Of a stretch of 64,000 nt of DNA, positions 1 through 64,000 are shown in pieces. The stretch comes from Isoetes taiwanensis. Lineage: Eukaryota; Streptophyta; Lycopodiopsida; Isoetales; Isoetaceae. The stretch is taken from the NCBI GenBank assembly GCA_021234155.1, contig JAJEKV010000057.1, positions 3,689,821 to 3,753,820 of the forward strand. The letters are read 5' to 3'. The position numbers and the translations under genes were made by a program. Each line of letters begins with the position of its first letter. Within the stretch, counting starts at the first letter, position 1. The notes beneath the pieces were generated by a model, which did not search any database, was not told where the DNA came from, and worked only from the letters and a program-made list of their open reading frames with translations.

Positions 1-474
1 TAAAGAGAAATTTTAGTTTCTTTAGAATGTTGAAATGGTTATTGAATTTGATGCACTTACGAAATGATGGGTGATAATGTTTGCTTTCACCTTGTCCTTT
101 TAGATTAAGTAGTCAATGGCATGATACTAAGTTTTGGAATGATCTGTATATTTATTGCTTTCAATCCGTTGACTGCATTCACAATGTCCCTCGTTATAAT
201 ATTCACACTCATACTAAAATTTTATCCTAAGCAGCTGTTGGGATTCTTTAGCTTTGCTCGTTATTGGGTCGTTCTTCAATCTTGAGATAAGCAATATTAT
301 TTGCTTGCTGCAGCATAATTATCATAATCAGTCCGAGGAATGCCCAAAGTAGTTGCTAATTTAGTGGAAGACAGTGCCAAAGTCTCAGTGCAGTTCAACA
401 AATGTCAAGATATACAGAATAAATCTAGAATGATGCTATCAATACAAACCCCAGTGCAGGTTTTACTGTCCATA
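1..474. other. AT-rich flank, no gene seen
   Basis: I see no convincing coding sequence or repeat here. It lies just downstream of the 3' end of the minus-strand coiled-coil gene and probably holds its 3' untranslated region. Confidence 0.4.
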
Positions 475-2243
475 TCATAGAGAAAAACAAAGGATAACTG
501 AGAATTGTATCTTCTGTATGTGCAGGACATTATGGACATCTACAAGACAAAAAATGCTGCACGTATCTAGAAGACAAAATTGCTGCCTATTCATGACATA
601 ATTAAAGCTATTAACAGTATATTTTGCTGAAAGTAGTACAAGTCGAGCTTTGAATCTAGTGAACTGAGCCAAGGTCATGACGTCATCACTGTCACCTGTA
701 TCTGTATCCGAGCCATTTGGACTGACTTGTGCATTAACTTGAGGTAAAACTTCAGGAATTTGAACATCTGCAGCAGCTTGTGTTGTTGTAACTTCTGTAT
801 GGACATGAACATCTGCATTAACTTGAGAAATGGGATCATGTTTTTCCTTGATAAGATCGATAACTTTTGGCAGTGTAGCAGGCAAGTTCAATACATGTGG
901 GATTTGAGAAGTGCCAAATGTGTTTTGAAAAATGCCAAAGGTGCTTTGGATGTCAGAGTTATAGTTTCCGGGAAACCAGAGGTTGTGAATCTGACTGGAG
1001 TTCCAAGATTCTGCCTTGAAGCTAGAAGTCATACCTGGTTTGCAAAGTTAACGGGTAAGAGCATGTTAGGGCCTACATGTTTTGGAAACTACCTGGAAAA
1101 TACTCTGGGTAGTCAAAGATGATGATATATTTGAGTTCTTAACATCTTCTTGGCATCACAAAGTACCTTACAACATGTATGTACTACTATTCTTGAACAT
1201 AACACAATTTCTTTTAGTCAATCTTGAGTTTAGGTACTTTAAAATACAATTATGTACTTGCACAGAAGTACACAGAAAAGTACCTTTTTGGTAATTTTTT
1301 ATGTAGGCCCTAACATGCTTTCACCCTAACATGTTAACTAAGTTACAAGACATATTTAGAAAGGAAATACATTACCTATGCCTGAAGTTCTCTCCATTCC
1401 TGATTGAGTATCTTTGACGGCTTCTTTGACGGATTGAGTTTCTTTAACGGCTTCTTTGAGGGTTTCAGAAATTGCTGGATTTGTGGTTTCTTCTACCTCA
1501 AGTTTCTTGATGTTCTTTCCAGCATTTTCCCCCCCTGCCTTTTATATATTTTGGCTTACTAGGTTTTGATGTAGCAGAAAACAGAAAACGTTTGGGAGTC
1601 CTCTTCCTTCCCAACTTAACAGGCTTAGGTTCTTCGGCTTTCTCTTGTTGCAGACTTTTGGGACAACTCTGACCATTTCCTGCTGGATCTTCATGTGCAT
1701 CTTCATCTGCTGCAAGAGAGGAACATTATTCAAATAGAAATCAAGAACTTAAAAAATACAAACGTGTCAACAACTTACTTGCATTATTATTACCAGCTCG
1801 ACCATCACTATCGAGCATTCAGTAGCACTTACACGTTTCTTTTCAATCTTCTCCAGCAAACCATCTTTGCCAAACGTAAAGCAAGTCGGATTTTAACATT
1901 GATTGCAAGATATAAGTTAGATACTAACCCAAAACAGAAATATGAACTGGAGCCTCCGTATTTGAGCATGCAACACCACTATCTTGCTGCTTCTTCCTCT
2001 TATTTCCTGATACTAGTTAAATTAAAGGAATTATTTTGGCAGGTGCTATCAATGGTATGTGAGAGATAATTTTACCTAACTGTCTTTTGGCAACAACACG
2101 CATTTGAGGACGTCTTCTCACTTCTAATTTATGTGGACTGGTGTATTCAACATCTTCATCATGAAACTCTGCAGAAGCTACTTTACTGACATTGTTAATA
2201 TCTTCATCTTCATTATTAACAATGTCGGGTGCAACCAGATAAC
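475..2243 (-). pseudogene. 3' half of an unidentified coiled-coil gene, severed by a LINE
   Basis: Read on the minus strand, this is a chain of exons with workable splice sites. They are about 2243-2076 (ends TTAG|GTAAAA), 2006-1929, about 1864-1835, 1709-1376 and 1034 to about 475. Several junctions keep phase: the exon ending ATA-G at 1376 joins the exon starting GT-ATG at 1034. The encoded segment is acidic then basic, with a patch RRRPQMRVVAKRQL, a KRKKQQ stretch and a repeat of the form KEAVK.TQS. No domain is recognisable, so I give no function. A run of seven G (minus strand, near 1536) puts the 1709-1376 exon out of frame; six would restore it. This is either a real frameshift or a homopolymer error. 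The exon at 2243 continues across the LINE at 10144 and below, so the gene is broken as it stands. Confidence 0.5.
2233..2243. repeat. Candidate left target-site duplication of the LINE
   Basis: The 11-mer AACCAGATAAC occurs here and again at 10144-10154, directly after the LINE poly(A). Removing everything between joins an acceptor-like TTTATACAG (minus strand, near 10165) to an open frame reading LGYLVAPDIV, which supports a true insertion inside a host exon. The leading AA of the right copy may belong to the poly(A). Confidence 0.6.
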
Positions 2244-2436
2244 GGAGGTTATTGTTGATGGAGTTAATGCCATAAGCAAAAAAAATGTTCAAGCGCCTAT
2301 TTTCTTGGACTTTTTGGACTCTAGTGAATTTTTCTGTTTGCCTCCACTTCTTGCCCGTTTTTTGAAAAATCCGCTCATCTAGCATCCAATTCAATCTAAT
2401 CTCCTTGCTAGCTCTGTAGAGGCTAGCAATCCGTGA

Positions 2437-2781
2437 TTGCTGCTACATGAATCCCTGCAATTTCACTTACAGATGGATACAAAATTCTTTGTCATCCTCC
2501 AAGACAGAGGCAGATTAACTTGTGGTCATCTAAAAGGATCTGCTTCACATCTTTGGCAAGCATTGGTTACACAAAATCTGTTCCCAGAGGAAAATTTCAT
2601 TTCAGAATACACATTTGTGCCTAGCTGTGAAGAATTTGAAGTTGAAATTATAAAATCTTGGTTAGAGGAATGTATTGGGAACAAAAATACAGAAGCCAGT
2701 GCCATTTTTCGAGTAAATTGTGAGTGGACAGACACGAAATTGACAGTGAAATTGTACAATGAAACAGGATTTGAACAATGA
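2437..2781 (+). CDS. Unidentified ORF in the LINE leader
   Basis: The frame is open for about 114 codons and lies upstream of ORF1. An internal ATG at 2473 directly follows an acceptor-like TTTCACTTACAG. The product is acidic to neutral with no zinc or membrane motif; key stretches are HLKGSASHLWQALV and VNCEWTDTKLTVKLYN. It resembles no family I can name. It could be an extra LINE ORF, a host exon picked up by the element, or chance. Its composition looks more protein-like than the ORFs on the opposite strand. Confidence 0.3.
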   Translation: MLLHESLQFHLQMDTKFFVILQDRGRLTCGHLKGSASHLWQALVTQNLFPEENFISEYTFVPSCEEFEVEIIKSWLEECIGNKNTEASAIFRVNCEWTDTKLTVKLYNETGFEQ

Positions 2782-2946
2782 GGATGTTTTCTCTGATCTC
2801 TTAGTGATAGATTTGATTTAGTTTCCCTTGGCATTCCCCTTCCAGTGTCTCCCCTCACCCTTCTTGCCTTCTCATTAATCTTTTTCCCTCCATAATTTTT
2901 TCATTTCCTCTCACGTGTCTCTGCTTTTTCTCCCTGAACCCTTTTC

Positions 2947-5403
2947 ATGGATTTTAAAGGCAATTTCAGCCCTAAATTCCTTGCCTTCCTCCACGAGTTT
3001 GCCCATCTAGGTGACTCTGAGCGCCCGGTTTTGCTTCATCAGTTAAGACTTCTTCAAGAAAATCAAAAAAATTGTCTGCTCTTTGGTAATTTTTCTAATC
3101 TTCTTTCTGACAAGCAGATCATGCATCCTAGAACTCATCATGTTCCAGTTTGGGATAACCTCTCAAAAGATCCTGATCTTCATGGTCGGCTTCCATTTCT
3201 TCATCCCTCTACTCAAATTCCACTGCCATATGGAGTACCAAAACCTGTCAGAGATATTCACAGTGATAATGCTTTGGATGCTGCTCTGCTGGAGGCCCGA
3301 GTTGGTGAAGGGAACAAACAAGCTTTATATCATGGTATTTCTTTAAATATCCCTTCTGTTCATTCCAAGGTGTCAACTCTGAAAGATACAGCTGTTCTTG
3401 TCAAGGTTAATAGATGTGGAATTAATCTTGGTAAATTGTGGACCTTCTGCCAAAACCTTCAAAAAGGTGTTCTTATCAAAGCTATGTAGTGGCTAAACTA
3501 TCCATTCATAATGATTGAATGTGAAACCTCCAGAACAGCAAATTTCCTTCTAAATCGAGGTCATCTGACTTTTGAAAGCTTTCATGTAAGCTTCCTCAAA
3601 TGGAATCCCAAGTTAGTCATATCCTCTTTAGATTCCTTGTGTATAGCCTCTACCACTTTACAGGGGCTTAGTCCAATCTACTGGAATGAGGATTGCTTCA
3701 AATTACTTTTTAACTCTATTGGCACATATATCTCCACTGAATACTCCCCTGAGAGACCTCCTAGAGCCTTCATTCAAATTGATCTCACTAAACCTGTGCC
3801 TACCACATTACCCTTCTCTGATGCTTTTGGACAGAAATCACTCCTATCACTAAGATGGTCAGGTCTACCTCCTCTTTGTCAGAACTGTGATTACAGGCAT
3901 TTGTGGTATGAAAATTGTAAAATATCTTCTACCAAGCAAGCAGATATCATTGAGATTGAAAATCCATCAAAGGAATCAAATGTAGCAACCAAAATGCAAA
4001 ATTCTGCTGAAATGATGTCAAACAAGAGCAACATTCCACAAGTTTTACAAGGGCCAATCTCATTGGAAGATCCAAGTAAAACTAATAATTTTGCTTGGAA
4101 AAGAGTGAATGGATCCCAAAGAAGAATTCAGAAAAATAGACTTGAGAAGGATAAGCAAAATAGTTCACAAGGGCTGCTTATCTCAGAATTGACATCAAAC
4201 AGAATTTCTCAAAAAGGATGGCAACCATATCAAAATAATTCTGGAATCAAAGTCGTCCAAAAATATGGTGAATTCAACCATAAAGGCAAGGCTCCTATGG
4301 ACCAGGCTGCAAGATTAACAGAGGATCTGAATTCCACACTGGATAGAATTATTCAGGATGCTAAAAACCTGAATAATTCTAGAATTTCAAGTCACTTGAA
4401 TCTCAAGCAAAAAAGTAAGGGAGATTCATTACTTAGACAAGGCCATACTTCAATCCACAGAAATATGAACACATTGGTTATAAAAGACAAGAAGACCTCG
4501 ACCTCACTAAGCGATACTTCTGCTCCAAAAACAGTGGTGCCAACATCAATTCCACATTTTGAACTGGACACAAGCTACAATGAGAATGACAATGTTAAAA
4601 AAGCTGAAAAGGAGGATAAGGTTCTCTGCTACAACCATTTCCAGGTACTTGCAGATAATAATACTAATCATGATTCTAGTAATTTACTGAATTCTGAAAA
4701 TCATGACCATTTGATTGATCATCCTGTTCAACCCTCATCCAACTCACCTGCAGACTTTTCTTCCAAATCATCTCCCCTGAATTCCACTATCCAGTTTGAA
4801 CCCCTTATTAATTTGGACATAAATTTGCCTTCTGTGAACCATGGCTGCCAGTCCATTTCTATAGATGTTGAGAAGCAGTTGGCTACCCTTCAAGAAGGTA
4901 TATGGCACATGAATTCAGGTCAATGTTTTACAGCTCAAACTTGAGATCAGGCTGATACAGACCAAATTAAAGAAATTGAGAAAGAAAAGGATGTGGTACT
5001 TGATACACCTGACAGACAATGTTCTCAAAGTGACAAAGCAGACCCTCAAAGCCTCAGCCCTGAGATTGTCTTCAACACTCAAGACATGGAGAAAGATGCC
5101 CAACTTTCCAGGCAAGTCCCTTTTCATAATAGCTCTAAGAAATGTCTGTTTAATAACCCTACAAATAGTATGTTTGAGTTCATCCCAGGTGGTATTTCTG
5201 ACAGTGAAGATGAGATTGATTCTAGTAAGGAGAACTTGGAGAATGCTAAATGGGGAGATGATGAGCTGTTAAGGGATACCTATCTGAACACTAAACCTCC
5301 ATCTAAACCTTTGTCTATTCTAAAGGACTCTAATACTCCTGCTAATAATACAAGAAGTAGAAAACAAAATCAAGTCTCTAAGAGGGCTAAAAAAAAGAAG
5401 TGA
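2947..5403 (+). pseudogene. LINE ORF1 (DUF4283-like, zinc knuckle), two nonsense codons
   Basis: One frame runs from ATG 2947 to TGA 5403, about 819 codons, interrupted only by TAG at 3487-3489 and TGA at 4942-4944. Plant L1 ORF1 proteins bind element RNA. The segment after the first stop has the usual order: a DUF4283-like fold (FHVSFLKWNPK, then PRAFIQIDLTKPVP) followed by a Cys/His cluster, CQNCDYRHLWYENC, at about 3880-3921. The spacing is off from the canonical C-x2-C-x4-H-x4-C, so the knuckle is degenerate or divergent. The rest is a long Ser/Asn/Lys-rich tail ending in a basic KRAKKKK. The gap to ORF2 is 43 bp. Confidence 0.75.
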
Positions 5404-5446
5404 GTGTGGTCTTTCCTTTTCTCTGTTTCTGATTATCTCTTTCTCT

Positions 5447-8400
5447 ATGAGGATAATTAGTTGGAATTTAAGGGGGATTAAGGGGCCCCTAAAGAGAAGG
5501 AGGGCAATTGCTCAACTCAGACAGTATAATGCTGACATTACAATGCTGCAAGAACTGAAGCTCCCCAAATTCGAGGCATCTAATCTGGGTGACTAGATCT
5601 ACCCTGGGGCTTCCTCCATATGGATGGAAGCAAATGGAACTAAAGGTGGAATGTGTATTATCTGGAAAAATCTCCATCATATCTCCTTCTGCAATAGCAT
5701 TTCCAAAATGTAGCAAGCTGTAACTTTCTCATTAAATAACTCAACCTTTGGTGTTATTAATATTTATGCTTCTACTTGCTCTGGCCTGAACTTAGCCCTT
5801 GGATCATTAGCAACTCATCTATAGATTGGATTATGGGAGGGGACTTCAATAATACTCCAGCTTGGGACTTGAAACTGGGGAATAAAATAAATATGTCTTT
5901 AACTGAAAAAAGGAACTGGGATAATTTTATGGCTGACTCCTCCCTAATTCATATTCCATCTTCCACCTCTATATTCACTTGGTCCAATAAGCAGAAAGAT
6001 CAAGATAGAGTCTATTGTGCTTTAGATAGATTTTATATCTCCAATCCAAATTCAGATTTCTGGGATAATTGCTTTGTAACAAGTGATGAAGGTACATCCA
6101 TCTCGGATCACCAACCTCAATTTCTCAGTACCAAGCATCTTCTGAATTCTCCAAGAGATGGTAATATTCCCTTTAAGTTGAATTGCACTCTGCTGCAGAA
6201 TAGCTCATTCCAACAGAAGTTCTCTCAGTTCTATCAATCTATTGAGTCTATGCATCCAAATCATTCCATGAAACACTTCTACCACAAGATTAAAAAATCT
6301 AAGGAATGGATTAAGAGCTGGGCTAAAAACAAGCATATGGCTAAAGTGCAAGAGAAGGAAAATCTAATGAATAAAATGAAGGAGATAAGATCTCTGCTCC
6401 AGATTGATCCTTTGAATTCTAATCTTCATGTTGGTGAGGAGCTCCTTGAGAGGCATCTGAAAAGTATAGAAGAGAGAGAAGCCAAATTCTCTGCCATTAA
6501 ATGCAAGATTAAATATAATAGTGAGCTAGACTATGGCAGCTCAAAATTTTTCTTCAGAGTGGCTAAAAACAGGCTTTTAAAAAACTCTATAAATCAAGTA
6601 AACAATGGCTCTGGCTCTATGCTCACTTCGACCTCTGAGATCAAAAATTTCTTCCATGATAGTTACTCTTCTCTTTTTAAGAAGACTGAGCTTAATGCAA
6701 ATGAGATTTTAGCCAAAGATAAATTTCTGGCAGATTTAAATGCAGTATTGCCAAATTCCATTGATAGCATGGATGTATCCTTTACCTCAATCCCTACTGA
6801 AGATGAGATTTACAAGACTCTGCAGAGTTTCTCTATTAACAAATCTCCTGGCCCTGATGGATTTCCTCCAGAATTTTTCATAAAATTCTGGGAAATTATG
6901 AAATTCGACATTATTGGTCTTGTGCATGGTTTTTGGGCCTCTGGTAACTTGCACTCTTCTATCTCTGCTGGTTTCATTACCTTAGTGCCAAAAGTAGATA
7001 ATCCTACATCTTTTGCTGAATGGAGGCCAATATCTTTAACAAATTCTTCCTATAAACTATATGCTAAAATAATTGCCAGCAGAATTCAGGCTTATTTACA
7101 GAAAAATATCAGTGTCAACCAATCTGCCTTTCTACCCAACAGATTTATTCTAGATAACTACATCAGTGCAATGGAAGGTCTCCACTGGAATAGGATATCA
7201 AATCAGTCTTGCATTCTTCTAAAATTGGACTTCAAGAGAGCATTTGACACTGTTGATTGGGAATTCATTGACTTGGCTTTAAATAAAATGGGTTTCCATC
7301 CTAAACTCATTACTCTTATTCATGGTCTGAATTCCATGTCCAATTCTGCTATTCTAATAAATGGATCTCCCTCCAAATGTTTTCCTTTGGCCAAAGGAGT
7401 AAGGCAAGGCTGCCCTTTAGCTCCATATATCTTCCTCATTGTGGCTGAGATGCTCACGAGATGTGTAGTCAGTATGCAAAATTCTGGATCTTTAATTGGT
7501 CTCAAGCTTCCAAATAACTTAGACATGCTCACTATATCTCAATATGCTGATGATACGTTTGCCTTCCTAGATTCCAATCCTGCCAATGTGAGTAGATTTT
7601 TGGATCTCATTAGAAATTTCTCAGCTGCCTCAGGGGTCCACTTAAACCTTGACAAAAGCAAAATCATTGGTGATGTAGACCATTCTTCCATATGTGGAAT
7701 TTCTGTTCTAAATTGCAATCAAGCCTCGAATCTCTTAGGTATGCCTCTCTCTCTAAATACAAATCTGAGAGGTCTTTGGGATCCTATTCTGCAGAGGATA
7801 AAGAAAAAATTAAATAATTTCAGGAATTGTCTTTCCTTTGCAGGTAGAACAATTATTGCAAATTCAGTACTAGCATCTTCCCATGTGTATTTCTCATCTG
7901 CCCTTGTAGCACCTAAAGCTATTTACTCTGAATTGGAGAAAATTATCAGAAACTTCATCTGGAATGGATCTCACCTAGTTAACTGGAAGTCAATTGCTAG
8001 ACCAAAGACCTTTGGAGGTCTAGGCTGCAAGAATCTCTACCTGCAAGCTTGCTTCCTTGCAGGTAAATACATATGGAGATCAATTAGAGGTGATTGCTCC
8101 CCTGCCTCTCAATTTGTAACTCATTGGTTAAAAGCTTCATATCCTACAGGGCATCCAACTATTAAAAGTTCCCTTCCTGAATCTGCCTTTGTTGAGCTTC
8201 ATCCTGCTCCAAATACCTCCCCCTTAATGAGGAATTTAATTAAGGCCTGGAATCTGATCCATCCTGTGCTTCAGAAAAATGATCTCTCATCTGCCACCAT
8301 GAACACAAGCTTGTTTTGGTCTCCAATTTTTTCGGATCATAACTCTAAAGTAATGCCCATAAAGCATCCAAGGATTTATAGTAAATGGTCTAATATTGGA

Positions 8401-9252
8401 ATATCTACTATCAAAGATCTTTACAAGAATAATAACTCTATTTTATCTTGGACTGCTGTGAAGCTTGCTCTTAAAGGAACTTCCACTGATAAAAATATCT
8501 ACCATCACTTCAAATCTATTTTGGCTAACTTCAATAAGTTTAATGACTACAGCAGATCTATTGGTTGTTCTATAAATGGGAGGTTGATTTATAAGGTCAA
8601 AGATATTTACAATCTGCTAAATGTCAATGATTCTCCAGTAAAGGCTAGTGAGAAGTGGAATTTGAATCAAAATCAGACTTTGGATTTGTTTAAAAATATC
8701 TGGGAATCTTACTGCTCTCCAAAGATTTGTTTTTTTATTTGGTTGATAGCTCACAAAAGCCTCACGAATTTGGTCTCACTCTCCAAAAGATGTACTGTTT
8801 CCACTGTGTGTCACTCTGGTTGTCTCCGGGATGAAACTTTAGAACATATTTTTCTCTGTCCTAAGTTGAGCCCTTTCTGGACTTGGTTTTTTAACAAACT
8901 TGGCAATCATCTCAAGAACAGAAACATCAATACTATCATTGATTTCATTCAACAAGGAGACATTATAGCCAATACTTTGGTCCACACTGCCTTGTGGAAT
9001 ATATGGAAGTCCAGAAATAGAATTCTTTATTCTTCTAAACATATGTCTGTTTTTTGGATTAAAATGCATTTCCAATTTGATGTTGAGGCAATGGCTACAT
9101 GTCATAAGAGGAAACATGGAGACAACTACAACTCCAGCTGGAACTCATTGGGGTTTTCCAGGGGCCAATTTGACTTATTTGTTTCTAAATTAAATGTTGT
9201 GGATTCTAATGCACCATTCTCTGATTCTGACAGAATACATGATGTTCCTTAG
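5447..9252 (+). pseudogene. LINE ORF2: endonuclease, reverse transcriptase, zf-RVT
   Basis: The ATG at 5447 opens the apurinic endonuclease with ISWNLRGIKG and a later LQELK motif. TAG at 5594-5596, a second stop near 5711 and a frame change near 5776 break it. From 5776 the frame stays open for 1158 codons. It carries the endonuclease motifs GGDFNN and SDHQP, then reverse transcriptase with WRPISL, LKLDFKRAFDTVDW, GVRQGCPLAPY and the catalytic YADDT at about 7540. It ends with a Cys/His zf-RVT region around 8700-8900 (FFIWLIAHKSL, HIFLCPKLSPFW). Gene order and motifs match plant L1 LINEs. The endonuclease half is dead, while the reverse transcriptase looks intact. Confidence 0.9.
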
Positions 9253-9715
9253 AGGGGAAGGTGCTACAAAGTTGGATACTGATATTGATAACTATGAGAT
9301 CACTTTGCATCAGAGTCAGCCAACTAAGAAGAGGAAATTGACCCTGAAAGAATTGTGTGACATGACTGATGAATTCATCCAGGAAGTAGAAAGTTCAAGA
9401 AAAAGGGAAGCTCTTTGGGCAGAGATATTCACGAGAGAATTCATGCAAATGCACATTATGTTTGAGTTCATCTTCAATACGCATTTCAGTATGTCAGAGA
9501 GGCAGTTATCGAAATACAGGGAATTATATTATAGCCATAAGCTTCTCACAGATTTACATGGTACCTTGCTGCTGCTCAAGGGAAAGGAAAGCCTAAGTTC
9601 ACTGCTGTTACAAAATGATTGTGGTAAAAATAGATATTCACATGGCTCCACAACTGATTTTTACAGACATTACAATCAGTGGTTCGATAGAAATCTGGAC
9701 AGTAGCCATAGCTAG
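9243..9715 (+). CDS. Possible third LINE ORF or displaced ORF2 C-terminus
   Basis: An open frame in a different phase overlaps the end of ORF2 (in-frame start at 9194 or 9239) and runs to 9715. It encodes a charged segment with a nuclear-localisation-like KKRKL, then KELCDMTDEFIQEVESSRK, a likely helical stretch. It may be the original C-terminus of ORF2 shifted by an indel, or a separate small ORF. I know of no matching domain. Confidence 0.35.
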
Positions 9716-10155
9716 TCTTTCCTTGGCTTTGGACCTCTGCTTACTCTGCCTTTCATCTTCCTGTCCATTGCAGAAGGTCAATCCCATGATTTTCATGATT
9801 CAGTTAGGGATCATGGATAGTATTTTTGTTTGCTTTTGCAGGAAAAAGAGGATCTCAACTCCATACAACACTTGACTTCAAAGGTTTTCTTCTCCAAATT
9901 TGGATTTGGATATCTCTCTCTTCTATGGGAGCTGACACTACTGATACTCTCTCCACATTTTCGGATATTATGTTTTAAAGTTTCATGGCTACATTGTTCT
10001 CATATTTCTTATTTGATGCTCACTCTAAATGAGTATCCTTTTTCTAACCATAACCCTGCTATATAGCAGCTTGGTTTATGGCTTGTATGGCTTTATCTAA
10101 TTAATGAAAAAATCTACCCTTACTCTCAAAAAAAAAAAAAAAAAACCAGATAACC

Positions 10156-11460
10156 CAATTCTGTATAAAGATTTTTAGTTACATCTATTTTGCACACGTG
10201 ACATTGCAAGTTCTCTATACACTTATGGAAGAAGAATAGATGAATTTGTGACCACAAGATAATTGGACGTACAAGGAATACAGAAGGTCATGCCACAAAC
10301 CAAACAACCCGAGACTCCATCTGCAAATGGCCAGTTCCCAGCTGTAGGTATTATCAAGGTACTTGTTACAAAGTTTGCTCTCAAATGCTGCAAGTTTGAA
10401 ATTTTAGTTTGCAAGTCTGCCTGTGCTTCAACTTTAATTGTGACCAACGTATTCAGGTGACTAATGGCATCTTCTATTTCCTGCGTATTGTTCGCAGATT
10501 CCTTGTTCTTCAGGAGGGAAAGCAGAGTAAGTCCCAGCAACTTTTCTTCATCTCTAAACTTAGACAGAGCTGCATCCTCTTCGGGACAGATTTCTTCCAA
10601 CGCTTGCAATTTTTCCTTCACTTCCTTGATGTCTTTGCAAATAGATGCAGCTGATGCATCATATCCACGAAGAAGACCTTTTGTTTCGACCAGCTGCATC
10701 TGCTTTTCCTTCAACTGATTTTCTAAAGTCAAAACTTCCTCACTAAACAATTTCAAATCTGCTTCCAAATGGGATATGGAATTGGCAATGTTGGAATAAG
10801 CCATTTGTTCTCTCACAGTCCTTGTCTGGTTATTCCTCATTGAAATTTGCATCGACTTCCATGCAAATCTTGCCCAATTAACTCTGAAATTAACAGGATT
10901 TGCAATTGCCTTCTTTGTATGCTGCCATGCAAATGCCCTAGCAAACTGAGTTCTTGCTTCCTTATTTTTCAAACCATGCTGATAAACCCTTTGAACCAGA
11001 TCATAGTTCCTTTTGAAACTTAGGCCGAATTTGGTGCAGCTTGATCTTATTATCCTTTAGGTTGCAATTCCATACAGATAGAAAATCATTCTGATTACGA
11101 TCATTCCAAGTCAATGTTCATGGATCTCTGCCTTCATTACAAAGACCTCTATACACAGCAAACTCCTCTATTGAAGATGCTATCCGCATTTCCTACAGAT
11201 CGATTAAACGCATGCATGCAATGAGGAAAAAAAAAGGCATAAAAAACACTGGCGCTTACCTTTAAATCGAAAGTTTCTGCTGAAGGAAGTATTCCGCAAC
11301 TTTCTCTGGAATTGTTATGAATCTGCATGTCCATCCCTGCTTTTGAAAAAGAGGCATAGGGATGATTGGAAATCATGAAGGGAGGACGGGATGAGCTCAG
11401 CGGGTCCGACATGCCCGACACGAAAAATGATGACGGCTCGTCATCGTCCTTCTTTTTTTT
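10156..11460 (-). pseudogene. 5' half of the LINE-interrupted coiled-coil gene
   Basis: Minus-strand reading gives a first exon from about 11460 or ATG 11412 to 11260 (ends AAAG|GTAAGC). It is Ser/Pro-rich (MSDPLSSSRPPF) with an acidic lead-in, DDDEPSS, that stays open upstream of the ATG. A second long exon, about 11054-10370, encodes a basic, aromatic segment (ARAFAWQHTKKAIANPVNFR) followed by about 120 residues of strong heptad character (LEADLKLFSEEVLTLENQLK, then VKEKLQALEEICPEE). The downstream exon begins near 10165, 11 bp upstream (minus sense) of the LINE insertion site. The coiled coil suggests a structural or complex-forming protein, but I recognise no family. Upstream coding continues up to the border of the H3-bearing retroelement, which may have removed part of the 5' end. 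Confidence 0.5.
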
Positions 11461-11600
11461 AACAAAAAAAAATTGGTATATTAGTGCTTCATGGGTGCTT
11501 ATCTAGCGTGAAATTGCCCCCCAACTCCACGCTTAGAACCACTACATGGCAGTTTGTTGGGTCAAATTTGGACAAATCATGGTCAAACATGGTCGACTTG

Positions 11601-12079
11601 GGTCCATTCGCGCGAAAGGGGCCTGTGTTCGCGACGCAGAGGCCTTCGGCACGACTCGACCGGAGTGGCTTGATTTTGCTAAAAATTGAACATTTCTAAA
11701 GGTTATAAAGCACTAAAATGACATGCAAAAGTGCAGCAAAATGACATGCTAAGCAGTAACTTATTTTATGCTAAAATGACATGCAAAAGTGCAAATTTTT
11801 GTGATTCGGGTCCATTCGCGCGAAAGGGGCCTGCGTTCGCGACGCAGAGGCCTTTGGCGCGAATCGACCGGAGTGGGCCAATTTTGACTTGCTTTCTTAT
11901 GTTTTTAACTAAAATTAAGTGCTACATTGCATTTCTAGACAAATTTTAAGCATTCTAACATCTTTTAGTACAAAAATTGGGTCAATTATGCCCGAAATCT
12001 GGTGACTCGGGTCTATTCGCGCGAAAGGGGCCTGCGTTCGCGATGCAGAGGCCTTTGGCACGAATCGACCCGAGTGGGT
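11601..12079. repeat. Three spaced ~70-bp GC-rich repeats (period ~200 bp)
   Basis: Copies at 11601-11668, 11809-11878 and 12009-12079 share a core starting GGTCCATTCGCGCGAAAGGG and ending CGACCGGAGTGG, in otherwise AT-rich DNA. Each holds the palindrome TTCGCGCGAA and a small stem CTGCG...CGCAG. The spacers also share CTAAAATGACATGCAAAAGT motifs, so this is a degenerate tandem array of about 200-bp units. It lies 3' of the H3-like ORF. Confidence 0.8.
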
Positions 12080-12260
12080 TGCCATTTTTCAACCTTCTAA
12101 GGGGAAATCTTACATAAATTTTACAATTAGGAGCATTCTAACTATAATGGGAAGGAATTCTACAACAATTTTAATTTATATAAGAACATTATTTTATACA
12201 TGCAAGAAATTAATTTATACAAAAAGTACTTTTATATATGTTCGAATTGAGTTACACCTT

Positions 12261-13379
12261 CTAGGGCTTCTCTTTGCGGATCCTTCTCGCCAGGTGGAGG
12301 TCCTTGGGCATCACTGTCATCCAGTTGGCGTGGATTGCGCATAGATTGCCCTTTTCGAAGAGTTGGACAAGCTCCGCTTCCGCTGCCTCCTGCAGAGCTC
12401 GGACCGTTAGGGGTGTAACCCTGTAGTTGATCCGAAAGTCCTGCATTATTTCCCGGAGGAGCCGTTCGAATGGCACCTTCCGGATCTCCCTAAACACACG
12501 GGCGTGCTTTGAGTTTGGCCCGTGGTGGACTTTCTTGGGCGGCTCCGACCGTGGCGGTGGCGGCGGCTTCGGCTGGTTCTTGGGCCTCCCTCCTTTAACG
12601 TACTTTTGTACATTCTGCTTGCAATACCAGTCATTGTACCTCTTCCATCTGCGGAGGTACTCCTGGTATGCCTTCTTGCGCCACTAGAATTCACGATCCT
12701 GCCTGAGCATGAATTCCCGCTCGCCCATCTTCTGCTTCTTTATTACCTTAGGTAGCTTGGCCCACTTAGGGTAAGGTGGGCGGGCGTCGAGGTTTGAAGA
12801 TTCCTCGGCGTCTTGCTCGGGCTCTTCCTCCTCCTGCCGGGCTTCTTCGATGTCCTCTTCCTCCTCCTCCTCGTCGGTAGCTTTCCGACGAGGTTCTTGG
12901 ATATGGACCGTGCCCCTGGCCGGTCGTGGTCCCTTTTGGACCGCTTCTCTCTCCTTTATGCCTCCTCCCTCTCCCTCTTCTTCCTCTGGGCTCTGTCTTT
13001 TGGCCATTCGGCCACTTTCTCCTTGCCCTTCCTCTTCCTGGAGGTGCCTACTTCCTCCTCCTCCTGCTGCTGCTGTTGCTCTTCTTGCTCGTCCTGTTGC
13101 TGCTCTTGCTCCTGCTCATCCCCCTGCTGCTGCTCCTCCTGCTCCGACGGCCAGCTGAGGGTGACAGTCTCGTCCGTCCATTAGGGCTCCGTCGAGGAAC
13201 TCTGCTCCCTCTCTTGGGAGGCGTGGAAGGTGTCGTCTATTGAACTCGACGACTCCTCCTTTCCCCTGGGCTTGAGATGCTCGAGGATCTTCTTCCTTCC
13301 CACCACCTGCTGCTGCTTCCGCCATAGAAGGTGTACGCCTGGGGCTATACTTCCTGGCTGTGCATTTGGTGCGTGCCAT
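12261..13379 (-). pseudogene. Histone-H3-like ORF inside the LTR element, broken
   Basis: ATG at 13379 gives MARTKCTARK, a near-copy of the histone H3 N-terminal tail, followed by a long Glu/Gln/Arg-rich insert. The last ~75 codons (about 12485-12261) are an H3 histone fold: [16 protein letters not shown] (helix 1), [19 protein letters not shown] (helix 2), [17 protein letters not shown] (helix 3). By eye, roughly 47 of 74 residues match canonical H3 without gaps. Loop 1 has the length of ordinary H3, not the longer CENH3 loop. A stretch [16 protein letters not shown] precedes the fold. The tail and the fold share a reading frame, but the middle needs two frame changes, and TAG at 12684-12686 plus a stop near 13116 interrupt it. 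The position is where gag is expected. H3 packs DNA in nucleosomes; a role here is unknown. Confidence 0.75.
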
Positions 13380-13923
13380 ATCTTACGATTAAGAAAACTG
13401 ATTAGGTTAAGCTGAAGATCAAAGGAGAGAGGTTTAGGGAAAGATAGGGAGAAATGGGTGGCAAAATGGTATTTAAAACGGAAAGATGCTCTAGGAAATA
13501 TTCTCCTACTATTAATAGCCCTATTAATTAGCCTCCCTTATTAATTACTCCACTATACATATTAATGTATGGTTACTGCTACTTTGAAATTCGAATTTTC
13601 CTAATGGTTTGAAGTGCCAATTATGGATTTGCGCCATTTTTCACCTGGGTCTCGGATTGGGATGATTCTTCGACCATTTTGGGTGAACTTTGATGCTGAT
13701 GAATAGTTTTCACTCCAATTTTACTAGAATATTAATTTGATTCATTCTTTTTCCCACGTCTAACAATTTAGCCTAACTTTACGAACCCGCTACCTAGGAG
13801 AAAAAAATTTTCCCCTTATTTTTGAGGTTCAATGGTGGAATTTTCATCCCACAGCCTATTAGGCCTGTTAGACTACTTAACTAGGGATATGGTCAGTGCT
13901 AGTTCTTGGTCAACCAAGAACAT

Positions 13924-13936
13924 GGCTCTGATACCA
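13924..13936 (-). other. Primer-binding site for initiator tRNA-Met
   Basis: The minus strand reads TGGTATCAGAGCC one base inside the LTR end, the standard plant retrotransposon primer site complementary to the 3' end of initiator tRNA-Met. It fixes the element orientation as minus. Confidence 0.85.
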
Positions 13937-13937
13937 T

Positions 13938-15529
13938 TGTGATGCTCCCTACAAAATATACGGCGCCCGGCCGTACACTCTGTAGGAAATCCCCCATCCG
14001 ATCCTCCGACCGCACGGGCCCTCCATCTATCCCGCACCCCAGGGTATCCCTAGTGCGGAAGGGGACACGAAGGTGTCTTGCGCGCCCTTCCCCTATGGGC
14101 TCCTATAACAGCGGAAGCATAAACATCGTCAGAACTAACAATAACAATACATCATACTACCTCAAAGGGTAGCCCATCCCCATATCCATAGATACAATAG
14201 AGATAAGCACGTGCCGTAAAACATGAGAGCTCCTACCCAAGGCTCAGACTCATGGGGAGGTAGACTGACGGCTAGTGCACAAGATAGAGCAGACCGAGTC
14301 ATAACAATGGCGGGGCTGGCTCGAGATAATGGCTGTCCGCCCCTCCTGTGTATACTTTGCAGATGGGCTAGATTGAGCTCTGGTATGACTCTAGCCTTCC
14401 GGATACATAATTTCATGGTATCACCCATCGAGACTACTCCAGGTTGCATCTCCCCAGTCCGTCGAGGCAGGAAGGGTTCCATCTCCCCTTCTCGGGGTCT
14501 AGAGGTTCTACGGGCAGCTAGAGAATCGTGGCGACACATCCCCAAAACAAGAGGCAGGTCGTCACCTGCAGCTCTTGAGAGGCAGGGCGACACCATTGCC
14601 CCAGGAGGTGTCGGACCCATGCCCGGCCCACTCGAAGTGACCGGCCATAAGCCTATCCCGCTATGGGGTCCCCAGTAGCCGCGCTCAGCAGGGACCCTCC
14701 CTCCGTCTCGCTTCTAGCCCTGTTATGTAGTGCTGAGTCATATCATAGCCCCCGTAGCTCGGTGGATTCCTATGCACAGGCCGCATATAATAGGAACTAA
14801 AGGGTCTAACTAGGAGCATCACTAAGTAATGGCTACTAGGTCTCTACCCCCCTTCCCAACACAAGAGGAGCAAATATGATCAACCAACATCACATATCCA
14901 TCTAACATGATACTAATGAGAATAACATCTAAACCTAATCATACATATCTAACTTACAGTTAGGGTTCATTGATTAGGGTTCAAGATCTAAACTAAGGGT
15001 TCTAGGAAGGCTTTAATATCTCATCTGGAGTCCTAACTTCTAGATGATCTACAAAGAACTCTAATCTAAATACCTGCTCTTGAGGAACTCCCTCCTACTC
15101 CCGGCGTCTCCATGATCTTCAAGGTGGTCGAAGTAGTCCTCGCTCCAAGGTCATGCACACACTCTGGGGGCTGCTGTGCTAGGCTATGCCACAGCAAACG
15201 ACTCTCGAAACGGAGTTTCGAGCGCGAAGAAGGTTCCCAGAGTGTTGGAGCCAAGAAAGAGGCCTAGGGTTAGGGTTTAGGACTATATAGGTTAGGGTTT
15301 ACATGTTATGCCATGTGGCTCCAATGGGGTATGGTCGTGTGGCGGTTGCCCAAAGGATAAGGCCGCATGGAAATTGGCCATATCCTAGGGGTATCTAAGT
15401 TATATGAATAACTTAGACATGCACCCAATGCCACTAATTAAGGATATACAAGGCTATGAAGGTAGACTTGTATAGTGATGGACCCAAAAATATACGTATT
15501 TATGGCATATATTTCCCTGGAACGTCACA
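13938..15529 (-). repeat. 1.6-kb LTR of the H3-bearing element
   Basis: The minus strand begins TGTGACGTTCC and ends GGAGCATCACA, giving TG...CA ends with a short terminal inversion, directly next to the primer-binding site. A TATA-like CCTATATAGTCC lies about 250 bp in (near 15285). Only one copy is seen in the window. Small ORFs inside (14162-14678 on both strands) look like chance. Confidence 0.7.
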
Positions 15530-16378
15530 AATATTCCTGTGTTATTCGTTTCCCTGTTCTGTTGTCATTTCCGTGTTCTAAAAATTAAGGACCTGTTGTG
15601 TTTTCTGTGGTCGTGTTTTATAACTATGGCATTAACGCCTCCTCACGCACAACACGTGCCCTCCAAATGCCTTTGCCAATATCACACAAAATCCCATCCT
15701 AGCCATCAATCCAATATATTCCATAATAGATTATCTAAAATTAAAATCAAGGCCCTTATAAAACGTCACTCCCGCTAGCAAGAGTTGCCCCAGGCAACCC
15801 AAAAATTAAAATTGCCAGCGGACGGGAAATAATTTAAATTAATGGAGGAGATTAATCCAGCTCGTCGATCCAAAAAAAATGATCTGATTGGCGGGATTTA
15901 GACTGCGAAATGAAGAACTTGTTCGAGGCAAAATAGGGCGAAGGTCTGTGCAAGCTCAATCGTAGCCAAGCTATGGCGGAGGTATGTGCAAGCCCAATCA
16001 TAGCCGAACTATGGAATCCAGCTACGGCTTTCTAAAGCATTTGCCTTTGCTGCATGCGGAAGCTTAGAATCGAACTGGGTAATAGGTACAATATTCAGAT
16101 TATATTATGTTCTTGTAGAACTGATCACATTCGTATTTTTGCTTCTTACTCTCTTCAATCAGCTTGCAGATCCTTTGATCTATCCAAGAAAACTAGCCAA
16201 AATTTTAAACTAATATTTCCAATACTTTACGAGAGAAGAAATGGCGGTCTAGCTATCATCTCAAAGCTCGGTTCGGAAATGGGCATTGCTAAATTGCATA
16301 TTGAGATAGCACTCTACTCCAACATTCATTTTGCTTCTGTTTTGTGCATTCCTTTACAATCTTATTCATATTTTTGAT
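15530..16378. other. Intergenic, no gene recognised
   Basis: The sequence has mixed composition with short chance ORFs only. A weak repeat (CAAGC..AATC.TAGCC.A.CTATGG) occurs twice near 15950-16015. No transposon ends are recognised. Confidence 0.4.
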
Positions 16379-16460
16379 ATGCAAGTTGTGAAGATGGTGG
16401 TCGAAATGCCGACTCCAAAATACGAAAAGAATGTCCAGAAAGCTTTGGAGAGCATGAGAG
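16379..16460 (+). CDS. Possible first exon of a heavy-metal-associated (HMA) domain protein
   Basis: The ATG at 16379 gives MQVVKMVVEMPTPKYEKNVQ then KALESMRG, ending at AG|GTATGTA in phase 1. Plant isoprenylated HMA proteins often start with such a beta-strand/helix segment and carry an intron at this point. The metal-binding CxxC is absent, as in several family members. I cannot find a second exon downstream, where a LINE end has inserted, so this is probably a remnant. Confidence 0.3.
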
Positions 16461-16513
16461 GTATGTATATCGGCCACATAGTAATCTTTTTTTAAGGCAA
16501 AATAATCTTTTGT

Positions 16514-16830
16514 AGAATAGAATAGAATAGAATATGATTTTATCGTCCACGGAGACTTTTCGGGGGAAAAACCTTAGTAGCAATAAGGATGCTGACATAT
16601 TGCACAGTTATATACATAATCACAAGTACAGCTGAGGTTAATGTCGGACAGGGGGGCATAACTGAGTCCGCGTATCCATTACCTCCCAGAGGTACGATCC
16701 CAACAAGCCTACAGAGGCCGTGCTCAGTAGCTCATGCAAGGCCTGATGGGGCACAACTAACCGAGCATACCGAGCCCGGATATGCTCGTACGCCGGACAG
16801 GCCTGAAGGGCGTGACAAGGAATGCTTTAG
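16514..16830 (-). mobile_element. 3' end fragment of an RTE-like LINE or related SINE
   Basis: On the minus strand the sequence ends GTCTCCGTGGACGATAAAA followed by a (TTCTA)n tail at 16535-16514. The same terminus occurs at 38605-38650 and at 53010-53030. Microsatellite tails instead of poly(A) are typical of RTE-type LINEs. The 5' limit near 16830 is uncertain. Confidence 0.55.
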
Positions 16831-18023
16831 AAGGCTGCATTTCACTTATGTCCTCCTCTCCTTTAGCTTCTGTATTGATCGTTTTCCCCTTCCATTCGAA
16901 TCAGATTCGAGAGGGAAAGAACAAAAGGGCCTTTTCTATTATGTTTTAGTTTTAAGGAAGGAACAAATGGGCATTCAGTTTTAGGGAAAGAATGTGTTCT
17001 ATTCTAGCGTCTTTGTTAATGATGATTTTTTTTCATTTGTTGCAGTAGGCAATTTGCTTCATATAAGAATCCCTGTTTAGTTGCTTTGGCCCGTAAACAA
17101 GTGAAGTACATGATTCACGCCCATTGCCTTATTTTGTTGATACAAGGTAAACGATGCCTCAAATATTTTATCCCTTCTATTTAAACTGATACGGATCTGG
17201 TCTGATTACAGAAGATACAAAGAAAGAGTTTGTTGTTTTAAGTTTTGGTAGATACTTTTAATGTTTTGCTTTATTTTTTTGACCTGAATCCATTGCAAAG
17301 TACTGCAGATCTGTGTTGCTTTATTTTTACCTGAATCCATTGCAGAATTTTACCTTAGCAACTGCAGATCTTGTTCAACCTCTTCAAATGGTTTTAAATG
17401 GACGTGAAGTGCTGATATTTTATGCCACTAACATTTTAGCTCACACATTTGATCAGAACATAGAAGACTACAACAATAATGAAAACAAAAAAGACTCCTG
17501 AAGACTCTATGATTGATGCCTTATTTTTTAAGTTTAAGCATTTTATGTAATGCCTAATGGACCCAAAAGGCAATCAAGATATTCAATTACATTTTAGGAA
17601 TAGGAGAAATTTAATCAGGATTTAAAAATAGCTCGAACCAGGATGAGCTATTCTTTAAGTTTTCTATACTTGTTGTTTTTGTCTTAATTCAACACATTGT
17701 TTCTTTAAAACTACAATGGGAAAACATGTCTTATTGTATGAAAAACGTGTGATTGCACTATAACTAATGAAAATAACACATGGACAATTGAAGGAAAACT
17801 ATGCCCAAAAAAGCATGCGTTATTTTTGGGTAAATACCACACCTAAAAATTATGCATTGTTTTTGCTTTTGAGCAAAAAATTACATATGTGTTTTACGCA
17901 TTGTTTTTGTCTAAAAACCATGGTAAAAATCAAACATAAAATTACGATTTATTTTTTTCTAAAAGCCATGCCAAAAAGTACGCGTTGTTTCTAGCATTTT
18001 CGGAATAATACTATGGGTGTTCT
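16831..18023. repeat. AT-rich region with a degenerate ~42-bp repeat at 17810-18000
   Basis: No gene is recognised. From 17810 to 18000 the motif ACGCATTGTTTTTG recurs about five times, 35-50 bp apart, with A-rich spacers containing CATG. A duplicated CTTTATTTTT.ACCTGAATCCATTGCA sits at 17270-17345. The origin of both is unknown. Confidence 0.4.
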
Positions 18024-19300
18024 TTAAGTGTTATTTTTTGGCAAAAAAGACAGCAGAAAACTACACATAGAGCCAAATTTGGGGTTATAGTGATTCCTCA
18101 CCATCTCAAAAGCAGGATATCTTAGAAAAGTATGGCTTTTATCTTCAATAACTTGGGCAGCATGCACATAATCTCGCTTCTCGCGGCAATTGCGGCCGCT
18201 CCCATTTATCTGTCTCAATCTGTAGCTTGTGGGACCTGATGCAATAGAAACAAGCTTTTCCTATACAAGGATGCAAGCAAATAAACTTGTGGTCCTGGTG
18301 CCAAAGTGGGATTTATTTGTGCATGATAATGACCAGTTTTAACTTGGGCCAAGGCAACTGCATGCCACCTTTCTTTTGAAAAGAACGACCATCGAGATAT
18401 TGTTGCAAAAGCTCGGGATTAGAACCAACGCAATATGGAGTGTCCTTATTGCATAGACCGGCGGGCAAACTATGTATTACAATGCTCTTTTCAACATTGT
18501 TTCAAACTTGAGAAGGTTCAGTCATGGCAAGCACGAGAAGAGAGTACCTATCATCATCCATATGATGCACCTTCTAATATAGTGGAGATGTCACTTCATG
18601 GCAGAATATTGAAGAGGCCAAAATCATTTCCTGCAAAAGAATAGCATAAAGCACCATAGTTTTGACTCCTAGGTTGTACATAAAACAGGACTTCTATACC
18701 CGTTCCAAGTTCTCCCAAGAGCTAGCACTAATGGTAGGCTCCAACACACTTCAGAACCATACTTTAAAACATGTTCTACCAAAACCCAAAACAAGTGGGC
18801 TTTCCATGACCAATCATGAATCTTTGCGCGAAAATATTTGTTTTGCATTGCATGGACTACTCTGCAGCCAACGATCACACGCTTGGTAGTACACTATTCC
18901 CAAAGTATATTCGTACAAAATTCTACACCAAGATACCTGTAGCTATCTACAACTTCAACTTCGTGATCTCATAGTGCAAAGTTAGAACAATATACTGAGA
19001 CTATTGAACTACCAAGAGCTTGATCTTTTGGAGATTAATGCGCAGGCCTGTGTTCTCACAAAAATTGTGCAGAGCATGTAAATGTTGGTGCATATTAGCA
19101 ACAATATGTTCCATAAGCGAAACATCATCAGCGTACATAAGTTGCCTGATGATATAGTGTGCCAAATGTGGGCCTCACTATGATGATCAAGCCATTCTTC
19201 CAATTTTGGATAATGTTGGAAACTTAGCAAAGACCCTTTCATAGAGCCGATAAACCTTCCAACATTTGTCTGCAAACTCGTCTCCTCGTGGAAGCTTTTT
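18024..19300 (-). mobile_element. RTE-like LINE fragment, pseudogenised
   Basis: Minus-strand frames from 19300 downward show reverse transcriptase pieces. These are KLEEWLDHH, then YADDVSLMEHIV at about 19137-19102, then LRINLQKIKLL. An RT thumb-like SYRYLGVEF follows near 18930. The C-terminal zinc-finger-like VIEDKSHTFL.YPAFEMV lies near 18150. The pieces lie in different frames with stops. The tail motif matches the LINE at 51740-53058 (IEDESHTF.LPGIHP), so both belong to one group. The 5' part is missing. Confidence 0.7.
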
Positions 19301-19512
19301 TGCCTCCTTAAGAAGTTTTTAGTGTTCTAACATGTCAATAGACTAGAAATTGTGTAATGAGACGTACATGTAATTGCAGTTCCACAAGCCTGACACCCAA
19401 AGCTGGACAAATGTAACCCTTAAACTACAAGGTATGTTGTATTTTAGATTTAGAATGCATATAAGAGAAGAGTTTCATGATGTAGATCAAGGAAGAAGAA
19501 TTGTGAGTTGAA

Positions 19513-19752
19513 GATAGATAAATAGATAGATAGATAGATAGTAGTTTTAACGTCACGCCACTAGGCAGCATCCAACTGGACATGTGACCACACACCACAC
19601 TTCATTGCTTGGTTGGGCCCTACCCCCAACCACCTTACATTGCGTCTGTTGGGATTTGACCCCCAACAGTACCGAGTGCGATTCTGGGCGGTCTCGAACT
19701 CGAGACCACATTGCTAAGGAACTAGTGTGTTACCACTAGACCAAACGCCCAG
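19513..19752 (-). mobile_element. tRNA-derived SINE
   Basis: The minus strand starts CTGGGCGTTTGGTCTAGTGG. Box A TGGTCTAGTGG is at 19743-19733 and box B GAGTTCGAGACC at 19701-19690, with tRNA-like spacing. The body ends GTGACGTTAAAACTA followed by a (CTAT)n tail at about 19541-19513. The internal boxes indicate RNA polymerase III transcription. The 3' end resembles the RTE-like LINE ends in this window. Confidence 0.8.
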
Positions 19753-20996
19753 ACGAAAATAATATCAAATATAAGATCGATGGTTAGAAAATTATTGAAG
19801 AATGAATGTTTGAATATTTTTTTTGGTGGATCTTAAAAACTTTTTGTCATCCAAAAAGCCAAAAATCTTAGGCATGTGATCATATCAAAAAGGACAAAAA
19901 GAAAAGAAAAACTTTTCAGCGCTAAAGAAAAGACTAAAAATAGTAGTTGTTAGATCGTTAGAATCCAGAATTACCCCAATCTTCTAAAATTAACCCTCTC
20001 CCTAACAAATTTCCCCTTACCAAAGGGGAATCCAAAAAAGTGAAATGAAGGCATGTGCAGCAAAATTAAATTTTGAAATATTTATTTCCTCATGGTCAAT
20101 ATAAATGAGACCACCAACTACTGGCTCTCATGACAGGAGGTAGTGTTTGAGAAAAATCAATGTTCTCTTTTCTTATTTTATGAAATTTGACCATAAAATG
20201 AAGGTCTTTAATATCATTAAAAGTCATGCCAACTCCACTTGCTTTTTGAACATATTTATAAGACCTAGTGACACCATGCACAATCAGTGGCAACTTCCTT
20301 TATGATTCAACCTCAAGTTTGGCATGTAATAACAAGGGCTCTACCTATTGCATGACTTTGCATTCAATTAAGCTAATACAATATTTTATTGTATAAAACA
20401 ATTGAGAAGACTCATACCAAGGAACATTAACCATACTTCACAAGATACTCTACAGAACAAATCTTCTAATTCCTTCTTGTATTTCTTCATGGTTTGCAAT
20501 CTACCAAGTTGCTCCCTTGGACACAACTTCGAACAAACTAAATATGGCCCAGACTTAACAAGAAAAGATGTTTAGCATTCTAATGCCGAGGACCTTAAAA
20601 CTGCAAAAGGAAGTACACTTTACACTTACACCTCCGATTGGGCTAATATGGTTGAATGGCATGTTGATGAACATTGAAGAAGTTGCATGTGAAGTACTTA
20701 ATAGGAAATAAAGAGGGAACATGTATATAGATAGATAAATGGTATTCTAAAAGCAAGTAGGCACACTTCACATTTGGTAAGGAGCAAGTTGTTTTGCGTT
20801 CAAACAGCCAGGTGAACTAGTAGTTTCATCGCGAAACAACATAGCTCTGGCTATTTCTTTACATCAAAAGGCTAGCGATGGCAACATTTTAGCCCGCCAA
20901 ATTTTTTAGGTGACCACTGGCCAAGCGCAGACCAACACAAACATGACATTTATGTTTGGGCTGAAAAAGGTAGGATGTCGCCATCCAATACAAACA
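19753..20996. other. AT-rich intergenic DNA, no gene recognised
   Basis: Only short ORFs are present. A minus-strand frame at 20293-20096 is open but matches no family I know. No repeat structure was seen. Confidence 0.4.
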
Positions 20997-21386
20997 TGAC
21001 GTTATGTGGAACGGGAAGGGGGCCCGGGGGATTCAGTAATGTTTGTAGTACGGGACATCTGCATGCAAGAAAGGGGGTTTTTTTTAACCATTTCAGTTTG
21101 TATACTTACCATTAAGGGGGTTTTTTTGCCACTATTTGGGGTAAAATATCTACTTTAGGGGTTAAATCAGCTTTCAAAGATCAGTATACTAGGGATGTTT
21201 TTTACTACCCTTCGAACGCAGATGTCCATACCCCTTTATTACTAAGTGCATCCCCCGGGGAAGGGGGAGGGCATTCTTGCCAGGGGCTGACCTGCCAGAA
21301 TCCAGGAGCGCCGTTGAGGCGCGACCGGATTCTGCAGGTTAGGGGGCTGGCAAGAATGCCGGACCCCTTCCCGCTCCACAACGTCA
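20997..21386. repeat. Nested fold-back (MITE-like) elements
   Basis: Outer inverted repeats are TGACGTTATGTGGAACGGGA (20997-21022) and its near-complement at 21363-21386. Inside are two consecutive hairpins. The first has arms 21023-21062 and 21218-21259 (CCCGGGGGATTCAGTAATG, CAGATGTCC). The second has arms 21270-21303 and 21327-21360 (GGCATTCTTGCCAG, AGAATCC). There is no coding capacity. Confidence 0.75.
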
Positions 21387-22317
21387 AGGCAAGCCGACTG
21401 GATTCTCCCAGTTTTCTGCATGCCAGTTTTCATTCTGGATAAGAATGATTCTTGAATCCGTAGGAATCAATACCCACTTACCTTGACGTTTATGTTTGTG
21501 CCTCGCCTTTGTAGGAATCGAAAATGGCATTCCAGGTGGAATCGCCATGTCTATGTATGCATTTCTTGTGCTGCAGGTCGCATTTTGGGCTGCTCATGCA
21601 GATACACGAATTCTTGAATTTGTATGTGACATGAATAACATCTGTTTGCAGGCTTGTTTTTGCATTCCTTTTCTCTTAGGAATCTGCGTTGTTCAGGTTG
21701 ATTGCCGCTTTAGTGAGATGGGCTGCTTTTCTAAAAATTACGATGCGCTACGCCATTAGTAATCCGTGGACGAACCTTATGCCAGAAGCTGACATGGCAT
21801 CCCTTTCTAGTTTACTCTCTTGGGTTGAATTCAACACAAAAAACCATCATAACGAGGAATAAGAAAGAACCTTTCTTTCTGATATATAGGATGGTCTTCA
21901 TCAAGATTTCGTTAACTAGATCTTAAATGCAACAGAGAAAAATATTACTCCTACTTAGTGCTACACTTGCACCATTAGGCCACTGTCACCTGGCTAAAGA
22001 TCATATAATATTTTTTACTTCATTTTTAGATTACGGGGCATTGGTTGATGAACAAGTATACCTCAAACCTGAAGATTTTCTCCTAAGATTTTCTCCTGGC
22101 AAATTGCCTAACTCGTTAGGCACCTTGCTACTATGCTAACATTAACTATCTTTCCTTAGCTAAAATTCTGGTTATTTCATTCAGGGTTTTAGATAGTTTG
22201 CCGAGCTCTTAAAAGATTTTCTTCTTGCAGATTTCAAGTATTCCTTTGTAAAAGAGGCATCTCAAGCCATTGAAAATAAGCAGTATGACTACATTGTGTG
22301 GGAGGTGGAGGCGTGCC
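21387..22317. other. Intergenic, no gene recognised
   Basis: Short chance ORFs only. Homology with the 3' flank of the second UGT copy begins at about 22318. Confidence 0.4.
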
Positions 22318-22372
22318 ATTGGCTTATTATTGGCATTGCATAAGTGGTAAAATGAACCAAGCTCACTGTAAG

Positions 22373-23818
22373 TTAAAGACCTTTTGTTTTGAGATCACGA
22401 ACAAATGTTTCCAAATTCTTGCAAGAAGATCCGGAGTCCGAATATGCTTTCCTTGCTTCAATCTTAAACCTGCTAGCATTCTGTCTCACTTGCAACCCCT
22501 GTTTTTCTTTCATCAATTTCCCAATCAAATTTGTCACTTCATCTTTTTTGACCAGGTCCTGGTCTTTGCTCCTTGTAATTCTAAACCCAACCTTCCAAAC
22601 ATCTGATATGAAGAAACAGTTCATCCCCTGTTCTGCAATAAAAGGCCATCCAAGCATAGGAACTCCACTGTACAAACTCTCCAAGGTTGAATTCCAACCA
22701 CAATGTGTCAGAAATCCAGCCACAGCGGGATGATTTAGCACTTCAAACTGTGGCGCCCATGAAATAACTAATCCATTATCTTTGTTTCGAGCACAAAAAT
22801 CCGACATAAATTCCTCTGTTTTCTCTGCTAAATTTTGCCTCACAACTAACAAAAATGAGCAGCCGCTCTCTTCTAATCCTTTTGCAAGCTCTTGCAGCTG
22901 CTCCGCAGATAATACCGCAGCACTGCCGAAGGAAACGTAAATCACAGAAGAAGGGGGTTTCGAATCCAACCATTTTATGCATGATTTGTCCTCTTTCCAA
23001 AAGGGCTGAACCGCCTGACCGGAGGTCGAAATTAAGGGGCCTATTGCTAGGCCCTTTGGAAAATAGGACACTATATCTCTGTCTAATTCTTCAAAGGAAT
23101 TAAACAGAAGCCAATCTGCCTTTTTAGCCTGTGAAACTCTCTGAACGGCAGAAGAGATGGCTAGCCCATCTCGTTTCCCAATTTGAAAATCCGCTGGAAA
23201 ATCCGAGATTTTGATAGCGGGAAATCCTGGCATCCAAGTGATTTCCTTATCCGCATCATCTGCAAACACAAATATCTGAATAACCCACAGATTTTAAGAC
23301 ACAATTCGCCAAGTAGAAGCAGCCATTTTACCTTGGGTTTTAACAGGAAGAGACCCTTCGTCAATTAGGCGAAGAAGATGGTCATACAAAGCCAAGGACG
23401 CCGGAGAGGCAGTCCAAAATGCGGCAGAGTAAACGCCCAAATCAAGAGCCACATCCGGCGCCCAATCTAAAAATGGGTCAAAAACTATGCAACATGGTCG
23501 ATTGCTGGTTTCAAAAAGGCGATGCAACAGTTCCGACACTGAAATGCGCAAGGATTTTTTATCGGATCTGATAAATGCGAGAACTTGGGGGTCAGAAACT
23601 GGCCCATGAAATGGATCGGCATAGCTTTCAATTTGAAAAGAAGTGCCATATGATTGGAGCAGGCGATCCTTGAAGGATTGATTTACGGCTAAGGTAATTG
23701 AAAATCCATGGCTGAGCAATTTTCGAGCAAGGGAGATCATGGGAGCTAGATGGCCCTGTGTTGGGAAACACAGAAGCAAAAGATTGAACTTTGAACTTTC
23801 ATTGCCAATTCCGGGCAT
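22373..23818 (-). CDS. UDP-glycosyltransferase (family 1), copy 1
   Basis: There are two exons, 23818-23332 and 23259-22373, with a 72-bp intron (CAAG|GTAAAA ... TTTGCAG|AT). They total 1374 bp, 457 residues, the usual length for plant UGTs. These cytosolic enzymes move sugar from a UDP-sugar to small acceptors. The N-terminal half has PTQGHLAPM with the catalytic His and a later FDPF/LDWAPDVA acceptor-side motif with the partner Asp. The C-terminal half has the PSPG donor box, from WAPQFEVLNHP through THCGWNSTLES to WPFIAEQ. ATG 23818 is chosen because it matches copy 2 and the family start. The frame is intact. The acceptor substrate cannot be told. A near-identical copy lies at 33633-35077 in the opposite orientation. 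Confidence 0.93.
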
Positions 23819-23991
23819 CTCCAAATGGCAGAAAGTTTGGAGCAGATCCCTCAAAATCACTCCTTTGCATTCTTTTTTAAGTCTGTTTGCTTTGTTCTCC
23901 AATCTGTGACTGCCACGTGGCAAAGTTTTAAAACCTGAATATGACAAAAATTTAGGTTTCTTGACGGCGGCAAACAGCATCTAAGATCAGA

Positions 23992-25004
23992 TTTACCCTC
24001 AATTCTGAAAGTTTACCCGGCATTCTAAACAATTTACCCACCATTCCCATCAGTTTACCCAGCATTCATTTTGAACAAATTTACTGCTCACATAATTCAA
24101 CCTACCTGTTTTCTCGTATACAAGAATGTCCATGTAGGGGACATTCCGACGTGGAAGCCACGCGACGCGCGTCAGCGCGGCGGCGTGGCTGACACGCCGG
24201 AATGTCCCCTAAAGGGACATTGTTGCAACGTAAAGTTTAGGTTAGGGTTTATTCTGACAACTCCGACTATGGCGATGGCGCCCTGCTCCGATTTTGGCTC
24301 CGGCGATGGTGCCCTGCTCCGATTTTGGCTCCGGCGATGGCACCCTGTTCCTGCTCCGGCCATGGCGATTTGTGCAGCGGCTCTTTTGTTCCCTCTGTTC
24401 TTAGTTTCTGTTTTTTCTTTCTAACTCTGTTCTTTCTGTGCAGCAACTCCGGCAATGGCTAAGCTTTGCTTTTCTTTTCTTTTCGAAGCTTTTGAAGCTT
24501 TCCTTCTGTGCAGCAACTCTGGCGATGGGTAAGCTTTTCTTTTCTTTTCTTTTCTTTTCGAAGCTTTTTTGAAGCTTTTATTCTTTCAAAGCTTTTCTTT
24601 TCTGAAGTTTTCGAAGCTTTTGAAGATTGCTTTCGTTCTGAAGTCTTCTTTGAAGGAATCTGTAGGTGCTCTGAAGCTTTTTGTTAAGAAATCTGTTGCT
24701 GGTGCTTTGGACCAGAGTTCAATTCCCTGGGCAGTAAATGTTCAATGTTTTGTAAAACTAAAACAAGAAAGCAGAATGCGAGTCAAAATGCAGGTAAAAA
24801 TATTAGAATGCAGGTAAGAATCTGGGAATGCAAGTAAACTTCAGAATGCAGTACATGTAAAAAATTTTAGTATGACGATTAAAAACATAGAATGCAAGCT
24901 AAGAGGAGATTCCGGGAAAGAAAAGATGACACGTGGCGGCAACTCATTGGCGGATTGGCCAGAATGAACCGTAACCAAACTTTACGTTACAAGAAAGGCC
25001 ATTT
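23992..25004. mobile_element. Fold-back / terminal-inverted-repeat DNA element upstream of UGT copy 1
   Basis: Inverted repeats of about 39 bp flank 24211-25004. The left (24211-24250) contains CAACGTAAAGTTTAGGTTAG and the right (24966-25004) is its near-complement. A GC-rich hairpin abuts the left end, with arms AGGGGACATTCCG at 24136 and its complement ending at 24210. Internally, a 31-bp unit GGCGATGGCGCCCTGCTCCG... repeats about 2.8 times from 24271, followed by CTTTT-rich DNA. Four ~20-bp units TTTACCC.GCATTC at 23992-24066 have inverted counterparts (GAATGCAGGTAA) at 24774-24865. No transposase is present. Confidence 0.65.
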
Positions 25005-25334
25005 ACTTCCAGCATGTAAGCAACGCCTCCGCGAACCCCAGGTGCAACGTTTATTGCAATTCTAGAGTGTCCACGTATCATGCCACGTAAGCCAAAATAA
25101 TTTGCAGCCGTCGGATTTCATATTTTTCAATCCAACGGTCATGAATATTCTAAAGAATCCAAGTAATTCTTTATCTCCTTTGTCCTTCATGGTTGTGGCC
25201 TTCTACACCCGGCATATATTCAATCTGGCATGCAGCTCTAACATCATCCTTCTCATCCTTATTATTTTTCAACAGGACCCAGGTAAGAACCAATGCTGGG
25301 TTTACGTATTTTGGTGGGTTACAGGTGGGGATTT

Positions 25335-25764
25335 TGTAATCCCTTATAATGCATATGCAAAAGGGGAGATCATGTCTCGCCAGAGATTCTAGAGAATGGA
25401 TGGCTAATTTTGTTACCATTTCTGCAACAATTAAGAACAGATAAGGTGCCAAGGGGCAACCTTGTCTAACCCCCCTTCTACATTCAAACAATTTAGTAAG
25501 AGTGTCATTTATAATAATTGATGATGAGGCCATGGCATTCATTCTCCATATCTGATCATATATATTGTCCAAGAATCCCATGTGACTCACGGCTTTCTTT
25601 AAAAACTCCCAATTTATAGTATCATATGCTCTTTTGAAGTCTAGCTTCAAAAGCATGCATTTCTGCCCAGATAATTTGTTCCAGTGTAGCTCTTGACTGT
25701 AATTAGATGACAGATATTCAAATAATTCTTTCATCTTAGTCAATACACTAATTGCAAATTGCAA
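25335..25764 (-). mobile_element. L1-type LINE reverse transcriptase fragment
   Basis: The minus-strand frame holds MLLKLDFKRAYDTINWEFLK then RRGVRQGCPLAPYLFLIVAE, matching motifs of the LINE ORF2 at 7200-7450. The fragment stops before the YADD motif and lacks everything upstream, so it is truncated at both ends. The frame continues open but without homology to 25171. Confidence 0.85.
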
Positions 25765-27425
25765 TCAATAAATTTTCGCATGATTTATCTCATGCATTTA
25801 GCAATCTCTATGTGAACTCAATACCATTCCGAACAACAAAGATAACACAGATTATGCATCATTTAACTCATGCATTTGCCGTGTCCATAATATGCTGGCA
25901 GGATGGAAACAATGCCTTCAACATGAAGCAAACGTGACCTTTTGAACATAGAAGGTTTCATGGCACATAAAATACAGCCATTGTGGTGGTAAAGCTAGAA
26001 GACATTCTGCTTCTTCAACAAATAATAGATCACTTGCAGGATTAAATCTGTTATGACCATGACTGTGAACAATGAGCACTCCATGAATTATAGAGATTAT
26101 GGACATGAATAAATGCATGACCATAAGCAAATGCGTGTCTTACCTCTATATAGCTCTTCCAAGTGCCTATAAAAGATGTGAACTGGGTGTTGCTTTGATG
26201 CTAGCAAACTATGTAAATGGATTCTACCCTCTAGGGTAAAAAATGACCTTAATACACATGCAAATTATCACAAAAATAGGATAAGTGCATGTTTTACCTC
26301 TCTATTGATCTTCCAAATGATAATGAAATCTGAATTGAGCCATTCTACACCAGCAAAACTGATTCTACCTGCTAGAAAAAAGGCAACCATATAAAAATCT
26401 AAGAAACAGGATGTTCACATACTTCATGCACCACCCATCTCTGTACTATAACAACTGGACAATAGGAGTAGGGGAAAGAAGAAGAAGTGTTGGGGATTTC
26501 CATTCTAGCAACTTGTGTTAATAAAAGCAATGGAATGTGGAGGTGCATGCATTTAATAACAGGAAACAAAGCATTGACAAAAATGCAATAGGCCACATTA
26601 ATAGCAATTTGATGGACTCGTTCTGCAAGTGCATGATAAAAAATGGTAGATGGCCATGTATTTGATCATAATTATATAGAAAATGGCTTATCAGACATGT
26701 GCTACCAAATATAGAGATGAAAGTATATTCTTGGAAAACAAAGTCTGGAGAAAACCTTGGAGAATGAGTTTTGGAGATGAAACTTATATTCAGAACAAAA
26801 TTGTGAAGACAATGTAAGAGCTTATAGAAAAACCTTAGTACAAATATGAGCCAGGCTGAGATTGAATTCATATCATCATGCTTATTAAGTTTGTACTAGT
26901 TAATAGATTGCTTCTCGTCCAATATCTGTAGATTTCATCCTAGATCTATAATTTCATATTGAAACAAATAATGGACATGGATCTAAATCAACAGAGCAGA
27001 AATTAAATAGGCAACCCTAAGTTAATAAGAGACACAGACCTACTGCTTCATTTGCTTGTAATTAAAGATTAGGCTCAAGCAGATTAATCATGTGACAGAG
27101 CTTTGAAGAGCATTGAAGCTTGTCCATATGGAAAAAAAAAAAAAAAAGAAAAGAAAAAAAAGGATTTTAGCTTGAGTGACAGGCGAACCATTACAACTTA
27201 TGAAAATTAATTTGTGTAGAATTGGTTTTCCACACCCGAATGATCAACACCATTGTAATCATCAACTTGAAGAAGATTGCTTTTGAACCTGCAGAAGATT
27301 AAACTTGACATCAAAATGAGAGATTAGAAAGTGGTTATTGCCCACCTATTTGCATACTTTTAAAACAGGGCCTGTTTTCTAAAATGTCATCGATTCACGT
27401 AGCGGATCGACATTCTTGCACAAAA
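25765..27425. other. AT-rich intergenic DNA
   Basis: No gene is recognised. An A-rich tract at 27126-27160 could be the tail of a short retroposed sequence, but I cannot define its body. Confidence 0.4.
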
Positions 27426-27429
27426 CGAG

Positions 27430-27470
27430 CATGCATGCATTGCATGCGTCGCATGCATACATCACATGCA
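27430..27470. promoter_or_regulatory. Dense cluster of RY (CATGCA) elements
   Basis: Four CATGCA(T) motifs and one CATGCG variant fall within 41 bp. RY/Sph elements bind B3-domain factors of the ABI3/FUS3/LEC2 type in plant seed promoters. A TATTTATT lies about 40 bp downstream. No intact downstream gene follows, because a Ty3/gypsy fragment begins near 27713. It is therefore either a relic promoter or a chance alternating purine-pyrimidine repeat. Confidence 0.4.
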
Positions 27471-27712
27471 TTTTTAGGCCGTTCATCAGGGTGGGGGATC
27501 GCTATTTATTGCAGAGTTCTTCATCGACGTTTCATCGGCACTTTCTCATCTCTCAGCAGTATCCATGGCTTCTATTCTTTGATCTCATGCGGAGGAGGGG
27601 CTTCTTCTTGCATGAGCTACTCTTTCTTGACCTTTCATATCCTTTCTAACCTCTTCTATCTTTGCCCTTTTGTCCGGCATAGGACAATCTTCAACTTTTC
27701 TCCTCAGATCTA

Positions 27713-28976
27713 GTATTTGAAGTTCTCTGGTATCGAGATGTTGTTGGTTTCATGCGAGTCGCAGTGCAAGAATATCGGGATGGCACGATAATCAATGCAC
27801 ATTCGCATTGATCCGTCCTTTTTCTTGACTAGAATGATAGGAGCACCATAAGGGGATTTGCTAGGTCTCACAAACCCTTTGGCTAGCAGCTCATGAACCT
27901 GTTTTTTAACCTCCTCTTGTTCCAATATGGACAATCTATAAGGGCTAGAAACACGGGTTTGGATCCAGGCTCTAAATCAATCTTATATTCTATCTCTCTA
28001 CTAGGGGGAAGACCTTCAGGCAGTTCCTCAGCACTCATATGACAGCACTCAAAAGCAGGATAACATTCATCAATAAATAGAAGAAAACATTGATTGGAAG
28101 ATTTACGTACCAGTTTCTTGACCAGAAGCGACGACACGATCTTGGAAGCTTCTGTGAAAGGACTCCCTTGCAGATAAATCTCACGTCCATCGTGCTTCAG
28201 CGTCACCTGGTGAGTGTTCCAATCTATTGCGGTAGGCTTAACCCGCTGCAACCATGTTATCCCCAACACCACATCATATCGGCCAACATCCAAGAGGTCA
28301 AAATCGAGCTTTTCCTGGTAGTCTTGAATACACAAGGGCCCCCCAACAGTTTTACGATCCTCCATCTGAGAATCGTTCACAAAAGGACCATCTGCCTTGT
28401 ACTTATTAGTCTTTACACAAGGTAGGTGCAGTTCTTCCACCAACTTAGAAGAGCCACAATCCAATAATACCACAACGTTTCGGCCCGTGATTCTGCCCAA
28501 GAATCTAATCACCCGTCCAGCAAACATGTCCATGACGTCCTTGCTTGCAGGCTTATCCAGCGCGCACAGCTCTTCCATGGCAATGGCTGAAACCGTCTTA
28601 GATTCCAATATTTCTTCAGCCTTTTCAGTCACGTTTGCTTTCTTGTTATCAGCTTTCTTGTTCTGTGGCTGAGAGCATTCACAACTAATGTGCCCAGGCT
28701 CCCCACACCTATAGCAGAAAATTCCCTTTTTGGGACCACTGGACTTAGAGTCCGCCTTACGCTTGTTGCACTCTCCACCTGCAGACTTAGACTTAGGCTG
28801 CTCAGACTTTTTCTTCTTGAAAAACCTGTTTTTCTTCTTTGAGAACTTCCGAGACGTCCTCTTAAAGGACTCATTCTCTTCCTCGAGCCAACATTGTTGC
28901 CCTCTCAAAATCCTTGGGCTTCAACCCAATTATCTGCTTCTTGAGAGCAACACTAGATAGACCACCTAGGAAGAAG
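27713..28976 (-). mobile_element. Ty3/gypsy gag-protease-RT fragment
   Basis: Minus-strand order is: the gag end with a zinc knuckle CYRCGEPGHISCEC, a basic linker, a protease-like LLDCGSS (the usual D-T/S-G triad is D-C-G here) and YDVVLGITWLQ. The reverse transcriptase start follows, [19 protein letters not shown], then [20 protein letters not shown]. The middle frame is open for 341 codons (28908-27883), with a frame change near 27900. The rest of RT, RNase H and integrase are missing at 27713, and gag is truncated near 28976. Confidence 0.88.
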
Positions 28977-29792
28977 TCAACCTGCCAAGCCTAGGACAAG
29001 CCTCCAACCCTGTGGATATAACCTCGTATCTTAATACATGAAAGCCACGTATACAGATAACAAGATGACAACATAAGATAATTACACACACATGTATGCC
29101 CGCCAGCTATCAAACAGCCTGCACAAGCTTCCATGTGTTAGTAACATTCATAAGAGTTATCCAGTAGTGTCAACATGAAGCAATGACTGACGGACTGCAA
29201 GAAGACACATATGGAATCCACCACATGCACCATAGTATCTGCTAAGCATACACACCCCACCATATATAGATAGTACCTCGTCTAGAACCCCCGCGCTGGT
29301 GGATCTAATGTCAAGGAGAAACTGCAGGCATCATAAGGACCCAGGCTACCAGACTGTTGGTTCCACCTGCCACTGTCCCATACCAGCGACCGGCTTTACC
29401 TCACAAGTACCTATGACCCTATTCCGACAAGCCATGCTTATCTATAACTATGCCATGCACAAAACTCCCTTGGGTAGCACTTACTGCTAATCCCAGTATC
29501 ACTAAGATACTGTAATCGTGGAGCATAGCTCCACCATGGATAACTTGCCTTCACTGGACTATTGATAGATACATGACATCGTCCCATACCGACATCATCT
29601 ATCTACCGCACCAGCACTCACAAGATAATCCAATAGGGGAAGCACACACTTACCCTTACCGGAGAATAAGTAGAGGCCAATGCTCAGTAGTAGATATGGA
29701 CTAGCACTGCTCTAGCAAGGAGCAGCCCAGAGCATGCTTAAGGCTTCACTTAAGCTGATACTAGAGAGTTAGCAAAGAGAGCATCATAATTT
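28977..29792. other. Unassigned, possibly retroelement-derived
   Basis: There is no open frame of note. The composition differs from the surrounding AT-rich DNA. It may be leader or LTR sequence of either neighbouring element, but I found no matching repeat or terminal TG...CA pair. Confidence 0.3.
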
Positions 29793-31041
29793 AGAGGGCA
29801 CCCGGATTCATGGTAGCATGATCTGCCATAACTGAACTAGATTTCTCCAACAACAAAGAACTAACCACAATCAAATTTTCCATGTGCTCAATTTCTGGAG
29901 CTTTTGAAACTGCTTGCTCCGCTCCTCTTAATTTAGCATCTCTTCCGGCATATATGGGCTTCAATTAGCCCTGCTTAACAGTTTCTATAGCTTCTTCTGC
30001 CGCTCCACCTGACGATGGCATTGAATCTACCTTCATAGGGAACAAATTAGAATGGGTATTCATTATTCTTTTCCTTGTAAGGAGTACCTTTCCACAACGA
30101 CATCTTTCTCTGCCTTTTCTTCTTGTGGATCCGTCTGATCATTGCTAGGGATTCTATCTTCAAATTGGATGCTTTCTGCTCCATCTTGATGCTCAACAAA
30201 GTCTTCTGGCAATGGTTTACAATTCAGCATCACAATTCCATCCAAACCTTTAGCAGCCGCCAGGTATCCAAAGGGATTCTTTAACCCCATCATTTTTCTT
30301 AGTCCTGTGGGCTTCAACCGTGTACCCATTAAAGCCAGATTTTGCTTGTAATTTTTCAGCAGCCTCTTCAAGGGCAACAGAATTTTCTGCCACTAGCCTA
30401 ATCCGGCCTGATGTGGGCATCTGCATTGGCCTAATCTGGTCTGATGTGGGCATCTGCATCTCTCCTTCATGGCTAACGGGAGCATTAATCTGGGCCCCTT
30501 CCCTCTGGACAACGAAGTCTTCAAGAACTTTGCCTTCTATCTCGGCCCTATAACTTCCTGCTTCAGCAACTAAAACTCTGCTTGGTTCTTCTTGATTTAG
30601 AAAATAATCCTCCAGCCGTGCATTCTTCTGTCTTTATCTGCAGAATCTTGCATTCTTCAAGAAGCTCTTCTTCCTCCCTGATAATTTCATCAAAGAAAGA
30701 GCTCTTCCAAAATTCTTCTCCTTCCATAGTCAAACAATCTAATTCTTCAAATCCCTTACTTCTATCTGATTGCATTGCTTAATGTTTAAGTCTTCTTCCA
30801 AGATCGATTCAGAGCTCAGGCTTTGATACCATGTTAAGTTCCAGAATGGTGAAGAATAGGTAGATGAGATTGAATAATGTGTATGAGCCAAACGTGGTAT
30901 ACAAAACATATATAGACACACCTTTACACCTAAGGACACGACTCTTCATCTTACTGGGATTGCCACCTCAGCGTGGTCACATGGCTCGCGCCATGTCATC
31001 AATCCTTGATCTATATGATCATCATAACCTATATTCTAACA
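29793..31041 (-). mobile_element. Short-LTR (TRIM-like) retroelement remnant
   Basis: A 210-bp LTR (31041-30832) starts TGTTAGAATATAGG, contains TCTATATATG and ends CTTAACA. It directly abuts the primer-binding site TGGTATCAAAGCC (30831-30819), a one-base variant of the tRNA-iMet site. Downstream are broken frames. One starts at ATG 30775 (Glu-rich, DEIIREEEELLEECK), then a segment at 30459-30250 (ALEEAAEKLQAKSGFNGYTV) and another at 30377-30063 (NPFGYLAAAKGLDGIVMLN). A 30-bp direct repeat (ATGTGGGCATCTGCAT) lies at 30410-30460. No polymerase and no second LTR are visible. Confidence 0.6.
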
Positions 31042-31396
31042 GTTGAAGGCCCCATTTTTTTATGGAGATCGCGAGTAGAGATTAGATATCATTGTTTGTG
31101 GAGACAACTTTGCTGTGAATTTTGAGCCTAACAACAAGGAGAAGATAGACTTTTATATTTTAAAATGCACTAGAACAAAGCATGCTATAGAAAAAGCATA
31201 CAAGAATCCTTGGGGACAAAGAGAATTGAAGTTAGCAACAAACAAAAAATATGAAGTATTAGAAGTTATAATTAACAATAATACCTATGTGAACCACAAA
31301 TTTTTGTCTTCTTTGTAGTCGACCTTATTTTCCTTTTCTTGAATTTTGCAGTCCTTTCAGTTTTGAAGTCACTGTTTGCTGATTTATCGTACAAAA
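31042..31396. other. Intergenic, no gene recognised
   Basis: A short plus-strand ORF at 31115-31318 has no recognisable features. Confidence 0.35.
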
Positions 31397-32540
31397 TTAT
31401 GTTGTTATTATCTTCATTTTTTTGTTGGTCACTTTGCACACTTTCTTAATTTGAACACTATCAAACACTTCAATTTCTTCTTCATCATCATAGTTAGAAT
31501 CATCTTCATTGACAGTATATTCTTCGAATCCCAATTCCTGCAATATACTATTTGGAACCTCCTGTTTACAATAGGGAACCATGCGATGCATAGTTTTCAG
31601 CATAGCAGAGAAATAAAACACATGGTATTTATGTCCACCTTTGCTAATTTTAACATGCAGCTCATAATCTTCATGAAAACAAAGGCCATATCCTGATAGA
31701 CATCACTAGTTAGTAAAGGTAAACAATAAACACCTATACCCCCAGCTCCATTCGAGATTTGGTACTATCACTTTCTTGCGGCATGTATGAAATATGCTTT
31801 GCCTTTGCATGCCACTATGTCATGGCTATTCCACAGGATGTTATTTCATCCTTCAGCTTATTGATTTTAGCACGAATCACCTCTTCCCTTTAGAATCATC
31901 TGTTGAATGGTTGTTTCCAAAAGTTCACACATAACAACTTTTTCATCATTCTTCAGTTTTACAATAGCATTAAGCTCCTCGGGGAAATCACGTTCAAGGT
32001 CTTGTCCTGGCCTTTAGTTTGAACTTGATATTCTCATATATAGCTTTACAAGATATGGCTGTGCCAACAACAACACCTTCTTTTCTCAATAAAGATTCTT
32101 GCTTTGATAAGAGCTTGTCCTCTGCCTCTTTCTTCATTTCCGATAGCTTACTTAAGTGGCATTACTATTCCAGCAACAACTGCTGCTTTCTCTCTTAGAA
32201 ATCTGGCGCTCAGATGTTTGAGAAGCATCTGCAGCAAAACTGGTCTAGTGCACTTTGAACTCTTCACGATTTGCGAAAGCTCATTGGATATTGCTCCAAG
32301 CAACGGTCCGAGCAAATGTGACCCTAACCTAGTTGTTTGTAGGCTTATTTTTCTGATAAGTCCTTTCCAGAAGATCATGCAACAGAGTGGAGACATGGGG
32401 TCGAATAAATTTCAAGTTGACCTTTCCTTTTCTAAGGGACCTCTGCCAAACATCAAGAAAATCACATTTGAAAACATCCTTGACTTCAATTCCTTCGGTT
32501 TCTTCCCGTCATTACACAAACCCTTGTTTACGTGAAATTC
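31397..32540 (-). pseudogene. Degraded coiled-coil gene, unidentified
   Basis: Several minus-strand segments read like coding sequence in shifting frames. They include TRLGSHLLGPLLGAISNELS (about 32340-32280), KLSEMKKEAEDKLLSKQESL (near 32140), RDFPEELNAIVKLKNDEKV (near 31980) and an acidic segment with NEDDSNYDDEEEIEVF (near 31480). Stops and frame changes separate them, so this is a decayed gene or a set of exons with lost splice sites. No family is recognised. Confidence 0.4.
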
Positions 32541-32777
32541 ATACTCGGTTCTTGCAAAAAGCAATTCATGTACTAACATAACACAAAGTTTTCTTGATGA
32601 AATTGAGAAGCGAAATCGAAAAGCACAAGTTTTTTAAGATAAATTATCTCGCTAGATTTGATCGCCATAGCAGCTTGAGAAATGGCTTGAGGCACTCATT
32701 GCTACATTCTCTGAAGAGGTTGCAGCTAGGAAAGGTAGATTGGACTATACATCTTGCTCTTTGAAAAGATTGTATAA

Positions 32778-32883
32778 GGTAACCTGCGCCACTAGAAGGT
32801 TTCTGGAAGAAACCTGGCGGCGCTGCCGCGAGTGGCGTCGTCGCAAGATTCCTTCCAGAAACCTTCTGGTGGCGCAGGTTACC
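32778..32883. repeat. 31-bp near-perfect hairpin
   Basis: Arms 32778-32808 and 32853-32883 (starting GGTAACCTGCGCCAC) are complementary, with a single T:G pair, around a 44-bp GC-rich loop that can fold further. It may be a small fold-back transposon or a source of hairpin small RNA. Confidence 0.85.
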
Positions 32884-33060
32884 ATACGTGGCCTTCACGA
32901 CCCACAGATTACCTCGCATCCCTTGTTTTCTGTTTTTTTTAGTATCAGAGCTCGAATGCCATCTGAATCCACTGTTTCTTGTCTTGATTTTTAGGTCGAT
33001 CTTGATTTTTTTGGCGAAGATCGGCTATGGCAGTTGATGTAGGGCTTGCAAGCTTCTGGT

Positions 33061-33163
33061 TATGGCTCAAGGCATAAAATAGTCCGGCTATAGCATGAAA
33101 CAACTTATAGAATGGCTCAGGGCATAAAATAGTCTGGCTATGGCATGAAACAACTTATAGAAC
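33061..33163. repeat. Tandem duplication of ~51 bp
   Basis: Two adjacent copies contain GGCATAAAATAGTC and GGCTATGGCATGAAACAACT, differing at a few positions. No gene is recognised between 32884 and 33560. Confidence 0.85.
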
Positions 33164-33632
33164 TTCGGAACAGAGAGATCCGGAATTATGGATGGCAAAG
33201 AACTGCTTCGCGGAACAGAGCTATCTGGGCGAAGCTATGGCAAAGAAGTGAAAATGCAGCCAAGCTATGGTAGAGCCCTTTCAAGATGGACTATTTGACA
33301 ACTCTATTGGCGGCACCACTAAACCGCCGCTAGAAAAAACACCCAAGAATTACTTGAAACTAAAAATAGTTGTAACCTCCAAGTAATCTGTCATGAAGGT
33401 TACTATAATGTGAAATGTAAACATGAATATACCAAGTTACATTGAAGACGTATCACTCTTTATAACCATTAGAAAGTCTCGTCAATATGGACTTCCTCTC
33501 GCAGTGGCAAGTTCTAAACCTCTAAATAAAAATAAATAAAATTTTTACGTTGATAGCCAAGGAGACAGACTTAAAAAGAAATACAAAGGAGTGATTTTGA
33601 GGGATCTGCTCCAAACTTTCTGCCATTTGGAG

Positions 33633-35077
33633 ATGGCCGGAATTGGCAATGAAGGTTCAAAGCTCAATCTTTTGCTTCTGTGTTTCCCAACACAGGGCCA
33701 TCTAGCTCCCATGATCTCCCTTGCTCGAAAATTGCTCAGCCATGGATTTTCAATTACATTAGCCGTAAATCAATCCTTCAAGGATCGCCTGCTCCAATCA
33801 TACGGCACTTCTTTTCAAATTGAAGGCTATGCCGATCCATTTCATGGGCCAGTTTCTGACCCCCAAGTTCTCGCTTTTATCAAATCCGATAAAAAATCCT
33901 TGCGCATTTCAGTGTCGGAACTGTTGCATCGCCTTTTTGAAACCAGCAATCGACCATGTTGCATAGTTTTTGACCCATTTTTAGATTTTGCGCCAGATTT
34001 GGCTCTTGATTTGGGCGTTTACTCTGCCGCATTTTGGACTGCCTCTCCGGCGTCCTTGGCTTTGCACGATTATCTTCTTCGCCTAATTGACGAAGGATCT
34101 CTTCCTGTTAAAACCCAAGGTAAAATGCTGCTTCTACTTGGCGAATTGTCTCTTAAAATTTGTGGGTTATTCAGATATTTGTGTTTGCAGATGATGCGGA
34201 TAAGGAAATCACTTGGATGCCGGGATTTCCCCCTATCAAAATCTCGGATTTTCCAGCGGATTTTCAAACTGGGGAACGAGATGGGCCAACGATTTCTTCT
34301 GCCGCGCAGAGAGTTTCACAGGCTAAAAAGGCAGATTGGCTTCTGTTTAATTCCTTTGAAGAATTAGACAGAGATATAGTGTCCTATTTTCCAAAGGGCC
34401 TAGCAATAGGGCCCTTAATTTCGACCTCCGATCAAGCGGTTCAGCCCTTTTGGAAAGAGGACAAATCATGCATAAAATGGTTGGATTCGAAACCCCCTTC
34501 TTCTGTGATTTACGTTTCCTTCGGCAGTGCTGCGGTATTATCTGTGGAGCAGCTGCAAGAGCTTGCAAAAGGATTAGAAGAGAGCGGCTGCTCATTTTTG
34601 CTAGTTGTGAGGCAAAATTTAGCAGAGAAAACAGAGGAATTTATGTCGGATTTTTGTGCTCGAAACAAAGATAATGGATTAGTTATTTCATGGGCGCCAC
34701 AGTTTGAAGTGCTAAATCATCCCTCTGTGGCTGGATTTCTGACACATTGTGGTTGGAATTCAACCTTGGAGAGTTTGTACAGCGGAGTTCCTATGCTTGG
34801 ATGGCCTTTTATTGCAGAACAGGGGATGAACTGTTTCTTCATATCAGATGTTTGGAAGGTTGGGTTTAGAATTACAAGGAGCAGAGACCAGGACCTGGTC
34901 AAAAAAGATGAAGTGACAAATTTGATTGGGAAGTTGATGAAAGAAGAACAGGGGTTGCAAGTGAGGCAGAATGCCAGCAGGTTTAAGATTGAAGCAAGGA
35001 AAGCATACTCGGACTCCGGATCTTCTTGCAAGAATTTGGAAACGTTTGTTGGTGATCTCAAAACAAAAGTACTATAA
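33633..35077 (+). CDS. UDP-glycosyltransferase (family 1), copy 2
   Basis: Exons 33633-34119 and 34191-35077 are separated by a 71-bp intron at the same position and phase as copy 1. Exon lengths (487 and 887 bp) are identical to copy 1, and the product is again 457 residues. The PSPG box, the QGH catalytic motif and the DPFLDFAPDLA region are intact, so it is expected to be an active UDP-sugar-dependent transferase. Differences are scattered single substitutions (MAGIGNEG here, MPGIGNES in copy 1). Homology to copy 1 extends from about 33562 to 35163, and this copy has an extra 35-bp or so just after the stop. The upstream fold-back element of copy 1 is absent. A recent inverted duplication is the simplest reading. 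Confidence 0.93.
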
Positions 35078-35163
35078 CTTATAGTGAGCTTGGTCTCAAT
35101 TTCCCCACGTCAGGGCTTGTGGATCACTCCTTCATTTTACCATTTATCCAATGCCAATAATAT

Positions 35164-35959
35164 AAGCATATTATTGACTACCTATAGTCAACTAATAAAC
35201 CTGTGCCCGGCGTTCCCACGCATAGGGCGCACATTTATAAGGTAAGACTACTTCTATTGAATTAATGTGACTCTACAACATTCATGCCTCTCCATGTAAG
35301 AATATGCATCGTGATAGTGAAAATAAACCACTTTTTGCTTACAAATGAAAAAGGGTAAACACCTCAACAAATTACATAGTGGTTGTCCGTATGTATAATG
35401 AGTGATGCACATGGATGTTTAAATGCTTCCAATTTGACTATTTGAAGCAATGCAGTAATAATATGAAGCATAACCCCAAATCAATTGAAACCTGGGAAAG
35501 CAAAATGGGCATGGGTAAAGCAATCTCCCGCAATGGTGATCTTTTGGCTCCGCTCGCCTCCTAACCTGCGCTGCTTGCCTTCTAAACACGACCTTCTAGT
35601 TTCTGTCCTTTCAGCAACCAGCCATAAAGATCAATATTGAAGCAAGGCAAACCAGAGCAACATTGAATAGAATGCAAATTACAAACCAACACAGCTAAAA
35701 ACTTCTGCAAACCACCACGAAATACAACAGGATTTTGATGGATTTGAAAGCGTATCTCCAAAATATCTGTACAATAGAGTTGATACAAGGGGATCCAAGC
35801 TCAGCTATGGCGGAAATATGTGATAAGGAGCCCAAAAAAATATTGTTGTTTGCCTGTAGATCTCATAGCTTGTGTTTGGGTTATTCTCAGCACGACACCC
35901 CAGCCCAGGATCGATTCATAAAATTGCTTCATGGACGCTTTTGCACGAAACTTGCTCCA
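35164..35959. other. Intergenic, no gene recognised
   Basis: Short ORFs only, with no repeat or transposon end seen. Confidence 0.4.
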
Positions 35960-36229
35960 CTAGCATATTTTTTGGGCATGTTTATGATTTTCTCTGCCAG
36001 AAGATAGGGTGATGGCTTCATTCCATAGAGCAGGCAAAGGTGAAGTTTTAGTTCCAAGTTTTTCACGATAGCTTGCATTAGATTTTGACTGGAGATCCTC
36101 GCATTCTTCTGCCATGGTCAGCTTTTTTTTCTTTCTTGCCCCAACTTTTCTACATTTGCAGGCAACAGATGCTTCTTGCATAATGAAGAAATCATGACCA
36201 ATTATGATATATGATGCAGATTCAGGCAC
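35960..36229 (-). CDS. Short unidentified ORF, possible terminal exon
   Basis: The minus-strand frame ends at 35960. It has a basic run ARKKKK, then an internal Met at 36115 followed by AEECEDLQSKSNASYREKLG. It may be a last exon or a captured gene fragment. No domain was seen and no partner exons were found. Confidence 0.2.
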   Translation of the reverse strand: MPESASYIIIGHDFFIMQEASVACKCRKVGARKKKKLTMAEECEDLQSKSNASYREKLGTKTSPLPALWNEAITLSSGRENHKHAQKIC

Positions 36230-37140
36230 AAGGGCTAGAGCAGGGGTTTGATGTTTGATGCTGTGGGTTCAACACTGAATAACTGGCTACGATTCTGAGA
36301 AGGAAGTAAATTAATCCTCACCTTAAATAATTCGAAGCTAATCTATGTTTATCAATGAAGTTGCAGCCTTAGAAGTAGCAGGCTTGCTAACCTTCTACAA
36401 GAAAGTTTAGATTCTAACTTGGAATATACAGTTATGATTTGTCAAAGAAGATCAGATTGATAGAATGTTACAAGAGAGACAATGTAACTTGGTTAACCTT
36501 GACCCAATAAGGGAAAATTTGCATGGGCTTTCACCACATCCATTGTAGGTCTGATATTTACATGTTTGAGGTAAAATCTTAGGCCTTAATTTTGCAATAA
36601 CAACATAGTTTGGTTTGTGATTGTGTTCAATCTTTCCAAGCGTTCTTAGGAATAGATGAATATGTAGAGGGCAATAACAGCTATTTCATGATTAAGCTTG
36701 ATTTCATTGTTCTGATTAAGCTTGATTGCATTGTTCTGATGCAGATCTTTCAAGTGGTGCAACAACTGGTATTTGCCCATGTTGGTTCCTTCAAAACTTA
36801 TTGCAGATTCAAACCATTCTGTATATATTGGCTTGATATTTATTTCTCTCCACAATTTGCTGCACATAAGGATGTTGTATTGATTGCCTTATTCCAATTA
36901 TCGAAAAAACAAAGTGCGAAACCACTCATCAAGGCACTTGATAATATTCCTTTCGCTAAGCTGATAAATCCTTTTGCTCGGTATTGAATGTGTGAATTGC
37001 AAATCTTCCACATCAATTTAAATAAAACTTCTGTTTAACTATGCTTTCTAATAGTCTACACATCCATCTACATTGTTGGTCCATGTTAAAAAGTGTCCTT
37101 TCTCCTTTCCATTTTAAAAACCAAATTCAATTAGTGCTTT
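36230..37140. other. Intergenic; weak plus-strand ORF
   Basis: A 125-codon plus frame at 36610-36987 contains a short internal direct repeat (ATTAAGCTTGATT.CATTGTTCTGAT). I cannot assign it and treat it as probably non-coding. Confidence 0.3.
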
Positions 37141-37185
37141 TATTTGTGTAATAGCCATAAAATAAGTCCAACGTATCTAAGATGT

Positions 37186-37282
37186 AAAAATTACATTACA
37201 AACCACCATTAACAAATAAGTCCAACAAAGAAAATCTATAAAAATTACATTACAAACCACCACTAACAAATAAGTCCAACAT
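37186..37282. repeat. Direct repeat of ~38 bp
   Basis: ATTACATTACAAACCACC followed by a TAACAAATAAGTCCAACA block occurs twice, about 59 bp apart. Its position next to the CACTA fragment makes a subterminal transposon repeat possible. Confidence 0.6.
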
Positions 37283-37547
37283 TTGTAAGAACATAATCTA
37301 TAAAATTACATCGATGCAAACTAGAGGAATTGGATGGTTTTCCACAAAACAATTAGTCCAATAACACTTAGGCTCTGAATTTAATAATATATTCCAAGCA
37401 AAGTTACATCAAGATTACAAAGTTAGTTTACGTCTAGCTCTTCTCTTTCCAACTTATGCCCAGCAACGCTGGGCACCATTAATAGTTATATATAAAATCG
37501 ATCATTAACCAATAGATATAAATATAACCATTTGAAAAAAACAATTA

Positions 37548-38262
37548 TCATAGAAAACTAGAAGGTGATTCCTCATCCCTTATATCGTTTTCAATATCCT
37601 CCAACTCATCGCCGCCAAGTTCTAGATGCAGTAGATGTTGAGGCACACTTTCCTGTTCAACATTCTTGTCAATGGCATAATCTATAACAACATGATCTGA
37701 TGATTGTATTCGCAAAGGTAACACATCATCCTCAACTGGACCTTGATCATCTTCATATTGAGCACTCTGCATGTCACCCATATCATGTTGTGGAACGTCT
37801 ATCTCATCATCGGTTACTTCATTAGTCTCAAGTGTAGAAGGAGTCATCTGGTTCACTTCATGAAAAGAATCATCATGCAAAATTAATGGATCGATCATAC
37901 GACGAGATGTAGGAGTCACATGAACCACAATCCACCAATCACTATCTCTCTGGTTCTTATGAAAGAAGACCTGTTCAACTTGCCTTGGAAAAATAAAAGG
38001 CTCATCCATGTCTCTCAGGAAATAAGTGGAGTTCACCTCATAAAAACCTGAACGATGTTCCCTCATTGTGAAATTTCTTCCTCGATAAGATGCTTTGAAC
38101 CACTTTGCCTTCAAAACATTCACTTTGAAGGAACGAAAATTAACTTCAATAATGTCTGTTATTTGACCAACATAATTGAGATCACTGTCTATGGGTTGGT
38201 TGTCTCTGGTGGGCTTGACTCTTTTGCTCAAAACATGCTGCAATGCCACAATCATATGTAAC
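37548..38262 (-). mobile_element. CACTA (En/Spm) transposon fragment, DUF4216
   Basis: The minus-strand frame carries the DUF4216 signature: NYVGQITDIIEVNFRSFKVN, KAKWFKASYRGRN, then VNSTYFLRDMDEPFI and VFFHKNQRDSDWWIVVHV. It ends in an acidic tail with DDEIDVPQHDMGD. DUF4216 is found in the large transposase-linked proteins of plant CACTA elements. Homology continues in another frame to about 38262 (YDCGIAACFEQKSQAH), implying a frameshift, and a LINE end is inserted there. The transposase core is absent. Confidence 0.8.
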
Positions 38263-38264
38263 CT

Positions 38265-38496
38265 TACCCTTGTCAATGCTCGCTGCCTCTAGTCCCCTTG
38301 AACAGATCCCGGTCCCTGATGGTGGAATTTGGTTGTGAATTTTGGAAACTTGTTGTAATTTGTCCTTGATGACAGCTCTGTTGTTCGATTTTTTCCTCAT
38401 TTTTTACTATATAGGCTCTGAGCCTTTATCCTATATGTTCTGATTTATGATTAATAAAATCCTTCCTTTTCCTCTCCAAAAAAAAAAAAAAAAAAA
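38265..38496 (+). mobile_element. 5'-truncated L1-type LINE, 3' end only
   Basis: A non-coding 3' region ends TTAATAAAATCCTTCC and a poly(A) of about 19 at 38478-38496. The style matches other L1 ends here. It joins the CACTA fragment at about 38262. Confidence 0.65.
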
Positions 38497-38582
38497 CTAA
38501 CAAAAAGCACACCAGAAGGCTTTAGCAAGGTAAGGCAGTTTCAATTAATCAAATAATATTATTGGCAGTATGACACGTGTAA

Positions 38583-38660
38583 GGAATAGAATAGAATAGA
38601 ATAGTTTTTTTAACGTCCACGGAGACCAATAGGTCATGGGACCCATACAATGGGCTAGTA
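38583..38660 (-). mobile_element. Short RTE-like LINE 3' end
   Basis: The minus strand reads GGGTCCCATGACCTATTGGT then CTCCGTGGACGTTAAAAAAA, with a (TTCTA)n tail at 38604-38583. The same 3' end occurs at 52990-53030, so this is a dead-on-arrival copy. Confidence 0.7.
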
Positions 38661-40459
38661 CAATCATTACTACTAATATAACAGCAATTAATATGCTTCA
38701 ACACAACATTTGATAAAAGCATAGGTGTTGAAGAGTTATTTAGATCATCCAAAGAATCTCATTGTAAACATGGGTATGGTGCAAAATATTTAGCTAAAAT
38801 ATTAGGAACCTACAAGAAAAAAATATGGAGGTCTTTTGGACAATCCCTAGGGATGGAGTTCGAGGTTTTAAAATATGCTTTGGTATCTTCAATTTGAACA
38901 GTAGATATCTTGCCTGAATAAGATGAGAAATGGTGAATTGTCATTTGGATTTGGACTAAAATGTAAGTCACTTAGATTGAAATGTTAATCCACCGAAAAT
39001 ATGATACATTAATAATTGATAAAGATAAGAATATATAAATGATTCTCCAAGTCCAAGACACGAAAAGGGGCCAAAAATATAATATTCCTACTCATGGCCA
39101 AAAAATTGGTACTCTCATATAATTATAGGGTCCACATCTTTGACAACTTGTAAAGATTGAGAATATAAGTCCAAGAATATACCTCTAAGGCATGAAAAGT
39201 GCACTAAGAAAAAGTGTTCTAATGCTTGAGTGAAGTCTACCCCTGTTAGGGTAGCTTCTGGTTCGAACCAGCTGGTTTTTATTTAAACTCATAGCATGGT
39301 CTTCAGTTGTATGAAGCAACTCTATATCCTCTTGGTCAATATTTACAATAAATGTTGCAGCATTTGCTTGAGTCTCTTGAAAGCCCACATCTTGACAGAC
39401 ATGATTGGGCAACATTACCCTTCCAGAAGCCCAGTCAGCTAAAGCATAAGCTATCAATAGAAGCTCCATAGATGACAGACGTGAGAGTTGCAAATGCCTT
39501 ATAATTGCTGGCTAAAGGATACAATGTGATGTCAGTTGGAAGAATTATTGTGTTGTGATGTAGCACATCAGAACAAAATTGCAAATGGCACCAACTATCA
39601 AATTTGCCCATTTGGTTGTGCTTGAAGATGTAGCATTCCTGCCACATGATCTTGAAATAATTAAAAGTCCACTCATATTCACCACGTTGTGTATATCCTC
39701 CATTTATTGCCCCTCAGAATACCAGCTCGGGGCCTAGCAACATCTTAAAAAAACCTGTAAAGCGTATTTCTATAACCACAATTATGTAACAGCAACCACA
39801 ATCATGTGGTAGATGCATTAAGACAACACAAGAACTTTGTAACTCAAGAAATGAGCACATCTAAACTGGTTATCAAAATGGACAGGCTAAGCCTGCAAGT
39901 GAGCAGCTCAATGGCAAAGTGGCTTCATGGAGCAACAGCAGCATTATGACAATGATGTGAAGCAACTATCTTCCATGGATGGATATACATTAAAAAACTA
40001 TTTCTCAAGCAAGAGTATCCATTGAAAAGCTTAAGGGAAGCTCTCAAAATAAGTTTAGGTACATATCTTTCAAATTTCAATTGTATATATGTTCTAATTC
40101 TACAACAGAGTACAAACATGGAGGTCACTCCAAGACGAAAGGTCTATTGTTCGAGTAATTACTCTAAATACCAAACACAGGGATATATATATTAAAGGGA
40201 GTGGCAAATAAGTTCATATCCTCCTTTTTTAAATCTCCAACAATTGAGACCACCATATTCACGATGTGTGTACCAGCTAGCAAATATTTGGACATAACTT
40301 GCAAATGCAAGATGCATTTGTCAAGAAAGAGTATCCATTGAAAAGCTTAGGGGAAACTCTAAAAATGTCTAGGCACACATCTTAACAGGGAGGTAGCACA
40401 TCAACATATAAAGTTTTTCACGACTAATCTGATCCAAACAGTGACTGTGACTTGTTTGT
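38661..40459. other. AT-rich DNA with unassigned short frames
   Basis: Minus frames at 39493-39185 (ALADWASGRVMLPNHVCQDV) and 39647-39435 look mildly coding-like but match nothing I know. A near-duplicate phrase (AAGAGTATCCATTGAAAAGC) occurs at 40012 and 40326. Confidence 0.3.
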
Positions 40460-40696
40460 CTATTGTGCTTGGATCTTCTCCAAATTAGAAGTTTGGGCGA
40501 AGTGACTTGAGCTCTCTTGGTTGTGAAGATGGTTATGACCCTCAATGTTACACCGACAAGAGGAAAACAACTTTGGTCTTGCTGGCATAGGTTGAGATTG
40601 TTCTAATAAATTTATTGGAATTACCACTGTAGATGAATAAAATGGAGTACTGCCCAATAATTCTTGTACAACATGAGCACTCTCTCCGTTTTGCAC
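40460..40696 (-). CDS. Possible terminal exon, unidentified
   Basis: The frame follows an acceptor-like CACTACAG on the minus strand and runs about 79 codons to a stop at 40460. It is Gln/Ser/His-rich (ARPKLFSSCRCNIEGHNHLH). No family is recognised. Confidence 0.25.
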   Translation of the reverse strand: MQNGESAHVVQELLGSTPFYSSTVVIPINLLEQSQPMPARPKLFSSCRCNIEGHNHLHNQESSSHFAQTSNLEKIQAQ

Positions 40697-40879
40697 CTGT
40701 AGTGAATAATATCATATTTTCAAGCAGCGTTGCAAACATCCTAATAGTTATTCTAGTAGGAAGAAAGGAAATGGATCCAAGACAAAACGCAACTAAATTG
40801 AAACACGCTCTCAACTGAAACCACCGCATGGCAGAAATGAAAGAAAAACACATTCTTTGTCTACAATCAGAAATCAAGC

Positions 40880-41400
40880 AACTAGCTGCACAATAAACTC
40901 CAAAAAACCTTGATTTCATTCATGCTACACCATTTTCGATGGCAAAAATCCCTCAATGGCTTGCCGGATGCAATTCTCGCTTGAAAAATGTAACGAGCCT
41001 CCTTACCCTGCCCCTGTTGGGCATATGCTGTGATCATAGAAGTCAAAGCAGCAATATCATGTTCTTGAATCCTAATAAACAAAGAATGCTTCTCCACATT
41101 TAGAATACATAGTCACAAGTGAAACTCCTACAACAACACAATTCTATCATTTGTACATGTGATATGCGCATGAATATACTTTCCCTTAGCAGGAAAATTT
41201 TAAGACCACAACATGCATCCAATACTGCAATAAAGGTAACCTTATTCGGCTCTGTTTTTTCCTCTTGTGCATCAGTTCAAAGCATTGAGGTTATTCTTAG
41301 CTCTTCCAGCATAAACTGCAATCATAGAAGTCCACGTAATAACAACTTATTCCTCATTCTTATCAAACAATTCCCTAGCATATTCTAGCTGCAACAACCA
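40880..41400 (-). pseudogene. Pentatricopeptide-repeat (PPR) gene remnant
   Basis: Broken minus frames show PLS-type PPR motifs. They are LEYARELFDKNE and VVITWTSMIAVYAG near 41370-41310, NKVTFIAVLDACCGL near 41240, and DIAALTSMITAYAQQGQGKE near 41050-40990. These organelle RNA-binding repeats normally tandem-stack; here stops and frame changes separate them. Confidence 0.65.
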
Positions 41401-42089
41401 AGCACAACATGGTATTCTACACTTATTAGCCTCGGCCTAATTTGTGCAAACGTTTTCTTTTCTTTTCTTTGCCTCGTAGTAGGAGCCATGGCATGTCTGT
41501 GAACTCACATGAGCAATAAAAGCAACCTCTTATATTTTGTTCTGTTTCTGCGGTGTCGATAGAGTTATAAGAATAAGTAGCTACAGAAACATTCCACCAT
41601 AGGCCATGCATTCCATCTATAACCAATGGTCTGCTTAGTTCATAGAAAAGGATTATAGGAAATGGATTCCAAAACACATGCATATAGCCTGGAATATATA
41701 GCGGAAATTCAAAAATTCAGTTGTATTAATCGCAGTCAATGGAAATCGTAAAGCGCAACTTTAAAATGTCATTCTGCATTGAAAATGTTATTCTGCATGC
41801 TAACATGAGAGTCCGATAATCTATAATGCCAAACTCTAGTAAAAGAGTCGAAGGACTTTCACATGAACTAAAGAAACTAACCCCTTATTCTCTATACTGT
41901 ATACTCTGTCAGGAACACCACTATAAGGAAGCAATCCCTTACCCATTCACATTACAACAGTGCACTAAGTCATTGATGTCCTTTTATAGCATCAAGGCAT
42001 TTCTGTACCTGGATCAGCGAGAAAAACTCATGAACACTAAATGACTTGCTATACTGGTGAGCATCGCATACGTGGAGAACCATTCTTGT
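41401..42089. other. Intergenic, no gene recognised
   Basis: Short ORFs only. Confidence 0.35.
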
Positions 42090-43008
42090 GTAGCTCCTTC
42101 TGATGTGCTAGATTCAGTTGCACTACCATTATGTTTGCCAGCTCATAATGGATTGATGGATATATGTGCATCTAATTTTGTTGATGTTTCAATCACCTGC
42201 AAATGAATTACATTAATTGTAACAGTGTCTCAATGGGCCACAGGTGTTCAACATAGTACCATGAATGAAAAAGAAGCTTACCGCAGGTGTGTTTCCAATC
42301 GTAGCTGTGAATGACACAAGCCTGTAAAAATGTCTCAACTTCCACATATCACAAACTAAGCATAGCTCTGATATTCCTACTTAATGGCGAAATGGATACT
42401 GTATATATTTGATCCAACTGTTCTCTTTACATTCTGCCCAAAGTGATCACGAGCTGTATACTCCATCTTTTATCATAATCACGATGCATAATAAAGCGAA
42501 CTATGCTAGTCCACTAAAACTTATCCCCTACAAAGCACCCGACTAAGAGAGACATGTATGGAACAATGCCATGTTGACGTGCCACAAAATCTTCAGTTAA
42601 AATGGCTTTCATGGCTTCCATAAGCGCAGACATAAACTCATCAACGATCTGCAGCAGAGCAGACTAGAAGATATAGTGCCTGAATCTCAGTATAAACTAC
42701 TTTAATCATGAAAGATATGGAAAGGAGAAAATACCGTCTGAGAGTCCGAGATGCTGCCCAAAATTGTTGATATTTTAGAAGCAATTGTTCCAAATCCGAC
42801 ACGTCTTGCAAACGTAATATTAAAGAATACATCAAACTTTTATATCACAAGTTCTTACATGATATGTTTCCAACCTGCGTCAAGAACAAAAATGTTAAGT
42901 ACAGCATTTACACCATTTTGCCTTCAAAAGTCACAACAAAGTACCTTGACTACCTTAATGTCTGACAAAGCTCCGCCATACCTGCATATTGGAATTGCTG
43001 GAAGTTGA
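42090..43008 (-). pseudogene. Intron-rich exon remnants, unidentified
   Basis: The minus strand has a row of exon-like blocks with plausible borders. Near 43000-42955 is GMAELCQTLR|GTAGTC. Near 42815-42738 is ARRVGFGTIASKISTILGS. At 42650-42520 a CTGCTGCAG acceptor is followed by IVDEFMSALMEAMKAILTED. A further block sits near 42325-42285, and another after TTTGCAG near 42198. Phases cannot all be reconciled. The blocks read as real protein, but I cannot name the family. Confidence 0.35.
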
Positions 43009-44045
43009 AACCTATCAAATGGCATTGCAACTCATCCCTTCACCCTCAGACAGGGAAAAAAATGCCTCAAATTATGGCTGCTCCTGTCACGACAAGTTTC
43101 GGCAGCCCAGCAAAACTATGGCTCTTCAAATACGACTGGCCCACTTGTTTGTTAACAAATTAAGAACTCAGGCATGATTCAACCAAGGAAACACATGCAC
43201 GATCAAGCTACGGCGAGCAGAGCCTAGCATATTGCTATCAAAACTAAAACTTTCTGCCTGTCAAGGAGGCTGTTATACAAAGCCAGCCTTCATTATATGA
43301 TGCCCTCCATTGGGCCCAATAATCAGATAATCCCAGCAAGCTTGATGCCGTTTACAAAAGGAATGGAAGCATGGCATGGCCGTTGAACCAAAAACCCTGA
43401 GGTCGTGAGGACATAGGATAGGAAGATCGTGATGGAGGTAGCCTATGGGAACTAAGGCAAACAAAAGACTAAAAAAATTTCTGGTTGCTTTTGCCTTGGT
43501 CTCTGAAAGATCAGGTAAAATGTAAAATGGCCGAACGAATCTCCTTGCCATGTCAGATTCCGGAGCAAAAGCCAGCCAAAATGCCTTTCACAGCTCCATC
43601 TATGCCTCTTCAAAATCCGTCTGCCAACTTATTATGCCAACTAAAAAACTCCCGATTCAACAACTAAAATCCTAACCTTCATCGATATATATTCCTGTAG
43701 ATGAAAGCTGCTCTACCCAAAAGCAAGAGTTTGTCTACCGCTTGTCCACTCCGCAGAGGGTTTGGCTCTATCTGGAGCAGAGGGAAGCAAGGATAGATGG
43801 TTTTGTTACCTGAGGAAAAGTTTTGAATCCCTAAACAGGTCACAAAGACGGAGGGCACAAAATGAAATCAATAGAACAACCTCGACGCAAGAACGCAAGA
43901 ATAAGTTATTTCCTGACTCTTCCCATCTCCGTGCCTATTTGTGACCGAATTTCTAATTTCCCTTGCCTTAGATTTGTAAAAGCAGAGATCTGATGGTGCA
44001 AAATAAGCCACATCAAAGATTTTGATGAGATGGAAATTACACGTG
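43009..44045. other. Intergenic, no gene recognised
   Basis: Short ORFs only, with no repeats seen. Confidence 0.35.
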
Positions 44046-44049
44046 GATA

Positions 44050-47000
44050 GGCTAAAATTTGAGGAAAGGCTGTAGGCCCGGTAGGGCTGGTGTGCTAAAA
44101 AAACAAATTATCCCAAGCATCTGAAGCAGAGACGTGAATTCCGACAGGGATACCAAGCAACTTTGTGGTATTGCCATGTACAAGAATCTTCCATGGATAG
44201 TCCAGAATACATGAAGGCATGGGACTGTCCAATGTCCACAAAGCGGTACACTTTTGCCAACCCACAAGAACTCCTGATGCTAAGGAGAATGTGTCTAACA
44301 ATAGCTTAGCATTATGAAGATTCTAAGCTTCGGAAATTAGGATAAAAAAGGTGTCATCAGCATATTGATTACATACCTCTTGAGAACCATCGTCCATTGG
44401 CAGACCTTGAATGATGCCATCCTGGGTAGCCACCAAGAAAAGTTGAGATAATACTTCTGCCACAATTGTGAAGAGCAAGGGTGCTAAGGGGCAACCTTGT
44501 CGAATTCCTCTACCCACTACAGAAATATCAGATGGCTCACCTTGAAAAACTACAATAGACCTTGTTGACATATGAAGCTTCATGACATTTCTTGTAAATG
44601 ATTCCTCGATTCTCCAGGAAGCCCCAATCAACACCATCATAAGCTTTAGCAAAATCAAGCTTAAGACACACCGCTCCATGACCCTGTAACCAGGCCCAAT
44701 AAATTCCCTCGTATCAGCAGCCACATTATTGAGAATACAACGACGAGGAAGAAAGCCAGATTGTGTTGACGAGGTAGAGTCGGCCAAAATGTCTCAAACT
44801 TTTTCTGCCAATGTCTTAGCAAAGATCTTATACACAGAGGAAAGCAATGTAATAGGTCGCTAGTCAAAAATAGTCTTGGTTTTCTTGCTCTTTGAATCAA
44901 GGAGATAGAATCAGTGTTCAGAATCTTGTCAAGGCACCTAAATCTCTGAAGTTCACAGAAGGCATCATATACATCATCCTCCAACACATCGTAATGCTTT
45001 TGAAAGAATTCAATAGGGAAGCCATCTAGACCAGGGCATTTGTCCCTTTCTAAGAGAGCCATAGCTCCTTTTAAATCCTTCTTTACAATATTGAACTAAG
45101 CAACCTCTTCTCTTTAGAAATAATGCGACGCACCTTAGTCAATACGGCTGATTGCATGTCCTCTTGACAGAGCAATGGCCATCGCACAAAGAATATAGAA
45201 GAGTGATGATGAAGATTCTGCTTAAGATGCACATGATCAGAGATAAGAGAGCCGCCCGACAACACCAAGAAATGTATAGAGGTGGCAAGTTTCCTTCTTC
45301 TTGCAGCGAAAAAAAAAGAATCGGGATCTATTTCCATCCTTGAACCATTACAACCCTGCCTTCACCTTGGCTTCAGTGGCTTTTACAGTTTCTATAGCCT
45401 TGATCTGAGATAGTAACTCATTTTTTCTAACTCCACTAGTAGGGCCACGAGTACGGAGTTGTTCTAATTCCTGGTACAATGCAGTCAAGAGTCCTCTAGC
45501 TTCAGCAGCTCTGACTCTCCCCCATTCTTTTACAAATGATTTCACTGCCGACAATGCTGCAACAATCCCAGACATGCCTCTACGACGTGAGAAGGCCTGA
45601 GACCACACTCGATTACAATCCATCTTGAACTCATCTTCCTCCAAGTACTTGCAATTAACCTTGAAGTAAGTTCGAGTAGGTCTACGACAATTAGCCACAT
45701 CATTGGATAAGAGTTGCGGATTATGATTAGACACGGAGCTATCCAGAAGATTCGAGCGATAAAAATCTACTAGCAAAGCAGTTGCACAACTATTAAAGTA
45801 TCCTCTGTCATGTCTTGCATAAGCTCTGCCAACTCCTGTCCAACCATTACGCCACGTGAAGGACTGATCACCATCAATCTCTAAAAACTGGCAATCGTGT
45901 AAAAGGCGTAAGCATTATTCCCGCTCGAACTCTTGCATCACTTTAGAACCTCGACCGCTTCTATCTCTTTCCAACTCGACCATGTTAAAGTCTCCAACCA
46001 GTAACCATGCAACATTCTGCCCAAGATGAAGAATTTTACTCCTCACAGTTGTCCATAAAGCACCACATTGGAGAGGTCTATTATGAGCATAGACATTTAT
46101 CAATTCCCATAATTCTTGGCCCCTATCTTTCTACTTGATTATTATCCACTGCCCAAACCTATCTGTTTGAGTAAAAGTGACATCCATAGAGGACTTTCAC
46201 GCATTAAGCAAACCAGTCTTAGATGCATCAGCAGCAGACAGTAAGACATTATAGTCATGTCCAAACATATTAGCTACTTTATATACATCACCTCGGCAAT
46301 ATTTATGCTCTTGAAGGCAACAAAAGGTAGTAGAAAACTTAGACAAGTAAAGAGATAACCTACTCCTTTTACTTGGGGAAGAAGCCACTCCCCTCACATT
46401 CCAGGACAAAAGGTTCATGTGCCCTAATTATTATGTTCCACCTCCATACCAATGGAGCCAGCATCAACCATGTCCATCTCGCAAGATTCTAAAGGGAGAT
46501 CAACCCATCTCGTCCTGGAAATTGGCCAGGGGGAGCCTCCTCTCTGTTCCACCCTTTCACTGTTTTGTTTTTCATTTGGTGAGGGAAAGCCTCCTCTGCT
46601 CTACCCCCATTATTTTGTTAGGTACCTGGCAAGGGAAAGCTTCCTCTCTACTCCACCCTTCCATGCAAAGTATCAGACTCATTTGTGACATTAGGGGCAT
46701 GTGACATTAGCAGCTCTTTTCCAATTCACATTTTGCCATCCCTCTTGGGCATTTTTCATGATGCTCCTGAACACTTTCTTGCCGCTCTTGCATCTCCTGG
46801 ATCTTCTGTAATTTGGCCCTAGCATTCTCATCAAAAGTGGGAGTATGCACAGTCTTCTGTGGGGTAGAGGTTCTAGCAACAGATGGAATAGCAATAACAG
46901 AGAGGTATCAGTAATTAGCAGAAGGGACAACAGAAGGTAAAGGGGACACAACAGATGTAGGAGGCACAGAGGAAGAAGGGACCATTGCAGGGCGATCTCT

Positions 47001-48003
47001 CTTAGCACAAAAATTTGCAAATAGAGCAAGTTGAGGAAATAAGTCAGCAAGATGAGGACCATTGAGCAATTGGAAGGAATACTTCAGAAAGATAGGGCCA
47101 CTTCTCACAACCACATAGTCAGGAAGACCACGACTAGAAGGAAGGGAGACATAAATTTTAGCTCCATCAATAATAGAATGAGCCAAATGAGTACCTAGAC
47201 CATTAGCAATGCTGATAAGAAACTCCTGCACCAAGAGACCAGGAGGAAGATTTGGAATAGAAAATCGACATGGCATCTTAAGAGCATGAGCCATACCAGT
47301 ACCAGGTGAGTAAGGCTGATACAAAATATAATCACTCCACATGTCACCAGTTGCTCGACAGTAGCAGCATCATAAAAAACAATCAAGAAGAGCTTACTAT
47401 CCAGCATCTTTAAAGTTTGATAAGGTGGTAGCCCTATTCTCCGAAGATGGCCAGTCAACTAATAACCAAGCTTTCTAGTATCCAAAAATGCTCCAGTATA
47501 TTGACCACCCACACTAAATGACATCAAATTACCAATACATTTTTTATGCAAATCATGATCAATCTTGACCACATTGTACCCAGACGCTTGAAGAGTATTC
47601 TTACACATTTCAGGCCTTCTTATTATATTGAATCATCACATCAATAGCTGTAGCAACACGAACTACAAAAGTAGTTGACGACAAGTCCTTCTTGATCCAC
47701 TCACTAAAATGCTCCTTGCTAGCACTTACTCCAAGAGTTGAAGACCTCTAAGGAAGTGCATGAGGCTGATCTTTATTGGAATTGGCACCAGGTGGTGGTG
47801 AGGCACCGTCCACGGAAGTATTAACGCCATTCAAAGCACTTTGTATTATTCGGTGCATTAGCACAGGGTGCCAGTGCAGGAAAATCACCTTCTTGAAAGA
47901 CACTCTTGCCAAGGGCCAGAGGGTTAACATGCAATGCCAAATTTGGCCCCTGCACCAGCATGGATACAGGAGATTTTGCAGGCAATTTGGAACTTGACGC
48001 CAT
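44050..48003 (-). mobile_element. L1-type LINE, minus strand, degenerate and 3'-truncated
   Basis: ORF1 starts at ATG 48003 (MASSSKLPAKSP) and decays through 47342-46691, where CRFSIPNLPPGLLVQEFL resembles the DUF4283 region. ORF2 starts at ATG 46418 with NLLSWNVRGVAS (endonuclease) and continues with LLVGDFNMVE (near 45990), DKCPGLDGFPIEFF (near 45050) and IRQGCPLAPLLFTIVAE (near 44490). The catalytic YADDTFF is near 44360, and HGNTTKLLGIPVG follows near 44180. Stops and frameshifts occur throughout. Thumb, zf-RVT and poly(A) are missing, so the 3' end was lost after insertion. Confidence 0.85.
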
Positions 48004-48600
48004 TCCTTTTCAGAGGGGCCGAAACTGTAAGGGCCGAAACGGCTATAAGCTGGATTTTGAAAATTACGGCAACATGCACCATTGGACTTTGAATCAACTT
48101 TTCAAAGAGCCAAAAAACACCTGAATCCGAGGTCGGTAGCTCAAGCTATGAACAAAAATGTCAAGCACCCTCCGGCAGAAACCCTAGGGCGCTCCATCCC
48201 AAACTTCTCCATCATGCCCTTCCCAGCGCCTTCCGCCCTCCCAGTGCACAGCGCCCTCCTCACTCTCTCTCTAGCGCCCTCACTCTCTCTCTAGTGCCCT
48301 CACTGCCCTTGCATGGATCCCCTTTGATTTGCCCCTTTCTGGCTTTCTCTCTCTAGGGTTTACAATCTCTCTCTAGCCCCAAAACCTCCAAACCCCCAAA
48401 AGGTGCTCTGACCGCGATTTTGAGTCCCCAAATTGGATTTTGAGCACACGTTTTACAGCCAGAGACCCCTCAAAATTTGGAACCCCCAAAACCCCCAAAA
48501 GGTGCTCTGACCGCAATTTTGAGTCCCCAAATTGGATTCTGTGCACACTTTTTGCAGCCAGAGACCCCTCAAACTTTGGAAGTCAGCGCACACAATAATG
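48004..48600 (-). repeat. LINE leader with tandem repeats
   Basis: Two adjacent ~100-bp copies (48389-48482 and about 48493-48582) share GGTGCTCTGACCGC, TTTTGAGTCCCCAAATTGGA and CAGCCAGAGACCCCTCAAA. Beside them are repeats of CTCTCTCTAG[CT]GCCCTCA (48260-48310). Tandem promoter monomers upstream of ORF1 are known in some L1 LINEs, and the position here fits that. Confidence 0.6.
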
Positions 48601-48799
48601 TTGAGCTAGGCTCCAACATTTGCCTGACATTGCCATAGCCAAACCAACTGCCTCTTGGCCTTGCCTAGCCTGGCCACAACCCTGACATAGCCTGCCTAGC
48701 CCTGCCAGACCTGACACGCCCCTGCCATAGCCTAAACCTTGCTTGATGTGCCGCACCCCATCCATGGCCACGAAGATGGGCCACTGAAAACCAAACCAA

Positions 48800-49760
48800 A
48801 GGGCCACGCAAAACGGTCCCGGACGACCATCATGGATAGGGGAGAGTCATCCTCCATGAAGAAGGAGGCTCGGGCTAAGGCTAGCCCGGCCGAAAGGGAT
48901 TGATTGCTCAGACCACACAGGAACTCCTGCCTCGGCAGAGAATTGGAGCCACGTCAAAGCGGCGGGCGGAGGCTAACAAGCGCTGCATTGAGGCTACTTG
49001 CGTCTGCCCGGCCGGCATGGCGTGGAGATGGAGTCCCGGCACCCCATGTGCTCGAAAGGCAACCGGTGGTCGAAAGAACCGCATCACAGCTCGAGACCCG
49101 CTGACAAAGACGTAGAAGATGGCCTTGGCCCGCACACCGAACGGCAACAAAGGCGAGCGGGAGCTCGGGCGACATGCGGCCCGCCCTGGACTCCGTGTTC
49201 ATCACTCGGACATCATGACCGCAGGGAGGGAGCCGGCAATGCACGAGGCGATGGTCACCGGGTCTCCGGCCGGTCGGAGGTTGAGGAAGCCACCACCATG
49301 GCACGGGGGCGCAGCCGCTCTTGCGAGCGGCCGGACCGCGGCCGGGTTCTTGAGCAGTACGATCGAGCAAGCCCGCTCGACGCCCGTGTGCTTGGGCTCA
49401 AGCACACCCTCGCTACTCGGAGCACGGAGCTCCGGGGTTCGCGGCGCAGCCATCCATAGAACAGGGCGGGGGTCTCCCCACCGAGGTTCATAGTCACCGC
49501 TGCGGCCCGGTGTAGGCGGGGAGATGGCCAAGCGGCGGGCAGGGCCCTCGCAAGTATGCTCCCGACTTCCGCCCGTGGGGCCGAGGGCGCTGCTGCGGTC
49601 GCACCCCGCAACCCCCGGTATGCATGGCACACGTGACCCGGGGACCCGGACCACGCGACCGCTGCCTCGCGACTCAACCACCCCACGCCATCCCGGCCAC
49701 CACCACCACCACCCGGCCAAAGCCCCGGCCCTCGCCCACCTTTGACCCAGAGGTGCGAAA
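48800..49760. other. GC-rich island of unknown origin
   Basis: The base composition jumps to strongly GC-rich between AT-rich flanks. Long frames stay open on both strands (for example 48998-49459 plus, 49890-49255 minus), but such frames are expected in GC-rich DNA. None shows a domain. A (CCACCACCACC) run lies near 49700. It could be a transposon or LINE segment from the same GC-rich class as 51740-53000. Confidence 0.4.
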
Positions 49761-50106
49761 ACTCCAAGAGCGCTAGACGTTCTTGGAGCGAATGCACATT
49801 ACTAGGTGTAGTTTTATTGATATGACTTTCCTTTTGTTTTATGGTAGTTCTTTGAGCATGGAAATTCTCAACAACGAAGGGAGCTTGCAACCCAGGTTGG
49901 TTGGCCGCATGCTTGTTTTGAGCTTACAAATGTATGGTTGCCGTGTAATCTGAGAAGGTAATGTGTCACGTAATGTATATTTCAGAGTTGGTTAATAATC
50001 TCATTATTTACAACAACTGCGTAATCGTCTGTTTTTATAAGAACTAGATTAGCCTATCGGTTGCTTTGCTAGAGCTTATTTATCGAGATCTTATCCACTT
50101 TGTAGG

Positions 50107-50990
50107 CATTAGAAGTAGTTGATGTCGATCGGCAAAAACGCCAATTGGTTTGAGCTTGATGGACATGTTATGAGATGTGTAAGAGACCGTAATGGGAACC
50201 ATGTCATTCGAAAATGCATTGAATGTGTGCCTCGGGCGAGGATTCGGTTTTATAATATCTGCGTTCTCTATGGCCAAGTTGTTAGCCTTTCCACCCATCC
50301 ATATGGCTGCCGAAAGTGATCGGTATGTGACAATTTAGTCTATTTCTTTCTATCCAAGGACACAGTCTCATATTTTCTGGTTCGAGAGAGTCCCGGAGCA
50401 TTGTACGATGAACAAAAGCGATGCAGGATAATGGAGGAGATTTTGCAAGCTAAATGTTCTCTTGCTCAAGACCAATATGGAAATTATGTTATCCGTGTTG
50501 GAGTAGTTTTATCCTTTGTTGCATTATTGGTAATGTGTTCGGGTCTTCTGTTTCTTGCTCATTGCCAATATTTTACGGCATGTGTTAGAACATGGCAAAC
50601 CTTATGAAAGAAGTGAAATACTTACCAAGCTTGTTTGGACAAATTGTACAAATGAGCCAAAGATAAGTTTGCATCAAATGTTGTAGAGAAATGCCTTGAG
50701 TTTGGAGGGCATACTGAGCGGCAAATCCTTATAAACGAAATGCTAGGCCACACGGAGGAGAATATGCCTTTACAGGTACAACTGTACTTTATCTTACCTC
50801 ATTGCAGTTAACAGTGTGGCATAATGCTAATTCTTTTCATGCAGGCAATGATGAAGGATCAGTTTGCAAACTATGTGGTGCAGAAGGTTTTGGAGACTTG
50901 TGATGACCAACAGCGTGAGATTCTGTTGGGTCGAATAAAAGTCCATCTTTTGATCAGCCAACCATTGCAGCAATAGAAGCCATGGTCAAC
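50107..50990 (+). pseudogene. Pumilio-family (PUF) RNA-binding gene fragment, unprocessed pseudogene
   Basis: PUF repeats bind mRNA 3' untranslated regions. Visible repeat cores are [20 protein letters not shown] (50154-50213), [15 protein letters not shown] (50270-50315), LAQDQYGNYVIR (50461-50496), [20 protein letters not shown] (near 50690) and [20 protein letters not shown] (50850-50910). Frameshifts, stops and a lost C-terminus (sequence departs after GRIKVH) make it non-functional. An intron with GT...AG borders (about 50777-50844) is retained between MPLQ and AMMKDQ, so it arose by DNA duplication, not retroposition. Confidence 0.85.
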
Positions 50991-51574
50991 CAGGTACTCA
51001 TACTATAAATTGGATATGTTAGAGTCTTTTTACTTTAGAAAGAAAGACTTCTGACTAAGATCTTTAAATGTTTCAGAATGATCATTTTGCAGCCAGATAA
51101 AAAGCTTGGATTTTCAGGATGTACGTAGGCGAATATATGTGTTTCCTTGGGATAAGACCATGTCTTATATATTTGCTAAAAGTAATAACTGTCATGTCAG
51201 CCTGGAACTATAACACTATAGCAGATTGTGTGGAAGGCAGTTGCTCTATCATTTACTCTGATTATGAGTATGGTTTCAATATGATGTTCAAAATATAGCA
51301 TGGCATTTAGCTAATAAAACTTGTTGACATCACATCTTGGATTATAAGGCTGAATGTACCATTATAAAATTAGTGCTGATAGTGGAAGTGTTCCACAAAT
51401 GAGATTATAACATGTCAAGACTTCAAACCAGTCTTAATAGATTCTCTTCAGATATACATTCATGAAGAGGCTTAAGTATTCATGGGTATGAATATTACTC
51501 AAGAAATATTGTCTCCAACACCCGTTTTAATAGCAAGAAAAAAAAAATCTCAAATGGGCAATTTATTAAAGAAA
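50991..51574. other. AT-rich flank, no gene recognised
   Basis: No coding or repeat signal is seen between the Pumilio fragment and the 12-bp array. Confidence 0.35.
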
Positions 51575-51737
51575 TGACGAAGTAAATGACGAAAACTGTG
51601 ACGTTTTTGTTGACGAAAAACCTGACGAAAAAACTAACAAAAATCCTGACGATTTTTCTGACACAAAAAGTGACGCAGCTGCTGACGAACCTCCTGACGA
51701 TTTTTATGACGCATCCCTGACGATTTCGTCGACGATT
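51575..51737. repeat. 12-bp minisatellite (TGACGAnnnnnn)
   Basis: About 13-14 units of 12 bp each begin TGACG or a close variant, with only one phase slip near the right end. Six positions are conserved and six are free. In one plus frame it reads as D-x-x-x tetrapeptide repeats (DENCDVFVDEKPDEK); in another as x-L/V-T-x. It ends where the RTE-like LINE begins. Confidence 0.8.
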
Positions 51738-51739
51738 TT

Positions 51740-53058
51740 TGGTGGTTCTCATCCTCTTCACGCCACCCCACGCCTCCTGCACTCACATATCGGGGACAGC
51801 CTGTGGAGGTCACGCCCACCTACAAGTACCTAGGGGTGGAGTTCCCCTCCTCTGCTCTGTTGGGAGCGCCCATCCGCTTAAGGGTGACAAGAAGCTGGAA
51901 AGCTTTATGCCATGCGAGCAGCGGCCCACCGGCGAGCTCTATGATTGGGGCCATCGGTCACATCTGTTTGGCTACCGGGTCGAAAGCCTGTCCCTTTGTA
52001 TGGGGTCGAGGCTTGGGGCCCGATCGTCTCTTTGGCGACACAGAATGACTTGGAGGCAGTCGCGAAGTCATTTTTGGCACGCACTTGGGGTGAAACCTTC
52101 ATCCCCCCATCGGTTCTGCTGCAGGAAACTGGATTCTTGCCGCCGGGCAGCCCCTTTGATAGACACATCGTCTATTTTCGAAAAGTGGTTAATATGGGTG
52201 ATGCTCGGCTCCGGGCAGGGCTTACGCTATGGCAATGGGCCCGCCCAGCAGGCTTCGGTGCTGTTGGAGGGGTAAGAGAGATCGGTGGTTCGCCCGGATG
52301 AGCGTCGCGAGGAACAGTCGTCGCGGGTGGACCGCGGCCCGATCGTGGCGACCCTACGGGGAGTACACGGGCGCTTGCTTCCTTGCCAAGCTCACGGGAT
52401 CCCGGCTCTAGAGCCAGTCAAAGCGGCCCATTACAAGGAGCACATCAACCCAGCGTTGGTCCAGGGGCCCGCGGCTCTACTGCGTTCCCGGTACCCCCAA
52501 AAAGCGGACTCATTGCCTCGATTTGCCGCGGTGCCCACCATCTCGCATCGAGGCGGACAAGTGGATTGGGGAGCCCGCCCGGGGCGGGCTCTGTCGGTCT
52601 TTGTCAAACGAGTGCCATTGAGGATGAGTCTCACACTTTCGAGTTGCCCGGCATTCATCCGTCCGGGCCGAATCGTTCCCTTAAATGCGGTAGGACTTGC
52701 CCCATACATTTGCTTGATGAACAACACACCGATGCGTGCTTTCACGGGGTCGTTACATTCGGGATGTCTTGGATCTGCGAGCCCACCTTTCCCCGCTTTG
52801 GCTGCCCGCGATCGGGCACTACTGCACTGGTACATGAGTGTATATATCCGTCAGGTTATATTTGTGTGTTTTGCATTTCAGATATTGGAGCGGTTTGTCG
52901 GCCAGTGATTCTTTGCCCGCGGTTTTCCCTCGAAAACCCTTGGTGGGGTTTTTAATCCGGTAGTAATTAAACTTCTTTGCGCTTTTGTATTGGGTCCCAT
53001 AGACCGATTGGTCTCCGTGGACGATAAAAATACCTTCCTTCCTTCCTTCCTCCCTTCC
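51740..53058 (+). mobile_element. RTE-like LINE, 5'-truncated and frameshifted
   Basis: Reading frames hold the RT thumb motif TYKYLGVEF (51816-51842) and YGVEAWGPIVSLATQNDLEA (near 52000). LLQETGFLPPGSPFD follows near 52120, then a C-terminal Cys/His segment IEDESHTFELPGIHPSG (near 52620) and TFGMSWICEPTFP (near 52760). Frames alternate, so it is a pseudogene. The 3' end reads GTCTCCGTGGACGATAAAAA with a (CCTT)n tail instead of poly(A), at 53030-53058. The GC-rich body contrasts with its flanks. Confidence 0.75.
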
Positions 53059-55249
53059 CATCCTCTCTCTACTCCCTCCATGGCCTTCATGATTTTTTCA
53101 GTCACTATTCTCAACCTCTAGACATAACAAGCAGAAATGGAAAAGAAACACTGTACCTGCAGCCAATCAAGCAAACATTAGCAATATTTTGGTAATGATG
53201 CAAGGGCCAAAAGGTACATTATATGTTTCTTGGCTCATCGCCTTTCACTTTTTTGTACCTTTTATGCCCTTGATCAAGAATAGAAAATTAATAAATTCTG
53301 CAGTAACTTCCTAAGACCATCAGGGTAAATTTTAAGGGCCTAGATATTTTTAAGGGCATATAAATGTTGGCTAAACCTATGAAAAATAAGGCTTCATGCT
53401 CTTTTTTTGGGCAAAATTTGGTAAAATAAGGACCTTCGATTATCTTTCCACTTGGCTAAATGCAAAGTTGAAATGCTTTGGAAATTCTTTTGTTGGCGAA
53501 TTTCCCTTTATTCGTAGCTAAAGTGCACCTACTTAACTAGATTTATCAATTTCACTAGTTAACTACTTGTCTCTAATTACACCTTCATGACGGCTATTCT
53601 AGTTCAATAATCATGAGAAGATGGCAATGGGCTAGGCCACGTTTCTAAAAATTTATTGTGTTGTGTGCTTCAATTTTTATAGAGGTATTTTCAATATTGC
53701 ATTTGAAACATATGCTAGCACTTTACCAATTGCCCTAATTCAAATGTATCTTATTTGTTAGAAGTTTGGACTTATTTGTTACCAAATTGTCTTTAGATTT
53801 GTGTAAATATCAATTTTCCAAAACTTTCCATAACATCCCTAGTAGTTTTATAAAGTCTAAGCAAATTTAGACAATAACATAATGAAGAAAAGAGTCTATG
53901 CAATCTCAATACTTATGATCACCACTCGGCACACACAACATAAAAAACTTGCTTGTAGGTCACCACTCGACACAAAAATTTGATCAATTATGTACAATAA
54001 ACACTATTTAGCCGCACTAGTCAAACATTGTTCTTTGACCCTTCATATAATCTAAATTGGATATACGAGTTGTTCAAGAACAAAAAAAAGAGGAAAAAAA
54101 GAAAAACATGAGTAATTCACCAACTGAATTGTCAACAATGCACAATAACAACTCAATTTAAATCCCTAAAATTAGATCTTGGCATTTAGAATAGCATGGC
54201 CTTATCCATCGTAATTAAAATAACCTTGGCAATCGAAAAACATATGGTGGAATCTTATCCCTAAATTCGAGTTTATCTTTGAGTTTTGTGTTCAGTAGGA
54301 AACGTCACGAATGGATTTTTTATTCAGTAGGAAACTTCACGAAGTTATGCATCAAATTTTTCCGTCTGTACATCTCCAAACAAGTCGGATTTGATCATAT
54401 ATGCAGTTTAGAGTCACCACAATGCATCAATCCAATCATTTCTATTGTTCATGCCTTCTGCCGACTCCTAGATCTGTGTCTATAAAAGCACCTATTCTAT
54501 GTCACTGTTCAATATGTTCAATGACCGTAAATATCTTCATATCGTTATATTTATATGTATTTTCAATATCTCAGACCATGCACTTCATCAACGACGACTT
54601 TCATCAACGGTTTTCTTCCATTCAGGGAAAAATCCGTTTATAGGTTATGGTGCTTTTGTACATGCAATTCTTCTAACTTTAACAAGATCTGCGATCTGTT
54701 TATAGACAAGTCACAGTTAGGTTCATAAACAAATGATTTTAACAAAATATAGTGATAAGAAACCAGATATGTCTGTAGCATATATTCTGGAAGCAAACTA
54801 CAGTAGAGAATTTTGTAAAAGTATTACAACTGTTCAGAATAACTACTTGCTACAGATATTTCAAACCATGTATAATAAGTTGCATACTCGTCCAATGCTT
54901 GCACAAACATATATGTAGCATAGCATAGCTGCAGATAGCACAACATAAGCAGATATTCAAAGTGCCATATGAGTGCTACTACATATGTTGATGCTGCATA
55001 ATGCTACTTCCACAATAATGGAAATCCAATTGTTCATACTGCAAATCTTATAAAAATAGATCTGTCTCCATCAACAGCACAGTCCAACACTTACATCACA
55101 GTTTCCTGCAACTCAATCTACATGACAACAACACATATATTCCTGTGCAGGAAGTTTTTTTGATAAATATATCAGACCAGAGGATTGAAAAAACTGGAAA
55201 GAAAACACGCATTAAATATCCAATTATAATGCTTCAAGAAAAAATACCT
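53059..55249. other. AT-rich intergenic DNA, no gene recognised
   Basis: About 2.2 kb holds only short ORFs. A short duplicated phrase (TTCAGTAGGAAAC.TCACGAA) sits at 54292-54342. Confidence 0.4.
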
Positions 55250-58200
55250 TCAATCAATGAATTGACCAAGCGCCCATAAATTGTCATCATGACAAGCACT
55301 ATTATCCATCGCATCAGTCGTTGTTGCTGTCTTCAAGCCTTCACCTTCTACATGGGTCTTTGAAACTCCGCCACGCTTACATTCATCCTTCCACAACTCA
55401 AATGCTCGCTCATAAGGAAAAGTATCAATATCAAAATCGTAGCTATATATTCTCAAAGCGGCATCCAAGCTACCATCCAATCTATTTCTTAACTTGTTTT
55501 TTAGAAATGTCAGCGTGCTAAAACATCTCTCATCCTCCACGCTTCCCAGTATCATGCATAAACATAATTCTGCTAGTCTAAAATATTCTGAAAGAGAGAT
55601 CCGTAAAACACTGTTAGAACCTAGCTTCTGCCAAAGACGACTAACTGCTCCAAATTCTAGCGGATCTTCTAGTTTTTGAAATTGCTTGTACATTGTTTCA
55701 CCAAAGAACTTTGACTGCATTTTCAGTTCATCCCAATCCAAAATACCATCAATTCTTTCGTTGTTGCTGCTGCCAAGATTCTTACCACAACAAAAGTACT
55801 TCTTGATAACTGCAAATTTCTCAACAAATCTTTTTGATACAATAGAATCGCCATGTACATTGTTCCAAAATTGGGGAAAAACTATTCCAGTTGCCTCTAG
55901 AACATTGTTTGGCGGAAATCTCGACCTCAACTCATTGACCAATTTACTCGCAACCTAAATACAACTAAAATTAGAAACAAAGTCTTACAAACAATAACTA
56001 CTAAGTTAAAATATGGAGCCTTACTTATTTCAGCCATGTGAAGCTTGACTTTGTCCACAAATATTTGCACATCAAAATTTTTGAAGTCACATTTCCAATA
56101 ATGGCCACCTCTTCCACTACTCTTTCTAACACACCTCCGAATATATTTATCTTTCACATAGATGCAAAGGATACCACTAGGATAATGTTGCAGGAAGCTT
56201 TTTTGTGTTCCAAATGCTACCAATTTATTCCATAGAAGAAATGTATCTTTGTGACGCTCAAAGCAAGACTGACCTGTCAATGCATCATCAAGATACAATT
56301 TTTTTTTTTTTTTTTTTTTTGAAGGAACGGTAGATTTTGTATTCATTCATATGATATAAAGTTACAACACATACATGATTCCATAAGAATCATATTGGAA
56401 GAATTCCAGCACATAAAAAACCCTGAATATCTAGGGGGAACCCAGAAGATCCAGGGAAAAATAAGAAACTACTAACATAAAGTAGAATAAATGGACAAGT
56501 TAAGTACTAGCAATGGAGTCATTCAACATCTTGTTCGGCTTCAACATACTATAGTGGTAAACCATCCTTCTTCTGCTAAAACCAATTACTATAGGAACCT
56601 CTCCATGGTTTCCAACAACTGATCCATTTGTTAGCCCAATCAGAAGCGACTTCTGTTACCCTTAATGGCCACATATAGATTAAGCCCAAGAAAGATTTTC
56701 AGCATCCTTTGCAAACTGGAGGAGTAAAACATGAACCAAAATCTGGAGGAAACAGAAAAAAGGACATGTAGACAAATAATTACCCAACTCTTATGCCTGA
56801 AGACGAACATTCCCATTATAAAGGCAGTGCAATCTCCTAGCTCGCCATAAATCTGAATCCAATGAATACCAACTAGACCATAGCCCAGCCCTAAGAATAT
56901 GATTCGAAAAATGGTGCATTGTTGGAGATGCCTCTAGATCATCATGTTCACTTACAAGTAAGAATTCAGTAGCTATCCATCCACAAACCCTCCATCAGAA
57001 AATGAAACCCAAGGTCTCCCGCCACTTGAATTTCAAGACTTCGGATCTAGTAAACTGATCACAGCTGCTAGGATACATAAAAATCTCCACATATACATAG
57101 AATATATGGATGGAAGCAACAATAAAATTAGAATAGGCTGCCACACTATTCTTAAAGCTGCCACAGGCTTTTAAAGTTCTGATTCTTTATAATGAAATGA
57201 CCTCCTGATCATCCCAGATTCCTTAAATTGATGGAAAAATTAAAAAGACTTCAAACAATCATCTTGAAGCTGGTTAGACTTAGAGGCTGCAATGCAAACA
57301 AAGTAAGGATAGCCTCAAAATCTGTCATCATTACTAAAAGCTCGCTCGCCTTTTGAGAGGTGTTAGCATCTTCATCAAAACTTAATTCTTCTACTGAACC
57401 AACCAATGAAACATACTCTTCACAAAGATGTTTCGCGGGCTTATTAAGCGATATCCAACGTGTAGTAACATCCTTTAGAAGTTTTCTACCATCAGTCAAT
57501 CCCTGTGAAAATGCCCGAAATGCTGCACATCTTTGGGAACTCTTTGAAAAGAACTTATAAGAAGTGCGAACAATCGTCTCTACTTCAGCAACATATGGAG
57601 AATCAGAAATTATTTTATAAGCTAGATTCGTTCTATGACTCATACAATGTATAACATTCGAATAAGGTGCAAATTTACTTTGCAACCTTGCACCCAATCC
57701 AGTTCTGTTACCTTGCATTACAGCAGCACCATCAGCGCCGAAACAAACCAATTTTCTTGCACATTCCATGTGACATAAACCAGCAACAGTTGACAAGTTA
57801 TGAGCATTAACATCAAACAACGTCTCTGCATTAGCACTCAGGGCAAGCTTATAAGTACCTACAAAAGATGACTTCCGTTCAAAGTTTACCACCGTATATA
57901 AATGCATTGCTATTTGGAGCTCTACCTTTAAGGCTTCGTTCATAACATTGGCAAATCCCCATCCAGCAGAATCACTCCAATGATACACAGGACATAAGGG
58001 GATTTTTTGGGCAAGTAAGAAGCAACGCATCTTTGGATAGTCCTTCATAGGCTTACCATTCTTTAGCAAATGAAAAATCGATCTCATCTGAATAACTTAC
58101 CTTCAAAGTTCAATTTATCTTGCCTGGAGAATGATATATGTAATGATGTAACTTTTTTTTTCCTTTTTCTCTTCAAATAACAAATGCTTTCTATACTCTT

Positions 58201-58654
58201 CTAAGAACGGTCTATGTTTATTATCAACAAAATCAATGACCTCTTGCTGTTCACCATTCTCATTCTGACTCATAGACCTTTCCTTGCCATGATGCTTCAT
58301 TATGCTATCATATTTGCATTGAGAACGAACATCCCTTGAACGTGCCCAAGTGCAAACCTTGCATCTCACCCATTCTTCTCCTGCTATAACTGGCTGCTCA
58401 ATATAAGGAAACTCTGTAAGCCATTCTTCTCTAAAAGTACGGCTAATAACATACGTATTCTTCCTTTTCTTTCGTAAAGTAGAAGACGAAACAAATGGTG
58501 CATTGTCATTAACATTAGTTGGAGTCTTCTCCACACAAGTATTTTTATCAACAGTTGTAGGTGTTGCAATGCTGCAATTGGGAGCTACATCCTTAGACTG
58601 ACTGGAATAAAAAAAGATGGTCATTTGTCTAGACATTTGAAGCTGTTGGAGCAT
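55250..58654 (-). mobile_element. hAT-type transposase gene, interrupted
   Basis: Minus-strand order is: an N-terminal segment (58654-58115) with a zinc-finger-like FREEWLTEFPYIEQP...WVRCKVC. A central catalytic-like region follows (58087-57251; LVCFGADGAAVMQGNRTGLG, IHCMSHRTNLAYK, TTRWISLNKPAK). Next comes a linker (about 56290-56028) and a C-terminal hAT dimerisation segment (55956-55250; GSVEDERCFSTLTFLKNKLR). The layout resembles the KIAA1586/ZNF862-like group of hAT transposases. A LINE occupies 56299-57250. Intron-like borders occur near 58140-58090 and 56027-55957. Terminal inverted repeats were not identified, so a host-domesticated gene is also possible. Confidence 0.75.
56299..57250 (-). 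mobile_element. 5'-truncated L1-type LINE inside the hAT gene
   Basis: Poly(T) at 56299-56320 is the poly(A) tail of a minus-strand insert whose 3' region reads ATATGAATGAATACAAAATC just before the tail. An upstream segment encodes HHFSNHILRAGLWSSW, like the C-terminal part of L1 ORF2. It separates SFKMIV of the hAT frame from YLDDALTGQS. The target-site duplication is unclear. Confidence 0.75.
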
Positions 58655-59639
58655 AATAGCACATATCAGAAAAAAGGAAAAGTATCAGCATAAATGAAGA
58701 ATGACAACGCAATTTTATAATACATCTCACTTACAAGTTGTGTATATATGCTTGCTATTGACAAAGATATAGAGAGATGACCTGCAAAATTATCAGTAGC
58801 AAGATGTAAGGATTTGTAAATCGAGGAAGAAGCCTGTTATTGCTTATGACGTTTAACATTTTAGTGCATTTTATTGAGGTAGAAGAATGAAAAATACCAT
58901 AAAAGAATTACAATTTCGAAATGAATTGGAAGCTGATCATCACGTTACAGAGTTGAAGAAAAAAGTCGTGAACAAATTGATAAAGAAAGAAATGAAATTA
59001 GGATGGAAGAATTGGAGACAATACCTGTTATTGCTTATGCATCGAATCCAATGCAAGCATAGGAGACTCCATAGACAATGAAAAAAAAAATAAGTCGGAA
59101 CTAATGGTGATTCGTAAATCACAGGAGCTCAAGAATTGAGTCGGCATGGCTCCTTGCTGAAGTTAGGGAGAGCTAAGTTGACTTCTGGGGAAGGCGACTC
59201 GGCAGCCCAACAAGCAGTTAACTCTGGCTAATAACCCTAAAACCCAGAAATTCCCCCCTTTCGAATGGCAAATTTTTTTATCTTTTGGAAAAATGGACTA
59301 TATTAACTTTCGCCAAAGATTTTGTGCTAACCCCTAAAAAATCGCCTTTTGGCGAATATTCATCACTCTTTTATATCCTGGGTGCTATGGACGCCAAGCA
59401 TAGTTAGAAACACCACAAAAGTTTCTGTTAGCAGAGCGAACTCCAGTGGTTCACAGCTTAAGGTTGGAGTGTTTGATGAGCGCAAAAAGAAAAAACAAAA
59501 TTTTTGCATTCTAACCATCTCCTTGAATTTTCACCTCCGTCAATCAATAATTATGTCCATCTAATGGTTTAAAATTGTTCCACATGAAGGCTGCTTCTAG
59601 TTGACTTCAACGTAGGCACTCTAAAATTAATTTAAAGTG
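58655..59639. other. Intergenic, no gene recognised
   Basis: A short plus frame at 58887-59081 is Lys/Glu-rich but isolated. GTTATTGCTTATG.... motifs repeat at 58833 and 59029. Confidence 0.35.
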
Positions 59640-60316
59640 TCAAACTAATGGAGACATTTCATTGGGTAAGGATTTGGTTCAACATTGCTACAAAGCCCTA
59701 ACATCTGCCCCCCCCCTTGCCCCCCTCTGCACATTGGGCGCTGACGGTGCAAGAAGAACAACTCCAACGCATGTGGAGGTGCATCTGGATACTGTGCTTC
59801 TTTGGCAAATTGCTCATCGGTCAATCCGAGTAAACATGAAGGTCTACTCGTTTAAGCCACGTGTAAGTCCACTTTGCCCTGTATGCAAGGTGTCGCCTGA
59901 TACTATTGAGCACTATTTTGGCTTGTGTGAAAATGTGCACACCACATGGGCATGGATTCAAGCTCACTTTTAGTCGCACCTCACCAGTCAATAGATTCTC
60001 CTTGGTTCACTTCTTGGACGATGGCCAAGGCTAAAGAAAGTAGCATTCTATATCACACGAGTGCTGACCTGCTGGGTTATTTGGAAAAGTCGGTATCATT
60101 TAGTATATAAGAATGTCTCCCGTGCCCCGGACGAAGTGATTCGGGAAATTAAAGATAGAATGTATGATTAATATTTGGTTTCCACGTTATCTGATGATGA
60201 CAAGGATGAGATTTTGGGGTCTTATCTCCGTCCCATCTGAATCTTGCTTTGTAACTTCTTTGAGTATTTAATATAAGTTATAAGTAAGTCCTTCCAAAAA
60301 AAAAAAAAAAAAAAAC
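59640..60316 (+). mobile_element. 5'-truncated L1-type LINE with zf-RVT and poly(A)
   Basis: The frame at 59662-59973 ends in a zf-RVT motif (TVLLWQIAHRSIRVNMKVYS, CPVCKVSPDTIEHYFGLCEN). Non-coding 3' DNA and a poly(A) of about 21 at 60296-60316 follow. Confidence 0.85.
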
Positions 60317-60403
60317 TATTTGTGCAAACGTGCGAAAAAAAAAATTAAAATTAACTAAGGATACATTCGCACCTGTGATTAAGTTAAGTTAAATTATGGT
60401 GTA

Positions 60404-60508
60404 GATAACGCCCTGGCCTGAGGGCGTTACTGGAAAAAAATTTGAGGGCCATGTGGCCATGGCCCGAAATTTTTTTTTCATGTAACGCCCGAGGGCCAGG
60501 GCGTTATC
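60404..60508. repeat. ~50-bp near-perfect hairpin (MITE-like)
   Basis: Arms 60404-60453 and about 60458-60508 begin GATAACGCCCTGGCC and end with its complement, with a centre at CCATGTGGCCATGG. A further GCCCTTAACGCCCTGG follows at 60509, and CCAGGGCGTTAAGG occurs at 61008-61021. The hairpin may therefore mark one end of a larger inverted-repeat element. Confidence 0.85.
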
Positions 60509-61019
60509 GCCCTTAACGCCCTGGTTCGAGGGTTTGCTAAACAGGGGTTCTTCCGCCAAGGCCAAAAGCAGGGACGCCGGAATGGAGTCGTCCTGAAGCA
60601 GGGTCATGAAATGAAGAAGAGTTTTGCGTATGATGCTTTGCGTAATGTCATTTGGATTAACCTTTGCGAGCTTTCGTTTCGCTTTTCTTGCGGTGGTCGC
60701 TTGAAGAAGCCCGGCTCCAACCATGCGTAATGCCGCTTGGATTAATCTTATGGCTAGAAGCAAAGGGTCGAGAATAAACCGTGGCCTAAGCATGGGCTAT
60801 GGTTGGAAGCAGGGGCTCTTCTGGCGAGTCTGGCGAGTCATCTGATACTATCACCAGAATACTCTAGGATATTATAGGCATTCACTGTAATACCCTAGGA
60901 CGTTATGCGAGAGGCAGCAAAAAACTTGGGCCGGTGGAGTGTTATTAACAGGTAACAACACTCTGATGAACGGCTGAGATATGATCTGAGCCTGTAAACA
61001 CGAGAACCAGGGCGTTAAG

Positions 61020-61340
61020 GATTTTTAACGAACTTTACATTAGCACTGCTAGTTAAGTTAGCATATACTTTAGTTAAAAATTTCGTTAACTTTTTTAATC
61101 AAAAACTCTAACTAAATTTGTCTTCGCACCTTGTTCGGTTAAATTAGCAAAATTAACTAAATTGTTCGGTTAAATTAGCAAAATTAACTAAAAGATAACT
61201 AATTTAGAAATTAGCACTAAAAGCTAAATCACCCCATAGAGGTCACTTTAAGTTTAGTATATTTTTTTATACCTTTACCTTAACTTAACTTAGACATGTT
61301 TAAAAGTGAAAACTAAACTTCCGTGGGTGCGAGTAGACCT
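61020..61340. repeat. TTAACT-rich repeats, possible DNA-transposon end
   Basis: A ~31-bp unit TGTTCGGTTAAATTAGCAAA... is tandemly duplicated at 61132-61192. TAAGTTAAGTTAA and TCGCACC motifs occur at 60370-60395 and, inverted, near 61285-61335. This suggests subterminal inverted repeats of one element spanning about 60360-61335. Confidence 0.45.
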
Positions 61341-61411
61341 TTCCCTGCGGTAGCCTGGCCCAAAAATTTAGCGGAAATCCCGTTTCATTGTACATTTGAA
61401 CATTGGTGTAA

Positions 61412-63654
61412 ATGTCGAATACGTTGAAGCCGGGGAACATAGTGAAGCTCCAGGAGCTTCAACATCCCTCATCCCCATTTCGGGCTCCCTTCGCACCTCT
61501 CCGTGTCATGGGCAAGTAAGTTACCTTAATCTTGTTTTGCAGTTTACATCGGTATAATTTTCCAATGACATGTACGTTTCGGAAATCTCATATCCACTAA
61601 AATCCTGACATTCATACGGTGCCCAACGCACATCTTCTTGACTTCAGATAATTTGTTCAAAATGATGGCAATGATCCAGTTATTGTTGCTCTCTCAACAG
61701 AAATGCTACTCTTTAGAGAAATAACAAATATATAGGTTCGAAGAATCTTTACAATATTTGTTTGCTAATTGGATAACAAGATGGTTCTTTTACTTCACTC
61801 GTGCAGATTCCTGGTTCTATTAGTTGTATTTCTTTCTTATTTTCTTTAATTTAATGTCCCTTACATGTGCTTCAATTACATAAAGATTGCATTGAAACGT
61901 GTAGGCTGGTAAATTATGATGTGAGCAATGGCATTGCTCTTATTGAGCATGAAGGCTGTCAGCTGCAAATTGATACAAAGTTTTTGCGGGAGATACATTT
62001 TCGTGAAGGTTCACTTTACCAATTTATTGGAGAACTGAAGCTTGGCTCTGAAAGCGAGGTTTAATACATTGTGATTAAGCTTTATTCTATTTCCAGCATG
62101 CAGCAGAGTTCTTGGCTTGTTTGTAGACTTATCTTCTATTTATGCTCATTATCAGACATAACATGCTCATAGAGCAGGTAGAAAAAATAGGCCAAATGAA
62201 TGACATGAAAGCCGTTGCTTCTTCCCATTCTTAATGACCAGTATTTAAATGCACCAGTTAAGAATATATTCAAATGCACATGCTGGCTGGGCAAAAAAAA
62301 GGTAAGCTAAAATGATATGATGTGGTCGCACTTGAGAACATAAAAGATGATGTTATATTTACATACTTTCCCATAACATGTTAAGTGAACATGGATGAAA
62401 GTATTTCTCACAAGAATGGATAAACATGTCATGGATGTGGTCCGTTTTTCATCGAGCAGGAGCAGCAGCAGTAAGAGCCCCAGCAGCAGCTGTAGTTTCC
62501 AAGACTTCCAGAGACTGTGCTCTAGTACTGACACCTTCACATATTGACACCAAACCTGGGGCTAGAGTGGCTCCAAGCTTGATCAACCTGGAGGAAATGT
62601 CGTGTCCAAGCCAATCATGATTAGAAATATCCATTTGGGAATTACCTCAAAGTTACACCACCATTCTGCTAGATGATTTAATCTTAGTTTTGCCATCCTT
62701 GCAAGAGCAGTGGAGGAGCTGCAGATAAGTCTTGGTGATGGGTTTCATCCTCCATGTATCACTGGCATCACTCTGAATGCAGCTTTCTGAACTAGGATCT
62801 CTCGGAACCCTTTGCCCAGCCTTGTGGTGAATTCGCTCTATTGGAAGTAATGTTGCAGTTAGTCATATTCTGATGTCTTTTCAGTATGAAGACGAGTTTC
62901 TAACTAGGCTTTGCAAGTCAGATTATTACCTGAAGTTTTTATCCCTCCAGTCGTACATGGAAAGCAGGTTTATGTAGCTGATATGAATGTATTCAAATGG
63001 AATTTTAACAATTATTTAAAACTTTTCCGTCTCATGTTAATGCCATGGCCACTCTTCATTCGAAGAGTGCCCACTTGTATACCTTTTTTACTCACAGCAG
63101 GGCCCTCCATGTGTGTTTTCTCACAAGCCTAAAGTAAGACTCAAACATTAGTCAATGGTGTGGACCCCTTTTGGAAAATCCTAGTCTGACATAAATGAAG
63201 ATCGACTAAGATTTCTAACATTTTCTAAAATCCATGAATTCCCTCTCGTCGATTTTGTTTAACATTTGTAAATTGACATTTGAGGGACCATATTATCCCA
63301 GAATATAATCTATAAACAAAACGTTTTGTTGTGGCTAAGCAATGTGTGATATGGTGAAAGACCATTAAATCTGTTATTTACTCTATTTTGTAATCTCTAT
63401 CTAAGATCTGTCCCTTTGTATAACCTCTTGCTCCATCCGATGCATAAGCATATTTACAGATTCCATTTTCAGGTATTGTGTCGTTCTGCGCATAAAATGT
63501 TTCTGTAGCGTTTCCCCTAAGCTTGACCTATTGAATGTAGATGGAACTACAAGCAAGAGTTGCTCGTAATGTTGATGGTCTGGACACCAACTTGTATTAC
63601 AAAGCATTGGATCTGAGAAGGCAGTTTCTGAACGACTCTTTTCAAGGTTGGTGA
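61412..63654 (+). CDS. TEN1: TEN1, telomere CST-complex subunit
   Basis: There are three exons. Exon 1 is 61412-61515 (ends AA|GTAAGT), exon 2 is 61905-62058 (after GTGTAG) and exon 3 is 63541-63654 (after AATGTAG). Phases agree and the product is 123 residues, the usual plant TEN1 length. Recognisable family segments are LKPGNIVKLQEL near the start, RLVNYDVSNGIALIEHEG-like strands, LREIHFREGSLYQFIGEL (exon 2) and LQARVARNVDGLDTNLY (exon 3), matching the single OB-fold of plant TEN1. With CTC1 and STN1 it caps and fills in telomere ends in the nucleus. The exon-2 donor GAG|GTTTAA is weak, and readthrough would add one Val and stop. Intron 2 is about 1.5 kb. No disabling change was seen. Confidence 0.88.
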
Positions 63655-64000
63655 GACACAACACGTTTCGCATTGCAGCACGTTTCAAAGATTCAGTCAC
63701 TGTTTTGAGCAGATGTATTTAAGGTCTGCATGAATGTGTTACATCGTACATTTTTTTGGAATGCATCAATACAGAAAGTGTCAACGTGCAGACCTCTTGT
63801 TGTAAAGTTAAAACATTGCTTGTACATTGCACAGGTTATGATCAAAATCCGGTTAGCATGCAGTTAAAGCGTCGCTTGTTAAGAGGCTTATAACTATCTT
63901 GCTAGTGTAACAATCTAATAAAAAAGCATTTACGGTTCAAGAACATGGTGGGGTTTTGTCCATAAAATAGAGTTTTAAGTGTTATAATGTCGCTTTAAAT
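63655..64000. other. TEN1 3' flank
   Basis: Probable 3' untranslated region and downstream DNA. An AATAAA-like CTAATAAAAAAG lies at 63914. No other gene is seen before the window ends. Confidence 0.4.

Follow-up and report, generated by a model that had tools for sequence, protein, structure and literature searches.

Mobile elements bearing an H3-like ORF have been described in fungi, where the elements reported are hAT DNA transposons. In Pyrenophora tritici-repentis such a transposon carries the H3-like ORF in 10 long-form copies as well as a short form (PMC3538342), and in Pseudocercospora fijiensis hundreds of hAT-captured H3 copies are reported, all inactivated except the original (PMC6710886). 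Plant LTR retrotransposons are known to transduce host genes, as in maize Bs1, and to carry additional ORFs, which for the most part follow pol and precede the 3′ LTR according to a review of these elements, in which the word "histone" is absent (count 0; PMC7264820).

The locus described here lies in a 64-kb stretch of Isoetes taiwanensis DNA, referred to below as the window, and has the likeness of a mobile element bearing an H3-like ORF in common with the fungal hAT-H3L elements of P. tritici-repentis and of P. fijiensis and its relatives. However, those elements are DNA transposons with terminal inverted repeats and a transposase, whereas here we found a plant LTR-like block, a primer site and a long linker within the ORF. 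With the plant LTR elements that have transduced genes it would share an internal coding sequence that is additional or of host origin, although the ORF follows the leader in this case instead of lying in the usual place reported for such ORFs (PMC7264820). Among the literature matches listed, all from one open-access collection, none mentions in its title or at the start of its abstract an LTR element with H3 as its first ORF, which is weak evidence of absence; the preliminary description of this DNA also knew of no described LTR element using H3 in this way.

The LTR-like block and its surroundings

The features of the locus are given in Table 1. The tips of the LTR-like block, TGTGACGTTCC and TGTGATGCTCC, form an imperfect inverted repeat when read inwards, and the block is followed by the primer-binding site TGGTATCAGAGCC, which we take to be of the plant initiator tRNA-Met (tRNA-iMet) type. 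A TG...CA-ended LTR and then a primer site is the order found in LTR retrotransposons, seen here on one copy only. Allowing up to one mismatch, 0.03 occurrences of the primer-site motif would be expected by chance in the 64-kb window, against two found. The LTR and tRNA-iMet primer site that the preliminary description had placed upstream of the ORF were thus both recovered, and the ATG of the H3-like ORF lies 559 bases past the LTR end on the same strand. The other tRNA-iMet-type primer site, with one mismatch, is located at 30819-30831 on the minus strand, and a zinc-knuckle ORF is found further down from it on that strand, at 28908-27883.

Table 1. Features of the H3-like ORF and its flanks, in window coordinates.
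Feature	Coordinates	Strand	Evidence or remark
Presumed 5′ LTR, 1592 bp, TG...CA ends	13938..15529	minus	sequence; single copy
Primer-binding site TGGTATCAGAGCC	13924..13936	minus	exact; starts one base past LTR end
AT-rich leader, primer site to ATG	13380..13923	minus	GC 0.367 over 13380-13937
H3-tail-like start MARTKCTARK...	13320..13379	minus	9/10 identical to MARTKQTARK
Glu/Gln/Arg/Lys-rich linker	12486..13319	minus	codon-position signal, stops
Histone H3 fold, 74 codons, stop-free	12264..12485	minus	E 2.1e-23; Pfam Histone 8.9e-24
Three tandem units, roughly 205 bp each, GC-rich palindrome in each	11564..12088	minus	3′ of ORF

No second LTR, and hence no pair of outer ends on which to look for a target-site duplication, was found in the 64-kb window, which also held no further copy of the LTR, the leader or the ORF, and the exact LTR-end/primer pattern had 0 matches in IMG/VR. 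The partner LTR may have been lost, or it may lie outside the window. On the 3′ side of the ORF, the copies of the tandem unit are 72-83% alike, and two of the three fold into hairpins far better than shuffled sequences do (z scores of -7.8, -4.1 and -1.1); we regard these units as a candidate only for the 3′ region of the element, whose 3′ end was not found. Beyond them an ORF remnant lies at 10226-11056, and a Pfam scan of the piece at 10223-10972 gave no family above cut-off. Over the four ORF pieces scanned with Pfam (11057-12260 being outside the scan), Histone was the one family above its cut-off and one other match fell below its own, with no match to gag, pol, a zinc knuckle or a capsid. 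Rfam had no match in 9700-16000.

Elsewhere in the window, two UGT-like gene copies in inverted orientation (22346-23892 and 33559-35105) are 96.3% identical over 1548 columns. A protein search with the UGT-like ORF gave 3555 matches; among the best 120 of these, the best E-value belonged to a Craigia sequence (43%, with 65% of the query covered), followed by two from Selaginella (44%, with 99% covered), and those with a name were from land plants, which marks the host as one. On the plus strand, 5776-9252 is an open frame of 1158 aa in which reverse transcriptase and zf-RVT domains were recognised; it is presumably LINE-like in make-up.

A broken gene with an H3 tail and an H3 fold

The H3-like ORF runs on the minus strand from an ATG at 13379 to a stop codon at 12263-12261 and comprises 1116 coding bases, or 372 codons, the last of which encode RRIRKEKP. 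The tail-like decamer at its start stands well apart, since the next best in the six frames of the 64-kb window agrees with the H3 tail at only 6/10 positions. Frame 1 of the ORF region contains two stops in 372 codons, both within the linker (13118-13116 and 12686-12684), when 11.0 would be expected from first-order shuffles (P 0.0015, or P 0.0025 when corrected for the best of three frames); frames 2 and 3 contain 8 and 9, those of frame 2 within the linker being at 13183-13181 and 12958-12956. When we scanned the region in 17 segments of 150 bases, the codon position with the lowest GC pointed to frame 2 in the seven segments that start at 13379-13019 and to frame 1, in which the fold is read, in the ten that start at 12959-12419; the first half of the linker is best read in frame 2, with frame 1 taking over from about 12959. 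This switch indicates two frame shifts that cancel each other. The first is not placeable by the codon-position signal, since the first segment assigned to frame 2 also contains the H3 tail, and for this reason the frame of the tail rests on its letters. The linker has a coding-type codon structure that is disrupted by stops and by the two compensating shifts, and the present copy of the gene is dead.

Over 73 residues the fold could be aligned to H3 chains with no gap, with 46 identities in the case of 2hue_B, and its match to the Pfam Histone family scored 84.5 bits against a cut-off of 26.4; by sequence, it belongs to the H3-type histone folds. The E-value of this alignment, the tail identity of 9/10 against 6/10 for the runner-up and the stop deficit rule out a chance match to H3. 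We modelled the C-terminal 136 residues with AlphaFold, using an alignment to 21 of the 57 database matches presented below, and obtained a mean pLDDT of 71 and a pTM of 0.42. The best 50 of 284 PDB matches obtained with Foldseek were all histone-containing entries by title, but their TM-scores by query length were low (0.34-0.36), so the claim of an H3 fold is based on the sequence and not on the model.

Most of what the preliminary description had said of this gene withstood the analysis: the MARTKCTARK start, the ungapped H3 fold at the C-terminal end, the long Glu/Gln/Arg-rich insert separating them, and the breakage by stops and frame shifts were all found again. Its placing of tail and fold in a single frame stands formally, given the two stops in 372 codons, but the codon-position signal of the tail segment points to frame 2.

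The ORF resembles canonical H3 in its tail start and its fold, the identity over 73 residues reaching 66% among the sequences compared. However, canonical H3 has about 136 codons, with a full tail that includes the K14-K36 region and an alphaN helix, whereas the linker replaces the tail here after MARTKCTARK and the present fold carries K115N and R116W. The state of alphaN is ambiguous, since the stretch before the fold has an 8-residue gap in the MAFFT alignment while the Pfam match runs through it at equal length. The H3-type fold and a divergent N-terminal part are also features of CENH3, but the lengthened loop 1 and CENH3-like residues of that variant were not seen, the present fold having no extra loop-1 residues. 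The ungapped alignment to canonical H3, with a score of 225 against 114 for CENH3 (one Arabidopsis CENH3 sequence), rules out a CENH3 origin, and by this comparison the fold derives from canonical H3.

Relatives of the fold and past constraint

For the protein search we used residues 140-372 as the query and retained candidates of 0.55 to 1.75 times 372 aa (about 205-651 aa), a rule that leaves gag-pol polyproteins and ordinary 136-aa H3s outside the search. Among 1446 candidates, 57 matched with E <= 0.001, and in each of these the best local BLASTP match covers the fold, wholly or partly. Several alignments extend to the acidic linker, with about 20-40% identity there; among the separate ones, the best has an E-value of 6.6e-6 within the set of 57 and without composition correction. 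We take these linker alignments to reflect low complexity. No relative sharing more than the H3 fold was found among proteins of about 205-651 aa. When linker residues 190-296 (107 residues) were searched alone within the same length range, 12 word-sharing candidates were obtained, none with E <= 1; with no gag match above cut-off in the pieces scanned with Pfam either, we rejected the linker as a gag fragment. Pattern searches gave 8 matches in IMG/VR and 27 in GTDB contigs, none confirmed as a relative, although little was to be expected from viral and prokaryotic collections.

Seven of the 16 sequences inspected (P0003, P0009, P0011, P0020, P0025, P0044 and P0045) have more than 200 residues ahead of a fold at or near the C-terminus, and P0009, with 373 aa, begins with MARTK. 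Four of them, P0009, P0011, P0020 and P0025 (sources ena, jgi and lgn), measure 359-415 aa and carry long N-terminal additions before the H3 fold. In a tree of 61 rows (the query, one PDB chain, three further sequences and 56 of the 57 matches) the query is placed with canonical H3 rows, its branch being long (0.91), and the best identity in the set is 66% over 73 residues, with the Juncus protein P0002. Only 4 of the 57 inner branches were starred, and the H3 phylogeny proposed in the preliminary description thus resolves little beyond an apparent kinship with canonical H3.

To follow the constraint on the fold we retained 44 of the 57 matches as diverged and complete; the 13 rows left out had more than 62/73 residues identical to H3 or at least 8 columns missing. 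The positions that the query kept are conserved on average in 81% of the 44 divergent rows and those that it changed in 58%, a difference reached in 7 of 100000 permutations. Of the positions in the fold, 19 are conserved in 90% or more of the divergent rows, and the query alters two of them (V71L and R116W). Neutral simulation from H3 to the same divergence left the fold stop-free in 18-22% of runs, so that the absence of stops taken alone is weak evidence (P about 0.2), and left it both stop-free and indel-free in 0.4-0.6% of runs (P 0.004-0.006) at an indel rate of 0.08 per substitution, which is our assumption. By BLOSUM type the changes in the fold are not significantly conservative (P 0.06-0.25). 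Since the query keeps the positions that other divergent H3-like proteins keep, it was once under H3-like constraint, and we conclude from this pattern that the constraint acted after the divergence from canonical H3, in the host or in an element.

Origin of the gene and its possible tie to the LTR

The reading that we favor, to which we give a probability of about 45%, is that this locus is what remains, in decayed form, of the 5′ part of a mostly lost plant LTR retrotransposon that probably depended on another element for pol, with a transduced and remodelled host H3 as its first ORF. The LTR element would have picked up a host H3 gene through transduction. In the remodelling that followed, the gene would have kept the ARTK/ARK tail at its N-terminus and the fold at its C-terminus, with a long charged linker taking the place of the remaining tail. 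The element, in which we infer the ORF and the LTR to form one unit, would be transcribed from the LTR and reverse transcribed by the pol of a partner element. The H3-like protein could pair with host H4 through the kept residues of its fold and tie the element RNA or the integration complex to chromatin, or alternatively it could act as a mimic of the H3 tail, since ARTK and ARK are kept. Residues R116 and K115 presumably sit on the H3 face for H3-H3′ pairing and for DNA at the dyad; as both are changed, tetramer formation may be weakened, the altered residue 116 in particular being expected to weaken normal H3-H3′ pairing.

Several observations speak for this reading. The ATG follows an exact primer site on the same strand, 559 bases past the LTR end, and the ORF region shows a codon-position pattern and has 57.5% GC (0.575), a value that falls to 36.7% in the leader and to 40.3% in the stretch 3′ of the ORF. 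The fold is H3 by sequence, groups with canonical H3 and keeps the positions that divergent H3-like proteins keep. Retention of 73 codons without loss is unlikely under neutral decay (the joint P of 0.004-0.006 given above), and both transduction of host genes by plant LTR elements and capture of H3 by other transposons are known. Against it, no second LTR or copy was found in the 64-kb window, no pol match in the pieces scanned and no relative beyond the H3 fold in the protein searches. The changes in the fold are not significantly conservative, its freedom from stops counts for little by itself, and residues 71 and 116 are altered although 90% or more of the divergent rows keep them. To these points comes the codon-position signal of the tail segment, which is that of frame 2 and not that of the tail. 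The constraint could also predate the capture and have acted in a host H3 variant.

The alternative that survives best, and which we consider rather unlikely, is that the ORF and the LTR are neighbours by chance. An LTR element would have landed in the same orientation immediately upstream of a diverged H3-variant gene of the host, or of its pseudogene, and would later have been truncated. In the 64-kb window the two are linked neither by a common boundary nor by a second copy, long H3-like proteins that begin with MARTK and end in the fold exist elsewhere, as in P0009, and an H3-like constraint fits a functional host variant. However, chance would have to supply the same orientation as well as an element that has lost its internal part to within 560 bases of where the LTR ends, and no protein with this linker was found in the protein searches.

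It is doubtful that we are dealing with a one-off passive transduction, in which a single copy of an LTR element carried along a host H3 gene or retrocopy that was never useful to it and decayed. The hundreds of hAT-captured H3 copies of P. fijiensis are reported to have been inactivated (PMC6710886), which would be a precedent, but the coding-type linker and the conservation pattern of the fold suggest a functional period after the divergence from canonical H3. A true replacement of gag by the H3-derived protein, with this protein packing the RNA or DNA of the element, is very improbable, since only its position and the combination of a charged linker with a histone fold point that way, no gag, zinc-knuckle or capsid match was found in the four ORF pieces scanned, and a single copy of the gene is known. 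Gag is, moreover, commonly supplied to non-autonomous elements by another element. Of the H3 protein in gag position put forward in the preliminary description, we can retain the H3 derivation of both ends, the strand shared with the LTR-like block and primer site and the start as a first ORF, but membership in an element is putative, with one decayed copy to go by, and so is any choice among its three options of a capsid-like use, chromatin targeting and simple capture.

Going beyond the single transduced and remodelled H3 that we favor, one may imagine a family of plant LTR retrotransposons with a captured histone H3 as first ORF, maintained under selection, whose protein would pair with H4 or mimic the H3 tail for chromatin binding, integration steering or blunted silencing; we hold this to be unlikely. 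The presence of a broken H3-derived gene at the usual first-gene place of a plant retrotransposon is nevertheless real and unusual. A single captured copy would make it a striking though ordinary instance of gene transduction. Should copies exist in which the ORF is kept, it would represent a retrotransposon that uses the chromatin language of its host through a histone of its own, and would offer a direct way to test how such an element chooses its sites and escapes silencing.
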